From Chloroflexota bacterium (GTDB lineage Bacteria; Chloroflexota; Anaerolineae; UBA4142): a DNA stretch of 55,054 nucleotides. Shown in pieces: positions 1-55,054 of the stretch (positions are counted from its first letter, which is position 1; every line of letters begins with the position of its first letter). The notes below the pieces were generated by a model. It was not told where the DNA came from. It searched no databases and saw only the letters and a list, made by a program, of their open reading frames with translations. Made by a program: the position numbers and the translations under genes. The stretch lies in assembly GCA_016219275.1 (NCBI GenBank), contig JACRBM010000059.1, positions 1 through 55,054 of the forward strand, in the 5' to 3' direction.

Positions 1-750
1 GAGCGTGGATTGAAACATTGTGACCTCACGTCAGTGATATTAGCCCCACGTCGCTCCTCACATGGGGAGCGTGGATTGAAACATCTGCGCTGGGCGCCAG
101 CGCACCCACGCGCGTGCGTCGCTCCTCACATGGGGAGCGTGGATTGAAACGACGCTTGTGTTTCGTGAGTTCTCGTTTCTCGAGTCGCTCCTCACATGGG
201 GAGCGTGGATTGAAACTGATTAAAAACGGTTTGTCCCATCGCTGGCGAGGGTCGCTCCTCACATGGGGAGCGTGGATTGAAACAACGAATCGTTCGATTG
301 CGGCAAGCTGCTCGTCGGTCGCTCCTCACATGGGGAGCGTGGATTGAAACCGCTGACCGAGCGCGGGGTCAAGGTGGTCGGCTCGTCGCTCCTCACATGG
401 GGAGCGTGGATTGAAACAAGGTCACGTCTGGAGGAACGGCGCTCCAGAATGGTCGCTCCTCACATGGGGAGCGTGGATTGAAACAGCCGGACAAGGTGAA
501 GCCACCGAGCAAGGAACTGTCGCTCCTCACATGGGGAGCGTGGATTGAAACATTTTCCCATCATCTCGGCTAAGGCAATCCCGATGTCGCTCCTCACATG
601 GGGAGCGTGGATTGAAACGCGTACGCGATGGAGCACTTGAACTGGAACGAGAGTCGCTCCTCACATGGGGAGCGTGGATTGAAACGTCACGCGACCGCAA
701 ACGCAAAAGGGCGTCGCGTCGCTCCCTTCACTGGGAGCGTGGATTGAAAG
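1..750 (+). CRISPR. CRISPR array, trailer end, type I-C-like repeat
   Basis: Ten full 33-nt repeats start at 50, 118, 184, 251, 318, 385, 452, 519, 586 and 653. A cut-off repeat occupies 1-16 and a degenerate last repeat occupies 718-750. The repeat begins GTCGCTCCTCACATGG and ends GAGCGTGGATTGAAAC, with GCTCC/GGAGC able to pair; the ATTGAAAC end and overall shape are those of type I-C repeats. The eleven spacers are 32-35 nt long, mostly 34. The last repeat differs in its middle and in its final base, which marks the trailer end, so the leader and any cas genes should lie left of position 1. By eye no spacer matches the prophage in this window. Confidence 0.97.
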
Positions 751-811
751 GTAGTCGTCGGGGTTAAGACATGCGAAAAATCACTTTTCCGAGACGGTCG
801 ATGACTCTCGC

Positions 812-850
812 AAGCGATTCCTGATTTTTCAGAATCGCTTTTTGTTTTTA
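812..850 (+). terminator. Rho-independent terminator after the CRISPR array
   Basis: The stem AAGCGATTCCTGA pairs with TCAGAATCGCTT around a short T loop and is followed by TTTGTTTTT. It probably ends the array transcript and insulates the toxin-antitoxin promoter that follows. Confidence 0.75.
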
Positions 851-857
851 TCGGCTC

Positions 858-886
858 TTGTCATTATGAATTTCCTGGGGTAGAAT
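858..886 (+). promoter_or_regulatory. Promoter of the first MNT/HEPN pair
   Basis: TTGTCA (858-863) and TAGAAT (881-886) are separated by 17 nt. The ATG at 918 lies 31 nt downstream, with AAGGAG at 905-910 as ribosome binding site. Confidence 0.65.
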
Positions 887-917
887 ACAATCAGTGGAAC
901 AGATAAGGAGCGTTGGA

Positions 918-1247
918 ATGATCCGTGAAATTGAGCAACAGCATTCGGCATTGGCCGAGTTGTGCCGCCGATACCGCGTCCGTCAATTACAACTGTTTGG
1001 TTCGGCGGCGACCGGTGCGTTCGTGCCCGCAACGAGCGACCTGGATTTTATCGCTGAGTTCGCTGATACTCGAGCCGTGGATTACCCCGACCGTTATTTC
1101 GATTTTGCGGAAGCGCTCGAAAATCTCTTCAAGCGTCCAGTGGATGTTCTGACCAAGCGCGCGATACGCAATCCCTACTTCCGCGCTGAAGTTGAACGGA
1201 CTGCCCAGGTGATTTATGAAGACGACAGTAAAAAAACGCTTGCTTGA
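918..1247 (+). CDS. mntA: MntA-type minimal nucleotidyltransferase antitoxin
   Basis: A 109-residue protein of the minimal nucleotidyltransferase family. The signature GS (here followed by 11 residues) then DLD is present in FGSAATG...SDLDF near residues 29-46, and a third acidic residue is in PVDVL. In the known MntA/HepT systems such proteins transfer AMP to a Tyr of the HEPN toxin and so neutralise it. The start is ATG 918, with AAGGAG 7 nt upstream; an earlier in-frame start lacks a ribosome site. The gene overlaps the following HEPN gene by 32 nt, the usual antitoxin-toxin order. The family is clear; antitoxin action is inferred from it. Confidence 0.88.
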   Translation: MIREIEQQHSALAELCRRYRVRQLQLFGSAATGAFVPATSDLDFIAEFADTRAVDYPDRYFDFAEALENLFKRPVDVLTKRAIRNPYFRAEVERTAQVIYEDDSKKTLA

Positions 1248-1560
1248 TGCGCTGAACGCCTGTCGCGCCATTCAGTCATTTGTGGTAAACCGCACGTTCG
1301 CCGAGTACGAACAAAACCTCATGGTCCGTTCGGCGGTCGAGCGACAGTTTGAAATCATTGGCGAAGCGCTGAATCAAGCTGAAATCGAAGACTCCGAGTT
1401 GTCCACGTTGATTCCTGAATTGCGCCGAATCGTGGGGATGCGAAATCGGATCATTCACGGCTATGATGCTGTGGATGACGAATTGCTTTGGCAAACGATT
1501 CAAACACATGTACCTCCACTAGCCCAACGTCTTGGACAGTTGTTAGAAACAGACAATTGA
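1216..1560 (+). CDS. hepT: HepT-type HEPN ribonuclease toxin (DUF86)
   Basis: A 114-residue all-helical HEPN protein of the DUF86/HepT type. The catalytic RX4HXY signature is intact as RNRIIHGY near residues 77-84. In characterised pairs the Arg and His carry out RNA cleavage, and the Tyr is the residue modified by MntA. The gene starts inside mntA and is presumably translationally coupled to it. Conservation of the active site suggests a live module rather than a relic. The 129-nt attC-like structure starting about 180 nt downstream raises the possibility that the pair arrived as a gene cassette. Confidence 0.88.
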   Translation: MKTTVKKRLLDALNACRAIQSFVVNRTFAEYEQNLMVRSAVERQFEIIGEALNQAEIEDSELSTLIPELRRIVGMRNRIIHGYDAVDDELLWQTIQTHVPPLAQRLGQLLETDN

Positions 1561-1688
1561 TTCCCGGTCAAGAATCTCTGTCCTAATTGGCATTGGATGC
1601 AAACTACCTGCGTCTCACGAAGCATCGAGCTTGAGCAATCGTCGGTGGTGGTGGTGGCGAACTCGTCTGTATAAACCCCCGTTTGGCA

Positions 1689-1716
1689 TCTTATGCGGAA
1701 ATTCTTCCGCATAAGA
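1689..1716. repeat. 12-bp perfect inverted repeat
   Basis: TCTTATGCGGAA and TTCCGCATAAGA flank ATTC. The stretch 1561-1720 holds no gene I can support. The right arm leads into ATAAGACAT, which recurs in the palindrome at 2026-2052, so both may be recognised by the same protein. Confidence 0.6.
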
Positions 1717-1720
1717 CATA

Positions 1721-1872
1721 GTTCGGGCGGACGCTTCGCGCCGCTCGAACGGGGCGGCGGATTACCATCCGCTGTTCTCGGCGCTGCGCGCCATCGAACA
1801 CGCGGATGCAGCCGACTCGGTCTCGCTCGCTTCGCGGCTCGACCTCGCGGCTGATCCGCCGCCCCGTTAAAC
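1721..1872 (+). other. Integron attC-like folded sequence
   Basis: Two nested foldbacks. GTTCGGGCGG (1721-1730) pairs with CCGCTCGAAC (1741-1750). AACGGGGCGGCGGAT (1748-1762) pairs exactly with ATCCGCCGCCCCGTT (1854-1868) across 91 nt of self-complementary sequence. The right edge reads GTTAAAC, which fits the attC R' core GTTRRRY. The left edge CTCGAAC fits RYYYAAC only partly. Size (about 129 nt) and position behind a toxin-antitoxin pair fit a cassette recombination site, but no integron integrase or neighbouring cassettes are visible, so this stays a hypothesis. Confidence 0.4.
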
Positions 1873-2025
1873 TGACTAATTTGCTAATACTCTACTGTTC
1901 ACTAATCCTAGGTTACCATCAGCTAGAATGATCCCTGCCACTACTTAATGTAACACACCAAATAGGACAAAACTGGGTCATCCTGGGGCGCTTTTACCCC
2001 GAAATCATTGACTTTTGCGCTCCAT

Positions 2026-2052
2026 TGTCTTATTATCGAACAAGATAAGACA
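2026..2052. repeat. Palindromic site, possible recombinase or operator site
   Basis: TGTCTTAT and ATAAGACA form a perfect 8-bp inverted repeat around an 11-nt centre, directly before a degraded ORF. The layout resembles a serine-recombinase core site or an operator. Nothing else in 1873-2025 is recognisable. Confidence 0.4.
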
Positions 2053-2300
2053 TGAAAAAACAAGCCCTTGAGACCGATTTTGAGCGCGGCGCGATCAAAA
2101 CCTGGGACGAGAAGAAAGATCGCTGGCGTGTGATCATGCCCACGCCGGAAATGCTGCGCACCATCAAAAAAATATTTGAATACGCTGCCCAATGGAGGAT
2201 GTGCCTACATCAAACTATATGCCGTTCCTCAACCGCGAACCTGGGAACAGGAAATTTTGAGACGGATTGGGTGCTGTGTTTGGCGTGTGTGGAAGAATAG
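2052..2300 (+). pseudogene. Degraded or frameshifted ORF of unknown function
   Basis: The first 45 or so codons read like a protein (TDFERGAIKTWDEKKDRW...TIKKIFEYAAQ). After about 2190 that frame becomes improbable, while the next frame reads more protein-like (AYIKLYAVPQPRTWEQEI) up to about 2310. This suggests one ancestral gene broken by a frameshift. No ribosome binding site and no recognised family. It lies between the palindrome at 2026 and the element's first promoter, so it may be a remnant of an earlier insertion. Confidence 0.3.
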
Positions 2301-2348
2301 GATAAAAGTAAGGAAATCTTGACTTTTGCCCTATGACCAAATTGGTAC

Positions 2349-2400
2349 TTGACAAAAATCACATTCTTATAGTATTTTAACATTGCACGAACGTTTGTGC
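2349..2400 (+). promoter_or_regulatory. Promoter with palindromic operator at the left of the element
   Basis: TTGACA (2349-2354) is followed 15 nt later by TAGTAT (2370-2375), or 17 nt later by GTATTT. The near-palindrome GCACGAACGTTTGTGC (2385-2400, 14 of 16 positions symmetric) lies on the expected transcription start, where a bound repressor would block initiation. It could be the lysogeny switch of the element. Confidence 0.55.
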
Positions 2401-2442
2401 GGCGGTTTGCTTTTTGCAGAGGGGCAGAAAGCGGGAGGGGGT

Positions 2443-2604
2443 TTGGCGAATGCACTAACCTTTATCCGGACAGTGATCGAAAGCCTTATGAAGATTCCCG
2501 GCTTTGTGGGAACCTTGATTGTCGAAGTTCATATTAACGCGGACCGCAACGACGTGCGCGTAGTACATAAGGTGCTCGGCTCTGGTTTAGAATCTAACAA
2601 GTAA
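2443..2604 (+). CDS. Small protein of unknown function, 53 residues
   Basis: Not recognised. The start is taken as TTG 2443 because GGGAGG lies 5 nt upstream; other in-frame choices (TTG 2383, ATG 2488) lack a good ribosome site. The sequence has a mixed helical start and a C-terminal part IVEVHINADRNDVRVVHKVL that could form a beta hairpin. It sits alone between the promoter-operator at 2349-2400 and a terminator at 2630, so it forms its own transcription unit of about 290 nt. It may be a regulator of the element, or the transcript may act as RNA. Low certainty that it is coding. Confidence 0.4.
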   Translation: MANALTFIRTVIESLMKIPGFVGTLIVEVHINADRNDVRVVHKVLGSGLESNK

Positions 2605-2629
2605 TTTTTTTTCGCCTAGAGCAGGAATG

Positions 2630-2667
2630 CGCGGCGATCTCGTAAGAGATTGTCGCGTTTTTTATTT
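2630..2667 (+). terminator. Rho-independent terminator
   Basis: CGCGGCGATCTC pairs with GAGATTGTCGCG (two G-T pairs) around GTAA and is followed by TTTTTTATTTT. It closes the short unit in front of the structural genes, so those need either read-through or a promoter of their own; none is obvious before 2710. Confidence 0.85.
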
Positions 2668-2709
2668 TGCGCGGGGGCGCGTGAACAAAAGAAAGGAACA
2701 GACAGACAA

Positions 2710-3072
2710 ATGCAAATTCGCGGAATGGTGATGAACGTACGGCCCTGGGATTTCAAGGGACAACAGAACGGCGAGCGCATTAACATGATCTCGCTCGAAC
2801 TGTATGACGAAACAGCGGGCTTGGTACGCGGTGAAATGCGCGATGGTGGTTATCAACCGGAAAAGAAAAGCGATGTCGTCGCTACGGTGACGAGCATCAA
2901 AAAAGCGAAATTCGGCGACGGCGTTGTGATGACGCTCAAGGACGTGCAACCTCTGGCGGGTAGTTTCGCCGGGGCGTCCGGTGATGGGGCGCGCTGGACT
3001 CCTCCGGCTTCGAATGCGCCAACGACTCGACCGCCTGAAGTGACAACCACGACGGCCGATAAAAAGAAATAG
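2710..3072 (+). CDS. Candidate single-stranded DNA-binding protein of the phage
   Basis: A 120-residue protein with an OB-fold-like beta-rich first 85 residues (MQIRGMVMNV...MISLELYDE...VVATVTSIKKAKFGDG VVMTLKD) and a low-complexity Pro/Thr/Ser tail ending TTTTADKKK. In filamentous phages a protein of this kind (gene V function) coats the newly made single strand and switches replication from double-stranded to single-stranded product. Family assignment rests on size, fold pattern and position as first gene of the structural block, not on a diagnostic motif. ATG 2710 is chosen over the upstream start because AAAGGA precedes it. Confidence 0.55.
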   Translation: MQIRGMVMNVRPWDFKGQQNGERINMISLELYDETAGLVRGEMRDGGYQPEKKSDVVATVTSIKKAKFGDGVVMTLKDVQPLAGSFAGASGDGARWTPPASNAPTTRPPEVTTTTADKKK

Positions 3073-3109
3073 GACTGCGCGCCCCCGCGCAAAGTTTAGG
3101 AGTAGGGTA

Positions 3110-3349
3110 ATGGGTGATTTGTGGACGGGTGAGATCGCACAACAATTGTTGTGCATGGCGTCGTCGTCGGGTCTGGTTGGCTCAAACGAGACGTGCACGA
3201 ATTACGGTCTGCCAACGAATATGTTCGCTGACCTGGTTACGTGGGGACCAGTACAATTGACGATTGGAATTACAATCGGCGTGCCGATTGCGGTCTTCGT
3301 CGTCGCGTATTTGGTTCACATTCTCACGAAAGCCACGTCGCACACATGA
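3110..3349 (+). CDS. Small single-span membrane protein of the phage
   Basis: 79 residues. AGGAG stands 9 nt before ATG 3110. The first 45 residues are polar with two Cys (positions 15 and 28), followed by one hydrophobic helix (about residues 48-70, LTIGITIGVPIAVFVVAYLV) and a short His/Lys/Thr end. It looks like a minor coat protein with its Cys-containing N-terminus outside. Its stop overlaps the next start (ATGA), so the two are coupled. Confidence 0.6.
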   Translation: MGDLWTGEIAQQLLCMASSSGLVGSNETCTNYGLPTNMFADLVTWGPVQLTIGITIGVPIAVFVVAYLVHILTKATSHT

Positions 3350-3483
3350 AAGCCTCGGTCCGCATTTCCTTTCGTATCCTGGGAGTAACTATCTCGATGG
3401 GACTCTGGACGCCGGTTAAAATCATGGCTTGGCTGATCGGGCTGGCATTGATCGGTCAAGGTCTGGGATGGTTGCCGCGATGA
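3346..3483 (+). CDS. Small membrane protein of the phage, 45 residues
   Basis: Begins [16 protein letters not shown] and ends [16 protein letters not shown] basic start and a hydrophobic C-terminal half suggest membrane insertion. ATG 3346 overlaps the previous stop and its own stop overlaps the next ATG at 3480, so it is locked into a chain of coupled genes. A minor coat or assembly role is inferred from position only. Confidence 0.55.
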
Positions 3484-4646
3484 AATGGCGACGTGCTTTG
3501 GTCTGCGCGGTCGTGGTTGTGTGGTTATCAGTCACGATGGTGAGCGCGGCAAACGTGGTGGTCAATGGCACGTTTGACGGCGCGACTGGTTGGACAGGGA
3601 CCGGCACAATTAGTTTTTACTCTGGTGCGTCACAATGCCCCAAGGGTCTCGGTAATGAGAACTGCGCCCACTTGAACAACGGGCAATACCTCCAACAGTC
3701 CATTTCTTGGAATGGCGGCACAGGTCAACTTAGATTGCTCGCCCAAGGTTTGGGCGCGTCGTCCTGTATGTGGCTTGGCATCTCTGACCAGGCAGGGGGG
3801 CTGGGTCAACAATTAACGATCAGCTCATCGCCGATGTGGGCGACGTATGATTTTACTGCCGCCGCCGGTACGATTTTGTTCTATTTCAAATCGTGCGGCT
3901 CGCAGACAATTTCGGCGGACGATGCGGATTTGCAAGGCGCAGTTGCAACGGCGACGCCCACGAACACGGCAACCCTGACGAACACGCCAACCGCAACGGC
4001 AACCCCGACGAACACGCCAACGGCAACCAGTTCGCCGACTCCTACGGCAACAAACACCCCGATTCCTACGAACACGTCAACGGGAGTGCCTACGGCGATT
4101 CCCACGAACACGCCAACGTATACCCCGACCTCTGTACCGAGTGCGACAAATGTGCCGGCGGCGACGAACACGCCCACTCTTACGCGGACGCCTCATGCCG
4201 GCATACCCAGTATGATTGATGATAGTCAACTCGTCGGCATCAATGCCGGCACGATTGACAAACAGGTTGCGCGGTGGGTCGGGCAAAATTGGATTTTACT
4301 CCTGGGTGTCATCATGATTGGGCTGTCGTTGTTGGAGGGAGTTTTGGATGCGTCCGCTAAAACGGTCGGGGATACGGTCGTGCGGCACACCCAGAAGATC
4401 ACCGCAAAGGATGGCGGTATCTTGATGGTGACGCGGACAATCAAGGGCAAGGACGGCGAAAAGTATGCCAAAGATCACGCGGGAGAGGATGACGGCGACG
4501 ATGACAACGACGACGACGATGAGAAGGGCGACAAGGGTTATGAACCGCCGCCTTGGATGCGTAAGGGGGGTTCTGGTCAACATGGTGAAGATAGCCCTGG
4601 TGTTGGTGGCGCTGACAAGTCTAATCGTTCTCGGTGGGACACATAA
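3480..4646 (+). CDS. Secreted stalk protein, candidate phage tip/adsorption protein (pIII-like)
   Basis: 388 residues. Residues 1-23 form a signal peptide ([20 protein letters not shown], then VSA). Residues about 24-155 form a beta-rich domain starting [16 protein letters not shown], a pattern seen in carbohydrate-binding modules. Residues about 157-240 are a Thr/Pro/Asn-rich stalk of [10 protein letters not shown] units. One transmembrane helix follows near 271-290 ([17 protein letters not shown]). The C-terminal tail of nearly 100 residues is highly charged, with an acidic DDDNDDDD run. An exported receptor-binding head on a flexible stalk anchored near the C-terminus is the build of filamentous-phage pIII, though no sequence match to pIII is claimed. 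The charged tail is longer than pIII would predict. Confidence 0.6.
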
Positions 4647-5523
4647 GGCGAGCGCGTGGATTGATGCGCCGTACAACGGCGGCTTTGACGGTAGCGCAAC
4701 CGGCTGGACTGCGCCCTGGACGCCGGGGGATCCGGATTGCGGGTACGATAGTTCGGTAGGATACGGCGCGGCTGGCTCGATGCGGTTCGATTACACAACG
4801 GGCAACGCGTGCGTCTATGATAGTCTGGCCGTTCACGCGACGCAAACCTGGTCTTTGCGGGTAATGAGTCGGAGCACAGCGACCGAAGTTTGCGGCTTGC
4901 TGATCGAGTTGATTTTGGTCTCGAATCCGAACACGGTTACCACGATGTGGACGGGCGGCTACACTCAAGCGAATCTCTGGTTTCAGACCGATTTCTCGAA
5001 CTTGCCGGCTGGCGATCACTATATCCGGTTGCATCCCAGTATCGTAGATGTGTGCACGGTTTACATTGATGACGTGCAGGCGATCGGCACAACCGGGTCA
5101 ACGCCGTCGGGCACGCCAACACCGGGGGCAACGGCAACTCCTGGACCAACGTCAACCCCTGGTCCGACGCCTCTACCTGGGGCTACGGTGATTTCGGGGA
5201 ACGCCGCACGCTCGGCGGTGTCCCTGGGAACGCCGGTACCGTATTTCAATCCGAGTACGTTTGAAAATCCAATGATTCCGGTCAACCTGAACGGGAACAC
5301 CAACCCACAGGTGGCGGTCGTGGGCATGTCCAACCGTTCGATGTCGGCGTGTCTGCCGTCTCAAGTGACCCAGGTCTTCTCGGATGTGGAACTGTGTTTG
5401 AGCATTCCGCTCGTATCGGTAGATGAACTCTCGTTTGCCGGGTTTGATCTCATTCCGTCGCTTTCGATTGCCTCGAGCGTGCTCTTGTTCGTGTTTCTGG
5501 TTACGCGTTTGCGGAGTCGGTAG
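4582..5523 (+). CDS. Second secreted stalk protein with a similar head domain
   Basis: 313 residues. ATG 4582 is chosen because AAGGGGGG lies about 10 nt upstream and a signal peptide follows at once ([19 protein letters not shown]). The head starts [12 protein letters not shown], closely echoing the [12 protein letters not shown] of the gene before, so the two heads look like paralogues. A short Pro/Thr/Gly stalk ([20 protein letters not shown]) is followed by a second globular part with Cys residues and a C-terminal helix ([19 protein letters not shown]) that would anchor it. The gene starts inside the end of the previous one (65-nt overlap). Probably another virion-tip or adsorption protein. 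Confidence 0.6.
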
Positions 5524-5534
5524 GAGTTTGCATC

Positions 5535-5636
5535 ATGTTTACGATGACGTATCTCTCGGCATTGGGGATTGTCTTGTTGTCGGTGTGTCTGGGTTGGTAC
5601 TTGCACAAGTACTACGGTTTCATTGGGGAGAAATAG
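5535..5636 (+). CDS. Phage membrane miniprotein, 33 residues
   Basis: One hydrophobic helix (MTYLSALGIVLLSVCLGWYL) with a short basic and aromatic end HKYYGFIGEK. GGAG stands 9 nt before ATG 5535. It sits between the tip-like genes and the Zot-like gene, the usual place for minor coat proteins of 30-35 residues (pVII/pIX size class). Confidence 0.6.
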   Translation: MFTMTYLSALGIVLLSVCLGWYLHKYYGFIGEK

Positions 5637-5637
5637 A

Positions 5638-5748
5638 ATGCTCATTTTCGGCGACGTGGATACCTGGGTGTTGATGCTCGGCATCCTCATTCTGCTGTGC
5701 CTCTACTGGGTGATCAAATTCATCACGAGTATTTTCACCGGTGGTTAA
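5638..5748 (+). CDS. Phage membrane miniprotein, 36 residues
   Basis: A central helix LMLGILILLCLYWVIKFI follows an acidic start (MLIFGDVDT). GGGGAG before ATG 5638 comes from the last codons of the previous gene, and its stop overlaps the start of the Zot-like gene. Size and charge pattern fit a minor coat protein of the pVII/pIX class. Confidence 0.6.
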   Translation: MLIFGDVDTWVLMLGILILLCLYWVIKFITSIFTGG

Positions 5749-6379
5749 AGCGGGGTTTGATTTCATCAGCGGCGGTGACTTTATCGAGAACTTTATCATT
5801 TGGCGTTTGCTCGCTCTCGAAGGTCGCCTGGGCGGCGGCAAGACCCTGCTGAGTGTCGCGCTCGCGCGGTGGCTCTATGAGCAAGGACTCGTGCGCGGCG
5901 TGTTCGCCAACTTTCCGATTGACGAGGATTTTATCCCGTATGTGCCGTCCTGCGTCAACACGGTGGTTATCCTGGACGAGGGTTGGAGTTTCGCCGATGC
6001 GCGGGCAAGCGCCAAAGGGTATCGGGGCTACGGCGCATTCTTTCGCAAACTGGGTAGCTATTTCATCAGTCCCAGTGTTTACAAGGTCGATCGGCGCATG
6101 CGCCCAGTGTCGTGCGCGCGGCGGCTCGATCTCTGGTTGTTCAAGCTGTGGCTGTACGATTGGCTCGACGTCTCCAATATGAAAGGGTGGTTTCTGTTTC
6201 GGGGCTATGAGACGCTTTTCAACAAGTACGATCACCGCTTTATCCCGGCGGACGATGGCGGTATTCTCGAAGTGCTGACCGAAGAAGTCAAGGCAATTTC
6301 GGGATCCCGACGCATCTTTACCTTGCGGGCACGTGCGGAATCAACTCAATTGCCCTATGCAGACCCCATGATGAAATGA
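5741..6379 (+). CDS. zot: Zot-type phage assembly ATPase, ATPase domain only
   Basis: 212 residues. Walker A is GRLGGGKT at residues 28-35; Walker B is VVILDE at 75-80, followed by GWSFADARA. The stretch GVFANFPI and the C-terminal FFRKLG...RPVSCARRLDLW match the layout of Zot/pI proteins, the inner-membrane motors that drive extrusion of filamentous phages. Such proteins are usually 350-450 residues with a transmembrane helix and an outer domain. Here the protein stops after the ATPase and no helix is present; the next gene supplies a membrane anchor and outer part. The start is GTG 5741, overlapping the preceding stop. This is the strongest single marker of an inovirus-like element. Confidence 0.85.
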   Translation: MVKAGFDFISGGDFIENFIIWRLLALEGRLGGGKTLLSVALARWLYEQGLVRGVFANFPIDEDFIPYVPSCVNTVVILDEGWSFADARASAKGYRGYGAFFRKLGSYFISPSVYKVDRRMRPVSCARRLDLWLFKLWLYDWLDVSNMKGWFLFRGYETLFNKYDHRFIPADDGGILEVLTEEVKAISGSRRIFTLRARAESTQLPYADPMMK

Positions 6380-6380
6380 C

Positions 6381-7160
6381 ATGAATACTCAAACTGATTC
6401 TCCGGCCGCGCCGGAAAAATTGCAAACGCGTCCGGAAAAACGTTTTGAAGGGCGGCGTAAGTTCATTGGGCTGTTCGTCATTGGGATTGTGCTCGTCGGC
6501 TTGTGGTTTATTTTGAAAGCCTTTTCCAATCCGATGGGCGGCATCTCGGAGATCGGCAAGCCGGCCACCCCGATTCCCTCGCCGATTCGCGCGACGATCA
6601 CGGTGCGCTCGATTGCGGCTCCGGCAACGCCGGTGGTAACGCCCACGAGCACGGTGCGCCCTGGGTCGGCGGTGCAGACAATCGGCACCGGTGTCAATCC
6701 GAGTACGGGTAATTTGACCTGCTGGGCGAATCAAGATGTTGCGCTCGACGACAAGTTGATTATTCCGCGCGACGCCATGTTGCGCGTCGGCGGCTGGACG
6801 GCGGCACGGGGCGGTATGGTCGAGGTCCAAGGGCAATGGGTCAATGAGTCGGCTGTCCGTTGTACCGGCGATGTGCGCGTATACGAGCGTCCGTTCGTGA
6901 TGGTCCCGACAAAAGCACGATCGAGCGCGTCGGGGGCAACGTCGAATGAGACGACGCGGATTGTCTACGTGCCGATCACGGCGACGCCGGGGGTGGTGAC
7001 GCCGGCGGCAACGCCAACCCCTTCCAATGGCATGTGGTTTGACGGTGCGGGTTGCTGGCGGGTCAACGTGGATTACGTCCGGGAAATCTGGGTCAACGGC
7101 AAAGGTGTGTCGAACGGAACGTACTGCGCCGTCAACGATATTCGCATCGTGGCAAAATGA
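6381..7160 (+). CDS. Single-span membrane protein with large outer domain, probable partner of the Zot-like ATPase
   Basis: 259 residues beginning one base after the Zot-like stop. A polar cytoplasmic segment rich in Lys/Arg (residues 1-27) is followed by one helix (FIGLFVIGIVLVGLWFILKA, about 28-47). Outside are two Thr/Pro linkers and two similar Cys-containing modules: TCWANQDVAL...AVRCTG near 110-165, and GCWRVNVDYV...YCAVND near the end. The topology equals the second half of a normal pI/Zot protein, so the motor appears split in two genes. The second linker reads RIVYVPITATPGVVTP, which resembles a host lipoprotein stalk encoded at 54060-54803. Confidence 0.55.
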   Translation: MNTQTDSPAAPEKLQTRPEKRFEGRRKFIGLFVIGIVLVGLWFILKAFSNPMGGISEIGKPATPIPSPIRATITVRSIAAPATPVVTPTSTVRPGSAVQTIGTGVNPSTGNLTCWANQDVALDDKLIIPRDAMLRVGGWTAARGGMVEVQGQWVNESAVRCTGDVRVYERPFVMVPTKARSSASGATSNETTRIVYVPITATPGVVTPAATPTPSNGMWFDGAGCWRVNVDYVREIWVNGKGVSNGTYCAVNDIRIVAK

Positions 7161-7309
7161 AACTGGTATTCTTCCTGGGTCTTACTCTCGTCGTGGGTAT
7201 CGTTCTGGGATACGAACTTGCGGCGGACGAATGGCAAAAGTTATTTTTGGCGTCTAACAAGCGCAATGCAATGTTGCTTGGGATGTACGTGCGTAAGGCG
7301 ATGGCTTAA
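7157..7309 (+). CDS. Phage membrane miniprotein, 50 residues
   Basis: An N-terminal helix (MKLVFFLGLTLVVGIVLGY), possibly a signal anchor, is followed by a mixed-charge helix AADEWQKLFLASNKRNAM and a basic end YVRKAMA. The ATG overlaps the previous stop (ATGA) and its own stop overlaps the next start (TAATG). Role unknown; coupled to the assembly genes. Confidence 0.55.
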   Translation: MKLVFFLGLTLVVGIVLGYELAADEWQKLFLASNKRNAMLLGMYVRKAMA

Positions 7310-7584
7310 TGACTCCAACCCCAACCCCGATCCCTGGGGTCAATTTCTACTGGGATTTGCAAACTGCTGCGCCGCTAACCGCCGGCGCGGTGTGGGCTGT
7401 GCTGATTCTCTTGTTGTTCGTCTGCGTGTTTCAACGCAAGCAACGCATCTTGCTTGGCACACTGGGCATTGTGATAGTTTCGATGCCTTTGTCTATCATC
7501 AATGCGGGGTGGTGGGCTTTGACGGTGTACCTGTTTGTGACGGCGTTCGTCCTGCTCGGCGGTATTTTGCAAGTGGGAGAATGA
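7309..7584 (+). CDS. Phage membrane protein with two to three spans
   Basis: 91 residues. After a Pro/Thr start (MTPTPTPIPG), helices lie at about 24-40 (AGAVWAVLILLLFVCVF), 46-64 (RILLGTLGIVIVSMPLSII) and 67-87 (GWWALTVYLFVTAFVLLGGI), with QRKQ as a basic loop between the first two. It could be a pVI-like or export-channel component. Coupled at both ends to its neighbours by overlapping start and stop codons. Confidence 0.55.
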   Translation: MTPTPTPIPGVNFYWDLQTAAPLTAGAVWAVLILLLFVCVFQRKQRILLGTLGIVIVSMPLSIINAGWWALTVYLFVTAFVLLGGILQVGE

Positions 7585-7742
7585 TGGTGTTCAACATTCC
7601 TTTGACCCAGGCGCAAATTCAAGCGGCGCTGGTCGCGTTCTTTTCCATCGGTGCGCCTGGGACGCTCCTGGGTCTGGTTGGGGCGGTCATTGGCGGGACG
7701 TTCGTGTTCTCGGCGTTACGCGCCGTGCTCCGGCGTGCGTGA
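7581..7742 (+). CDS. Coat-protein-like miniprotein, 53 residues
   Basis: A polar N-terminus (MMVFNIPLTQAQIQ) is followed by a Gly-rich hydrophobic helix (AFFSIGAPGTLLGLVGAVIG) and a basic end RAVLRRA. Outer polar part, membrane helix and DNA-facing basic tail are the pattern of inovirus coat proteins. GTGGGAG precedes ATG 7581, which overlaps the previous stop. A minor paralogue of the candidate major coat protein is likely. Confidence 0.55.
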   Translation: MMVFNIPLTQAQIQAALVAFFSIGAPGTLLGLVGAVIGGTFVFSALRAVLRRA

Positions 7743-7791
7743 TAGTGTACTTTCAGTTCGTCATTCCACAGAAAGAAAGGAGGTGAAAACG

Positions 7792-7974
7792 ATGCCTACT
7801 CCGGTTCCATTCGATTTCGATGCGGCTGTGCCGATCTCGGCGGCTGATTTGCAATCCGCCGTCGCCGGTTTCATGGGTTTGTCCATCGTGGGCGGTATTC
7901 TCGTTTGGAAAATCGGCATCCGTCTCGGTCCGCAGTTGCTTGCTACGATCGGGCGCGTGCTGGGTCGCCGCTAA
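7792..7974 (+). CDS. Candidate major coat protein
   Basis: 60 residues. The ribosome binding site AAAGGAGGTGA is the strongest in the element, and the gene follows a 49-nt leader instead of being overlapped, both signs of heavy expression. Acidic N-terminal part (FDFDAAVPISAADLQSAV), hydrophobic Gly-containing helix (FMGLSIVGGILVWKIGI), then a basic amphipathic end (RLGPQLLATIGRVLGRR) that could line the DNA. It lacks an N-terminal signal sequence, unlike the M13 major coat protein, so it would insert without cleavage. The assignment is inferred from this pattern. Confidence 0.6.
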   Translation: MPTPVPFDFDAAVPISAADLQSAVAGFMGLSIVGGILVWKIGIRLGPQLLATIGRVLGRR

Positions 7975-8020
7975 ATGCGGTACTCGGACACGGCGCGTAA
8001 CGTGAACGAAAGAGGTCCGT

Positions 8021-8182
8021 ATGAATTACGGCATCAACTTTTCCGGTGCTGACGCACTAGGTAGTCTTGAGTCGTTGCTGACGGTCGGCGGTATAGCACT
8101 CCTGCTCGGTTTGATGCTATCTGTCACGGTGGGGCGTACCCTGGTCGGAGCGATTCTTGATCTGTTTGCGAGGTGGTCATGA
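8021..8182 (+). CDS. Coat-protein-like miniprotein, 53 residues
   Basis: MNYGINFSGADALGSLESLL is followed by a helix GGIALLLGLMLSVTVG and an amphipathic end RTLVGAILDLFARWS. AAAGAGG lies 6 nt before ATG 8021. Same three-part build as the proteins at 7581 and 7792; probably a minor coat paralogue. Its stop overlaps the next start. Confidence 0.55.
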   Translation: MNYGINFSGADALGSLESLLTVGGIALLLGLMLSVTVGRTLVGAILDLFARWS

Positions 8183-8331
8183 CACTTCCCGACGTTTCTA
8201 GCTCGGTCATCAGTCAAATGAACACGATGCTGAGCTGGTCAGTGTTTCAACAGTACTTGAGCATCATTCTGGGCACGGCCTTGTTTGCATCCATCGGGGG
8301 AATGGTGCTCTGGCTGTTGGGAAGGAGATAG
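8179..8331 (+). CDS. Coat-protein-like miniprotein, 50 residues
   Basis: A polar start (MTLPDVSSSVISQMNTML), a hydrophobic stretch (YLSIILGTALFASIGGMVLW) and a short basic end LLGRR. GAGGTGG precedes ATG 8179. Last gene of the uninterrupted chain of coupled small membrane genes; a strong hairpin follows. Confidence 0.55.
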   Translation: MTLPDVSSSVISQMNTMLSWSVFQQYLSIILGTALFASIGGMVLWLLGRR

Positions 8332-8351
8332 TAAACAACTGAATCGCGCGC

Positions 8352-8396
8352 GTGCCTGCGGCGGTGGGTTCCCTCCGGGGGAACCGCCGCAGGCAC
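8352..8396. repeat. Strong hairpin, candidate packaging signal or mRNA stabiliser
   Basis: GTGCCTGCGGCGG and the following GGTTCCC pair with GGGGAACC and GCCGCAGGCAC across a short TCC-type loop, giving a nearly perfect stem of about 20 bp. No T run follows, so it is not an ordinary terminator. In filamentous phages a stable hairpin in the strand that is packaged acts as packaging signal; here that is a guess. Confidence 0.6.
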
Positions 8397-8416
8397 CGCG
8401 CACAGGAAAAACGAAA

Positions 8417-8569
8417 ATGCAAGGTCAACAAATGGCGGTTTCGGTCGCCGTTGTTTTCGTTCTATGGCACTCGGCGAATTTCGTACACGCGCGATTGTGC
8501 CGTTGGGTAAAGAAAAGGGCTGAGCGAAGCGAAGCCAAAGCAAGTCAACTAATTCAAGTCGTCGTGTAG
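8417..8569 (+). CDS. Possible miniprotein with one hydrophobic segment
   Basis: 50 residues: MQGQQMAVSVAVVFVLWHSA with a weak hydrophobic segment, then a basic stretch ARLCRWVKKRAERSEAKASQ. AGGA lies 9 nt before ATG 8417. Build resembles the coat-like miniproteins but with a more basic tail. It lies between two hairpins, in what may instead be noncoding sequence, so coding status is uncertain. Confidence 0.35.
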   Translation: MQGQQMAVSVAVVFVLWHSANFVHARLCRWVKKRAERSEAKASQLIQVVV

Positions 8570-8708
8570 GACGCAAGCGGCACTAGGTTGCCCTGGGAGT
8601 AGGTGCGGAATGCACAGGTTAAACGCGTACAATCCCACGGCGCGACGATCGGCAGAATCACGCTGGCGGTCGCGCGATGCGGGAAACAGGTCGGGAAACT
8701 TCGGGGAT

Positions 8709-8746
8709 GGCGCACCTAGCCACATCCTTGTCCGGCTAGGTGCGCC
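8709..8746. repeat. Perfect 13-bp inverted repeat before rep, candidate replication origin
   Basis: GGCGCACCTAGCC (8709-8721) and GGCTAGGTGCGCC (8734-8746) flank the 12-nt loop ACATCCTTGTCC, 20 nt before the Rep start codon. HUH Rep proteins commonly nick in or beside such a hairpin, often next to their own gene. The perfect arms argue that 8570-8765 is noncoding and that Rep starts at GTG 8766. Confidence 0.55.
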
Positions 8747-8765
8747 TAGAAAGAGAGGGCAATCA

Positions 8766-9242
8766 GTGAGAGTAAACATCGGCGATGTGCCGGCGGATTG
8801 GTGGAACACAGACGAGGGTCACGCGTGGCGCAAAAAGGCCGAGTTACAAGGCGCGTGGGCTGGCTTTCTCGAAAAATTCCAGTTCGATTGTTGGTTCACG
8901 TTGACGTATCGCTCGCCGGCGCAATCGGCGATCTTGGCGATTGATCGCGCGGTGAAGTTGGTCCAGAAGGTCGGCAAGGCGTTGAAAATTCAAGTCGCGA
9001 CGTTCATCGTCGCGGAGCAACATCGCAACGGCTCGTATCATTGTCATGGTTTGATGCGCCTGGGCGCAATGAACACCGAATTTGAACGGGCCATTTTGAC
9101 GGTCTTTTGGAAAACCGCGCTCGATCTCTACGGGCGCAATTCGTTCGCCTTGGTCAAAGATTCGAACGCGGTGCGCGTGTACGTGTCCAAGTATCTGACC
9201 AAGCAACCGGCGGACCATCGTTTTGTCAATGTCACCGCGTAG
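8766..9242 (+). CDS. rep: HUH-endonuclease rolling-circle replication initiator
   Basis: 158 residues from GTG 8766 (GAGAGGG 7 nt upstream). The three motifs of the superfamily are in order: motif 1 FTLTY at residues 44-48; motif 2 HCHG at 92-95 (the two metal-binding His of HUH); motif 3 YVSKYLTK at 139-146, with two Tyr four residues apart as in gpII/gpA-type initiators. Such proteins nick one strand, stay bound to the 5' end and restart replication to release single-stranded circles. An alternative start at ATG 8610 would add 52 residues but would run through a perfect inverted repeat. There is no helicase domain, as expected for inovirus Rep, and the protein is short for the family. Confidence 0.8.
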   Translation: MRVNIGDVPADWWNTDEGHAWRKKAELQGAWAGFLEKFQFDCWFTLTYRSPAQSAILAIDRAVKLVQKVGKALKIQVATFIVAEQHRNGSYHCHGLMRLGAMNTEFERAILTVFWKTALDLYGRNSFALVKDSNAVRVYVSKYLTKQPADHRFVNVTA

Positions 9243-9471
9243 CACACTGGCGGTCAAGCCCATGCCGCCGGAGCACACCCAGGTTATTGAGCAATTGCGC
9301 CGGTTTGCGAAATTGATCGCCTTGGGTGTGGAATATCGGAACCGTAAAGCGCAAGCGGTCGTGTGGGCGTATTCACTCTGGCGGGAATTTCCGCATGACT
9401 GGAATGTGTACAACATTACGCGGGTGACGCTCGATGCGTTCATCCTGGACTATGAAGAATCCAAGCGGTAG
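9229..9471 (+). CDS. Small helical phage protein, unknown
   Basis: 80 residues, overlapping the end of rep by 14 nt. Predicted mostly helical with several Trp and Tyr (VVWAYSLWREFPHDWNVYNI) and an acidic end LDYEESKR. No family recognised and only a weak ribosome site, so expression by coupling to rep is likely. It may be an accessory replication protein or the detached C-terminal part of Rep. Confidence 0.5.
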   Translation: MSPRSTLAVKPMPPEHTQVIEQLRRFAKLIALGVEYRNRKAQAVVWAYSLWREFPHDWNVYNITRVTLDAFILDYEESKR

Positions 9472-9480
9472 GGGTGTGTG

Positions 9481-9942
9481 ATGGATTACAAGGCTGTCGG
9501 GTTGGAACAATTAGCGACGGTCGTGGAAAGCAGTACGAACTTGCACGCTCGACGTGGGCGTAGATCACGGGCGTATTGGGAAGACCCGGTGCGATTCGTC
9601 GGGCATGTCGCGTTGGATCTGGGTTTCGTGGCAACGCGCGAGGAATCTGGGAAATGGGAGTGTCTTGTCTGCGAGACTGTTTTCGATCTGTCTGATCTGC
9701 GCGGTATGAAGGCGCACAAGGATTCGCACACCAAGGATAGTGGATGCTGGGTCGAACGGCAAGCACTCATGAATGAAGAAACACGCGAGCGCGAGCGGCT
9801 ACAGCGGTTGTGCGAAGACGAGATCGTGCGAGGTGTGTTCGATGTGAACCTGGCGATGGCTCGGGAAGGCAAGCACGTCTTTACCTTTCGGGCAAAGTGG
9901 GCGGAGCACAAAGCCAAGTGGGGGTCTTTAGGTGTGCAATAA
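9481..9942 (+). CDS. C2H2 zinc-finger-like phage protein
   Basis: 153 residues. A single C2H2-like finger lies at about residues 60-83: WECLVCETVF, then KAHKDSHT (two Cys two apart, two His three apart). The region after it is charged and helical (EETRERERLQRLCEDE). Probably binds DNA or RNA. GGGG precedes ATG 9481; GTG 9478 is an in-frame alternative. The next gene overlaps its end by 11 nt. No known family recognised. Confidence 0.55.
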   Translation: MDYKAVGLEQLATVVESSTNLHARRGRRSRAYWEDPVRFVGHVALDLGFVATREESGKWECLVCETVFDLSDLRGMKAHKDSHTKDSGCWVERQALMNEETRERERLQRLCEDEIVRGVFDVNLAMAREGKHVFTFRAKWAEHKAKWGSLGVQ

Positions 9943-10147
9943 TCGAACGGGGGTGCTCACGGCTGACGATCTGAGTCGTCCGCCGTGCGGTGTGGTCAAA
10001 ATATACTGTTGTCTGTGCGGACAATATCAGTACTCTATTCTTATGTGGGGCTGGGATGTGTCGCGCGTGGAAACTCAACAAAGCATGGTTGCGTGTCACG
10101 ATTGCGCGCGGTCGTGGTTGGAGCGTCGGGATGTGGTTAAACTGTAA
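9932..10147 (+). CDS. Small zinc-ribbon-like phage protein
   Basis: 71 residues from GTG 9932, overlapping the preceding gene. Two Cys pairs, CCLCGQ near residue 26-31 and CHDCARSW near 55-62, are spaced as in a treble-clef or zinc-ribbon fold. Function unknown; nucleic-acid binding is likely. Confidence 0.5.
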   Translation: MCNNRTGVLTADDLSRPPCGVVKIYCCLCGQYQYSILMWGWDVSRVETQQSMVACHDCARSWLERRDVVKL

Positions 10148-10439
10148 GCGTCCCGATCTGAACGACATTACCGGCAAATTGGTCTTGCATTATGCCGGCG
10201 TCATTGAAGACCACCCCAACCTGGCGTGTCACATTTGGATTGGCACAGACCCAGTATGCGGTGTCTGTCATCTGCCGATTCCCCTCGGCGATGCGGCAAG
10301 CGTCGTCGGTGAATTGATCGCGCACGCGACGTGCGTGCAATGCGGTTGCCCGGTCCATCTGATATTTGCACGTCCCACGATCCCGGACCCGCGCGGCGCT
10401 CCCCAGGTTGCGGATTCTGTCCAACTGTCCTTGCTGTAA
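10131..10439 (+). CDS. Small zinc-ribbon-like phage protein
   Basis: 102 residues. ATG 10131 follows GGAG and overlaps the previous gene by 17 nt. Cys pairs CGVCHLPI and CVQCGCPVH are about 27 residues apart, again a probable zinc site, with a TATA-like strand-rich start and a Pro-rich tail. Last plus-strand gene of the block; a bidirectional terminator follows at 10544. No known family recognised. Confidence 0.5.
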   Translation: MWLNCKRPDLNDITGKLVLHYAGVIEDHPNLACHIWIGTDPVCGVCHLPIPLGDAASVVGELIAHATCVQCGCPVHLIFARPTIPDPRGAPQVADSVQLSLL

Positions 10440-10530
10440 GGCGATACTAATTTGCGCCTAGCTCGCCGCGGCGAAGAAAAAAATTAGACGATGCTAACAA
10501 ATCTTTGGGGGATTGTGCCGCACCTTGTTT

Positions 10531-10578
10531 TGAAAAAAATTATCTGCCACTTACAGTTTAAGTGGCAGAAATTTTTTT
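10531..10578. terminator. Bidirectional terminator at the end of the plus-strand block
   Basis: CTGCCACTT (10544-10552) pairs with AAGTGGCAG (10560-10568). It has an A run on the left and a seven-T run on the right, so it works in both directions. 10440-10543 holds no gene I can support. Confidence 0.85.
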
Positions 10579-10621
10579 GGCACAAATTGGGGATGGTCGG
10601 GGAGGGAAGGCACACGGTACT

Positions 10622-10655
10622 AAAAAAAACCCGGATGCTCGCAAGAGCATCCGGG
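10622..10655 (-). terminator. Terminator of the minus-strand pair 11178-10667
   Basis: CCCGGATGCTC, loop GCAA, GAGCATCCGGG; the A run at 10622-10629 reads as eight U on the minus-strand transcript. The same 11-bp stem recurs at 11199-11224 with the complementary loop. Confidence 0.85.
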
Positions 10656-10666
10656 CGAGCGTTCCC

Positions 10667-10912
10667 CTAGTCCCTAGGTCGCGGAACGCGGGAATAGTTT
10701 ATCATCCACCTTTCCAGGTCCTCAAATGCGAGTTTCACCAGCTCGAATTTTCCTCGTGCATCGTCGTTTTCGCCACGCGCGGCATACCACACGAGACGTA
10801 ACGATTCCCAAGCAAGCGTAAATCCCAGGAATGCGCCCGAACTGCTGTCAAACTGGTCGCGCATTCGGAAAACCTGATTTTGCAAATCTTGAATTGCGTC
10901 TTGCTTGTTCAT
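10667..10912 (-). CDS. Small helical phage protein, unknown
   Basis: 81 residues, predicted to be helical throughout (MNKQDAIQDLQNQVFRMRDQ...). AAGGAG precedes the start, and the start codon overlaps the stop of the gene at 11178-10909, so the two form an operon. No family recognised. Confidence 0.6.
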   Translation of the reverse strand: MNKQDAIQDLQNQVFRMRDQFDSSSGAFLGFTLAWESLRLVWYAARGENDDARGKFELVKLAFEDLERWMINYSRVPRPRD

Positions 10913-11178
10913 GGTTGGCTCTCCTTAACGGTGACGGTTGCGTGTTTTGCAATCACGGCATTGATGCGGGCAATCGCTTCCTTGCCATTGGGCGTGATTG
11001 TAACCCAGTTGTGATTTTCGTCAATTAGGTTCGTTTCGATCAAGGCGGCTTTGATCGTGTGCCACAAATCCAAGTCTGCGCCCAGAGCGAGATAGATCGC
11101 GCTTTCGGGACCTCCCTGCGGTGTTTCGTTGAGTGTTTGCAGGACGGCGACGATGGCGCGGGTTTCTTCGGTGGTCAT
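10909..11178 (-). CDS. Small phage protein, possible winged-helix fold
   Basis: 89 residues. It starts MTTEETRAIVAVLQTLNETP and contains a helix-helix-strand pattern followed by NWVTITPNGKEAIARINAVI, the type of wing seen in small winged-helix regulators. AAGGAG lies 8 nt before the start. First gene of a two-gene operon enclosed by two identical stem-loops. A regulatory role is a guess. Confidence 0.55.
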   Translation of the reverse strand: MTTEETRAIVAVLQTLNETPQGGPESAIYLALGADLDLWHTIKAALIETNLIDENHNWVTITPNGKEAIARINAVIAKHATVTVKESQP

Positions 11179-11198
11179 GGTTTTATCTCCTTGTGATG

Positions 11199-11224
11199 CC
11201 CGGATGCTCTTGCGAGCATCCGGG
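11199..11224. repeat. Second copy of the 11-bp stem-loop, between minus-strand units
   Basis: CCCGGATGCTC, loop TTGC, GAGCATCCGGG: the exact reverse complement of the terminator stem at 10630-10655. It lies just after the stop of the sigma-like gene (11236) in the direction of its transcription. No long T run follows on the minus strand, so it is a weak terminator or processing site. Confidence 0.7.
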
Positions 11225-11235
11225 CGATTTGTTTG

Positions 11236-11916
11236 TTATCGTTCGGCTAGAACGTGCTGGGTGGCTTTGCGGAGATGTTCTAAGCGGTCACTGACGCTGT
11301 AGGCGTTTATCCCCATTTCTGCCGCCGCGTGGTCAAGGATTTGTCGGCGTGGGACCCTGACGGCTTTCTCGGCGCGGTGAGTCTCTTTGGCGCGGTAGAG
11401 ATTCGGGGCGTCGTCGTATTCCGTGACGCCGATGCCCTGGGATTGTCTCACGCTCTTGGCAAATATTCCCAGGAGTTGCGCCGTGCCCTGGGCTGTCGCC
11501 GAATTTGGCTTGACGATCAGTTTCGTCTTGGTTAAAATGTCTTCGCAGAGTTGATCTAACTGCTCGTCCATCCATTTGATTTGCTCATCGTCGTCAATCG
11601 TGTAGGATGCGAGACTGTCAACTTGGTCGTCGGTGAAATGGCAAAACGGGACCTGTCGTTTGTGGTGTCGCCAACTGGCGAAGTGCCGGAAACGCAAGCC
11701 CTTGGTGATGAACCCGGCAAGGGACCGGGGATTATCGCCGACAAAGTGTTTGTAGGCGACTAGAATTTGCTCGTGCAAGAGATCGTCGGGATCGTCGTCC
11801 CAACCGTAATAGTAGGTGATGCGGCGGGTAAGTTTCTGCAACGCGGGATAGATCGAGACGATCAAATCCCAGAGGTTGACGGCGTTTGCGGTTTGTGGTA
11901 AAGTCGAGTTGCACAC
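11236..11916 (-). CDS. Sigma-factor-like regulatory protein of the phage
   Basis: 226 residues from the GTG at 11916, which has AAGGAG 7 nt upstream. The N-terminal half DDPDDLLHEQILVAYKHF...GLRFRHFASWRHHKRQ has the acidic-helix then basic-aromatic-helix order of sigma region 2. The end RRQILDHAAAEMGINAYSVSDRL resembles a helix-turn-helix such as sigma region 4. The similarity is only in pattern, so another DNA-binding protein is possible. It is encoded opposite to the structural genes and next to the long noncoding block, a place that suits a regulator of phage transcription. Confidence 0.4.
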   Translation of the reverse strand: MCNSTLPQTANAVNLWDLIVSIYPALQKLTRRITYYYGWDDDPDDLLHEQILVAYKHFVGDNPRSLAGFITKGLRFRHFASWRHHKRQVPFCHFTDDQVDSLASYTIDDDEQIKWMDEQLDQLCEDILTKTKLIVKPNSATAQGTAQLLGIFAKSVRQSQGIGVTEYDDAPNLYRAKETHRAEKAVRVPRRQILDHAAAEMGINAYSVSDRLEHLRKATQHVLAER

Positions 11917-11942
11917 GGGGTGTCTCCTTGTGTGTGTGATTT

Positions 11943-11984
11943 CGCCTGCGAGTGCTTTGAACACTCGCGGGCGTGTTTTTTATT
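11943..11984 (+). terminator. Plus-strand terminator with no gene in front
   Basis: CGCCTGCGAGTG pairs with CACTCGCGGGCG (one G-T pair) around CTTTGAA and is followed by TGTTTTTTATT. On the minus strand it lies in the leader of the sigma-like gene. It may stop antisense transcription coming from the left, or belong to an unrecognised plus-strand RNA. Confidence 0.6.
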
Positions 11985-12872
11985 CGGCTTGTTGCTTTCC
12001 CAGGTCTGCCGCGATTCAGTGGACAAGTCAACACTGTCGTTCCCCTTGCCTAACTGGTAAGCGTTTGCAATCACAAGCAAGATGCCCGCACAGAAAGGTC
12101 GCCCTATGTGCGGTTTGTTCGATCTGACGCGCGGCGGTTTAGTGCGCCTCTGACCTCGCGGCACGCAAGCCGGACGCCCCGTAGGGCCGCTGTTCAAATT
12201 CCCGACTCGTCCAGAGTGCCTATTCGCGCAAAGCGTATTTGTTAAAGTGCAATTCGGTTTTCGCACGGGGCGTCAAGGGCAAAAAATTTTAGAAGTTAAA
12301 AATTTTTTGTTCATTTCACCCTTGACGCCCCGTGCGATAATTGCGTTCACTTTAACAAACGCAATGCGCGATGGCACGGGACGCTACGGGATATGAACCA
12401 AGCCCAGGGGCATCCCGGCACGCGCACGCGAGGGGTCCGGCGCAACGCCGGCGCGTTCCAGAAAGACAACCGCACGCGGGCAACCGATCACTGACCACGA
12501 CCGCCAACCTTCCCCTTCTGGTAAAAGCAACAACAAGCACAACAACAAGCACAACAAAATGAATTGTTCGAGTGCAAGCGAGAACGTCCTTAGAAAGAGA
12601 GAAGCGCAAAACCCAGTCGTCAAACCTGGGCGAAAAAGCGACGTGGACAAGCCAGAGAGGGGTGCGGGAACACGCAGAAAAAACAGAATGAGAAAATCGC
12701 GCGGAGCGCGTCCTTGCTGTTTTTTCGCTCGTTCCCGCCGGGGGGAGACTTCCCCCCGAACAAACACAACAAAAACCTGGGTGTGTAAATACTTTCCTCT
12801 TGCAAGTATCGCCAGCGCAAAAGGTGAAAATCAAAAAACCGGCGAGGGGCGCGGGGGCGAGAAATTGGGGGC
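11985..12872. other. Noncoding block with several hairpins, candidate origin/packaging region
   Basis: No convincing gene on either strand over nearly 0.9 kb; the ORFs that exist have biased composition and no ribosome sites. It holds the long palindrome at 12226-12369, CCGGCG-CAA-CGCCGG near 12437-12451, and an 8-bp stem CGGGGGGA-GACT-TCCCCCCG at 12739-12758. Filamentous phages keep replication origins and the packaging signal in one such intergenic region. Confidence 0.55.
12226..12369. repeat. 144-nt near-palindrome with 17-bp perfect core arms
   Basis: Core arms GCACGGGGCGTCAAGGG (12263-12279) and CCCTTGACGCCCCGTGC (12319-12335) are exact reverse complements. Inside them an AT-rich foldback (CAAAAAATTTT / AAAATTTTTTG) surrounds a small loop. 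Outside them TTTGTTAAAGTG (12238-12249) matches CACTTTAACAAA (12348-12359), and the GCGC ends also pair. It is far larger than a terminator and has no T tail, so a replication or packaging structure is more likely. Confidence 0.75.
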
Positions 12873-12902
12873 TTGCTGGGAGTAGAATACTTGTGCTATA
12901 AT
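12873..12902 (+). promoter_or_regulatory. Promoter with extended -10
   Basis: TTGCTG (12873-12878), an 18-nt gap and TGCTATAAT ending at 12902. It drives the gene at 12938. Confidence 0.65.
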
Positions 12903-12937
12903 CGCACTAACACACACATTCAAGGGGAGTGTTTGAA

Positions 12938-13273
12938 ATGGAAACAGTGGTACCTTCGGCAAGTGGGGACGAATCGAAGAAAGTCTTGATACTCGATGCG
13001 GTTGACGAACTAGCGGCTTTGATTCGGGGCGGCTGTGTCGTCGAGTTTCACCCCATTCCAAGTATGTACGGGGTGCTATCTGTTATGGTGATTGTCAAAC
13101 CGCCGGCGAATACTGCGCCGCGTGGCTTGCGTGATGAACCGGGGGCGGTGGCGCGGGGTGAACGTCCGTCTATCCCAATTCGTATCAGTATGGGGTTGGG
13201 TCTGACAGATGGCAGAGGGAACGCGCTCGCCGGATTGCTCCGGCAAGCGCGTCGTTTCCTGGGCGTGCGTTAG
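12938..13273 (+). CDS. Plus-strand phage protein, unknown
   Basis: 111 residues. AAGGGGAG lies 8 nt before ATG 12938, and a good promoter stands just upstream. The first part (VLILDAVDELAALIRGGCVV) suggests an alpha/beta fold; the end GNALAGLLRQARRFLGVR is basic and helical. Single gene, convergent with the minus-strand operon that ends at 13270. With its own promoter next to the noncoding block it may be an early or regulatory gene. No family recognised. Confidence 0.5.
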   Translation: METVVPSASGDESKKVLILDAVDELAALIRGGCVVEFHPIPSMYGVLSVMVIVKPPANTAPRGLRDEPGAVARGERPSIPIRISMGLGLTDGRGNALAGLLRQARRFLGVR

Positions 13274-13650
13274 TGCGGCTTGCTCAAGATTTCTCGAATC
13301 ACCGTCCACATATTGTCAAGCGTATCGCTCATCGCTTGGATTAGTCCTTCCTCGTCGCCGGGGTCGGTCTTGGTCTGCTCTAGCCGGCGTTGGAGTGCCT
13401 CGTCCATATCTTGTTTGCGAACCTGTCCGAGGCATTGACCTTGCTCTGTAAGTGGATGCGGGAATAACTTAGCATACCAGTTGTTCCCGCAATCATTCGC
13501 GGGATGGTCAAAATCTCCGATTGGTTGCCCATCTGCCCCGAACTTTCCATTGGTCGTCCATCCGTGCACCCATTGAGTCGTTAGTAGCACTCCCACAACG
13601 AGCAAGAACAGAAAAGCGAATTTGCGTACGTCGAGTAAGTTGGTGGTCAT
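13270..13650 (-). CDS. Exported or membrane-anchored phage protein
   Basis: 126 residues from the ATG at 13650 (AAAGGAG 7 nt upstream). An N-terminal helix FAFLFLLVVGVLLTTQWVHG acts as signal anchor. The outer part has two Cys (near HPANDCGNNWYAKLF and EQGQCLGQV) and a charged helical end. Last gene of a chain of minus-strand genes coupled by ATGA overlaps. No family recognised; a superinfection-exclusion or envelope role would fit but is not shown. Confidence 0.55.
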   Translation of the reverse strand: MTTNLLDVRKFAFLFLLVVGVLLTTQWVHGWTTNGKFGADGQPIGDFDHPANDCGNNWYAKLFPHPLTEQGQCLGQVRKQDMDEALQRRLEQTKTDPGDEEGLIQAMSDTLDNMWTVIREILSKPH

Positions 13651-13841
13651 TTCAATTCTCCTTTTTTTCGGCGTGCATTGCAGTTCTGGCATAGGCGTCG
13701 TTCAAATACCTTGCCTTTCCAAATTTCAAACATCGGTTGGTTGACTTCGATAGTCCGTTGGCATCCCCCGCATTTTTCCTCATTCTGGGCGCGTCCTGGG
13801 ATGATCGTCAAACGATTCGGGCTGAGCGAGGGTATGGTCAT
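13647..13841 (-). CDS. Small zinc-ribbon phage protein
   Basis: 64 residues with Cys pairs CGGCQR and CQNCNARR about 30 residues apart, and a basic end RRKKGELK. Start and stop overlap both neighbours by ATGA. Probably a nucleic-acid-binding protein, one of five small double-CxxC or C2H2 proteins of this element. Confidence 0.6.
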   Translation of the reverse strand: MTIPSLSPNRLTIIPGRAQNEEKCGGCQRTIEVNQPMFEIWKGKVFERRLCQNCNARRKKGELK

Positions 13842-14425
13842 GTTGCCTGCTCGATCTCGGCAAGCCATCGCTCGCCGTTGTTGTACTGCGCCATCTCTTG
13901 AATTAGGGTGTAGGTTGCCAGGCAATCGCTCAATGCGGTGTGCTTTCCCCCGGACAAATGTTGCCACGTGTAGGACTGAAAAAAGTCGTTCCATTGTCCA
14001 TAGTACTGGGCATACCAGACCATCGCGCAATCGTATCCGCTTGCCGGCAATTCGGGCAAATTGAAAATCTGCCGCGCCTGCTCGAGCACACTCTTGTCAT
14101 AGGCGGCATTGTAGATAATCACGCGTTTGCCCTGCATCACGTTGGCAAGTTGTTCCCACACATCATGGAGCATCGGCGCATCGTTGAGACTCACATTCGT
14201 GATACCATGTACACGCGTGGCGTCTTTCTCGATGGGAACGCTCGGACACACGCGCGTATCCAGCAAGGTTTCGCCGCGATGATTGAGTACCGCGATTTCA
14301 ACCGGCTGGGCGTCGTCGGCTAACCCAGTCGTTTCAAGATCGAGCACAACCCAGTCGGTCGCGGCTAATAAATTCCGCGCCCACTCGACGGCGCGCCCTC
14401 GATCTCGTTCGTAATCCGGTTCCAT
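13838..14425 (-). CDS. DnaQ-like DEDDh 3'-5' exonuclease of the phage
   Basis: 195 residues from the ATG at 14425 (AAAGGGGAG upstream). ExoI motif DLETTG near residues 29-34; ExoII-type region IIYNAAYDKSVL; ExoIII KHTALSDCLATY, where His and Asp complete the DEDDh set. These enzymes trim 3' ends of DNA or RNA in replication, repair or RNA processing. An exonuclease is unusual for a filamentous phage. It sits in an operon with RNase HI, an HTH protein and a replication-initiator-like protein, which suggests a nucleic-acid processing module. Confidence 0.8.
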   Translation of the reverse strand: MEPDYERDRGRAVEWARNLLAATDWVVLDLETTGLADDAQPVEIAVLNHRGETLLDTRVCPSVPIEKDATRVHGITNVSLNDAPMLHDVWEQLANVMQGKRVIIYNAAYDKSVLEQARQIFNLPELPASGYDCAMVWYAQYYGQWNDFFQSYTWQHLSGGKHTALSDCLATYTLIQEMAQYNNGERWLAEIEQAT

Positions 14426-14427
14426 CG

Positions 14428-14541
14428 TTACTCCCCTTTCGTCCATCGCCGGTCTTCGCCGGCGTGGGTAAGAAAATGGTGAATGCCGAATCCCAGGATG
14501 ACGACGCATCCGGCGGCAAGCGTGATAAGTAGGTCAAGCAT
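14428..14541 (-). CDS. Phage membrane miniprotein, 37 residues
   Basis: MLDLLITLAAGCVVILGFGI followed by HHFLTHAGEDRRWTKGE: one helix and a polar end. AAAGGAG lies 4 nt before the start at 14541. It ends just before the exonuclease gene and is part of the same operon. Role unknown. Confidence 0.5.
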   Translation of the reverse strand: MLDLLITLAAGCVVILGFGIHHFLTHAGEDRRWTKGE

Positions 14542-14800
14542 GCAACTCCTTTCGATGAAATGAATGTACTCGCCTGGTCGGAATCAGCATGTGCTGAAGG
14601 ACCTCGGCAAGGGGTTTCAAGGTCTTGCGATACGTCATGCGCCGGGTAAACTTGTTGGCGCAACTGTAGCATCGCGGGATCGGCGGTATGGTGAGTGCAT
14701 CGCGCAAGGTGTACAAAAACCTGGGTATGCGGTCGCAGATGGCGCACGGCGCGTCAAGCGTGTTTGGCGTGACGTGATAGAGCGTGCTTACTTTTGACAT
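14534..14800 (-). CDS. Small zinc-ribbon phage protein
   Basis: 88 residues from the ATG at 14800 (GGAAAGAG upstream). Cys pairs CAICDR and CYSCANKF are about 28 residues apart; the C-terminal half is strongly basic (RRMTYRKTLKPL, RRVHSFHRK). It overlaps the HTH gene before it and the miniprotein gene after it. Likely to bind nucleic acid. Confidence 0.55.
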   Translation of the reverse strand: MSKVSTLYHVTPNTLDAPCAICDRIPRFLYTLRDALTIPPIPRCYSCANKFTRRMTYRKTLKPLAEVLQHMLIPTRRVHSFHRKELHA

Positions 14801-15308
14801 TTCTCTTTCCTGACTTCCTGGGTTGCGGTTGCCCTTGATCGGCGCGCAACTGACGCAACCACAATTTGCGGCATTCGCCCTTATTCTGTTTGCAATAAAC
14901 GCGTCGCTTGTTTTCCCAAAGGTAAAAGTTTCCGTGTCCGCGACAGGGGTGCGGTATCGCCTCGACGTAGACGAGCGGCGGTAGGTCAAAATCGGCAATC
15001 AAGCGAACACTCGTCCTGGGTGTCATATCGCGGAACTTCCAAAACTGCTCGGTGAATCGCTGATTGGGTTTTCTGCTCCCGCCCTCAAACGTTTTAATCG
15101 TCGAGCGTGAGAGTCCAAACTTTTTTCCGAACTGTGTCGCAGATAGTCCCAAGTTTCCCCGCAACTCCTTAATTTCCTTCGGCGAGGGCAAACGCGTGAG
15201 AGCGACGATTTGCCCTCTTTTGGACTGGGATGCCTCGCGGCTCTTTTTCGTGCCTCTCAAACCCCCACAACTATCTTTGCAACTAGGGTATTTTGGCTTT
15301 TTTGGCAT
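14754..15308 (-). CDS. Phage HTH (Cro/CI-type) regulator with a basic tail
   Basis: 184 residues. A helix-turn-helix lies at about residues 42-75 (SPKEIKELRGNLGLSATQFG, then KKFGLSRSTIKTFEGG), the XRE pattern. After it comes a region with CRGHGNFYLW and CKQNKGECRKLW, a probable zinc site, and a very basic end. AAGGGGG stands 8 nt before the start. It could be the element's repressor or a maintenance protein. Its own operator is not evident. Confidence 0.7.
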   Translation of the reverse strand: MPKKPKYPSCKDSCGGLRGTKKSREASQSKRGQIVALTRLPSPKEIKELRGNLGLSATQFGKKFGLSRSTIKTFEGGSRKPNQRFTEQFWKFRDMTPRTSVRLIADFDLPPLVYVEAIPHPCRGHGNFYLWENKRRVYCKQNKGECRKLWLRQLRADQGQPQPRKSGKRNVKSKHALSRHAKHA

Positions 15309-15477
15309 TCCGCGAACCCCCTTTTTTGACCCTTTTTCGGCTTTTGAGAATGACGGTCATTTGGACCGCGTCGGGGTAGGGCGAACGCAGCGGCGGCGGT
15401 GTCGGCGATTCGCCGGCGTCGTCGGGCGGTTGACCCAGGTTTGCGAACGAGGATTGAGTTAGCGTAACCGGTTTCAT
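15283..15477 (-). CDS. Small basic phage protein, unknown
   Basis: 64 residues: MKPVTLTQSSFANLGQPPDD, a Pro-rich middle and a very basic end (KSRKRVKKGGSRNAKKAKIP). AGGA lies 8 nt before the start, which overlaps the RNase HI stop by ATGA, and its end overlaps the HTH gene by 26 nt. The tail suits binding to nucleic acid. No family recognised. Confidence 0.5.
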   Translation of the reverse strand: MKPVTLTQSSFANLGQPPDDAGESPTPPPLRSPYPDAVQMTVILKSRKRVKKGGSRNAKKAKIP

Positions 15478-15917
15478 CGTGGTGTTCCTGGGAATTGCAG
15501 TTCGCGTTTCCTGGCTTGAATGAGTCGCTTGGCGTTCTTGTCGGCGCGTTCGTTCATCGCGTCGCCACTGTGTCCGCCCACGTGCACCCATTCCACAGAT
15601 AAATTCTTGTGCTGAATGAGTCGGTCGATCTCGTCGGCGATGGCTCGGCATCCGTGATTCTTGCGGTCGTAGGTTCCCAGCATCCAACCGACTACGAGGT
15701 TGGAGTCGGTGCGGATAACCACATCGGCAACGTCGTCCACGAATTTGAGCGCCATGAGTGCCGCGCGTAACTCCATCAAGTTGTTCGTCGTGCGGTCCTC
15801 GGTTTGCCCCAGCTCGGTGATGATCTGGTCGTTCTCGTCGCAGATGATCGCCGCCCAAGCTCCTACTCCTGGGTTGCCTGAGCACGCGCCATCGGTCCAA
15901 ATCTTGAATTGGGTCAT
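15474..15917 (-). CDS. rnhA: Ribonuclease HI of the phage
   Basis: 147 residues from the ATG at 15917 (AAAGGAG upstream). The catalytic set is visible: D in FKIWTDGACSGNPG (near residue 9), E in TNNLMELRAALMAL (near 47), D in IRTDSN (near 70) and D in MNERADKNAK (near 133), with the His of HVGGHSGD. It degrades RNA of RNA-DNA hybrids, for example primers. Full length for a bacterial RNase HI. Its placement after a replication-initiator-like gene suggests removal of primers on the phage strand, or that the element carries its own copy as cargo. Confidence 0.88.
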   Translation of the reverse strand: MTQFKIWTDGACSGNPGVGAWAAIICDENDQIITELGQTEDRTTNNLMELRAALMALKFVDDVADVVIRTDSNLVVGWMLGTYDRKNHGCRAIADEIDRLIQHKNLSVEWVHVGGHSGDAMNERADKNAKRLIQARKRELQFPGTPR

Positions 15918-16729
15918 TGGGTCGTATCTCCTTTCGTTGGTGGTGACCACGGCGCATTTTCGCCGGCGCGAATGTGTTTGACGTAGAAGCCTGGTCCAAG
16001 GAATTGAATTTTGGGCGCGGCAGTTTCGTCGTGGTTTGTGCGGTACGCTTCACCGGCGTTGTACTCGGCGAAATTCTCCCAGGTACGTAAGTACGCGTCG
16101 GTGATGTGGGATAGCGTCGCCAATTGGCACGCGACGCTAAGGTCAATTCCCAGGTGTGCATTCATGCGCTCGGCATAATGCTGAATCAACCCAGGGTTGC
16201 GTGATTTAGATTTTGAAACAGCAACAGCAACAGGTTTGCTTTTGCGTGCATTGCCGTCGCGGGGTTGTTGTTGTTGTTTCTTCAATGGTTCTTTCTTCAA
16301 TGGTTCTTTCTTAATGTGTTGTTTCTTATGCTCGATATTTCGAGCACCCCTGCTCGTCACACGAGCACCCCTGCTCGCCACACGAGCACCCCTGCTCGCC
16401 ACACGAGCACCCCCGCCGTTATACGTGGTGAAATTTTTCATCCACACATCGCGCAGCGTGATGCGATAGGTGTCGGTAGGTTGATTCCAAGCGACGGAGA
16501 TCCACTTCTTTTTTTTCAATTGGCGACGCGCTTTGATGACGCTATCTTGGCTCATGTGGCATTTCTGCGCGGTCTTGCGAATGCCTTCCCAGCATGTGCC
16601 GACGCGTTTGTAGTGAATGAGCAACCGGAATTCGTAGACAGTTAAATCGGCGTCGTCGTAGAGGTTGGGGAATTCCGTCCGGTACTTCTTAAGATCGGTC
16701 GGGTCAATGATTTCCTGATTCTGTCTCAT
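15914..16729 (-). CDS. Winged-helix replication-initiator-like phage protein
   Basis: 271 residues from the ATG at 16729 (AAGGGG 7 nt upstream). Residues about 25-100 form a winged helix (DLTVYEFRLLIHYKRVG, SQDSVIKARRQLKKKKWI), the domain found at the start of many phage and plasmid replication initiators. A linker follows with tandem GARVASR repeats, KKEPL repeats and a Gln run. The end ITDAYLRTWENFAEY, GFYVKHIRAGE could bind a helicase or loader, as in DnaD-like proteins. First gene of the long minus-strand operon and divergent from the integrase. A transcriptional regulator is the alternative. Confidence 0.55.
   Translation of the reverse strand: MRQNQEIIDPTDLKKYRTEFPNLYDDADLTVYEFRLLIHYKRVGTCWEGIRKTAQKCHMSQDSVIKARRQLKKKKWISVAWNQPTDTYRITLRDVWMKNFTTYNGGGARVASRGARVASRGARVTSRGARNIEHKKQHIKKEPLKKEPLKKQQQQPRDGNARKSKPVAVAVSKSKSRNPGLIQHYAERMNAHLGIDLSVACQLATLSHITDAYLRTWENFAEYNAGEAYRTNHDETAAPKIQFLGPGFYVKHIRAGENAPWSPPTKGDTTQ
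16341..16412. repeat. 21-bp tandem repeat inside the initiator-like gene
   Basis: Three and a half units starting at 16341, 16362, 16383 and 16404, each CGAGCACCCCTGCTCG plus CACA or TCACA. Each unit encodes GARVASR or GARVTSR and also contains a 5-bp inverted repeat (CGAGC/GCTCG). It may be an iteron array or merely a variable linker. Confidence 0.75.
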
Positions 16730-16753
16730 GTGCACCCCTTATGGTGAAGGTGG

Positions 16754-16759
16754 TATAAT
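16754..16759 (+). promoter_or_regulatory. -10 box of the integrase promoter
   Basis: TATAAT in the 82-nt gap between the divergent initiator-like and integrase genes. A good -35 is not visible, which suggests a need for an activator or a weak promoter. Confidence 0.45.
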
Positions 16760-16811
16760 CCGGCTAACGAATGTTTGTCCCCTCAAATTTGGTAGAGGAG
16801 AAAATCACATC

Positions 16812-17681
16812 ATGCTTACTGATCACATCGCCGCATTCCTGGGTGAGTGTAAACGGGCTGGTCTGAGTCCACGCACGATTGATTTTTACGCCTACGTTCT
16901 TTCGCTTCTCAATCGTCACTTGGACACACAGCCGATCAATTCAACACTGGTCCACGAGTTCATCGCGGATATGTACGAACGCGAATTGTCCATGTACACC
17001 ATCCGTGGACGCATTCGCACGTTGAAAAAATTCTTTCGCTGGTGCGTCAGTGATGAACGTTTCGTGACTGACCTGGGAAAGAATCTAACCATTCCACGCG
17101 TGCCGGATCGGATCCCGCGCGGAATTAGCATCCCAGATTTTCGGAAACTTTTTGCGGCGGCGCTATCACCCCGTGACCGAGCAATTCTAATTACCTTGCT
17201 GGACACGGGATGTCGCGCATCCGAACTGTGCGGGATGCGATTGTCTAACTTGAATCTGAAAGATGGGATTGTTTTGGTTTGTGGAAAAGGCAACCAAGAG
17301 GGATTTGTCTCCCTCTCGCCACCAACTCAGGAAGTGATACAGACATGGTTAGACGTACGACAATCGAAGAGTGATTATCTTTTTACATCTAACACTGGAG
17401 GGGAATTTACTTACATCACACTAAAAGAAATGTTGCGACGATTGAAACATCGTTCAGGAGTTACAGGACCATGCAACGCACATTCATTTCGTCATGGATT
17501 TGCGAGAGAATATGTTCTTGACGGCGGCGATTTGAGTACTCTCGCCGATCTGCTGAGACATCGTGACATCTCAACGACACGCATCTATGCTGTGTTCTCT
17601 CGGGCTGAACTGCAACGAAAGCACCAGAAACATAGCCCTGTGGCGCGTCTGGGATTGGGAACGTTGAACCTTCGGAACTGA
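16812..17681 (+). CDS. int: Tyrosine recombinase, phage integrase
   Basis: 289 residues from ATG 16812 (GAGGAG upstream). An N-terminal SAM-like core-binding domain (about 1-85) and a catalytic domain with the full set: Arg in TGCRASELCGMR, Lys in the CGKGNQEG hairpin, HSFRHGF (H-x-x-R), and RHRDISTTRIY with the nucleophile Tyr near residue 264. Close in build to XerC/D-type integrases. The last codons lie inside the tRNA 3' half copy at 17670, so recombination at att could change the C-terminus of the enzyme, as in other integrase genes that overlap their att site. Confidence 0.93.
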   Translation: MLTDHIAAFLGECKRAGLSPRTIDFYAYVLSLLNRHLDTQPINSTLVHEFIADMYERELSMYTIRGRIRTLKKFFRWCVSDERFVTDLGKNLTIPRVPDRIPRGISIPDFRKLFAAALSPRDRAILITLLDTGCRASELCGMRLSNLNLKDGIVLVCGKGNQEGFVSLSPPTQEVIQTWLDVRQSKSDYLFTSNTGGEFTYITLKEMLRRLKHRSGVTGPCNAHSFRHGFAREYVLDGGDLSTLADLLRHRDISTTRIYAVFSRAELQRKHQKHSPVARLGLGTLNLRN

Positions 17682-17713
17682 GGGTTGGGGGTTCGAATCC
17701 CTCCGGGCGCGCA
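17670..17713 (+). other. Attachment site: 3' half of a tRNA-Arg(UCG) gene
   Basis: From the anticodon loop (CTTCGGA, anticodon TCG) through the anticodon 3' stem ACTGA, variable loop GGGTT, T arm GGGGG-TTCGAAT-CCCTC and acceptor strand CGGGCGC to the end. The 5' half is missing: the upstream sequence is integrase coding sequence, no D arm exists, and the anticodon 5' stem does not pair. This is the expected product when an element inserts into a tRNA gene. An intact tRNA should stand at the other end of the element. Confidence 0.8.
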
Positions 17714-17717
17714 CATC

Positions 17718-17777
17718 GCACCTTCAATCACAATCCTCGCCAGATTGCGGTCTGGCGAGGTTTGTGATTGAAGGTGC
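17718..17777. terminator. Long hairpin behind the att site
   Basis: Two 27-nt arms (GCACCTTCAATCACAA... and its reverse complement) match with one mismatch around TTGCGG. It probably was the terminator of the original tRNA gene, or it is a mobile palindrome. No strong T run follows. Confidence 0.6.
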
Positions 17778-17811
17778 CTCGCGTTTCCATCCCCAAAAAT
17801 ATCGGTGTGGC

Positions 17812-19002
17812 TCAACTCAATAAACCGATTCCACTCAATAAAGCAAAGAACGTATCAATGATCTTGGGATCGAACTGCTTGCCGCGTTGTGCAAGCAAAT
17901 AATCTTGAACTTGCGCCTCAGACCAGGCAGACCGGTAAGGTCGGTCAGAGCGTAAGGCATCCCACACATCGACGACCGCAAATACGCGTGCCGCCAATGG
18001 AATTTGGGTTTCGCGCATTCCACGCGGATATCCTGTGCCGTCCCATCGTTCGTGATGACAATAAGGAATGTCCAAAGCAAGGCGTAGGAAGGGAATGGGA
18101 GAGAGAATGTCATTGGCATAGACCGGATGCTGTCGCATGACCAACCATTCCTCTTCGGTAAGCGGTCCTTGCTTGAACAAAATCCAATCGGAGATTCCCA
18201 GTTTGCCGATATCGTGCAACAGCGCGCCCCACCGCACATACTTGAGCTGATCCTGGGTCATCCCGATGGTATGCGCCAAACGAATCGTCATCTCGGTCAC
18301 GCGCTGGGTGTGTCCCTCTGTCTCGCGATCGCGCAAATCGAGCGCGCGCGACCAACCTTCAATCGTCGTATCGTACGCGCGCGCGAGTTCGAGATTGGAA
18401 CGCTGCAAATCGCTGTGCAGCGCCACATTGTCAATCGCGATCGCGGCTTGCGTCGCGATCGCGTAGAGCGAATCCAACCACTCCATCGGCGGTGTGAACG
18501 AAGCGCGCCGGAAAAGTTCTAACACGCCTTTCACTTCGCCTTTGGCAATCAGCGGAACCGCATGATACGCGATGAACCGTTCGTTCGCCAGCAGCAGAGA
18601 ACGCGTAAAATCGCCCGCCTCTGCGCCCAGATCGGGAATGGCGACGATGCGTCGTTTGGCAACCGCGTGTCCAGCATGTCCCTCGCCCACGCGTAAATGG
18701 GTGTGCTGAAGCGCGGCGGTATGGAAACCACGACCAGCCGCATACTCAAGGAGCATACTCTGGGGATTTAGGAGCAGGATTGTTGCCGCATCCACTTTGA
18801 GATGCGGAATGATCTGGTCCAGCACCGTTCCGAGCACAACGTATGGATCAGAATTGGAGATGATCGCCAAGTCAATGTTGTGCAACGCGTTCAGGCGCTC
18901 GACTTGGTATGCTAGATTTGCTTGAGCCCCCATAGAATCACCATTACGTGACTCAACGAGGTGTGAAATTGACGTAACGGTGTAGAACTTGGGATCGAAC
19001 AT
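17812..19002 (-). CDS. GAF and HD-GYP domain protein, probable c-di-GMP phosphodiesterase
   Basis: 396 residues. ATG 19002 is chosen because it overlaps the previous stop as TAATG. Residues about 30-190 form a GAF sensor domain (ALHNIDLAII...TILLLNPQSM...GVLELF). Residues about 200-380 form an HD-GYP domain with HDIGK and HHERWDGTGYPRG intact, which binds metals and cleaves cyclic di-GMP. No receiver or transmembrane segment, so it is cytoplasmic and ligand-controlled. It ends a cluster of coupled genes with a DUF5317 membrane protein, a combination that points to signalling at the envelope. Confidence 0.9.
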   Translation of the reverse strand: MFDPKFYTVTSISHLVESRNGDSMGAQANLAYQVERLNALHNIDLAIISNSDPYVVLGTVLDQIIPHLKVDAATILLLNPQSMLLEYAAGRGFHTAALQHTHLRVGEGHAGHAVAKRRIVAIPDLGAEAGDFTRSLLLANERFIAYHAVPLIAKGEVKGVLELFRRASFTPPMEWLDSLYAIATQAAIAIDNVALHSDLQRSNLELARAYDTTIEGWSRALDLRDRETEGHTQRVTEMTIRLAHTIGMTQDQLKYVRWGALLHDIGKLGISDWILFKQGPLTEEEWLVMRQHPVYANDILSPIPFLRLALDIPYCHHERWDGTGYPRGMRETQIPLAARVFAVVDVWDALRSDRPYRSAWSEAQVQDYLLAQRGKQFDPKIIDTFFALLSGIGLLS

Positions 19003-19277
19003 TACACACCACGTTGTGCACACTGCACACGGTCGCGCTCACTCGCACCATATCCCATCCGCTCTTCAAAGATCCAATTCGCAACCGTATTGACGAACGC
19101 GCGATAGTCATCGGTATGAATCCGACAGAGGACGGCTTTTTCCTCCGGCGTCAGATGAAACCGTTCCGAGTTGTACCCTTCTGCGGCGCGCAACGGATCG
19201 CGCATCAACAATTCCCTGTACTTGCGATCCAGCGCGCCGGCGCTAACCAGTCGCTCCAGATCGAGATGATTCACCAT
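19002..19277 (-). CDS. Small leader-like protein, unknown
   Basis: 91 residues from the ATG at 19277 (AAAGGAG upstream). The sequence LERLVSAGALDRKYRELLMRDPLRAAEGY, then LTPEEKAVL, resembles short helical proteins of the Nif11/Franean-type leader group (LL-x-DP-x-A, then LTPEE), which serve as RiPP leader peptides or as small adaptors. It lacks the typical Gly-Gly plus core peptide end. Its start lies inside DUF5317 and its stop overlaps the HD-GYP start, so expression is coupled. The function is not established. Confidence 0.6.
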   Translation of the reverse strand: MVNHLDLERLVSAGALDRKYRELLMRDPLRAAEGYNSERFHLTPEEKAVLCRIHTDDYRAFVNTVANWIFEERMGYGASERDRVQCAQRGV

Positions 19278-19842
19278 GGACCACTCCTTTGGGCTTGGAA
19301 AATTGATAGAGGGCAACGCCAAAGCCCACCAATAGAACTAGATCGCCAATACTAAAAGCCGTCGGCAACGGAAACGGACGACTCAGCACGAACACATCAC
19401 CGAGAAACCAAAACGGCGCGTCGGATGCCGGCAACACGATGTCTTTTGAGCCAGGTCGCACCAATCCACTTTGCCAATGCTCAACCGCGACCGCCGGATT
19501 CAACTTGGACATCGCCTCCGGCGTGATGGGCATGTATCCACCGTTGAATATCATCGGCAACAGGTTCAACAGGAAACCGACCGCCAAGAGCCAAAGAGCC
19601 GGCGTGGATCGGTTCGCAACAAAGAAAACGACCAATAAACATTGGGATAGAACGAACAAGATTGTTCGTTCTATCCCGCCAGCCCACCGCAATGCAATTG
19701 CCTGAAGAACCAATCCAACGACTGGCAGCAACAGAAACCTAAACGGCGGCAGAGTGGACGATTGATGAGTTGGATGAGCACGCGCTTGCCAAAGCAGGAT
19801 TCCAGCACCTAGCGCGAACAGGACGATTGCAAAGAGCGTCAT
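19243..19842 (-). CDS. DUF5317 membrane protein
   Basis: 199 residues with about five membrane helices. The conserved features of DUF5317 are clear: the mid-sequence NGGYMPITPEAM and the C-terminal FWFLGDVFVLSRPFPLPTAF then SIGDLVLLVGFGVALYQF. The function of the family is unknown; it occurs near HD-GYP and other signalling genes in Chloroflexi and Firmicutes. The gene overlaps the following one by 35 nt. Confidence 0.85.
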   Translation of the reverse strand: MTLFAIVLFALGAGILLWQARAHPTHQSSTLPPFRFLLLPVVGLVLQAIALRWAGGIERTILFVLSQCLLVVFFVANRSTPALWLLAVGFLLNLLPMIFNGGYMPITPEAMSKLNPAVAVEHWQSGLVRPGSKDIVLPASDAPFWFLGDVFVLSRPFPLPTAFSIGDLVLLVGFGVALYQFSKPKGVVHGESSRSGATG

Positions 19843-19848
19843 AACGGA

Positions 19849-19989
19849 TTAGCACACAGATGAGCCGCAGGAAATGTCATCCGGCGCACCAGCGGCAAGC
19901 GCAAGTGCGATCAGCGTCAAGAGCAAGATGACCCAAATGAGTCGCGGCGAACCAAGCAATTTGACGACCAACAGATTCAATTTTTCCAC
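19849..19989 (-). CDS. 46-residue membrane peptide ending in CGSSVC
   Basis: GTG start at 19989 with AGGAGG 5 nt upstream. A basic N-terminal half (KLNLLVVKLLGSPRL), one helix (IWVILLLTLIALALAAGA) and a short end PDDISCGSSVC with two Cys. The Cys end would face outside and could form a disulfide, be modified or be cleaved as a peptide signal. It begins the coupled cluster with DUF5317 and lies just behind a terminator of the BTAD regulator gene. No family recognised. Confidence 0.5.
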   Translation of the reverse strand: MEKLNLLVVKLLGSPRLIWVILLLTLIALALAAGAPDDISCGSSVC

Positions 19990-20069
19990 GGGAACCTCCT
20001 CCAAGATTCGTTTCAGGTTTGATTTGCCCCCAGTATAACGACCGCCTGTTACCAGGTTGTTACCGCGCA

Positions 20070-20110
20070 AAAAGAAAAAACCTGCCAAGTGTTTAGGAAT
20101 TGGCAGGTTT
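20070..20110 (-). terminator. Terminator of the BTAD regulator gene
   Basis: AAACCTGCCAA (20078-20088) pairs with TTGGCAGGTTT (20100-20110). The A-rich stretch to the left reads as a U run on the minus-strand transcript. Confidence 0.75.
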
Positions 20111-20195
20111 ACAAACAAGTACAAACTTCCGTCTCGTGGAGATCAGACCTTCAGGTTTCGCGCAAACGCCTGGAAGGTCAACGGATCAATCTCGA

Positions 20196-23100
20196 CTACA
20201 CCGTCATTTGAACGATTCGCCGGTAAAAGCGCTGGACCTCGGGCGATGGTTCGACCCCCATTTCTTCCTGAAGCATCGTCTTTAGTTTTTCATAGTGCGC
20301 TAATGCGGCAGCGCGATTACCCATTCGAACATGGGTTTGCATTCCACCTCGCCACGCCGCTTCGAAGAAGGGTTCGCTGCGCGACGCTCGGTTGTATGTT
20401 TGCAACGCAGCGTCTAGATCGCCCACTTGATTGTACGTTTCGCCAAGCGAGATGAGCGCGGCGAGATAAATTTTCTTCAATCGCTCGCGCTCGACTATGA
20501 CCCAATCACCCTCCACACGTTCCAGGTAATCGCCGCGATACAACTCGAGCGCCTGTTCCAAACGCGCGATTTTGGCGCGCTCGCCCTGAGCGCGATTGGC
20601 GTCCGTTAAACCTTTTTCAAACTCGTACGTATCGTACCATAACTGTTCTGGCGCGAGCGCGTACCATCCATTCGCCAAAACGACGGGGCACAATGCCTTG
20701 CGAATACGGGTGGCGGTGATACGCAGCGCGCCGTCCGCGCGTTCAGCGGAAGAATCGGGCCAAAACAGTTCCCACAATTCATCGCGCCGCGCGCCTTGCG
20801 GATAACGCGTCAGCAAAAACAAAAACAACTCGCGCGCCTGCGGACGCAATTGAGATACCTCGACGCCGTTGAACGTAAAGCGTTCCTGTCCCAGCGTATA
20901 GACCGACAACGCCGGCGTTGCCTGCGTCGCAGTGACATACACAAACGTCTGAGAAGGAACTGGGCGAATGCGTTCGAGAATTTGTTTGAACCGCGCACCC
21001 ACCTGGCGCATGGTGCTCGCCATTCGCAGCGTCAACTCAGTTCTACGCCCATCCACCACCAGGAAATTATCGTAGCCCAACTCATCCACCAACCTTGCCA
21101 CAGGCATAAGATGCTTTTGAGCCAGTTCCACTTTTCCTTGAATGTTGAGCGCGTGCGCCAAATTGAATTCGGTTTGCGCCTCTAAATGCTTGTTGCCGCT
21201 TGCATGGAACAACGCGGACGCTTCGCCGAATAGTACAATCGCCTCATCCAGTTGCGCCTGTTCTTGGGCTAACAAGCCACGGCATAATTTGAACTGCCCC
21301 ACTTCGAGCGCGGACTCGTTCGTTTGAACATGTTGCGCCGCCGAATCAAGCCATTCGCGCGCGCGCCGCAAATCACCCATCAAGCGATAACAGTCACTCG
21401 TACCCAATTTGCTGTAAAAAACGATATACGCACGATGCGCCTCTTGCGCGGCGCGTAAACTGTCAGCATAAAATTCAAGGGCTTGAGGATAATCCCCAAG
21501 GTCACGATACAAGTCTCCTAGTGTGGCGAGTACAAGCGCTTCAATCCGACGCGTGCCCTCTTCACGCGCGCGAACAAGCGCATCGCGTAAGATTTTATCT
21601 GCTTCGCGAGTCTCCCCTTGCAAGTAATAGACATTCCCAAGACTATTCAACGTGCTCGCTGCACTACCTGGATTCTGTAATTGTTCCCACAAGCGCAGGG
21701 CTGCGCTATAATAGGACAATGCTTCGGAAAGCAAACCTTGTGCGCGCGTAGTAATGCCGAGATCGTGGTATACGTTTGCTTGACCGATTAGATCCTCGGT
21801 AGCGCCGAACATCTCAGACGCGTTTTTCAAATGGGCAAAAGCATTCGCCAGATCACCTAGTGAGTATTCCGATGTCCCACGCAAATGCAAACTTGCCGCT
21901 TTCAAACGCATGGCTTGGGAATGAGATAGCGAACCAACCAGCGCGTCTATCTTGTCAGCGTGTTCGATACACTCACGGTAGCGACCCAATAAAGCTAGAA
22001 CGGCACCCTTCAATTCGATCTTGTCGGCGGCAGAAATCGGATCGCCCATTTGCTCGAAGAGACGCGCGGCGCTATCGAAAAAGAACAACGCTTGCTCCAA
22101 CTCGCCGCGTGAGCGGTGGATTTTACCTTTCAGACTTTGGAGGTGCGGACGCAGGTCGCTGGTCTGCGCGGGCAATGCCTCAAGCCACGGCGACATGACG
22201 GCGATGTGCGAAGGCGTCCGCAATGAATCTTCCGCCGATTCCAACGCGCGCACGGCATCTTCGGTGCGTCCCAACGAGAGATGAATCTCGACCACGCGCT
22301 CCCATTGCCCCTGCTCTTCAAACAACTTGGCGCACGTCAACGCCAGCGTTTCAAACCACGCTGGATCCTCGTACCGCAATCGCGTTTTGAGAAACTCGCG
22401 AAACAAGGGATGATACGTGTACGCTTCCGTCGTGCCACCCAACCGCGTCACGAAAAGTTGTTGGCTCTGCAGAATATCCAAATGCTGACGCGCGTGTTCC
22501 ACGCCGGGCAAACGATTCAGCAGGTCCGGGTCGAGTGGGTCGAGAATCGAAGAGCCGATCATGAATCGCTGAATTTCGGGCGGCTGTTTCGCAAAGACCT
22601 GCTCGGCAAGATATTCATACACACGCCCCGCCGCGTCGGGCGCGAGCGCCGCGCCTTCCACCAATTCACGCCAACCCATTTGGTGCGCCATCAAAAGTAG
22701 GGCGGTGATCCATCCATCCGTCACCTGAGCCAATTCTTGGGCGCGCTCTTCGGGAACAGCCAACTTGAAATTCTGTTGAACCAGCGCTTGAATTTCTGGC
22801 GCGGTGAACTTGAGTTCGTTGATGCTGAGACCGTCCATTTGCCCGCGCGCGAGGAGTAGGATTTGATCCGGAATTTTCGGCAGCGTGCGCGAATCAAGGA
22901 TGAGATGACAACTCTCTGCGCCGTACCGAATCAACAGCGCGACAAGATCGTGAATCGTCGGGTTGTGAATGGCGTGATAGTCGTCGAAGATGATGACCAG
23001 ATGATCGGGCAACCGGAATAGATCGTTCGCGATGAGCGCGACGACACTCTGCAGTGATTCGAGCGAATCCGCGGCGCGGTCGAGCGCCATCAGGGCTTGC

Positions 23101-23396
23101 GAGCCAAAAGTCGGAAAGTGGACGCGGATCGAGGCGAGGAGGTACTGCAAAAAAGTATGCGGAGTGTTATCGAATTCATCCAGCGCGTACCACGCGACGG
23201 GAAAGTCTGCATCGTGGGCAAAATCAATCAGCAGACTCGTCTTGCCGTAACCAGCCGGCGCGGTGATCAAACAAAGTTGTTTTTCGATGTGAGCGTAGAG
23301 AAAGTCAATCAACCGCGGACGGCGTAACAAGTCTGCGCGACGAGGCGGACGGTGAGTCTTGGCAACCACCAAGGATGCCGTTGAGTTTAGAGCCAT
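20196..23396 (-). CDS. Large MalT/BTAD-type transcriptional regulator with STAND ATPase and TPRs
   Basis: 1066 residues. An N-terminal NTPase follows PPRRADLLRRPRL, with Walker A APAGYGKTSLL near 41-51 and a Walker B LVIIFDDYH near 133. A long helical region holds tetratricopeptide repeats (GNVYYLQGETREADKILRDA, LGDLYRDLGDYPQALEFYAD and others, about 400-780). A winged helix (SQLRPQARELFLFLL...DELWELFWPD...GALRITATRIRKAL, near 840-900) and a C-terminal BTAD domain (DAALQTYNRASRSEPFFEAA...EKLKTMLQEEMGVEPSPE) follow. Such proteins are ligand-triggered activators, as MalT and SARP relatives are. It is the gene before the CGSSVC peptide/DUF5317/HD-GYP set, which it may control. Confidence 0.9.
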   Translation of the reverse strand: MALNSTASLVVAKTHRPPRRADLLRRPRLIDFLYAHIEKQLCLITAPAGYGKTSLLIDFAHDADFPVAWYALDEFDNTPHTFLQYLLASIRVHFPTFGSQALMALDRAADSLESLQSVVALIANDLFRLPDHLVIIFDDYHAIHNPTIHDLVALLIRYGAESCHLILDSRTLPKIPDQILLLARGQMDGLSINELKFTAPEIQALVQQNFKLAVPEERAQELAQVTDGWITALLLMAHQMGWRELVEGAALAPDAAGRVYEYLAEQVFAKQPPEIQRFMIGSSILDPLDPDLLNRLPGVEHARQHLDILQSQQLFVTRLGGTTEAYTYHPLFREFLKTRLRYEDPAWFETLALTCAKLFEEQGQWERVVEIHLSLGRTEDAVRALESAEDSLRTPSHIAVMSPWLEALPAQTSDLRPHLQSLKGKIHRSRGELEQALFFFDSAARLFEQMGDPISAADKIELKGAVLALLGRYRECIEHADKIDALVGSLSHSQAMRLKAASLHLRGTSEYSLGDLANAFAHLKNASEMFGATEDLIGQANVYHDLGITTRAQGLLSEALSYYSAALRLWEQLQNPGSAASTLNSLGNVYYLQGETREADKILRDALVRAREEGTRRIEALVLATLGDLYRDLGDYPQALEFYADSLRAAQEAHRAYIVFYSKLGTSDCYRLMGDLRRAREWLDSAAQHVQTNESALEVGQFKLCRGLLAQEQAQLDEAIVLFGEASALFHASGNKHLEAQTEFNLAHALNIQGKVELAQKHLMPVARLVDELGYDNFLVVDGRRTELTLRMASTMRQVGARFKQILERIRPVPSQTFVYVTATQATPALSVYTLGQERFTFNGVEVSQLRPQARELFLFLLTRYPQGARRDELWELFWPDSSAERADGALRITATRIRKALCPVVLANGWYALAPEQLWYDTYEFEKGLTDANRAQGERAKIARLEQALELYRGDYLERVEGDWVIVERERLKKIYLAALISLGETYNQVGDLDAALQTYNRASRSEPFFEAAWRGGMQTHVRMGNRAAALAHYEKLKTMLQEEMGVEPSPEVQRFYRRIVQMTV

Positions 23397-23441
23397 TGGT
23401 TCCTATTCACAAGCCACACGGCAAGTCTCTCGCGTGATTTA

Positions 23442-23447
23442 ATTATA
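23442..23447 (-). promoter_or_regulatory. -10 box before the BTAD regulator
   Basis: On the minus strand TGTGGTATAATT. TATAAT lies 45 nt before the start codon and no clear -35 is visible. AGGA precedes the start at 23396. Confidence 0.45.
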
Positions 23448-23496
23448 CCACAAGTCTGCTAGACACACCTCTTTCGTTTCTCAGCCACCATTCTTT

Positions 23497-23557
23497 ATTC
23501 CGCGAATTCTGCGAATCTCCGCTAATTTTTCATTCACATTCGCGTCATTCGCGGATA
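23497..23557. repeat. Dispersed CGCGAAT inverted repeat, copy 1
   Basis: ATTCCGCGAATTCTGCGAAT at the left is answered by ATTCGCGTCATTCGCGGAT at the right. Two further copies of the family lie at 24305 and 31279. The rest of the gap 23448-23602 shows nothing else. Confidence 0.7.
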
Positions 23558-23602
23558 ATTCCGTGCGTCTGTGTGCGCCAATGACGAAAAACTGAGTCAC
23601 GA

Positions 23603-24232
23603 TCACGGTACAATTTGGTACCAAAACATGGAGAGAAAACCACGCGCGTCCGGCTTGGTCAACTCTTTGACGATTTGCGGTGCGCCGTTCGAACAACGCC
23701 ATTCGTACACCGTCGCGCGCCCGGTGACGACCGCGGGGATCACGCTGGCGTTGCGATTCGTCTTGCAAAAATCCGTGATCGCGGTTGAAGGGGTGCGACT
23801 CGTGTTCGCTTTTTCCTGGCATGGGATATTCGCGCCGAAACTGCACGCCCACACCTGATTGTTCATACAGCGCCACGTCGTCAATCGTGCGTTTTGCTCC
23901 ACCGATGCATCCGGCGCAAGTTTCATCGCGCGCATCAAACCCTTGACGACCGTGTCCGGTGTTTTCGGTCCGCTGTAGCGCGCATCCGGTTCGTCCACGG
24001 TACCGATTGTCGTGCAGTACGCGAATGGATCGGCGATGCCGGTTGATGCCGGCGTTGCCGGCGGGAGGATCACCACATACGGCGTTGGATTGGGTTGCAC
24101 GACGATTTGCGTGCTAACCACGGCAAGCGTCGGACTAGGCACCGGACCCACCGGCGTCGCCGCTTGCGAGCCGCACGCCGATAGAACGAGCGCACCGAAC
24201 GCGCTCGCGAGTATGATCAGTTTTCGATTCAT
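23603..24232 (-). CDS. Secreted lipoprotein, unknown
   Basis: 209 residues from the ATG at 24232 (GGGAAGG upstream). A lipoprotein signal with lipobox LSAC near residue 19 (LASAFGALVLSAC) is followed by a Thr/Pro linker and a globular part with eight or so Cys (YCTTIG, TWRCMNNQVWACSF, PCQEK, DFCKTN, EWRCSNG). The paired Cys suggest disulfides in an extracytoplasmic fold. No family recognised; single gene between repeats. Confidence 0.7.
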   Translation of the reverse strand: MNRKLIILASAFGALVLSACGSQAATPVGPVPSPTLAVVSTQIVVQPNPTPYVVILPPATPASTGIADPFAYCTTIGTVDEPDARYSGPKTPDTVVKGLMRAMKLAPDASVEQNARLTTWRCMNNQVWACSFGANIPCQEKANTSRTPSTAITDFCKTNRNASVIPAVVTGRATVYEWRCSNGAPQIVKELTKPDARGFLSMFWYQIVP

Positions 24233-24304
24233 ACCAACCTTCCCGATACCAATACTCTCGCTATAGAGCAACACCTTCGCCATTTCGTTTTCGCCCATCG
24301 ATTT

Positions 24305-24362
24305 ATCCGCGAATCTCGCGAATCTTCGCGAATTTTCTTTTTTATTCGCGTTATTCGCGGAT
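24305..24362. repeat. Dispersed CGCGAAT inverted repeat, copy 2
   Basis: ATCCGCGAATCTCGCGAATC at the left and ATTCGCGTTATTCGCGGAT at the right. The gap 24363-24513 also has an 18-bp tandem repeat (about 24475-24512, CATTCGTCCGTTTATT) and no gene. Confidence 0.75.
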
Positions 24363-24513
24363 CACCTCGTGGTTTTGGCGAAGGTATTGTATAGAGGTTT
24401 AGGTCTGGTTTTAGGAATTCCGCATAGACGTACAGCAAACTTATAATCGAAGCACAGGTGCCCGGTCGCAGAACATTCGTTTATTCATTCGTCCGTTTAT
24501 TCATTCGTCCGTT

Positions 24514-25482
24514 TCAATTTCGCTGACTTGCGTTCTCTTCCGCTTGAACCTTGTGGAGCGCCGCGACGGCGACTTGAATCATCTGATCATCCGGCTCGCG
24601 CGTCGTGAAACCTTGGAGCGCCAAGCTGGGTTTGACGACGAGCCACTCGAGCACCGGATTATTTTGGTGCGCCGAACTGAACTTGATGAGTTCATAACTC
24701 AGCGCGGCGACGACCGGGATCAACACGATGCGCGACACGATTCGCAAAACCAGCGGCGGTTGACCCAACAACACGAACACAAGAATCGAAACAACGACGA
24801 CGGTCAGTAAAAAGCCCGTGCCGCAACGCGGATGCGCTTTGCTAAATTTCTGAATCGTCTCCGGCGTGAGCGCTGCGCCGGCTTCTTCGGCGGCAATTGT
24901 CTTGTGTTCCGCGCCGTGATATTGAAACACGCGGCGCACATCCGGCATCAAACTGATCGCCCACAAGTACGCCAGAAACAGCGACAGGCGGATCGCGCCT
25001 TCGAGCAAATTGCTCGCGAGCGATGTGGCATCGCGATGGACGAGCCAGGTCGCCAAATACGGATCGGCGAAATTCACAAGCACGAGCGGCAACACGAAGA
25101 ACAGACCGATGCCGAACGTGAGCGACACCGCGAGCGTACCAAAGGCGACGCCCGCCGGCAATCCCTGGCTCGGCGCGGGTGTCGCGGTCGGCGACCCAGG
25201 TTTACTTTCGACGTGATCGTGGGGCTTGTCTTCTTGCACCGCGATGTTCGCCGAAAACAGCAACATCTTGGTGCCCAACACCAACGTGTCCCACAGAATC
25301 GTCATCGCGCGCAAGAACGGCAGTTTCGACCAACGGCTCGCGTAAATCGCCGGCGCAATTGGTTCGCTCACTGTGACAATCGTGCCCTGGGGATCGCGCA
25401 CGGCGCATGCAACAAAACGACGACCGCGCATCATCACGCCTTCAATGACCGCTTGACCGCCGTAGATGGGTTTATTTTTCAA
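24514..25482 (-). CDS. DUF1385 (YqhQ-type) membrane protein
   Basis: 322 residues from TTG 25482 (GAGGTG 5 nt upstream). The family signature YGGQAVIEGVMMRG is at residues 5-18. Several helices follow (about 120-180 and 235-275), with YHGAEHKTI and HPRCGTGFLLTVV as conserved family segments. The biochemical role of DUF1385 is not settled. Gene upstream of cinA on the opposite strand; the gap between them contains a palindromic element. Confidence 0.88.
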   Translation of the reverse strand: MKNKPIYGGQAVIEGVMMRGRRFVACAVRDPQGTIVTVSEPIAPAIYASRWSKLPFLRAMTILWDTLVLGTKMLLFSANIAVQEDKPHDHVESKPGSPTATPAPSQGLPAGVAFGTLAVSLTFGIGLFFVLPLVLVNFADPYLATWLVHRDATSLASNLLEGAIRLSLFLAYLWAISLMPDVRRVFQYHGAEHKTIAAEEAGAALTPETIQKFSKAHPRCGTGFLLTVVVVSILVFVLLGQPPLVLRIVSRIVLIPVVAALSYELIKFSSAHQNNPVLEWLVVKPSLALQGFTTREPDDQMIQVAVAALHKVQAEENASQRN

Positions 25483-25558
25483 CGGTTCACCTCGCAACAG
25501 AATGCAGGGATTTTATACCAGAGGCGCGAATGTGTCAAGGAAAAATCGCGCGTACCGC

Positions 25559-25656
25559 GGGGGCGAGGCATTCGCCACATCAACATCGTGCGACAGGGCG
25601 AATCGAACTCGACGAACATTCTGACCGTCTCGTATTTTTGCGAATGCCTCGCCCCC
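25559..25656. repeat. 98-bp palindromic element with 17-bp perfect ends
   Basis: GGGGGCGAGGCATTCGC (25559-25575) and GCGAATGCCTCGCCCCC (25640-25656) enclose 64 nt, like a miniature inverted-repeat element, 18 bp before the -35 box of cinA. Confidence 0.75.
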
Positions 25657-25674
25657 ACGAATGGCGCGTTGTGT

Positions 25675-25702
25675 TTGACTCTCGTGTCATCTCTGATATA
25701 AT
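25675..25702 (+). promoter_or_regulatory. Promoter of cinA, predicted leaderless
   Basis: TTGACT (25675-25680), a 16-nt gap and TATAAT (25697-25702) with a TG in front. The expected start of transcription falls on or beside the ATG at 25710, so the mRNA should have no 5' leader. Confidence 0.75.
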
Positions 25703-25709
25703 GCCGCGC

Positions 25710-26207
25710 ATGTCTATTCCAGATCAAGATTCGCTCGCGCGCGCGGTTCACGAATTGCTCCTCGCGCGCAAACAAACACTGGCAATTGCGGAATCGTGCA
25801 CTGGCGGACTCGTCACGCATCGTCTCACCAATCTTGCGGGCAGTTCCAACTATTTGATTGCCGCCGTGATCGCGTACGCGTACCAAGCCAAGGTCGCCGC
25901 ACTCGGCGTGACCTGGGATACGCTCAATCATCACGGCGCGGTCAGCCCGGAAACGGCGACCGAAATGGCGCGCGGCGCGCGCGAGAAATTTTCCGCGACG
26001 ATCGGCGTCGCGGTCACCGGCATCGCGGGACCAGGCGGCAGTACACCGGACAAACCGGTCGGACTTACTTACCTCGCGCTCGCGAGCGCGGACGGCGTGA
26101 TCGTCGAAAAGCACATTTGGAACGGCGACCGCGTCGCGAACAAAACGCAAAGTGCGGATGCAGTCCTGCATTTGTTGCTACGCTATTTGTCAAATCCAAA
26201 ATCGTAA
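25710..26207 (+). CDS. cinA: CinA C-terminal domain protein, nicotinamide-nucleotide amidohydrolase
   Basis: 165 residues, the single-domain PncC-type protein. Family motifs: AIAESCTGGLV near 24-34, then AYAYQAKVAALGV, the segment GAVSPETATEMARGAR, and TGIAGPGGSTPDKPVGLTYL. It deamidates NMN to nicotinate mononucleotide in NAD recycling. The N-terminal MoCF-like domain of long CinA is absent, as in E. coli PncC. ATG 25701 is an in-frame alternative but lies inside the -10 box, so 25710 is preferred. Confidence 0.92.
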   Translation: MSIPDQDSLARAVHELLLARKQTLAIAESCTGGLVTHRLTNLAGSSNYLIAAVIAYAYQAKVAALGVTWDTLNHHGAVSPETATEMARGAREKFSATIGVAVTGIAGPGGSTPDKPVGLTYLALASADGVIVEKHIWNGDRVANKTQSADAVLHLLLRYLSNPKS

Positions 26208-26275
26208 TTCAAAATTCGAAATTCGGAATTACGGCAAACCTGGCAGTTGAATTTCGAATTACGAATTTTGAATTT
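26206..26275. repeat. AT-rich inverted repeat between cinA and uppP
   Basis: AATTCAAAATTCGAAATTCG on the left and TACGAATTTTGAATTT on the right pair imperfectly around ACGGCAAACCTGGCAGTTG. Similar AT-rich repeats occur at 37425 and 54825. Confidence 0.6.
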
Positions 26276-26288
26276 CCAAAGGCGCATC

Positions 26289-27152
26289 ATGCAAATCCTC
26301 CAAGCCATTCTGCTCGGTATCATCCAAGGTCTCACCGAATTCATCCCAATCTCCAGCTCCGCACATCTCGTCATCGTGCCATGGTTGTTCGAGTGGAACG
26401 ACCCCGCGCTCGAAAGTTTGACATTCGACGTCGCGCTGCATCTCGGCACGCTCCTCGCGCTCCTCGCGTTTTTCGCGAGCGACTGGGTACGCTTGATTCG
26501 CGCCGGCATCGCGAGCATCCTCGAACGCAAAATTGGCGATGACGTGGATCGGCGGCTCGCGTGGTTTCTCGTCGTCGGTTCGATTCCCGGCGGAGTCGTC
26601 GGTGTGCTCGCCGAAAGCAAAATCGAAGAGCTATTTCACCCAAAGAACGCACCGATTCAGGCGACGGCGATGATCGCGATGGGCGTGATTATCGCGTTGC
26701 TCGGCGCGGCGCTGTTCGCGGCGGAACGCTTGGCGCGACATCTGCGAACATTGCCGCAAGTCACTTGGCGCGACGCGATCTTGATCGGCATCGCGCAATC
26801 GTTCGCGATTTTTCCGGGCGTCTCGCGCTCGGGCGCGACGATCACCACCGGTCTCGCGCTCGGGTTGCAACGCGAAACCGCCGCGCGTTTTTCGTTCCTG
26901 CTCTCCGCGCCAATCATCGCCGGTGCTGGCGCAAAAAGTCTGTGGGATATTTTCAAAGCATTGACGAGCGGCGCGATCACTGCGTCCGAATTCGTGCTCT
27001 TTCCGATCGGTTTTCTCGCGGCGGCGATTAGCGGCTACTTGTGCATCAAGTTCCTGTTGCAATTTTTGCAACGCAACACCACCAACCTGTTCGTCTACTA
27101 TCGTTGGGCGCTCGCCGTCGTTATCATCATCGTCGCGCTGATCCGAGGATGA
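26289..27152 (+). CDS. uppP: Undecaprenyl-diphosphatase UppP/BacA
   Basis: 287 residues with about eight membrane helices. Family motifs are present: IIQGLTEFIPISSSAHL near residues 10-26, and the second signature FPGVSRSGATITTGL near 178-192 with the catalytic Arg/Ser. It recycles the lipid carrier of cell-wall and envelope polymer synthesis on the outer face of the membrane. ATG 26289 follows AAAGG; its stop overlaps the next start. Confidence 0.95.
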   Translation: MQILQAILLGIIQGLTEFIPISSSAHLVIVPWLFEWNDPALESLTFDVALHLGTLLALLAFFASDWVRLIRAGIASILERKIGDDVDRRLAWFLVVGSIPGGVVGVLAESKIEELFHPKNAPIQATAMIAMGVIIALLGAALFAAERLARHLRTLPQVTWRDAILIGIAQSFAIFPGVSRSGATITTGLALGLQRETAARFSFLLSAPIIAGAGAKSLWDIFKALTSGAITASEFVLFPIGFLAAAISGYLCIKFLLQFLQRNTTNLFVYYRWALAVVIIIVALIRG

Positions 27153-27952
27153 ATTTGCGTCGCGCGATTTTCATCCTGGCTTGTATTCTCGCGCTGACCG
27201 CGTGCGACGCGACCGCGACCCCGCGTCCGCCCACGCGCCTCACGCTCATCGGCGACGACACGATGGCGTGGCTCGCGCAAGAACTCGGCAAGGCGTACAC
27301 GCAACGCCACCCCGCCGTCACCTTCTCGATTCAATCCGCAAACCCGACGACCGCATTGAGCGCGGCGAACGAGTACTCGTTTACAATCGGTCTCGTCGCG
27401 CGTGCGATCAAGCCCACCGAACTACCGCGCACGCGTGCGACGCCGATTGCACTCGACGGCATCGCGGTCATCGTGAATCGCGCGAATCCGATCAACGCGA
27501 TCCAACGCAGTCAGATCGCCGAAATCTTTAGCGGACAAATCGCGACCTGGCCCCTCGGACCGAGCATCGGCAAACCAATTGTTGTCGTCAGCCGCGAAGA
27601 TGGCGCGGGTACGCGCGACGCGTTCGACGCGATGGTGATGGGCACACAACGCGTGACGCGCGCCGCGCTCGTCATGCCGAACGAAACCGCGATGGTGGAC
27701 TATATCGCCAAACACGTCGAAGCGATTGGCTACGGCTCCCTGGGCGCGCTGACGCCGGACGTGAACGCACTCATCATTGACGACGTGCCGCTCACATCGC
27801 AAACTGTCGAGGCGAAAAAGTATCCGCTCGTCCGCGTCCTCTCCTTCATCGCACCGCAAACTCCCGACCCCGAAGTGCAAGATTTCATCGCGTTCGCCTT
27901 GAGCGCGGAGGGTCAAAAGATCGTCGCGCAGAGGTACGGACGCGTGCAGTAA
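27149..27952 (+). CDS. PstS-like substrate-binding lipoprotein
   Basis: 267 residues. Lipoprotein signal MNLRRAIFILACILALTAC, then a type-2 periplasmic binding fold: DGIAVIVNRANPINAIQRSQ, IFSGQIATWP, SREDGAGTRDAF and EAIGYGSLGAL are typical of phosphate-binding PstS relatives. No PstCAB genes are beside it, so phosphate transport cannot be assumed; a sensor role is possible. The gene is coupled to uppP by an ATGA overlap. Confidence 0.8.
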   Translation: MNLRRAIFILACILALTACDATATPRPPTRLTLIGDDTMAWLAQELGKAYTQRHPAVTFSIQSANPTTALSAANEYSFTIGLVARAIKPTELPRTRATPIALDGIAVIVNRANPINAIQRSQIAEIFSGQIATWPLGPSIGKPIVVVSREDGAGTRDAFDAMVMGTQRVTRAALVMPNETAMVDYIAKHVEAIGYGSLGALTPDVNALIIDDVPLTSQTVEAKKYPLVRVLSFIAPQTPDPEVQDFIAFALSAEGQKIVAQRYGRVQ

Positions 27953-27990
27953 AGGATGATGACCGCGATATTCTCAAGCCAAACCGAAAC

Positions 27991-28019
27991 GTAGAGGCGC
28001 CCCGGCGGGGCGCCTCTAC
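27991..28019. repeat. Palindrome GTAGAGGCGCC / GGCGCCTCTAC
   Basis: Perfect arms of 14 nt around one base, in the gap after the PstS-like gene. Probably a dispersed intergenic palindrome that may also end transcripts. The remaining gap to 28127 holds only a TATAAT (28094-28099). Confidence 0.65.
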
Positions 28020-28127
28020 ACCCACGATAATTTATCCAAAATAATTTACAACAATTTTACACCCCCCTAACTCCACCCTTACCCATCTGCGATTATAATG
28101 CAAGCAACTCTGATGAAGGAGATGCTT

Positions 28128-29771
28128 ATGGAAATGACTCGCCGCGAGTTTATCAAAGATATGTCCTTTGCCGCCGCGCTCGTCGGATTGCCAGCGTGGG
28201 CAACCCAGATGGACGAGAACCCTCTCGACGCGATGCTCACACGCGCACCCGCCGATTATCCCTGGACATTCATCCCCGCGCACGAACTTGGAACTGGCAA
28301 CCCGATCATCACCCCGCTCAATCGCATCGCGTTTGGTCCGCGCCCCGGCGATTTCGAACGCGTGCAAAGCATCGGCATAGACGCGTACATCGAAGAACAA
28401 CTCAGCCCCGATACGCTCGACGATTCGCCGCTGCAGCAATGGCTCGATCAAGCATACCCCACGCTCAAGATGAGTACCGCCGAGCTAGCGGAAAAATATC
28501 AGCAGCCCCAGCCAATCACACCGAGCGAACGCGCACAGCGCGCACAACGCGCGGGCGAACTCGGCATCAAGTTTCCCCCACTGCCCGGACCCAACGACAT
28601 CGCGCAAGAATTGCAAGAGGCGACGATCATGCGCGCGATCTCTAGTCGCCGGCAATTATTCGAAACGCTCGTGGATCATTGGTCGAATCACTTTTCGATG
28701 TTCATCGGCAAAAATGGCGTTCGCTGGACGAAAACCGCAGACGACCGCGACGTGATTCGGAAATACGCGCTCGGTAATTTTCGGGATCTGTTGCTTGCGA
28801 GCGCGCAGAGTCCGGCGATGCTCGAATATCTCGACAACAATCTCAACGTCAAGGGTGTGCCGAACGAAAACTATGCGCGCGAAATCATGGAATTGCACTC
28901 GCTCGGTGTAGACGGCGGCTATACGCAAAAAGATGTGCAAGAGTTGGCGCGCGCCTTGACCGGATGGACAACGCGTGATCCGCGCCGCGTCGCCGTCGGA
29001 ATGATGATGCAAAACGAGGTCGGCAAATTCGAATTCAACGCGAACCAACACGACCAAGGCGCAAAGACGATTCTCGGCGTCACACTCCCGGCGAACGGCG
29101 GCATCAACGATGGACTCAGGATGATTGACGCGCTCGCCAATCATCCCTCGACCGCGCGCTTTGTGACGCGTCGTCTAATCACGCGCTACGTCGCCGACAC
29201 GCCGCCGCCCGAGTTGTGGAACCGCGCGGCGAGTACGTTCACGCAAACAAAAGGCGATCTACGCGCGGTGTTGAGTGTGATTCTGCATTCGGACGAGTTC
29301 AAGAATTCCTTCGCGCAAAAAATCAAGCGACCGTTTGAAGTTGTCGCTTCGATGGCGCGCGCAGTAGATTTGAAATTGGATGACGCGCGCGCGGTCAACC
29401 TGGGTCTGCGCGCGATGGGGCAAGGATTATTCATGCTCGTCACACCCGACGGCTATCCCGATACCGGGACCGCGTGGATCAACACGAGCGCACTGCTCGC
29501 GCGATGGAACCTGGCATTGACCGTCGCGTACAATCGCGTGCCGCAAGGCAAGGTGGATTTGCCCGGCATGATGAAGAGCGCAAACGTTCGCACTGCCGGC
29601 GAAGCGGTGGATTTTTGGATCAATGCGATCTTGCATCGCACGATTCCGGACAAGGATCGCGCCAAAATCATCAACATCCTCGCCGCGAACGCGAACGCGA
29701 ATTTCGACGTATCGCGTCTACCTGATCTCGTCGCGCTGATTCTCGCCTCGCCGCATTTTCAATACCGCTGA
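28128..29771 (+). CDS. DUF1800 family protein
   Basis: 547 residues from ATG 28128 (AAGGAG 6-7 nt upstream). The start TRREFIKDMSFAAALVGLPAWA resembles a Tat-type signal. The DUF1800 core is recognisable: LNRIAFGPRPGDFERVQSIG, YIEEQL, LVDHWSNHFSMF, NYAREIMELHSLGVDGGYTQ, ALTGWT, HPSTARFVTRRLITRYV. The role is unknown, but DUF1800 and DUF1501 genes nearly always occur as a pair, as here, and are thought to make an exported complex. Starts in the same frame upstream lack a good ribosome site. Confidence 0.92.
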   Translation: MEMTRREFIKDMSFAAALVGLPAWATQMDENPLDAMLTRAPADYPWTFIPAHELGTGNPIITPLNRIAFGPRPGDFERVQSIGIDAYIEEQLSPDTLDDSPLQQWLDQAYPTLKMSTAELAEKYQQPQPITPSERAQRAQRAGELGIKFPPLPGPNDIAQELQEATIMRAISSRRQLFETLVDHWSNHFSMFIGKNGVRWTKTADDRDVIRKYALGNFRDLLLASAQSPAMLEYLDNNLNVKGVPNENYAREIMELHSLGVDGGYTQKDVQELARALTGWTTRDPRRVAVGMMMQNEVGKFEFNANQHDQGAKTILGVTLPANGGINDGLRMIDALANHPSTARFVTRRLITRYVADTPPPELWNRAASTFTQTKGDLRAVLSVILHSDEFKNSFAQKIKRPFEVVASMARAVDLKLDDARAVNLGLRAMGQGLFMLVTPDGYPDTGTAWINTSALLARWNLALTVAYNRVPQGKVDLPGMMKSANVRTAGEAVDFWINAILHRTIPDKDRAKIINILAANANANFDVSRLPDLVALILASPHFQYR

Positions 29772-29863
29772 TAGCAAATAGCGAATAGCGAATGGCGAAT
29801 GATAACAATCATCTGCCATCGGCTATCCGCCATCCGCCATCTGCCAATCTGGAGGATTCTCAA

Positions 29864-31192
29864 ATGAACGATATAACTTCTCGCCGCGAATGGTTGCAAC
29901 GTACAGGGATGATCGCGCTAGGTGTCGCCGCATTTCCCGCGTGGATGCCACGGCTCGCGCTCGCGCCGCAGGGCGCGCCGACGCGCGGCGATGTGCTCGT
30001 CTGCGTGTTCATGCGCGGCGCGGCGGATTGCCTCAACCTCGTCGCGCCGCACGGCGACAAGGATTACTACGCCGCGCGCGCGACACTCGCTATCGCGCAA
30101 CCGAAAGCATCACAAAATCAAACCGCGATAGACCTGGACGGATTTTTCGGTTTGCATCCGGCGCTGCGTCCGTTCAAAGCGATTTACGATGCGCGCGATC
30201 TTGCGATCATTCACGCGGTCGGCTCGCCCGATCCAACGCACTCGCATTTCGACGCGATGGACTACATGGAACGCGGCACGCCCGGCGAAAAACAAATGAC
30301 GACCGGCTGGATCGGGCGGCATCTGCAAATGATGGCGACCTCGAATCAATCGCCGTTCCGCGCGATTGGCATGGGAGCGCTGTTGCAACAATCGCTGCGC
30401 GGCACCGTGCCGGCGACCGCGCTGCAAAGCATCGCGGACTTTCATCTGCAAGGCGATCAACGCCGCGTGCAACAAATGCAAACCGCGCTCGCGTCGTTGT
30501 ACGAAGGCGATGGATTCATCGAAACGAACGGACAACAAACGTTGCAGGCGATGCGCGACCTTGCCAAGATCACATCGTCCAAGTACACGCCCGCCGGTGG
30601 CGCGAAATACCCGGACACTGCGTTCGGTAAATCGTTGATGGCAATCGCGCAGTTGATCAAAGCCGGCATCGGCGTCGAAGTGGCGTGCGCCGACTTGGGT
30701 GGCTGGGACACGCACGTGCAACAAGGCAACGCGACCGGGCAACAGGCGCAACTCGCGGAAGAATTATCGCAAAGCATCGCGGCGTTCTACACCGACATGC
30801 GCGATCAGATGAAACAGATCACGCTCGTCACGATGACCGAGTTCGGTCGCCGCGTGCAGGAGAATTCGAATCGCGGCACCGATCACGGACATGGCAGCGC
30901 GATGTTCGTGCTGGGCGGCAACATCAACGGCGGCAAGGTGTACGGCGAGTGGCTCGGCTTGGGCAAAGACAAACTGTACGGTCCCGGCGACCTCGCGGTG
31001 ACGACGGATTTTCGCGACGTGCTCGGTGAAATCGTCCAGAAACGTTTGGCAAACTCGAATCTTGCCGGCGTGTTTCCAAATTACCCGACGTTCAAGTTTC
31101 GCGGGATCGCGAAGGAACAAACCGCGATGCAGACCGCGCCCAGTTACGCGATTGAATTGCCGTTTAACATTCGGATTCCGCTGCCGGCGTAG
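29864..31192 (+). CDS. DUF1501 family protein (sulfatase-like fold)
   Basis: 442 residues from ATG 29864 (GGAGG upstream). Tat-like signal SRREWLQRTGMIALGVAAF. DUF1501 markers: VCVFMRGAADCLNLV, SHFDAMDYME, GGWDTHVQQGN, TMTEFGRRVQEN then GTDHGHG, and GNINGGKVYGEW. The family is related to alkaline-phosphatase-like hydrolases; the substrate is unknown. Pairs with the DUF1800 gene 92 nt upstream; the gap contains an imperfect tandem repeat (ATAGCGAATGGCGAAT / GCCATCCGCCAT). Confidence 0.92.
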   Translation: MNDITSRREWLQRTGMIALGVAAFPAWMPRLALAPQGAPTRGDVLVCVFMRGAADCLNLVAPHGDKDYYAARATLAIAQPKASQNQTAIDLDGFFGLHPALRPFKAIYDARDLAIIHAVGSPDPTHSHFDAMDYMERGTPGEKQMTTGWIGRHLQMMATSNQSPFRAIGMGALLQQSLRGTVPATALQSIADFHLQGDQRRVQQMQTALASLYEGDGFIETNGQQTLQAMRDLAKITSSKYTPAGGAKYPDTAFGKSLMAIAQLIKAGIGVEVACADLGGWDTHVQQGNATGQQAQLAEELSQSIAAFYTDMRDQMKQITLVTMTEFGRRVQENSNRGTDHGHGSAMFVLGGNINGGKVYGEWLGLGKDKLYGPGDLAVTTDFRDVLGEIVQKRLANSNLAGVFPNYPTFKFRGIAKEQTAMQTAPSYAIELPFNIRIPLPA

Positions 31193-31228
31193 CCGACCGC
31201 CGGACGATGACCGCAGACCGCCGTAAAA

Positions 31229-31266
31229 AAACACCCGTGTTTCCAAATTGGAAACGCGGGTGTTTG
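31229..31266. terminator. Bidirectional terminator between DUF1501 and glcDE
   Basis: AACACCCGTGTTTCC pairs with GGAAACGCGGGTGTT around AAATT, with an A run on the left and TTT further right. It serves the two convergent genes. Confidence 0.75.
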
Positions 31267-31278
31267 TATGTTCTTTTT

Positions 31279-31331
31279 ATCCGCGAATCACGCGAATGTT
31301 CGCTAATTATTTTTTCGCGTAGTTTGCGGAT
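31279..31331. repeat. Dispersed CGCGAAT inverted repeat, copy 3
   Basis: ATCCGCGAATCACGCGAATG at the left and CGCGTAGTTTGCGGAT at the right; same family as the copies at 23497 and 24305. Confidence 0.7.
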
Positions 31332-31338
31332 GAAATTT

Positions 31339-33900
31339 TTACACAATGAACGCACCGGGATTGCACAATCCACGCGGGTCCCATTTGTTTTTGAGCGCGC
31401 GCATCACATCAAGCAAATCTGGTTGATGTCCCCACACATCGTTCGATGCGCCGCTCAACACAACCGCGTATCCACCAACCGCGCGAGCGGCTTGGCGCAA
31501 TCCTGCGAGCGACGCGTTGTGCGCGTAGATCAAACCGTTGCCAAAATCCACCATCGCGCGCGTGGCATCAAGTTTCGCGACGACGCTCGCGAGGTCTTTC
31601 GCCGGCACACCCGCGCGCACGAGCGTACCTTCGCGCGACGACGCGTTGATCCAGTTGCCCCACAAATCCGTACCCGACAACGACTCGTCCTGGGTCGCGG
31701 TGAATCCCTCCGCCGCGATCACTTGACGCGCTTCATCAAGTTCCGCGTCCACATCTTCCGGCAAACCTTCGGCAGTATAGACCATCGCGTACGGCGAAGA
31801 TGTCCCAGGCACATCACATCCTTTGCACAGCAACAGCGACGACGCGACCAGACACACGCGCAGTAAACGCATTCCCAGTTTCGTCCCACGATTCAAATCG
31901 TCTACCGGCACAACAAGCGTTTTCCGCGCGCGGGGGAACGGCATCAACTTGAATGTCACCTCGGTCATCACACCGAGCGTGCCGTGCGCGCCGATGAACA
32001 ATTTCACCAGATCGTACCCCGCGACATTCTTGACGACCGGCTTGCCCGCGTGAATGATGCGCCCATCGGGCAACACATTCGTGACCGTCAAGATCAAATC
32101 GCGGAGCGCGCCGTACCGCATTCGCAATGGCGCGTTGTAATTCGTCGCGACGATGCCGCCGATGGTCGCTTCGTTCCACGGTGAGGCAATTGGCGCCCAG
32201 ACTTGATCGCGCGCAAGTTCGGTTTGCAATTCCGCGAGCGTTGTGCCCGCGCCAACCGTCACGTACAAATCATCCCGCGCGTATGCCTTGACGCCGCGCA
32301 GCCCACGCGTGTCGAGCACGATTGCCCCCTCCCCTGTCTTTGGCGGGGGAGGGATGGGGAGGGGGTTGGTGCTTGCACGAATCGTCACACTCGGCGCGGT
32401 ATTCATCGCGTTCCACGCGCGGAACGCATCCGAAATTTCTTCGATAGACGATGGCGCGAACTCGCCGGTGATCGGCGCGCTCAGACCTGTCAGGTCTCTG
32501 AGACCTGACAGGTCTTTAATTCCCGGAATGATTTTGTTTGGATTGAGCAAGTGCCGCGGATCGAAAATATCCTTAATCTCTTGTTGCGCCTGCAATTCTT
32601 CCGGGCTGAACATCAGCGGCATATACTTTATCTTCTCACTGCCGACGCCATGTTCGCCGGTGATCGTGCCGCCCTGGCGCACGCACAACTCCATCACTTG
32701 TTGTCCGGCGATGTGCATACGTTGCACCATCTCTGGATTGCGCGGATCGAACATGATGAGCGGATGCAAATTGCCATCGCCCGCGTGGAACACGTAACCG
32801 ACGCGCAACTCTTGCTCCGCGCAAATGTCATTGATCGCGCCGAGCGTCTTGCCGAGTTTGGAACGCGGCACCGTGCCGTCCACCATCAAAAACGCCGGAC
32901 TGATTTGCGCGATCGCGCCGAACGCGCTCTTCCGCGCGTACCAAATTTGATCGCGTTCCGCCGCCGTTTTCGCGAGCCGCAATTCGCGCGCGCGATTTGC
33001 GCGCAAGACCTGGCTGAACTCGTTCATCTGCGAATCCAGACTCGCGGGAAACCCATCGGCTTCGATGATGAGCAACGCGTTCGCCTCGGTCGGTAAACCG
33101 GCATGGACAAAATTCTCGACGATGCCGATCATATTCTTGTCCATCATTTCCAAAGTCGCCGGCACCAAACCGCGCGCGATCACCGCCGAGACCGCGTCGC
33201 CGGCTTCCTCGACGGAATCGAACGTCGCCATCATCGTCTTGACGCCGGGAATGTTGCGAATCAATCGCACGTACATTTCGGTCATCACGCCGAGCGTTCC
33301 TTCCGAGCCGACAAAAATTCCGGTGAGATCGTACTCGGGATAATCGAGCGCGCGTCCGCCGGTGATGACGACGCGTCCATCGGCAAGCACCACCTTCGCG
33401 CCAGTGACGTAATTTGTCGTCACACCGTACTTGAAACAGTGCGGACCGCCGGCGTTCTCCGCCCAGTTGCCGCCCAGCGTACACGAACGACCGCTCGCTG
33501 GATCGGGTGGATAGTATAACCCTTTTGTTTTTACAAACTCGTCGAACGTTTGATGTACGATCCCAGGTTGCGCGATTGCGGTTCGTCCAACTTCATCCAA
33601 CTCAACGACTTTTTTCATTCGCGCGAACGACATTACGATACCGCCATCGCCCGCGAGCGCGCCGCCGCTCAACCCCGTGCCCGCGCCGCGCGGCACGAGC
33701 GGCACGCCGTGCTCGATTGCCCAGTGCACCATCGCGACCACATCGTTCGTATCGCGCGGCAAGACGAGCGCGGACGGATGACCGATGCCGAGTGAGCCGT
33801 CAATTTCGTACGTGAGCAACTCGACCGGATTCGTCACCACGCTCTCGCGCGGCAAGATAGCGTGAAGCGATTTTGTTATTTCGGCAGTTGGAGTTTGCAT
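31339..33900 (-). CDS. glcDE: Fused glycolate oxidase subunits GlcD-GlcE
   Basis: 853 residues from the ATG at 33900 (AAGGAG upstream). The first half (about 1-470) is GlcD: the FAD-binding PCMH domain with PRGAGTGLSGGAL, PDPASGRSCTLGGNWAENAG and GSEGTLGVMTEMY, then a C-terminal FAD-oxidase domain with HAGDGNLHP and TITGEHGVG. The second half (about 490-853) is GlcE-like: GAGTTLAELQ, NEATIGGIVATNYNAPLRM, KNVAGYDLVKLFIGAHGTLG, WDPRGLCNPGAF. The fusion oxidises glycolate or a similar 2-hydroxy acid and passes electrons to GlcF, encoded next. The linker contains two in-frame copies of palindromic repeats. Confidence 0.9.
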   Translation of the reverse strand: MQTPTAEITKSLHAILPRESVVTNPVELLTYEIDGSLGIGHPSALVLPRDTNDVVAMVHWAIEHGVPLVPRGAGTGLSGGALAGDGGIVMSFARMKKVVELDEVGRTAIAQPGIVHQTFDEFVKTKGLYYPPDPASGRSCTLGGNWAENAGGPHCFKYGVTTNYVTGAKVVLADGRVVITGGRALDYPEYDLTGIFVGSEGTLGVMTEMYVRLIRNIPGVKTMMATFDSVEEAGDAVSAVIARGLVPATLEMMDKNMIGIVENFVHAGLPTEANALLIIEADGFPASLDSQMNEFSQVLRANRARELRLAKTAAERDQIWYARKSAFGAIAQISPAFLMVDGTVPRSKLGKTLGAINDICAEQELRVGYVFHAGDGNLHPLIMFDPRNPEMVQRMHIAGQQVMELCVRQGGTITGEHGVGSEKIKYMPLMFSPEELQAQQEIKDIFDPRHLLNPNKIIPGIKDLSGLRDLTGLSAPITGEFAPSSIEEISDAFRAWNAMNTAPSVTIRASTNPLPIPPPPKTGEGAIVLDTRGLRGVKAYARDDLYVTVGAGTTLAELQTELARDQVWAPIASPWNEATIGGIVATNYNAPLRMRYGALRDLILTVTNVLPDGRIIHAGKPVVKNVAGYDLVKLFIGAHGTLGVMTEVTFKLMPFPRARKTLVVPVDDLNRGTKLGMRLLRVCLVASSLLLCKGCDVPGTSSPYAMVYTAEGLPEDVDAELDEARQVIAAEGFTATQDESLSGTDLWGNWINASSREGTLVRAGVPAKDLASVVAKLDATRAMVDFGNGLIYAHNASLAGLRQAARAVGGYAVVLSGASNDVWGHQPDLLDVMRALKNKWDPRGLCNPGAFIV
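32324..32368. repeat. C/G-rich palindromic repeat inside glcDE
   Basis: GCCCCCTCCCC, then GGGGGAGGG and GGGGAGGGGG, the type otherwise seen between genes (compare 52159-52210). On the minus strand it encodes NPLPIPPPPKTGEG without breaking the frame. Confidence 0.65.
32483..32515. repeat. AGACCTGTCAGGTCT palindrome inside glcDE
   Basis: AGACCTGTCAGGTCTC and GAGACCTGACAGGTCT are perfect reverse complements around one base. It encodes KDLSGLRDLTGLS in the linker between the GlcD and GlcE halves. Confidence 0.7.
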
Positions 33901-33913
33901 CAGACTCCTTGAT

Positions 33914-33965
33914 GTAGGGCAAGTTACCAACTTGCCAAGTAACGCAAGTTGGAAACTTGCGCTAC
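33914..33965. repeat. Double GCAAGTT palindrome between glcDE and glcF
   Basis: GGCAAGTTACCAACTTGCC followed by GCAAGTTGGAAACTTGCG. A related single copy is at 41087-41099. It overlaps the last codons of glcF. Confidence 0.6.
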
Positions 33966-35260
33966 TGGTCCATCGCTTGGTACGACATATCGAGCAATTC
34001 GACGACGTGCTTGACCTGGGATTTCAACCCAGCTTTGCGCGTGCCCGCGATCAATTGCATGTGGCAGCCGACATTCGTCGTGATGATCATTTCCGCGCCC
34101 GTCGAAGCAATGTCCGCCATTTTCGCGTCGAGCACCTGGTCTGCCGTTTCAGATTGCGCGATGTTGTACACACCCGCGCTCCCGCAACACCGATCCGGCA
34201 ACTTGAGTTCGACGAGTTCGACGCCGGGAATGCTCTTGATCAAATCGCGCGGTTGCTTGGCGACTTTTTGCACGTGGCGCAAATGGCACGAGTCCGAGTA
34301 CGTCGCGCGAATTTTCACTTCGCCTTTGGGCGGCACGTTGAAATGCGCGGACAGAAATTCAGAAACGTCCTTGACCTTCGCCGCAAATTTTTTCGCCTTA
34401 TCCGCGTACACCGGATCGTTGCGGAATAGATGCAAGTATTCTTCTTTGAGCGTTGCGCCGCACCCGCCCGCGTTCGAAATCACCGCGTCGTACTCGCGCG
34501 CGAGAAACGCATCAATGTTTTTCCGCGCGAGTTGCTCGACCAACGCGTGCTCGCCGACGTGCAACTGCGCCGCGCCGCAACACGTTTGCCCGGCGGGAAA
34601 GTGCACCGTGTAGCCGTTGCGTTGCAGAACGCGAATCGTCGCCGCATTGACCGGCGCGAGAAACGCTTCCTGGATGCAACCGATAAAGAATGCGACCTCG
34701 CCGCGTTTTTCGCCGATGGCTGGCGCGGGTTCGCGATAATCGCGATATTCGGGCACGATGGGCGGCAGAATCGCCTCCATCGTTTTGAGCGGGCGCGGCA
34801 AGATATTGAGCGCGCGCACGAGTTTCTGCAAACCGATGATTTGATACAGCCACATCAAACGCGCCATCGCTTTGAGCCGATCCAGGTGCGGCATCATCTC
34901 GCGCAAACCCAGCCAACGGACAAATCGTTCGAGCGTCCCTGGTTGGTGGTTCGCCATGATGACTTGATGCGCGCCGTCCACGAGCGCGCCGTACTTGACG
35001 CCCGACGGACACGCGGTTTCGCACGAGCGACACGCGAGACACAGGTTGATGTGTTTCGCAAACGCATCGTTGAACTCGTCCAACTCGATGCGACCTTCGG
35101 AGACCGCGCGCATCAACGCGATGCGACCGCGCGGCGCGTCCATCTCGGTGCCGAACACGGCGTACGTCGGGCATGACTGCAAACACAAGCCGCAGTGAAT
35201 GCACTGCGCCAATTTTGTTTTGTAATCGGGAGACTGCATTAGTTCGATGTTGTGAATCAT
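33962..35260 (-). CDS. glcF: Glycolate oxidase iron-sulfur subunit GlcF
   Basis: 432 residues from the ATG at 35260 (GAGG upstream). Two 4Fe-4S sites: CIHCGLCLQSCPTY at about 20-33 and CLACRSCETACPSG at about 72-85. Two CCG domains follow, with FFIGCIQEAFLAPV, GQTCCGAAQLHVGE, SNAGGCGATLKE, SDSCHLRHVQKV and DRCCGSAGVYN. It carries electrons from GlcDE to the membrane quinone pool. Directly upstream of glcDE on the same strand, so the two form an operon. Confidence 0.93.
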   Translation of the reverse strand: MIHNIELMQSPDYKTKLAQCIHCGLCLQSCPTYAVFGTEMDAPRGRIALMRAVSEGRIELDEFNDAFAKHINLCLACRSCETACPSGVKYGALVDGAHQVIMANHQPGTLERFVRWLGLREMMPHLDRLKAMARLMWLYQIIGLQKLVRALNILPRPLKTMEAILPPIVPEYRDYREPAPAIGEKRGEVAFFIGCIQEAFLAPVNAATIRVLQRNGYTVHFPAGQTCCGAAQLHVGEHALVEQLARKNIDAFLAREYDAVISNAGGCGATLKEEYLHLFRNDPVYADKAKKFAAKVKDVSEFLSAHFNVPPKGEVKIRATYSDSCHLRHVQKVAKQPRDLIKSIPGVELVELKLPDRCCGSAGVYNIAQSETADQVLDAKMADIASTGAEMIITTNVGCHMQLIAGTRKAGLKSQVKHVVELLDMSYQAMDQ

Positions 35261-35358
35261 TATAAACCTCAGTATGGTCTGATCGTTGCATGGTTCGAGC
35301 GTGCTCGTCCGCGCACGATTATACTACGAGCCGAGCGCATAACACAAATTCACTTTTG

Positions 35359-35393
35359 ACCTTGCGAAGGTTCAGAACCTTCGCAAGGTTTTT
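35359..35393. terminator. Palindrome/terminator before rarA
   Basis: ACCTTGCGAAGGTT and AACCTTCGCAAGGT around CAG, followed by TTTT. A split copy of the same family lies at 48228-48293. The position just before the rarA promoter suggests insulation. Confidence 0.65.
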
Positions 35394-35403
35394 CCATCGG
35401 CGT

Positions 35404-35432
35404 TTGCCAAAGCGCATGAAAAAGCATACAAT
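35404..35432 (+). promoter_or_regulatory. Promoter of rarA, predicted leaderless
   Basis: TTGCCA (35404-35409), 17 nt, TACAAT (35427-35432); the ATG follows after 8 nt with no ribosome binding site. Confidence 0.65.
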
Positions 35433-35440
35433 TGCGCGCG

Positions 35441-36766
35441 ATGGATCTATTCGAACACCACCGCCGCGAATTGAACAAGACCGGCGCGCCGCTCGCCGCG
35501 CGCATGCGTCCGCGCACGCTCGACGAGTACGTCGGACAAGAGCACATTGTCGGACCGGGCAAGCTCATGCGCCGCGCGATTGAATCGGACAAACTCTTTT
35601 CCTCGATCATCCTCTGGGGTCCGCCCGGCACCGGCAAGACAACGCTCGCGATGATCATTGCGAACACGACCAAATCGCATTTCGAGACGATCAGCGCGGT
35701 CACCGCCGGCGTCGCCGATATTCGCCGCCTGATCGCAGAGGCAAAAGAACGGCGCGGAATGCACGGCATGCGCACGATCGTGCTCGTGGACGAAATTCAT
35801 CGCTTCAACAAAGCGCAACAAGACGCGCTCCTGCCCCACGTCGAAGATGGCACGATCATTTTGATCGGCGCGACGACCGAGAATCCGTACTTTGAAGTGA
35901 TCTCTGCGCTCGTTTCGCGTTCGCGCGTGTTTCAACTGCGCCCCCTCGACGACGTACAAGTCACCGCGCTTTTGCATCGCGCGCTCGCGGACAAGGAACG
36001 CGGGTACGGCAACCAGCAAATCGAAATCGCCGACGACGCGCTTGCACACTTGGTTGATATTTCCGGCGGCGATGCGCGTTCCGCGCTCAACGCGCTCGAA
36101 CTCGCGGTCGAGTCCACGCCGCCCGGCGAAGACGATATCCTTCGGCTCGACCTGACGGTTGCGGAAGAAGCGATTCAGCGCCGCGCGATTCGGTACGATC
36201 GCGCGGGCGACGAGCACTACGACACGATCAGCGCGTTCATCAAATCGGTGCGCGGTTCGGATCCCGATGCCGCGCTCTACTGGCTCGCGCGGATGATCTA
36301 TGCGGGCGAAGATCCGAAATTTATTATGCGCCGCTTGCTAGTTCTCGCGGCAGAGGACATCGGGCTTGCCGATCCGGCTGGCATCATCGTCGCGTCCGCG
36401 TGCGCACGCGCGCTCGAATGGTGCGGGTTGCCGGAGGCGCAGTATCATCTCGCCGAAGCGACCTTGTACCTGGCGACCGCGCCGAAAAGTAATTCGTGCG
36501 GGGCGTACTGGAAAGCGCTCGCCGAGGTCGAAGCCGAAGGCAAGATCGAGGTGCCGAATCATCTTAAGGATTCGTCGCGCGACGGCAAGGCGCTCGGACA
36601 CGGCAAGGACTACAAATACCCGCACGAATTTCCCGGTCATCACATCGAACAACAGTACCTGCCCGACCGTTTGCGCGGCAAACGCTTTTACGAGCCGAGC
36701 GACCAAGGACGCGAGAAAGACATTGCCGCGCGCCTCGCCAAATGGCGCGGCGAAAAAAAAGAATAG
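35441..36766 (+). CDS. rarA: Replication-associated recombination protein RarA (MgsA)
   Basis: 441 residues. AAA+ ATPase with Walker [10 protein letters not shown] near 63-71, Walker [21 protein letters not shown] near 112-131, sensor 1 [11 protein letters not shown] and sensor 2 [12 protein letters not shown]. The C-terminal clamp-loader-like and MgsA domains contain [23 protein letters not shown] and [17 protein letters not shown]. It acts at stalled replication forks together with SSB. Full length. The start at 35441 has no Shine-Dalgarno but an ideal distance from the -10 box. Confidence 0.95.
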
Positions 36767-36872
36767 AGAATTTTGCCCACGAAGAGTACGAAGAACACAA
36801 AGAAAGAACAAAGACCTTCGCGCCCTTGGTGTCCTTCGTGGGAAGAAATATTCAATGACGGAGACATCACAG

Positions 36873-37433
36873 ATGCCATTTCGATTTCAACGCTTGGAAA
36901 TCCCCGAACTAATTCTGGTCGAATCAATCCATCGCGGCGACGAGCGCGGTTTTCTCCGCGAACTGTTCAAACAATCCGAATTCATTGCGTTTGGTTTCCG
37001 CGATCCATTCGTGCAGATCAATCACTCGCGTTCGACACGCGGCGTCGTGCGCGGCTTGCACTATCAAAAACATCCGCGCGCCCAGGGCAAACTCGTGCTC
37101 GCGATGCGCGGCGAAATATTCGACGTAGCGGTAGACATTCGGCGCGGTTCGCCGACGTTCGGCAAGTGGATCGGGATGGTACTCAGCGACACGAACAGCC
37201 GGATGCTCTACGTTCCGCCAGGATTCGCGCACGGCTTTTCCGTGTTGAGTAACGATGCCGATGTGATGTACCAAATCACCGACGAGTACGCCGCCGAGTG
37301 CGAACGCGGCATCGCGTGGAACGATCCGCAACTCGCGATTGATTGGCGCGTGACGAATCCGATTCTCTCGCCGCGCGATGCAGGGTTGCCGCTGTTGCAG
37401 AATGCGGACAATAATTTTGAGATTGGAAATTAA
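36873..37433 (+). CDS. rfbC: dTDP-4-dehydrorhamnose 3,5-epimerase (RmlC)
   Basis: 186 residues from ATG 36873 (GGAG 9 nt upstream); ATG 36855 is an in-frame alternative. Cupin fold with family motifs: DERGFLRELF near 21-30, INHSRSTRGVVRGLHYQ with the catalytic His, GKLVLAMRGEIFDVAVDIRRGSPTFG, YVPPGFAHGFSVL and YQITDEYA with the catalytic Tyr. It makes dTDP-4-dehydro-L-rhamnose for envelope sugars. The other rml genes are not in the window. Confidence 0.93.
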   Translation: MPFRFQRLEIPELILVESIHRGDERGFLRELFKQSEFIAFGFRDPFVQINHSRSTRGVVRGLHYQKHPRAQGKLVLAMRGEIFDVAVDIRRGSPTFGKWIGMVLSDTNSRMLYVPPGFAHGFSVLSNDADVMYQITDEYAAECERGIAWNDPQLAIDWRVTNPILSPRDAGLPLLQNADNNFEIGN

Positions 37434-37566
37434 AAGTTGGAGGTTGGACATTGGACACTGGAAAACCTGCTACCACAACGATCTGATCGTCACTTGAACC
37501 TCCTATTTCAACTTCCAATTTTCAACTTCCAATTTCTAACTTCCAATTTCCAATCTCTAACCTCCA
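37425..37566. repeat. TTGGAAATTGGAAG-type inverted repeat
   Basis: GAGATTGGAAATTAAAAGTTGG on the left is answered by a run of CAACTTCCAATTT units ending in CCAATCTCTAACCTCC on the right. It separates rfbC from the GHKL gene. A related sequence is at 54825-54910. Confidence 0.6.
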
Positions 37567-37574
37567 GAGGAACC

Positions 37575-39125
37575 ATGGGCGAGACCCGCGTCAACCTACA
37601 ACACCTCCTCGAAGATATTCGCGATACGTACCCGTTTCCGGTCGAAGAAGCGATCGTGACGGAACTCGTCGCGAACGCGCTCGATTCGAACGCGTCCGAG
37701 ATTCGTTTCGTCGTAAACGCGCGCGAGAAATCCATGACGACGATTGACAACGGTCACGGGATGACGCCGCCGCAGTTGGAAAAGTACCACGACATCGCGG
37801 CGACGACCAAGACGCGCGGCAAGGGCATCGGCTTTGCCGGCATTGGAGCAAAACTCGCGCTCCTCATCGCGAAAGAAGTCATCACCGAAACGAAATCGGG
37901 ACGCTCGTACAACGCGACGCGCTGGCGTCTCGAAAATTCGCAACGCGCGCCCTGGGAATTGATCGAGCCAGCCGGTATTTTGGAAAACGCGCCACGCGGC
38001 ACCGCCGTGACCTTGGTGTTCGGCAGCGCGTCCACGTTGCTCGAACCGAACTATGTCGAACTGATTTTGCAATCGCACTTTCAACCGCTCCTCGACGACG
38101 CCTTCCGCGAGATGTTCAAATCACTGTACCACGCAGACATTCATTTCTTTATCAACAAACGCGCGATCAAAGCGCTCGAACACACGGAACTGCGCGAACG
38201 CAAAACGATCATTGTGCGTGCGCCACAAAGCACGAGCGCGAAAGGCAAACCGGTCGGCGTCGGTTTTATCGCGCAGAGCGAAGACGATTTGCCGGAATTG
38301 CAACGCGGCATCGGCATCTCGGCGTACGGCAAAGTGATCAAGATGGGCTGGGATTGGACGGGACTGACGCCGAAACATCCCACGCGCTTGAGCGGCTTGG
38401 TCGAAGTGCCCGCGCTCGTCGAAATCCTCACGACGAACAAAGCCGATTTTCTCAAAGACAGTAACAGTCTGAAAAAATATTATCGCTATCGCAAAGCGAT
38501 TCAGAACGCAGTCGAGCCGATCTTGCACGCGATGGGTGAGAGCGCGCCCACGCGCGAACGTTCCGCGCGCGATGTGCGCCCGCTCGAACGCGAGGTGGAA
38601 CGCGTGCTCGGCAATCTTGTCGGCGATTATCCGGAAATCGCGCCGCTCGTCGGGCGACGGCGCACATCGCAACCGGGGATCAACCTTGCGCCGGACAAGG
38701 ACGGGGATGCGCTCGGCGTGCTCACCGAAACACTCGCCGAAATCGCGCAACAACAAGTCAACTCGGACGCGGGCGACCAAGCCACACCTACCGCGCCCCC
38801 GCGCACCCAGGTCGAAGCCGTTCTCGAACCGAGTGAGAGCGGCAACGGCGAACCAGCGCGAACACAAGAAGGCAAGCGCGTGGGACCGGGCTTGATGATC
38901 GGGTTTGAAGACGCGAGCGAACGCGCGGAGCTAGGTTGGCTATTGGAAAATACGGTGTGGGTGAATCGTGGACATCCCGCGTACCAAAAAGCAGTCGCGG
39001 GCGGACACGAACAGTACCACGTCGTGCTCACCATCGCGTGGGTTTTGTTGGGACATCTCAATGATCAACATTCAGCGCAACGGTTCATCGGCGAATTTCT
39101 ATTTGGCTGGGGGGCGCGACGATGA
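37575..39125 (+). CDS. GHKL-type ATPase, unknown system
   Basis: 516 residues from ATG 37575 (AGAGG upstream). A Bergerat ATP-binding fold is clear: TELVANALDSNA (E30, N34, D37), TIDNGHGM (D58 to M63) and GKGIGFAGIGAKLAL (82-95), the order of MutL, Hsp90 and MORC relatives. A transducer-like middle region (ELILQSHFQPLLDDAFREMF...INKRAI...VGFIAQSEDDLPELQRGIGI) follows, then a less conserved end rich in Pro/Thr/Glu and a C-terminal block LGWLLENTVWVNRGHPAYQKA. It is coupled by ATGA overlap to the next gene. DNA repair or defence are possible uses; none is shown. Confidence 0.75.
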   Translation: MGETRVNLQHLLEDIRDTYPFPVEEAIVTELVANALDSNASEIRFVVNAREKSMTTIDNGHGMTPPQLEKYHDIAATTKTRGKGIGFAGIGAKLALLIAKEVITETKSGRSYNATRWRLENSQRAPWELIEPAGILENAPRGTAVTLVFGSASTLLEPNYVELILQSHFQPLLDDAFREMFKSLYHADIHFFINKRAIKALEHTELRERKTIIVRAPQSTSAKGKPVGVGFIAQSEDDLPELQRGIGISAYGKVIKMGWDWTGLTPKHPTRLSGLVEVPALVEILTTNKADFLKDSNSLKKYYRYRKAIQNAVEPILHAMGESAPTRERSARDVRPLEREVERVLGNLVGDYPEIAPLVGRRRTSQPGINLAPDKDGDALGVLTETLAEIAQQQVNSDAGDQATPTAPPRTQVEAVLEPSESGNGEPARTQEGKRVGPGLMIGFEDASERAELGWLLENTVWVNRGHPAYQKAVAGGHEQYHVVLTIAWVLLGHLNDQHSAQRFIGEFLFGWGARR

Positions 39126-39550
39126 AACAACTCTTTCCGATTCAAATCCATTGGCGTGACGGAAAAATCACTGCGACGACCGCGGTTGCAAAACTCGCGG
39201 ACGATCCCGATCGCGTGAACGCACAGTTGCGCGATTTTGCGGAAGCGTACACCTCCGCGCTCGCCAACGCGCGTAACGCGCACGCGGATGCAAAACGCGA
39301 CGCGCCAAATCGTCCGCGCGCGTACTGGCGCATCGGTCAGGCGATTGGCGAATTCGACGCGACGTTGCGCGCGGCGGGTTTTTATCTGCCCGCGCAAAAC
39401 GCGACGTTCGCGCGCGACCTGGGAATGCACGAAGGATCGCTCCGCAAAATTCTCGCGTTTTATCGGCGCACGCCGGACGCGAATGCGCTCGATCCAGTCA
39501 AAGGATGGTACGGGTACCGCGAACACCGTACGAAAGGGACTAGTGGCTGA
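39122..39550 (+). CDS. Unknown protein coupled to the GHKL ATPase
   Basis: 142 residues, not recognised. The middle part [20 protein letters not shown] and [23 protein letters not shown] has a distant look of DUF1016-type N-terminal domains (W-x-IG...LA-x-DL-G...R-x-I-x-x-FY) or of a helix-turn-helix, so a DNA-related role is thinkable. Start overlaps the ATPase stop (ATGA) and stop overlaps the next start, so three genes are translated together. Confidence 0.6.
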
Positions 39551-41060
39551 CACACTCAAAAGCGCGTTGGAAGCTCTGCTAGATGAAGGCGAAGAATTAT
39601 CCAACGCCGCGCGCGACCGCGTCAAAACGTTTGGCTCGGTCGCAATTCCACCCCTCATCGAGATGGCGACGAGCGACGAACTGAACCACGCGCCGTCGGA
39701 TGAGCCGCGCGTGTACGCGCCCTTGCACGCGATTGAAATCCTGGGCGACCTGCGCGCGACGCAAGCCATCGAACCGCTCTTGCCGCTCGTCGCGTGGGAC
39801 GATGACGATTGGTTGGATCACACCTTGCCAGAATTCTTTGCCAAGGTTGGCGAACCAGCGATTGCGCCGCTCGAACAAATCTTAGCAGACAATAGCAAGA
39901 CGATTCATACACACGCACGCGCATCGCAATCGCTCGTCAAGATCGCGCAAGAACATTCCGAACACCGCGCGCGCGTGATCACCATCTTGACACAGTACCT
40001 GAAGCCCGAACACACGCAAACACCTGATCACGAGACGCGCGCCGGGTTTATCATCGGTGATTTGTGCGATCTTCAAGCAACCGAAGCATTGCCGGCAATT
40101 CGACGCGCGTTCGCGGAAGACCGCGTAGACCCCCAAGTAGTTGATTTGGATCATGTGGAACGCGAGATGCGCGGAGAACCACTCGTATCGTCTGAGCAAG
40201 ATTTGGATGTGTTGACCGCAAAACGCGAAAAAGAGCCGCTGTCACTGATGCTCAAGTGCACCCAATGCGGGAGAGAACGTCGCCATCAAATCCCGGTGTT
40301 GTTCGTTGATTTCGGCACTGTCGAGCGCCACAAGCGCAAAGAAAAAACCAAATACGACGAGTTCGTCATTCCGCAACGCATTACGTGTCCCAAGTGCGGC
40401 GCAGTGGATCAATACGAATTAACTGCGTTGGCGCACTTGTCCTTGACATTGGACTTGGTCACGCGCAAAGAGTGCGGCAAAACACTACAGCGAAATGAAG
40501 GAAACATTCGATACGTTCGTTTCGCGATGACGGACGGACGCGAGATGCACCCGCGCGAAGCCATGGACTTGCTTCGTGACCAAGTGGCTCGCAATCCCAA
40601 GGACGCCGATCTACGTGTGCGATACGCCAACGTATTGCGTTTACTCGGGTATCTCGACGAAGCGATTGCAGAACTGACTGCCGCGTTGGAACTTGATCCA
40701 AATCAATTTGAAGCGCAGATGAACCTGGGACGCATCCATGGCGTTCGCGGTGATTTTGTGAACGCGCAGAACGCATTGCAACGCGCGATGCAACTTTTGC
40801 CAACGTGGCGCAAGTACGCCCCTATGATGAGACAAGCAAGCGCGATAGAGATCGCCGACCACCTGGAGAAAATCGCGCGCCAAGAAAAACTCGCTCCGGC
40901 TATCATGTACGAGACCCCGTTGCCGCTAACGCCTTCGCCCGCTCCAAACCGCCCAAGTTCCAAGCAACCCGCCGTGCGCGCCGATTCGCCGCGCCTGGGT
41001 CGCAACGATCCTTGCTTTTGCGGAAGCGGCAAGAAATACAAGCAATGTCACGGTCGGTAA
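39543..41060 (+). CDS. HEAT-repeat, zinc-ribbon, TPR and SEC-C motif protein
   Basis: 505 residues from GTG 39543 (AAAGGGA 8 nt upstream), overlapping the previous gene by 8 nt. HEAT-like repeats fill about 10-200 ([40 protein letters not shown]). A zinc ribbon follows with [13 protein letters not shown] and [12 protein letters not shown] (about 240-290), then TPRs ([40 protein letters not shown]) and the C-terminal SEC-C motif [22 protein letters not shown] binds zinc and often mediates protein contacts, as in SecA. It appears to be the scaffold or effector partner of the GHKL ATPase; the function is unknown. Confidence 0.8.
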
Positions 41061-41121
41061 ACTGAGCAATCAAATTGTAGAGCAAGTTTCCAACTTGCCT
41101 CACAACTGCTGAGGAGACATT

Positions 41122-41280
41122 ATGAAAGTCAAAACGCACAAACCAAATTCGGTTCTCTGGCTGATCGCGTTCCTGCTGTTCGTCTATTCGCTTGCCTCGT
41201 TCTTTCTGCCACTGCCGTACAGTGGACCGGCGATGATTTTATCCGCCGCGCTCTTGCTGATTGGCACGACCGTGATTTGA
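41122..41280 (+). CDS. Small membrane protein, 52 residues
   Basis: Two helices (VLWLIAFLLFVYSLASFFLP and MILSAALLLIGTTVI) joined by LPYSGP, after a basic start MKVKTHKPNS. GAGGAG stands 6 nt before ATG 41122. No family recognised. It begins a set of closely spaced plus-strand genes with DUF4404 and the M3-like gene. Confidence 0.65.
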   Translation: MKVKTHKPNSVLWLIAFLLFVYSLASFFLPLPYSGPAMILSAALLLIGTTVI

Positions 41281-41302
41281 TTGCGCCCGAAAGGAGTTGA
41301 CC

Positions 41303-41572
41303 ATGACCGATTCGCAATCATCGCGCCTCCGCGAATTGCTCGAGCAACTGCACGCCGAGTTGGAACACACGACCGGCGTAGACGCCGAGTCGCGCCAGAT
41401 TCTCGAACACCTCAGGCAAGACATTCAAGTCGTCTTGAGTGCATCGGACGCCGCGTCGCATTATCCGTCGCTCGGCAGCCGAATGAACACCACCATCACG
41501 CACTTGGAAGAATCGCACCCGCAACTCACGCTCCTCATCAAGCAACTGCTCGATCACCTCGCGGCGGTATGA
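41303..41572 (+). CDS. DUF4404 family protein
   Basis: 89 residues from ATG 41303 (AAAGGAG 6 nt upstream). The pattern RLRELLEQLHAELEHTTGVD, LEHLRQDIQVVL and the C-terminal LEESHPQLTLLIKQLLDHLA fits the small helical DUF4404 proteins, whose function is unknown. Its stop overlaps the start of the next gene (ATGA), so it is coupled to the M3-like protein. Confidence 0.75.
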   Translation: MTDSQSSRLRELLEQLHAELEHTTGVDAESRQILEHLRQDIQVVLSASDAASHYPSLGSRMNTTITHLEESHPQLTLLIKQLLDHLAAV

Positions 41573-43038
41573 CCGAAACGACCCTTGTCGAACGCGCCGA
41601 ACTTTTTTGCCACGACGTAGCGCGCGAACATTATCTTGTCGGCGCGGGACTGAAAGACAAACGCGAACTCGCACCGATTTACGAACGCCACGCGGACTTG
41701 TTTGACGAAGCGACCGTGCACGAACAGATCATCGCGCTGCAACGCGACGAAAGCAACGCGACGCGCCATCTCGCGGATTTTGCGGTACGCGGTTTGATTG
41801 ACCACGCGTTGACCGAGTTGAACGAAACGATTGCGAACGCGGAATCGCAAGCGACCATCGAGTGGAAAGGAAAGCCGATTCCATACCGCCACATTCGCGC
41901 CGCGCTCGTGCGCGAAAGCGATTGGTCGAAACGCCACGATTTGCACGCGCGCCAGCTCGCGGTGATGATCCAGCAGAATCCGCAGCGCATCGAACGCATC
42001 CAGACTCAGCACGACCTCGCGCGGCGTTTCGGTTTTGCCGGTTATCGCGCGATGATCGAGCGCGTGGGCGGCTGGGATTTGCGCGCGGTTGCCAAGCAAC
42101 TCAAACCCCTGCTCGACAATACGACCGACATGTTCGAGCGCGATCTAGAAACGCGTCTCGCCGACGCGCGCGTGCCGCGCAAAGAAGCGGACACGAGCGA
42201 TGTCGCGTTCTTCCTCCGCGCGCCCCAATTCGACGAGCTCTTCCCGGCGAGCGAACTCGTCCGCGTGTTCAAAGGCACCGTCGCCGGCATGGGACTCGAT
42301 CTCGCGTCCACACCTGGGTTAACCCTCGACGCGGATGCACGTCCGCACAAATCGCCGCGCGCGTTTTGTTCGGCGGTGCGCGTGCCGGATGAAGTGTATC
42401 TCGTCGTCAAACCCATCGGCGGACACGGCGATTATCGCGCGTTCTTTCACGCCGCCGGACGCGCCGAGCATTTCACGCATTTCGACGCGAACCTGCCATT
42501 CGAATTTCGCCGCGCCGGCGATGAGGCGGTCGGCGAGACATTCGCGTTTTTGTTCGAGCACCTCACGCAAAACCCGCGTTGGCTCGTGGACATTTTGCGT
42601 GTGCCGACGCGCGAAGCAGAAAAGTATCGCCGCCTTGCGCTATTCGACAACCTGTGGGCGGTGCGACGTTACGTTGCCAAGTTGCAGTACGAACTGATTC
42701 TGCACGACGACGGACTCGCCGGCGCGGACGACGCGTACACGCAACTACTGAGTGAAGCATTGCGTATCAAGATTCACGCTGAACGTTATCTCGACGACAT
42801 TGACGACGCGTTTCATGTCGCGGATTCTTTGCGCGCCTGGATACGCGAACGGCAGTTAGCGAATTTCTTGCTCGACAAGTTTGGCGAGGGTTGGTACGAA
42901 ACACGCGAGGCAGGCTCGTTCCTGCAATCGCTGTGGTCAATCGGCTTGCGCGATTCGATAGACGAACTCGCGCGTACGCGTCTCGGCGCAGAAGGATTGA
43001 ATCCAAAACTACTCATCGAGGAGCTAGGTGATTTCTGA
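41569..43038 (+). CDS. M3-like peptidase-fold protein with a lost HEXXH active site
   Basis: 489 residues, all-helical build of M3 oligopeptidases (QRDESNATRHLADFA, ARRFGFAGYRAMIERVGGWD). Where the family has H-E-F-G-H-A-x-H this protein has FHAAGRAEHFTHF near residues 299-311: Glu is replaced by Ala and the second His by Arg. The later region RRAGDEAVGETFAFLFEHLT matches the part that carries the third metal ligand in active enzymes. Zinc peptidase activity is therefore unlikely. The protein may be a binding or chaperone-like derivative. Coupled to DUF4404 before it and overlapping the AbrB-type gene after it by 11 nt. Confidence 0.65.
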   Translation: MTETTLVERAELFCHDVAREHYLVGAGLKDKRELAPIYERHADLFDEATVHEQIIALQRDESNATRHLADFAVRGLIDHALTELNETIANAESQATIEWKGKPIPYRHIRAALVRESDWSKRHDLHARQLAVMIQQNPQRIERIQTQHDLARRFGFAGYRAMIERVGGWDLRAVAKQLKPLLDNTTDMFERDLETRLADARVPRKEADTSDVAFFLRAPQFDELFPASELVRVFKGTVAGMGLDLASTPGLTLDADARPHKSPRAFCSAVRVPDEVYLVVKPIGGHGDYRAFFHAAGRAEHFTHFDANLPFEFRRAGDEAVGETFAFLFEHLTQNPRWLVDILRVPTREAEKYRRLALFDNLWAVRRYVAKLQYELILHDDGLAGADDAYTQLLSEALRIKIHAERYLDDIDDAFHVADSLRAWIRERQLANFLLDKFGEGWYETREAGSFLQSLWSIGLRDSIDELARTRLGAEGLNPKLLIEELGDF

Positions 43039-44068
43039 TTTCATCAACGTCGTCATCATCCTTCTCGTCGCGCTCGCGAGTTGGTGGCTTGCCGAACGCG
43101 TGCGCTTCCCAGCCCCCTCGATCCTGGGACCCATGATCGGCATCGCGATTGTCGCCGGGCTGGGCATGCCACATCCAGAAGTTCCATCGTTTGTTCGCGT
43201 ACTCGTGCAGTCCGTCATCGGCGGGACCCTGGGACTCAAGATTGATCGTAAAACAGTCGCGTCCACGCGCGCGATGATCTTGCCCATCGGCGGCGCGACG
43301 ATCTGGTTTACCGCATCGAGTTTGTTGATCGGCTATCTGCTCGCGCGCCTCGCCGCGATTGATCTCTACACGTCGTTTCTCGGCACCGCGCCGGGCGGCG
43401 TCGCGGAAATGACCGCGATGGCGATGTCGGTGCAAGCCGATGTCGCATTCGTCGCGACGCTGCAAACCGTCCGTCTGCTGACGAGCAATCTTTCGATTCC
43501 CATCCTCGCGCGATACCGCGCGCGCAACAATGGTCACGCCCAGCCGATTACCACGCCCGCGGCGGAAAATGGTTCGCCGACCGGCTTGCCCTGGGTCGTG
43601 TGCCTCACGATCAGCGCGGTCGGTGGATTCGCCTTCGACGCGCTCCAAGTGCCCGCTGGCGGCGTCATCGGCGCGATGGTCGTGGTCGCGAGTGTACAAC
43701 TCGCGCGAGTCCAGCTTCAAGCGCCGCCGCTGATTTTGCGGAATGTCGCGCAACTTGGGATCGGGATTCTCGTCGGCATCGCGTTTACGCCGGAGACCGT
43801 CGCTTCGCTCATACAAGCCCTGGGCATCGTCATCGCGACGACGATTGCCACCGTACTCAGCGCGATGATTCTCGCGTACTTTGTGACGCGTTGGCTCTGT
43901 GTGGACGCCCAGACGGCGATGCTGGCATGCGCGCCAGGCGGCTTGTCGCTGATGCCGGTCATCGCCGATGAAGTCGGCGCGCAAAGTTTCATCGTGAGTC
44001 TGTTTCAACTCGCGCGCATCGTCGTCGTGATTTTGCTGATGCCGTTTATCTTTCGGATGCTGGTGTAA
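43028..44068 (+). CDS. AbrB-family (ammonia monooxygenase-like) membrane permease
   Basis: 346 residues from GTG 43028 (GAGGAG upstream), with about ten helices in two similar halves. Family signatures are LLVALASWWLAERVRFPAPSI then LGPMIGIA, and FLGTAPGGVAEMTAMA in the first half; the second half repeats AFDALQVPAGGVIGAMV and ACAPGGLSLMPVIADE. Despite the old name these are membrane transport proteins of unclear substrate, not regulators. Last gene of the operon, followed by a terminator. Confidence 0.88.
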   Translation: MISDFINVVIILLVALASWWLAERVRFPAPSILGPMIGIAIVAGLGMPHPEVPSFVRVLVQSVIGGTLGLKIDRKTVASTRAMILPIGGATIWFTASSLLIGYLLARLAAIDLYTSFLGTAPGGVAEMTAMAMSVQADVAFVATLQTVRLLTSNLSIPILARYRARNNGHAQPITTPAAENGSPTGLPWVVCLTISAVGGFAFDALQVPAGGVIGAMVVVASVQLARVQLQAPPLILRNVAQLGIGILVGIAFTPETVASLIQALGIVIATTIATVLSAMILAYFVTRWLCVDAQTAMLACAPGGLSLMPVIADEVGAQSFIVSLFQLARIVVVILLMPFIFRMLV

Positions 44069-44072
44069 ATTG

Positions 44073-44109
44073 AAGACCCGAAGAGTTCGCAAACCCTTCG
44101 GGTCTTTTT
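44073..44109 (+). terminator. Terminator after the AbrB-type gene
   Basis: AAGACCCGAAG and CTTCGGGTCTT pair around a short inner stem and are followed by TTTTC. A related palindrome is at 45096-45140. Confidence 0.8.
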
Positions 44110-44157
44110 CACACCATCGGCAATTTCTCGCGCGCTTGCGCGATGCGCGCCTACTGT

Positions 44158-44187
44158 TTTTCATTTTTTTCTCGTATGTGCTATACT
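44158..44187 (+). promoter_or_regulatory. Promoter of the second MNT/HEPN pair, predicted leaderless
   Basis: TTTTCA (44158-44163) and TATACT (44182-44187) are 18 nt apart. The ATG at 44194 follows after 6 nt with no ribosome binding site. Confidence 0.5.
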
Positions 44188-44193
44188 CGAATT

Positions 44194-44565
44194 ATGCTAA
44201 AGACGCAAACACTCAACCGGAAAGTAGTTCGTCCACCGCATCGGCGAGTTGCAATGCGCGCGATTCGCAACGTGGCGCAACGAATCGTCCATCAGTTTGA
44301 TCCCGAACAGATTATTCTCTTTGGCTCGTACGCGTACGGCAAGCCCACTACCGCGAGCGATGTGGATCTGCTTGTCGTGATGGAGACTGCGTTGCGTGAA
44401 AAACAGCAACGACTCGAAATCTCGCGGGCGCTTTCGCCGCGTCCCTTTCCACTTGATGTGGTCGTGCGCACTCCCCGCCAACTGCAAGAGCGCCTCGCGC
44501 TGGGCGACGCGTTCCTGGCTGAGATTATGACACGAGGCAAGCCACTGTATGAACGACATCGTTAA
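44194..44565 (+). CDS. MNT-domain nucleotidyltransferase, antitoxin-like
   Basis: 123 residues. The family signature GS-x10-D-x-D is exact: FGSYAYGKPTTASDVDLLVV near residues 41-60, with a third Asp in PLDVVV. A basic N-terminal helix (NRKVVRPPHRRVAMRAIRNV) precedes it. Overlaps the HEPN gene by 17 nt in the antitoxin-toxin order. It differs from the first pair in length and partner type, so the two modules are not a recent duplication. Confidence 0.85.
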   Translation: MLKTQTLNRKVVRPPHRRVAMRAIRNVAQRIVHQFDPEQIILFGSYAYGKPTTASDVDLLVVMETALREKQQRLEISRALSPRPFPLDVVVRTPRQLQERLALGDAFLAEIMTRGKPLYERHR

Positions 44566-44956
44566 CGAGTGGATCGAAAAAGCCGAGAGCGATTATCATG
44601 TTGCGGAACGCGAGTTGCGCGTGCGGAAAAATCCCAGTTACGACGCGATCTGTTTTCACGCGCAACAATGCGCCGAAAAATATCTCAAGGCGTTTCTCGC
44701 CAAACACCGTACTATCTTTCGCCCCATCCACGATCTTGAAGTCTTGCTGGACCACATCACGCCTGCCCATCCCGATTTTGAATTCACACGCGACTTGCTC
44801 TTGCTCCTCAACGACTATGCGGTGGATTTTCGCTATCCAGGCGCAACCGCGACCCAAGAGGAAGCCCGCGCGGCAATCAAGGCAATGCGTACAGTTCGGG
44901 AGTTTGTCCGTCAGAAATTGGGACTAGCCACTCCTGCCAAAAAAGGCGAACTCTAA
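44549..44956 (+). CDS. HEPN-domain protein, toxin-like partner
   Basis: 135 residues of the broader HEPN family (not the DUF86 subtype): EWIEKAESDYHVAERELR, AICFHAQQCAEKYLKAFLA and HDLEVLLDHI are typical, and the end has RYPGATATQEEARAAI. The short RX4HXY site of HepT is missing; an R-x6-H (RTIFRPIH) lies in a comparable place. The protein could be an RNase or merely the binding partner of the nucleotidyltransferase. A terminator follows. Confidence 0.8.
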   Translation: MNDIVNEWIEKAESDYHVAERELRVRKNPSYDAICFHAQQCAEKYLKAFLAKHRTIFRPIHDLEVLLDHITPAHPDFEFTRDLLLLLNDYAVDFRYPGATATQEEARAAIKAMRTVREFVRQKLGLATPAKKGEL

Positions 44957-44974
44957 CAAGCGCGCGTGCACTAA

Positions 44975-45018
44975 AAAACAACTCTGCGACACGAAAAGTC
45001 TGCCGAGTTGTTTTTTTA
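44975..45018 (+). terminator. Terminator of the second MNT/HEPN pair
   Basis: AAACAACTCTGC pairs with GCCGAGTTGTTT, followed by TTTTTATG; an A run on the left makes it usable from both sides. Confidence 0.8.
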
Positions 45019-45095
45019 TGATTGATTCACCTTGTGGTTTTGACCGTGACCGCTCGAACGTCTACAATAAACTCAATCGCTCCACGTTCATCGGC

Positions 45096-45140
45096 AAAGA
45101 CCCGAAGGGTCGCTTGTGCGTAAACCCTTCGGGTCTTTTC
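45096..45140. terminator. Bidirectional terminator at the end of the prsW-like gene
   Basis: AAAGACCCGAAGGGT pairs with ACCCTTCGGGTCTTT; the A run on the left reads as U on the minus-strand transcript. The gap 45019-45095 holds no gene. Confidence 0.8.
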
Positions 45141-46150
45141 TACACCACCGGCAATTTCTCGCGCGCCTGCGTGATGCGCTGACGCAACGCGGCAATGTGC
45201 CGATCCGTTGCCGCACTCTCCCCATCAACCTGCTTGAGATGATTTTGGTACGCGAGGTCAACGATCATCTGCACGTAACGCGACCAGCGCAACCATCCGC
45301 TGATGCCGTGCCGCGACAACAAGCGCCAACCGCGCGTGCTCCGCGCGTTCAAGTTGCGCGCCCACTCGGATTCTTCCGCCGTGATGACACCCGCTTGCAG
45401 TTCTGGTTCGAGATACTTGAACCACTTTTTTTCTTCCCGCAGTGCAATCACGATCAGCCCAAACATCATCAGGATGCCGATCCAATCCACAAGCGTCGCG
45501 CCAATGCAGAGCAAGCCGTACGTCTCTGCGCCCAACGCCGCGCCGGTATTGTGAATCCCGTGCAATGTCATCGCGAGCAGCCAACCGGCAATGGGGAACG
45601 CGAATTTCTTCCACAGTTCCTTTGACACGCGCGCCAAGCCAAACCCCGCGCCGATACATGCGGTAAAGAGTGAGTGGTTCAACAAGAATAATCCAACGCG
45701 CAAAACGTAGAGCGTGCCCCAGCCCATCCATCCTTTTTCGTCGAGCGCGCCGAGCAGATAGAGCACGTCTTCGACGAACGAAAATCCAAAACCGACCATC
45801 GCGCCGTAGAGAATGCCATCCATCACTCCATCAAATTCGCGGCGATAGACCAAGAACAACACGAGAATGATCGCGCCCTTGATCGTCTCCTCGGTCAAGG
45901 GCGCGACGAAAATGCCGGTCAACGAATGAGCCAACGTTTTTCCAAACAGGATGTTTAGTGGTTCGGCGAGAATCACTTGACTGATGAATGACAAGATCAC
46001 CGCGGGCAACGCGCCCCAAACAAATAAAATTCCCACCAGCCACAGCGGTTCTTTTTCATAGCGATCTAATCGCCACAAAACAAACATCGCGATGGCAGAC
46101 GGGATAGAAATGAGAACAATCGAAAGAACGAAACCGATCAGCAGAGTCAT
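45140..46150 (-). CDS. prsW: PrsW-family intramembrane protease
   Basis: 336 residues with about eight helices in the first 235. The family motifs are present: APLTEETIKG (EE pair, near residues 84-93), GFSFVEDVLY near 120-129, a HSLFTA segment and MTLHGIHNTGAA with conserved His. PrsW-type proteases cut membrane proteins such as anti-sigma factors. The soluble end of about 100 residues (REEKKWFKYLEPELQAGVIT...) is an extension seen in Chloroflexi-type proteins. Single gene; its cleavage partner is unknown. Confidence 0.88.
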   Translation of the reverse strand: MTLLIGFVLSIVLISIPSAIAMFVLWRLDRYEKEPLWLVGILFVWGALPAVILSFISQVILAEPLNILFGKTLAHSLTGIFVAPLTEETIKGAIILVLFLVYRREFDGVMDGILYGAMVGFGFSFVEDVLYLLGALDEKGWMGWGTLYVLRVGLFLLNHSLFTACIGAGFGLARVSKELWKKFAFPIAGWLLAMTLHGIHNTGAALGAETYGLLCIGATLVDWIGILMMFGLIVIALREEKKWFKYLEPELQAGVITAEESEWARNLNARSTRGWRLLSRHGISGWLRWSRYVQMIVDLAYQNHLKQVDGESAATDRHIAALRQRITQAREKLPVV

Positions 46151-46175
46151 CGTTACGCTCTTTGGTTAAACCGGG

Positions 46176-46258
46176 GTCATCGCAAGGAGAGTTTTGCGCG
46201 ACGAAGCAATCCCCGTGCAACTTGTGGATTGCTTCGCCCCTTCGGGGCTCGCAATGAC
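46176..46258. repeat. Dispersed GTCATTGCGA...GAAGCAATCC repeat
   Basis: GTCATCGCAAGGAG and GACGAAGCAATCCCC on the left half, GGATTGCTTCGCC and GGGGCTCGCAATGAC on the right half, giving a long inverted repeat. A single-sided copy lies at 48342-48387. Confidence 0.7.
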
Positions 46259-46276
46259 AATACTGGCTACATCCAG

Positions 46277-46882
46277 TCAACTATTCCGATACAAGCCATG
46301 CGCTTTGATGTACGCTTCGACCACATCGGGCACGGCCGCCGCGATGGATTCACCCATGCTGACACGTTTTTGCAGATCACTCGCGGCGATATCCAGCATC
46401 GTCGAGTTGAGCATCACGACGCGCTCAGTGATGCCGGGCAACGCGCGTTCCATCTCGGCAAGGTTCGCGTGAAAACCCGGTCGCTTGAACACCGCGAGCC
46501 GGCACTGCGCGATCAACTGCGCGGGCGCGTGCCACGACAACAAATTCGCGAGCGAGTCCATTCCCATGATAAAGTACAACTCGACCGCGTCGTGCGATTG
46601 TTCGCGCAACAAGCGCATGGTGTCGGCAGTGTACGTGGGACCATCGCGCTCGACGTCCATACGCGATAGAACGAAGCGCGGGTACGGCGCAATCGCCAGC
46701 CGCACCATTTCGACGCGATGTTCGATTGGCGTAACGTGATTCTGTGGTTTGTGCGGTGGCTGCCGCGTCGGCGCAAACAAAACCTGGGTCAAGCCAAGTT
46801 GTGTCACCGCTTCGTGCGCGATCAACAAATGTCCCTTGTGCGGCGGATCGAACGTGCCGCCGAGGACGCCTAGCTTCTCCAT
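46277..46882 (-). CDS. nadD: Nicotinate-nucleotide adenylyltransferase NadD
   Basis: 201 residues. Start MEKLGVLGGTFDPPHKGHLL contains the nucleotidyltransferase GTFDPPHxGH site; APTRQPPHK, FIMGMDSLANLLSWH and the C-terminal IAASDLQKRVSMGE (in place of the usual ISST-x-x-R) follow. It joins ATP to nicotinate mononucleotide in NAD synthesis. The start lies 13 nt inside obg, so the two are co-translated; the obg-nadD pair is common. Confidence 0.95.
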   Translation of the reverse strand: MEKLGVLGGTFDPPHKGHLLIAHEAVTQLGLTQVLFAPTRQPPHKPQNHVTPIEHRVEMVRLAIAPYPRFVLSRMDVERDGPTYTADTMRLLREQSHDAVELYFIMGMDSLANLLSWHAPAQLIAQCRLAVFKRPGFHANLAEMERALPGITERVVMLNSTMLDIAASDLQKRVSMGESIAAAVPDVVEAYIKAHGLYRNS

Positions 46883-48150
46883 TCGAGTTCCACTTCTCCG
46901 ATCCGAACTTTATCGCCTTCGCGCACGCCCGCGTGTTCAAGCGCGTCGGTCACGCCCATCGCTTTGAAGACACGCTGTAAACGAAAGAGCGCTTCCGCTT
47001 GATCGAAATTCGTCATCGCAATGACGCGCTCGACCTTGATGCCGCGCACGCGAAAGGCATGCGCTTCGCGCGACACCTCGAACGCATCCTCGTCGGCGGG
47101 AGGACGAATCACCGGTAATTCCTCGGCGACCGGCGCTGGCATTTCGCGCGGCAACGTGGCGACTTGATCCGCAACCGCGCGCAACAATTCGCGCACGCCT
47201 TGCCCGGTCACCGCCGAAATCGCGAACGCCGAAACTCCGCGCCGCGACAGCGTTTGCTGAACGTTGCGCCACTGCGCCTGCGCGTCCGGTAAATCCATTT
47301 TATTGAGCGCGACGATTTGCGGTTTCGCGGCAAGCGCGGGACTGTACTCGGCGAGTTCGCGATTGATCGTTGCGAACGCGGACAGCGGGTCCTCCGTCGC
47401 GCCGTCGAGCAGATGAATGAGCACGCGCGTCCGCTCGACGTGACGCAAGAACTTGTCGCCCAGCCCCACACCGGCATGCGCGCCTTCGATCAACCCAGGA
47501 ATATCGGCGAGCACAAGATCGCGGTCGTCAATCACGACGACGCCGAGATTCGGCACGAGCGTCGTAAACGGATAGTCCGCGATTTTCGGTCGCGCCGCGG
47601 TGACCGATGCGAGGAACGTGGATTTGCCGGCATTCGGCAAGCCGACGATGCCCACGTCCGCGAGCAATTTTAATTCGAGCGTCACCCAGCGTGATTCGCC
47701 CGGCTCGCCTTTTTCGGACCAGCGCGGCGCTTGGTTCGTCGAGCTGGCGAACGCGGAATTACCGCGCCCGCCGCGACCTGCTCGCGCAATGACCACGCGC
47801 GCGTCCGGTGCGACGAGGTCGGCGAGCACTTCATTCGTCTCCGCATCGCGCACAACCGTGCCACGCGGAACCATCACCACCAAGTCGTCCGCGCTCTTGC
47901 CGTGTTTATTATTACCTTGTCCCGCCGAGCCGTGTTCGGCTTTGAAATGCGCGCGTTTGCGAAAACTGAGCAGGGTGTTGAGACGCGGGTTGACCGCGAC
48001 GATCACATCGCCGCCATCGCCCCCGTGACCGCCGTCGGGTCCGCCCATCGGCACGTACTTTTCGCGGCGGAAACTCATACAGCCGTTGCCGCCGTTACCG
48101 GCTTGGACAAAAATTTTTGCTTCGTCAAAGAAAAGAGATTCGTCTTGCAT
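46870..48150 (-). CDS. obg: GTPase Obg (CgtA)
   Basis: 426 residues. N-terminal Obg fold (DEAKIFVQAGNGGNGCMSFR, GGPDGGHGGDGGDV), then a GTPase domain with G1 GLPNAGKSTF near 166-175, switch I TTLVPNLGVV, G3 DIPGLIEGA and G4 NKMD, and a C-terminal OCT domain (VIRPPADEDAFEVSREAHAF...VREGDKVRIGEVELEW). It takes part in assembly of the large ribosomal subunit and stress signalling. Full length. The start codon is 8 nt behind the -10 box and lacks a ribosome site. Confidence 0.97.
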   Translation of the reverse strand: MQDESLFFDEAKIFVQAGNGGNGCMSFRREKYVPMGGPDGGHGGDGGDVIVAVNPRLNTLLSFRKRAHFKAEHGSAGQGNNKHGKSADDLVVMVPRGTVVRDAETNEVLADLVAPDARVVIARAGRGGRGNSAFASSTNQAPRWSEKGEPGESRWVTLELKLLADVGIVGLPNAGKSTFLASVTAARPKIADYPFTTLVPNLGVVVIDDRDLVLADIPGLIEGAHAGVGLGDKFLRHVERTRVLIHLLDGATEDPLSAFATINRELAEYSPALAAKPQIVALNKMDLPDAQAQWRNVQQTLSRRGVSAFAISAVTGQGVRELLRAVADQVATLPREMPAPVAEELPVIRPPADEDAFEVSREAHAFRVRGIKVERVIAMTNFDQAEALFRLQRVFKAMGVTDALEHAGVREGDKVRIGEVELEWRS

Positions 48151-48158
48151 CGGGGTGG

Positions 48159-48187
48159 AGAATAATCGAAAAGAGAAGAATAGTCAA
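48159..48187 (-). promoter_or_regulatory. Promoter of obg, predicted leaderless
   Basis: On the minus strand TTGACT (48187-48182), 17 nt, TATTCT (48164-48159), then 8 nt to the ATG at 48150. Confidence 0.7.
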
Positions 48188-48227
48188 TTTGCGAAAAAAC
48201 GTGGGGTGGGCGTCAAGTTTTTGGGTG

Positions 48228-48387
48228 GTGAAGAAACCTTGCGAAGGTTGATCGGCAATCCTATTTGGTTTGTCGTCGAAATCTTCGCAAGGTTGAGTGT
48301 TCCAAAATTTTGACGCACACCCAAAAACGCAAGCCACCAGGCGTCATTGCGAAGAGCCGCGAAGCGTTTGCGACGAAGCAATCCCCA
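48228..48387. repeat. Two dispersed repeats between obg and rex
   Basis: First ACCTTGCGAAGGTTG and AATCTTCGCAAGGTTG (48228-48296), a spread-out version of the palindrome at 35359. Then GTCATTGCGAAGAGC and GCGACGAAGCAATCCCC (48342-48387), a half copy of the repeat at 46176. No gene is seen between 48188 and 48467. Confidence 0.6.
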
Positions 48388-48467
48388 CCTTCGGTAGGGT
48401 TGTGAGAATACCACAGGCGCGCAAGATGCCAGGTTGCTTGGGGAAAACCTGGTATCGGCATCTGACT

Positions 48468-48497
48468 TTTGCGAGTTATGCCAATTCGTGTTATGAT
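48468..48497 (+). promoter_or_regulatory. Probable promoter of rex
   Basis: TTTGCG (48468-48473) and TATGAT (48492-48497) are 18 nt apart; GAGGAGG stands before the start at 48540. No Rex operator palindrome (TTGTGA...TCACAA) is evident here. Confidence 0.45.
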
Positions 48498-48539
48498 AGG
48501 TATTGACAGCGAGCCAATGACAATCCGAGGAGGAACACG

Positions 48540-49157
48540 ATGCCCGCCGATGCGGTCCCCGAAATTGTAATTGAACGGCTTCCGATTTATCTACGCACGT
48601 TGGAATTGCTCGCGCGCGAGGGTAAAGCAATCACCTCGTCGCAAGAGTTGGGCGAACGACTCGGTTTCTCGTCCGCGCAAATTCGCAAAGACTTGTCGTA
48701 CTTTGGCGAATTTGGCAAGCAAGGCACCGGCTACAACATCGAGTATCTCCATACTCAATTGCAACACATTCTGCATGTGGATCGCGTGTGGGATGTGGCG
48801 TTGATCGGCGCGGGCGACCTGGGTCACGCGCTCGCGCACTATCGCGGCTTTGAACCGAAGGGCTTTCGCCTCGTCGCGATCTTTGACAATGCGCCGCAAA
48901 AAATTGGCACGCGCATCGCCAACTTGACGGTGCAAGATATGTCCGAACTCGCGCGCGTCATACGCGAGCAACGCGTGCGCGTCGTCATTCTCGCCGTGCC
49001 CGCCGATGTCGCGCAAAGCGTCGCCGCTCAGGTCGTCGAGCTGGGCGTCGCGGCGATTCTCAACTACGCGCCGATCACGTTGAACGTGCCTTCCCAAATC
49101 AAGGTCTATAACATTGACCCCGTCGTTGGATTACAAAGTATGGCGTACTATTTGTAA
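48540..49157 (+). CDS. rex: Redox-sensing transcriptional repressor Rex
   Basis: 205 residues. N-terminal winged helix with the family sequence [36 protein letters not shown] and [18 protein letters not shown] (about 10-65). Then a Rossmann domain with [15 protein letters not shown] near 85-99 and acidic end IFDN, and the C-terminal swapped helix GLQSMAYYL. Rex represses fermentation and respiration genes until the NADH/NAD ratio rises. GAGGAGG 6 nt upstream supports the start at 48540. Confidence 0.96.
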
Positions 49158-49194
49158 AGTTAAAAGAAAAAACAAAAATGAAAAGTGAAAACAA

Positions 49195-49226
49195 AAAGCC
49201 AGCGGAAAATCTCCGACTGGCTTTTT
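49195..49226. terminator. Bidirectional terminator between rex and mreB
   Basis: AAAAAGCCAGCGGA pairs with TCCGACTGGCTTTTT, with A and T runs on either side; the two genes converge on it. Confidence 0.88.
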
Positions 49227-49242
49227 ACTTTTATCTTTCGAT

Positions 49243-50259
49243 TTACAACTGCGGCATACTCTTACGCAACATATCCAATTGTTCGAGCGCGCGACCCGCG
49301 CCAATCGCCACGCACGCCATAGGATTGTCCGCAACGTAACACGGCACGCCGGTTTCTTTCGTCAGAAAGCGATCAATGTTCCGCAGCAACGCGCCGCCGC
49401 CGACCATCACCATGCCGCGATCAATAATATCTGACGCGAGTTCGGGCGGCGTTTTTTCGAGCACCGAACGCACGACGCCGGAAATCGCTTGCAATGGTTC
49501 GGTGATCGCTTCGGTGATTTCACCCGAGTTGACGCGAATCGTACGCGGCAACCCAGCCACTTGATCGCGCCCGCGCACTTCGAGCGTCAGTTCTTCTTCC
49601 ATCGGCAACGCGCTGCCGATTTGAATCTTGATGTCTTCGGCGGTTTGCTCGCCAATCATCAAGTTGTATTTTTTGCGAATGTACGTCGAGATCGCTTCGT
49701 CCATCTTCAAGCCGGCGATCCGCACCGCGCTCGACACGACCATGCCATTCATCGAAACGACCGCGGCTTCACTCGCGCCGCCGCCAATGTCCACGACCAT
49801 GTTCCCGGTCGGAGTATGGACCGGCAAGCCCGCGCCCAGAGCGGCGGCGAACGGTTCGGGCACGAGATGCGCCGTGCGTCCGCCAGCGGCAATCGCCGCG
49901 TCGTGCACCGCGCGCTCTTCCACACTTGTCACGCCGACCGGGACGCTGACCGCGATGTCCGGCTTGACGCCGAACATCAATTGGATGCGTCCGCACACTT
50001 TGGTAATAAAGTAGCGCAGCATCGCCTCGGTCACCATATAGTCCGCGATGACACCGTCGCGCATCGGACGCATCACTTCGATGTTTTCCGGCGTGCGACC
50101 GAGCATGGCTTTTGCTTCTTCGCCCAACGCGACGAGACGCGAATCGGACAGGGATAACGCGACAAGCGAGGGCTCTTGTAACACGATCCCTCGCCGATTG
50201 CTCACATACACTAGTACATTGACCGTTCCCAGGTCAATGCCAATTTGACGGACAAACAT
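49243..50259 (-). CDS. mreB: Rod-shape protein MreB/Mbl
   Basis: 338 residues from the ATG at 50259; longer upstream starts would run into atpC. Actin-like ATPase with phosphate 1 [14 protein letters not shown] near residues 6-19, phosphate 2 [14 protein letters not shown] near 160, adenosine site [17 protein letters not shown] near 287, plus [15 protein letters not shown]. It forms membrane-bound filaments that guide cell-wall synthesis. Starts 7 nt after the atpC stop, so it is likely co-transcribed with the ATP synthase genes. mreC and mreD are not next to it. The ribosome site is weak. Confidence 0.95.
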
Positions 50260-50266
50260 GAGTTGC

Positions 50267-50713
50267 CTATGTCTCGATTTCTGGACCGGCAGAAGGTTCG
50301 CGCCCACTGCGGCGACGTTTCGCCACGCGCAAGCGAATGTCGGCGCGACGCACCGCGCGTTCGAGGCGCACCGCATCCACATCGCTCGCCGGTTTTTCTT
50401 TGAGCGCCTGCTCGGCGCGCGCGCGCGCTTGTTGCGCGCGCATTTCGTCAATCTCGTCGGCGCGTTCTGCGCTGTCGGCAAGCACGGTCACTTTTTCCGG
50501 GCGCACTTCCATAAAGCCGCCGCCGATGGCGAAACTCAATTCTTCGTTGCCTTTTTTGTAGCGCAGTTCACCTTCGGTCAGCGCCGTGATGAGCGGCGCG
50601 TGGTGCGGCAGAATGCCGAGCACGCCGTCAATGCCCGGCGCGCTGACGTACTCCACGTCGGCACTAAAGACCAGCCGTTCAACCGTCACAATGTCCAGCC
50701 TGATCGTTGACAT
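50267..50713 (-). CDS. atpC: ATP synthase epsilon subunit
   Basis: 148 residues. Beta-sandwich domain with [36 protein letters not shown] and [20 protein letters not shown], then a two-helix end ([20 protein letters not shown]...[16 protein letters not shown]). It couples the central stalk to rotation and inhibits ATP hydrolysis. A tail of about ten polar residues extends beyond the usual end. Five nucleotides separate it from atpD. Confidence 0.95.
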
Positions 50714-50718
50714 GTGAA

Positions 50719-52210
<1,492 letters not shown>

Positions 52211-52233
52211 TCGGGGGATGGGGGCGAGGCATT

Positions 52234-53124
52234 TTATTTTGCCTTTGCTTTGAGTGTCGCGCGGAGGGCTTCCGCGCCGCCAACAATGTCGAGCATTTCG
52301 CGCGTGATGTTCGCTTGCCGCGCCTTGTTCATCGCGAGCGTGAGCGAATCAATCAAGTCGCGCGCGTTCGCAGTCGCGTTCCGCATGCCGACCATGCGCG
52401 CCGCCCATTCGCTCGCGACCGATTCGAGCAATGCTTGATAGATTTGCAGTTCCGTAAAACGCGGCAGCACCGAATCGAGCACCGATTCCGGGTCTGGCTC
52501 GTAGAGATAGACCGCGCTCGCGCCATCGTGCTGTTCGATGGGCGCGGTTTGAATCGGCAAGAGCTGGCGCGTCGTCGGCTTTTGCACGAGTACGTTGACG
52601 AAATCGGTGTAGGTGATGTACACCTCGTCCACGTTGCCTTTGAGAAATTCGGCTATCGCGATCTTGGCGATTGGACCGATGTCCAGAATCTTGGGCTTTT
52701 CGCTCAACCCGGAAAACTCGGCGAGCAATTCCTTACGCATCCGCGCGATGAGACTGGTGGCGCGCTTGCCAATCGTGAGATACTTGGTTGGCTTGTCCTG
52801 CTTGACGGTAAAGTCGAGCGCGCTGCGCAGAACGTTGACGTTATACGCTCCGCACAAGCCGCGATCGCCCGCGATGATAATGAGCGCGATGTTTTTGATT
52901 TGCTCGCGCGATTCGAGCAGGGGGTGCATCAGTTTACTGCGACCAGGTTGGCTCGCGAGAAACGTCAGCACCTCCCAGGATTTTTCGGCATAGGCGCGGC
53001 TCGCCAGCGTCGCGTTTTGGGCGCGACGCATTTTCGACGCGGCGACCATTTCCATCGCGCGCGTGACCTGCGAGATGTTGCGCACGCTTTTGATGCGCCG
53101 TTGAATAGCGCGTGGTGTCGGCAA
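52234..53124 (-). CDS. atpG: ATP synthase gamma subunit
   Basis: 296 residues. Start PTPRAIQRRIKSVRNISQVT then RAMEMVAASKMRRAQ, the middle IIAGDRGLCGAYNVNVLRSA and the end SEWAARMVGMRNATANARDL, IDSLTLAMNKARQANITREM are all family signatures. It is the rotating shaft of F1. In most bacteria atpA stands directly in front; here a lipoprotein gene ends 12 nt before atpG instead. Confidence 0.97.
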   Translation of the reverse strand: MPTPRAIQRRIKSVRNISQVTRAMEMVAASKMRRAQNATLASRAYAEKSWEVLTFLASQPGRSKLMHPLLESREQIKNIALIIIAGDRGLCGAYNVNVLRSALDFTVKQDKPTKYLTIGKRATSLIARMRKELLAEFSGLSEKPKILDIGPIAKIAIAEFLKGNVDEVYITYTDFVNVLVQKPTTRQLLPIQTAPIEQHDGASAVYLYEPDPESVLDSVLPRFTELQIYQALLESVASEWAARMVGMRNATANARDLIDSLTLAMNKARQANITREMLDIVGGAEALRATLKAKAK

Positions 53125-53136
53125 GATTGACCTCGT

Positions 53137-53901
53137 TTATGAAGCACGAACGAACTTGAAGTACCCTTGACCCGGCGCGCTGATGGGTGCGGTCTTGCAA
53201 TGGAATTGGTAGTTGGCGTCGCACGAACCCAGATTCTTGACGACCGTGAGCGTCCAGTACGCCCACATTTCGCCTTCCGGCTCGATGGATCCATAGTTCG
53301 GCGCCGAACCACCGCGCAGGGGTGACTCGATGGTGAACTTGACGGATGCGTTGACCGCCGTCTGGTCTCCACACTTGACAATCCAGTAATCGGATTTGGC
53401 TACAACGCCGGGACCGGGATTGATCGGTTCGGTGCGGATGTCAATCCGATAACACTCGTCGCCTCCTAGTCCCCCCAGCGACTTCCAGTCCAAGACCATC
53501 GCGCCTCCCCTTGCCACCACTTGGTCTTTCTGGCTATCCGTCCAGATTGGCGCGTTGAGAACGGGCGCGCCGAATTTGAGCGGGAACGGGGTTGCCGTTG
53601 GGACGACAGCGGGTTTGGTTGGAGTGCGCGTGGCGGCGGGGCGTGGTGTGTTCACCACTGCAACGCGCGTCGGCGAAGCCACCACCGCGACCGTCGGGGT
53701 GACCACAGCCGTAGGAAGGACTGCCGTAGCAGGCGGAGGGACCGGCGTCGCTGTCACCGGGGCAGGCGTCGCCGTGATGATAACGGTTTGAATAATGGGC
53801 GGCTGGGTCGGCGCCGGAGTCGGCGTTGGCGCAGTGCCACAGCCGATCAATCCAAGGAACAGTAGTGCAATTACACCAAGTAAAACGAAACGTGTAAACA
53901 T
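53137..53901 (-). CDS. Lipoprotein with Thr/Pro stalk, before atpG
   Basis: 254 residues from the ATG at 53901 (AAAGGA 5 nt upstream). Signal FVLLGVIALLFLGLIGC (lipobox LIGC near residue 21), a stalk of about 85 residues rich in Thr, Pro, Ala and Val, and a globular end of about 130 residues (FGAPVLNAPIWTDSQKDQVV, DECYRIDIRTEP, DYWIVKCGDQ, WAYWTLTVVKNLG) with paired Cys that looks like an Ig-like beta sandwich. It shares this build with the next lipoprotein, so the two are probably paralogues. No known family. Confidence 0.75.
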   Translation of the reverse strand: MFTRFVLLGVIALLFLGLIGCGTAPTPTPAPTQPPIIQTVIITATPAPVTATPVPPPATAVLPTAVVTPTVAVVASPTRVAVVNTPRPAATRTPTKPAVVPTATPFPLKFGAPVLNAPIWTDSQKDQVVARGGAMVLDWKSLGGLGGDECYRIDIRTEPINPGPGVVAKSDYWIVKCGDQTAVNASVKFTIESPLRGGSAPNYGSIEPEGEMWAYWTLTVVKNLGSCDANYQFHCKTAPISAPGQGYFKFVRAS

Positions 53902-54059
53902 CGCCATCCTTTCTTGGGTCTTGCTACGAATCGAAATCATTAGACAGTGTCGGGAATAAGACATCTCTCGCCAAGCCGCCAAGAACGCCAAGTTATTTCA
54001 AGATGATTCTTTGCGTGCTTGGCGTCTTGGCGAGAGGCAAAAGTTGTTTCCGATAAAGT

Positions 54060-54803
54060 CTATTCAAACGTATTAAGGTGAATGGTTCGCGTCGGACTCG
54101 GCGCGCCACAAAGCGCAACGTTAGGCGGAACTTGGTTGGGATCGCCCTCGCTGATTGCGCCGCCCGCCTGAATGACCGTTACATTCCAGGTCACTTCCAC
54201 ACTATCACCGCTCGCGAGCGCGGATACCGCGGGCTTGTCCATGATATAAAGTTTACCTTCTCGCACGAACTTGTTGTGCGAGAGATACAAGGTCGCGCCG
54301 TTGGTAAAACCACCGCGTCGTGAATTAACGACAAGTTTGTATCCCACATTGGAGGACACTTCGCCGGCAAGTTCCGGCGGTGGGTCCCAGATAAACCGGA
54401 ATGTGTCGCCGCCGACACTGCTCGATTTGGTACGGCGCAGCGCATTGTCCTCGGGTTCCTTCAGCGTGACCGGACCGTACGAACATTTCGGCGCGGGCGT
54501 CGCCGTCGGCGCAATCGCAACCGGCGCCGGCGGTGCGGCAGGCGGTTTAGTCGCGGCAGGTTTCGCGACGACCGGCGCGCGTGTCGCGGTCGGGCGTGCC
54601 GTTGGCGCTACAATAGCCGCAACCGTCGGCAACGGAGTCGCGATAATCGGTTCGGGCGTCACCGTGATCGGCACATAAATGATCCATGGCGTTTGCGTTG
54701 CGGCGCGGGTTGGCGTCACAGTCGGCACATTCGAACTACACGCGCTCAACCACACTCCGAGCAGACCCAGCACGAAAATCAATTTTGAATTTGCAAGTCT
54801 CAC
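54060..54803 (-). CDS. Lipoprotein with Thr/Pro stalk, paralogue of the previous
   Basis: 247 residues from GTG 54803 (AGGTG upstream). Signal LIFVLGLLGVWLSAC (lipobox LSAC near 22), a stalk with IIYVPITVTPEPIIATPLPT and Ala/Pro/Thr repeats to about residue 105, then a beta-rich domain (GPVTLKEPEDNALRRT, FRFIWDPPPELAGEVS, GYKLVVNSRRGG, VEVTWNVTVIQAGGAI). The globular parts of both lipoproteins end in a strand pattern W-x-V-T-V/WTLTVV. Outer-surface binding proteins are likely. The gap to the preceding gene (53902-54059) has no other gene. Confidence 0.75.
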   Translation of the reverse strand: MRLANSKLIFVLGLLGVWLSACSSNVPTVTPTRAATQTPWIIYVPITVTPEPIIATPLPTVAAIVAPTARPTATRAPVVAKPAATKPPAAPPAPVAIAPTATPAPKCSYGPVTLKEPEDNALRRTKSSSVGGDTFRFIWDPPPELAGEVSSNVGYKLVVNSRRGGFTNGATLYLSHNKFVREGKLYIMDKPAVSALASGDSVEVTWNVTVIQAGGAISEGDPNQVPPNVALCGAPSPTRTIHLNTFE

Positions 54804-55054
54804 TACTTCACCTGGAGATTTCAGATTGTCTTGGAAATTGGTGGTTGGAGATTAACGCACCATGATCCAACGTCTAATATCCAACTTCCAACTTCCAATC
54901 TAAAATCCAAAATCCCTAGCAGTTTGTCGGAGAGGAATCGCGAAATGCCTCCTCCCCGACCCAAGATCGCCAAATTTCTTTCGCAACCTGGGTCTCAGCG
55001 GGCTTTCTGTCGTCGTGCAGGCGCGCGAAAACTGCGCCGACAATTAGTCGGCCA
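54804..55054. other. Noncoding end of the window with repeats
   Basis: 54825-54910 carries GGAAATTGG / CCAACTTCCAACTTCC repeats like those at 37425. GTCGGAGAGGA (about 54927) and TCCTCCCCGAC (about 54951) pair imperfectly, and GCCGAC/GTCGGC form a hairpin at 55036-55052. No gene start is supported. Confidence 0.5.

Follow-up and report, generated by a model that had tools for sequence, protein, structure and literature searches.

The glcDE gene of a Chloroflexota bacterium carries two palindromic repeats inside its reading frame. The question is whether mobile DNA has supplied codons to this protein, or even enabled the fusion of its two subunits, as the original prediction proposed. The gene occupies positions 31339–33930 on the minus strand of the window, the 55,054-nt stretch of contig JACRBM010000059.1 that was analysed, and encodes 863 aa in which GlcD (FAD oxidase) is fused to GlcE. 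Residues 56–466 match TIGR00387 (glcD) with 562 bits (cut-off 568), and residues 538–861 match PRK11282 (GlcE) with 194 bits (cut-off 284); the two models are collinear along the single ORF, each under its equivalog cut-off. Pfam matches are PF01565, in two stretches, and PF02913. Upstream lies a gene for a glcF-like iron-sulphur subunit (33962–35260, minus strand; PRK11274 GlcF, 295 bits, cut-off 333) with two CCG domains. Another palindrome, GTAACGCAAGTTGGAAACTTGCGCTAC, is seen between glcF and glcDE at 33939–33965, and a related one at 41077–41103. The window also begins with a CRISPR-like array (1–760), in which a direct repeat, GTCGCTCC..GGGGAGCGTGGATTGAAAC, recurs at least 11 times at a spacing of 65–68 nt.

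The first site (site 1) is the interdomain linker, residues 472–482. The repeat here, at 32483–32515, is a perfect 33-nt double palindrome, AGACCTGTCAGGTCT-CTG-AGACCTGACAGGTCT. It consists of two 15-nt palindromes, each of which is also the reverse complement of the other. Its DNA fold is a single hairpin, with a stem of 15 bp and three loop nucleotides (-17.3 kcal/mol, z -6.35). The exact pattern is present in the window, against 0 expected from 100 shuffles, and its own genome contains 31 exact-pattern copies and none in the reversed control. The peptide DLSGLRDLTGL is translated from it, in frame within the 863-aa ORF. When 14-mers of glcDE were counted against samples of its own genome, the palindrome stood out with 24 copies outside the gene; elsewhere in the gene, GC-rich codons make this count too noisy, as do paralogues in G012.

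The second site (site 2) is a loop of the GlcE half, residues about 522–535, directly before the FAD-domain strand 536–540. The C/G-rich inverted repeat at 32325–32365 is translated in frame as NPLPIPPPPKTGEG; its fold z is -3.1, and shuffled sequence gave no such repeat. Exact patterns of this repeat occur in 1 and 4 copies in the genome, and the family core, CCCTCCCC-N2-30-GGGGAGGG, in 91 copies, versus 0 in the reversed-pattern control. L192 has a near copy of the glcDE stretch, with CAAAGACAGGGGAGGG common to both. An intergenic repeat of the same kind, at 52133–52227, lies in the gap between two minus-strand ORFs of 465 and 296 aa, which by their sizes are putatively atpD and atpG; the original prediction likewise mentions a C/G-rich repeat in the atp operon. 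The C/G repeat is a dispersed palindrome unrelated to the site 1 element, and it probably landed in a GlcE loop. Six homologues (L006, L095, L096, L098, L015, and L016) have RGGGTK or RGGGSK at site 2. RGGGTK is presumably the FAD pyrophosphate loop. By eye, [RH]G[GA]G[TS]K is kept in 8 of 36 fused rows and is absent from the window protein. The claim that both palindromes lie in glcDE in frame, as KDLSGLRDLTGLS and NPLPIPPPPKTGEG, is therefore borne out by exact patterns and shuffles, and copy counts show both to be dispersed in the genome. They had been placed at or just after the subunit junction; this holds for the palindrome, whereas the C/G repeat is inside the GlcE half.

The palindrome pattern was matched in 34 of the 79 genomes searched, several of them incomplete metagenome bins, and the reversed controls gave 0 in each. 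Between 132 and 147 of 147 copies pair at each arm position. Positions 6–8 were free in the search pattern; they vary, yet pair in 147, 146, and 144 copies. No GTAG or GTGG tag is seen beside the stem in the 294 flanks of these copies: none of positions -15 to -2 exceeds 0.12 bits, and position -1 is A in 98%. A survey of 138 copies, namely those in the surveyed loci, a subset of the copies in those genomes, places 116 outside coding ORFs; the family is thus mostly extragenic. The share in genes, 22 of 138 or about a sixth, comprises copies within ORFs that show coding signal on either side of the copy: 11 are read as DLxGLxDLxGL, 9 as QTFEVSETSKV, and 2 in the third frame. Instead of by a gene caller, coding copies were recognised by an open frame that, on each side, continued for 90 nt or more within the ORF and had codon log-odds of 6 bits or higher.

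Some coding copies are found in AfsR-like STAND ATPases beside intact P-loop motifs, one in L093 and two in L077/L261, where the second is in frame and was excluded by the coding rule. AfsR-like ATPases without the palindrome (L204, the second gene of L244, and L176) show gaps of about 12 residues, and relative to these empty homologues the copies are clean insertions. L283 likewise contains an AfsR-like STAND ATPase with in-frame double palindrome(s) beside an intact P-loop. A STAND/FGE-sulfatase gene has the palindrome at the same position in the window's genome and in L263; an old shared insertion and two separate insertions are equally likely. Several in-frame palindromes are also present in adjacent ORFs of L296 (1–3424) that by eye resemble type I restriction-modification genes.

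A candidate transposase is present in the same genome. The RAYT-like gene, 205 aa, is located at C58:121063–121677 (= L040:2064–2681) and matches NCBIfam REP_Tyr_transpos with 51 bits (cut-off 80). NF047646 scores of the RAYT-like proteins are 51 and 51.9 bits, under the cut-off of 80. PF01797 gives E 0.17 for this protein, and E 2.8e-5 with 24.6 bits, above the cut-off of 23, for its homologue in G011. The Y1_Tnp Pfam search of the genome did not recover the C58 gene; the one ORF that it matched is at C40, in a locus free of palindromes. The RAYT ORF is bracketed by double palindromes at L040:1984–2016 and 2688–2720, which are of the GTC/GAC type, as is the glcDE copy. Two of the 22 coding copies belong to the genes in this genome and in G011, each in frame directly after NHFHLLVR, which we take to be the HUH motif. 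The bracketing and internal copies in G011 belong to the commonest type there (16/26 copies). Palindrome-flanked RAYT genes are also seen in L331 (two) and L333.

A RAYT search in the same 79 genomes gave a match in 34, strong (E<1e-40) in 14. All seven genomes with at least 20 palindromes have a strong RAYT, while none of the 65 genomes without one reaches that number (Fisher 1.2e-6). At least four half-palindromes are found at 13 of 14 strong RAYT loci versus 1 of 16 weak loci. A hairpin (score 15–19) in frame right after the HUH motif is present in 9 of 12 readable strong RAYTs versus 0 of 9 readable weak ones; the rows unreadable by motif, L334 and L339 (strong) and 7 of 16 weak loci, were left out. 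The genes with this hairpin lie in L326–L338. The arm sequences of the internal hairpins differ between genomes, with complementarity kept. Some of these arms (ACCCGAAGGGT) are outside the search pattern, so that all palindrome copy numbers given here are lower bounds. These facts suggest that the RAYT moves the palindrome element.

In the AlphaFold2 model of GlcDE (input of 12 aligned fusions, mean pLDDT 81.9), five internal segments have pLDDT below 50. Two of them, 472–481 and 522–534, the latter between strands 514–518 and 536–540, are the peptides encoded by the two repeats; the others (44–48, 83–93, and 161–169) are without repeats. The repeat-encoded peptides are thus predicted to be disordered loops. 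Homologues have very different peptides, or none, at both sites. These features do not demonstrate exaptation, the term of the original prediction, if it is taken to mean a selected function. The repeats did provide in-frame loop codons, supplied or replaced, and the view of the linker codons as a tolerated insertion rather than a demonstrated exaptation is upheld. The protein is presumably expressed and active, and the insertions would be close to neutral.

Other repeats are found at the same two sites. By eye, there are C/G-rich repeats in L005 and L034, CTTCGACTCCGCTCAGG-type palindromes in L036, L033, and L095, a nested palindrome in L012, and heptanucleotide arrays in homologues as well. 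The genome of the window has a second glcDE paralogue (L031:172–2736, on C81), whose site 2 is occupied by a (CAGAATT)n array. Strong repeats, with an inverted-repeat score of at least 14 or a TRF score of at least 50, were counted inside the aligned protein in the other 35 fused genes, the window's own gene being left out. Nine of the 13 strong inverted or tandem repeats are on the two sites, and four are off them: L096 (near the C-terminus), L013, L095, and L050. Repeats mapping before the start of the aligned protein (L002, L099, L096, and L011) are not among the 13. Depending on the site width taken, between 32 and 70 residues, the binomial probability is between 8e-11 and 8e-8; it assumes independence, which related genes violate, and the two sites had been inspected before this test. 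Both loops are permissive, having repeatedly taken other repeats in other homologues.

The age of the fusion can be read from its homologues. We collected 36 distinct fused genes, most of which are without either repeat, and repeat-less fusions occur in Ktedonobacter, Anaerolineae, and other phyla. The junction could thus be compared with fusions lacking the repeats both across Chloroflexota and beyond. In the tree, 28 fusions form one clade (100/100), every one of them from Chloroflexota or the class of the window; starred branches impose at least two changes at site 1, where the palindrome must have been gained separately two or more times. L004, 55% identical to the window gene, has a near-perfect palindrome at site 1 (37/39 points), which is two codons nearer the NPGK motif and therefore suggests a separate event. 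The nearest relative, L002 (72–73% identity), has a linker of equal length and a degraded palindrome (29/39 points; the maximum over 180 shuffled genes is also 29), which indicates that a perfect palindrome is dispensable for the linker. The double palindrome entered the linker at least twice, in L001 with L002 and in L004. The GlcD-GlcE fusion predates the repeats. No description of this fusion was recognised among the open-access papers searched.

The most probable explanation, to which we give a probability of roughly 0.8, is that a mobile 33-nt hairpin, a REPIN-like REP doublet whose copying is probably due to a RAYT (HUH, Y1-type) transposase, inserted in frame into the linker of GlcDE, a permissive stretch of a protein that was already fused. 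The C/G-rich repeat would be another dispersed palindrome, unrelated to the first, whose insertion hit the GlcE loop where the RGGGTK of some homologues is gone. A chance or compositional origin, from C/G-rich, palindromic codons in a GC-rich gene, can draw on the richness of the genome in GC repeats and on the simple composition of the C/G repeat; the absence of matches in shuffles and the dispersed copies of both repeats, with none in the reversed-pattern controls, rule it out as their source and leave it a negligible probability. The original prediction went further, in that the insertions may even have enabled the fusion; on such a reading a repeat would have bridged glcD and glcE, removed the stop, and so created or enabled the fused gene. 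The palindrome is indeed exactly at the linker, but the widespread fusions without these repeats, the single Chloroflexota fusion clade with later separate gains, and the fused L002 and L095, with a degraded palindrome or none, make this very improbable, and the tree contradicts an enabling role.

Selection might instead act on an mRNA hairpin that, lying where the two domains meet, could for instance make the ribosome pause and give GlcD time to fold ahead of GlcE synthesis. This would fit the near-perfect copies that L001 and L004 have separately at almost identical positions, as well as the other structured repeats there in several homologues; many homologues, however, have no hairpin at site 1, the heptanucleotide arrays at the same sites need not fold, and the copy of the nearest relative has decayed, so that such selection is improbable, if somewhat less so than fusion by the repeat. 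A spread without transposase, via gene conversion or replication slippage between hairpins, is the least improbable of the alternatives, and still unlikely. For C/G repeats and heptanucleotide arrays, which also occupy these sites, no mobiliser was found. Besides, 9–15 palindromes are present without a strong RAYT in G002, G004, G007, G008, G015, G019, G030, and G077 (11–15 in G002, G004, G007, G015, and G019), though some genomes are incomplete. Against this, copy number and local palindromes are strongly tied to RAYT genes, and the insertions of about 12 residues in the ATPases are clean.

REPINs, REP doublets that form hairpins and are accompanied by RAYT transposases, are already known (PMC3116915, PMC2817692; also PMC6006769). 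The Chloroflexota elements resemble them in being inverted pairs of short palindromes within one hairpin with compensatory arm changes (PMC3116915, PMC2817692), in having one family per RAYT, and in the RAYT gene being flanked by its palindromes. They differ in lacking the GTAG/GTGG tag, in the compact pair of 33 nt with a 3-nt spacer (spacings of 71 and 110 bp were used for SBW25), and in the in-frame copy inside the RAYT gene and the share of copies that fall within coding ORFs. Intragenic REPs of the GTAG and CGTC kinds, including dimers, are translated inside ORFs, and recB of two Xanthomonas species was struck at about the same site (PMC3733652). Those REPs are likewise palindromes, often dimers, wholly within ORFs, but are tagged with GTAG or CGTC, unlike the Chloroflexota palindrome (PMC3733652). 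GTAG repeats are reported from Chloroflexi, GTAG-23 in T. roseum, and the available parts of that paper do not mention an untagged family (PMC3733652). Since intragenic REPs were already known, the untagged REPIN-like family in Chloroflexota is a variant on them. No untagged Chloroflexota REPIN family, and no RAYT gene with its own hairpin in frame, was seen among the open-access papers searched, which is weak evidence of absence.

Rickettsia palindromic elements (RPE), about 150 bp according to a review (PMC10969869; also PMC3733652), are also mobile palindromes, which ordinary enzymes carry in frame and retain as inserted peptides (PMC10969869, PMC3733652). This trait, in-frame insertion into unrelated functional genes, is present here, as the coding copies and the ATPases with their empty homologues indicate. 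The glcDE element does not have the sequence of an RPE family, whether the form of about 150 bp or the CGTC-tagged RPE-4/-6: it is 33 nt, begins with AGACCT, is untagged, belongs to Chloroflexota, and has a likely RAYT partner. The PARCEL trait, a 25-residue motif in tandem arrays (PMC2996958), is absent from glcDE, which has a single 11-codon insert. The G-rich heptameric tandem repeats of Xanthomonas and Nostoc are period-7 arrays scattered through a genome, as seen here, but are under-represented in coding regions (PMC4692102), whereas 51 of 170 arrays here lie inside coding ORFs, some at the glcDE sites. By genome sample, the coding fractions are 8/18, 12/40, 22/75, 6/20, and 3/17 (five samples; L185–L254 and the window).

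The case brings together an untagged REPIN-like family, its likely transposase, protein loops that unrelated repeats have entered again and again, and a transposase gene bearing its likely target in frame. This makes glcDE a testable case of mobile non-coding DNA turned into protein sequence. The linker peptides of GlcDE in this group derive from repeats, and it would be wrong to take them for functional motifs. It can be tentatively speculated, as a possibility that we hold to be rather doubtful, that this Chloroflexota RAYT lineage tags its own gene, where the internal copy may be a working part (for self-recognition, autoregulation, or as a record of the hairpin served), and that the lineage may have an uncommon capacity for writing this hairpin into protein sequence. 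If so, glcDE would be one among many genes that a coding-tolerant REPIN has edited.
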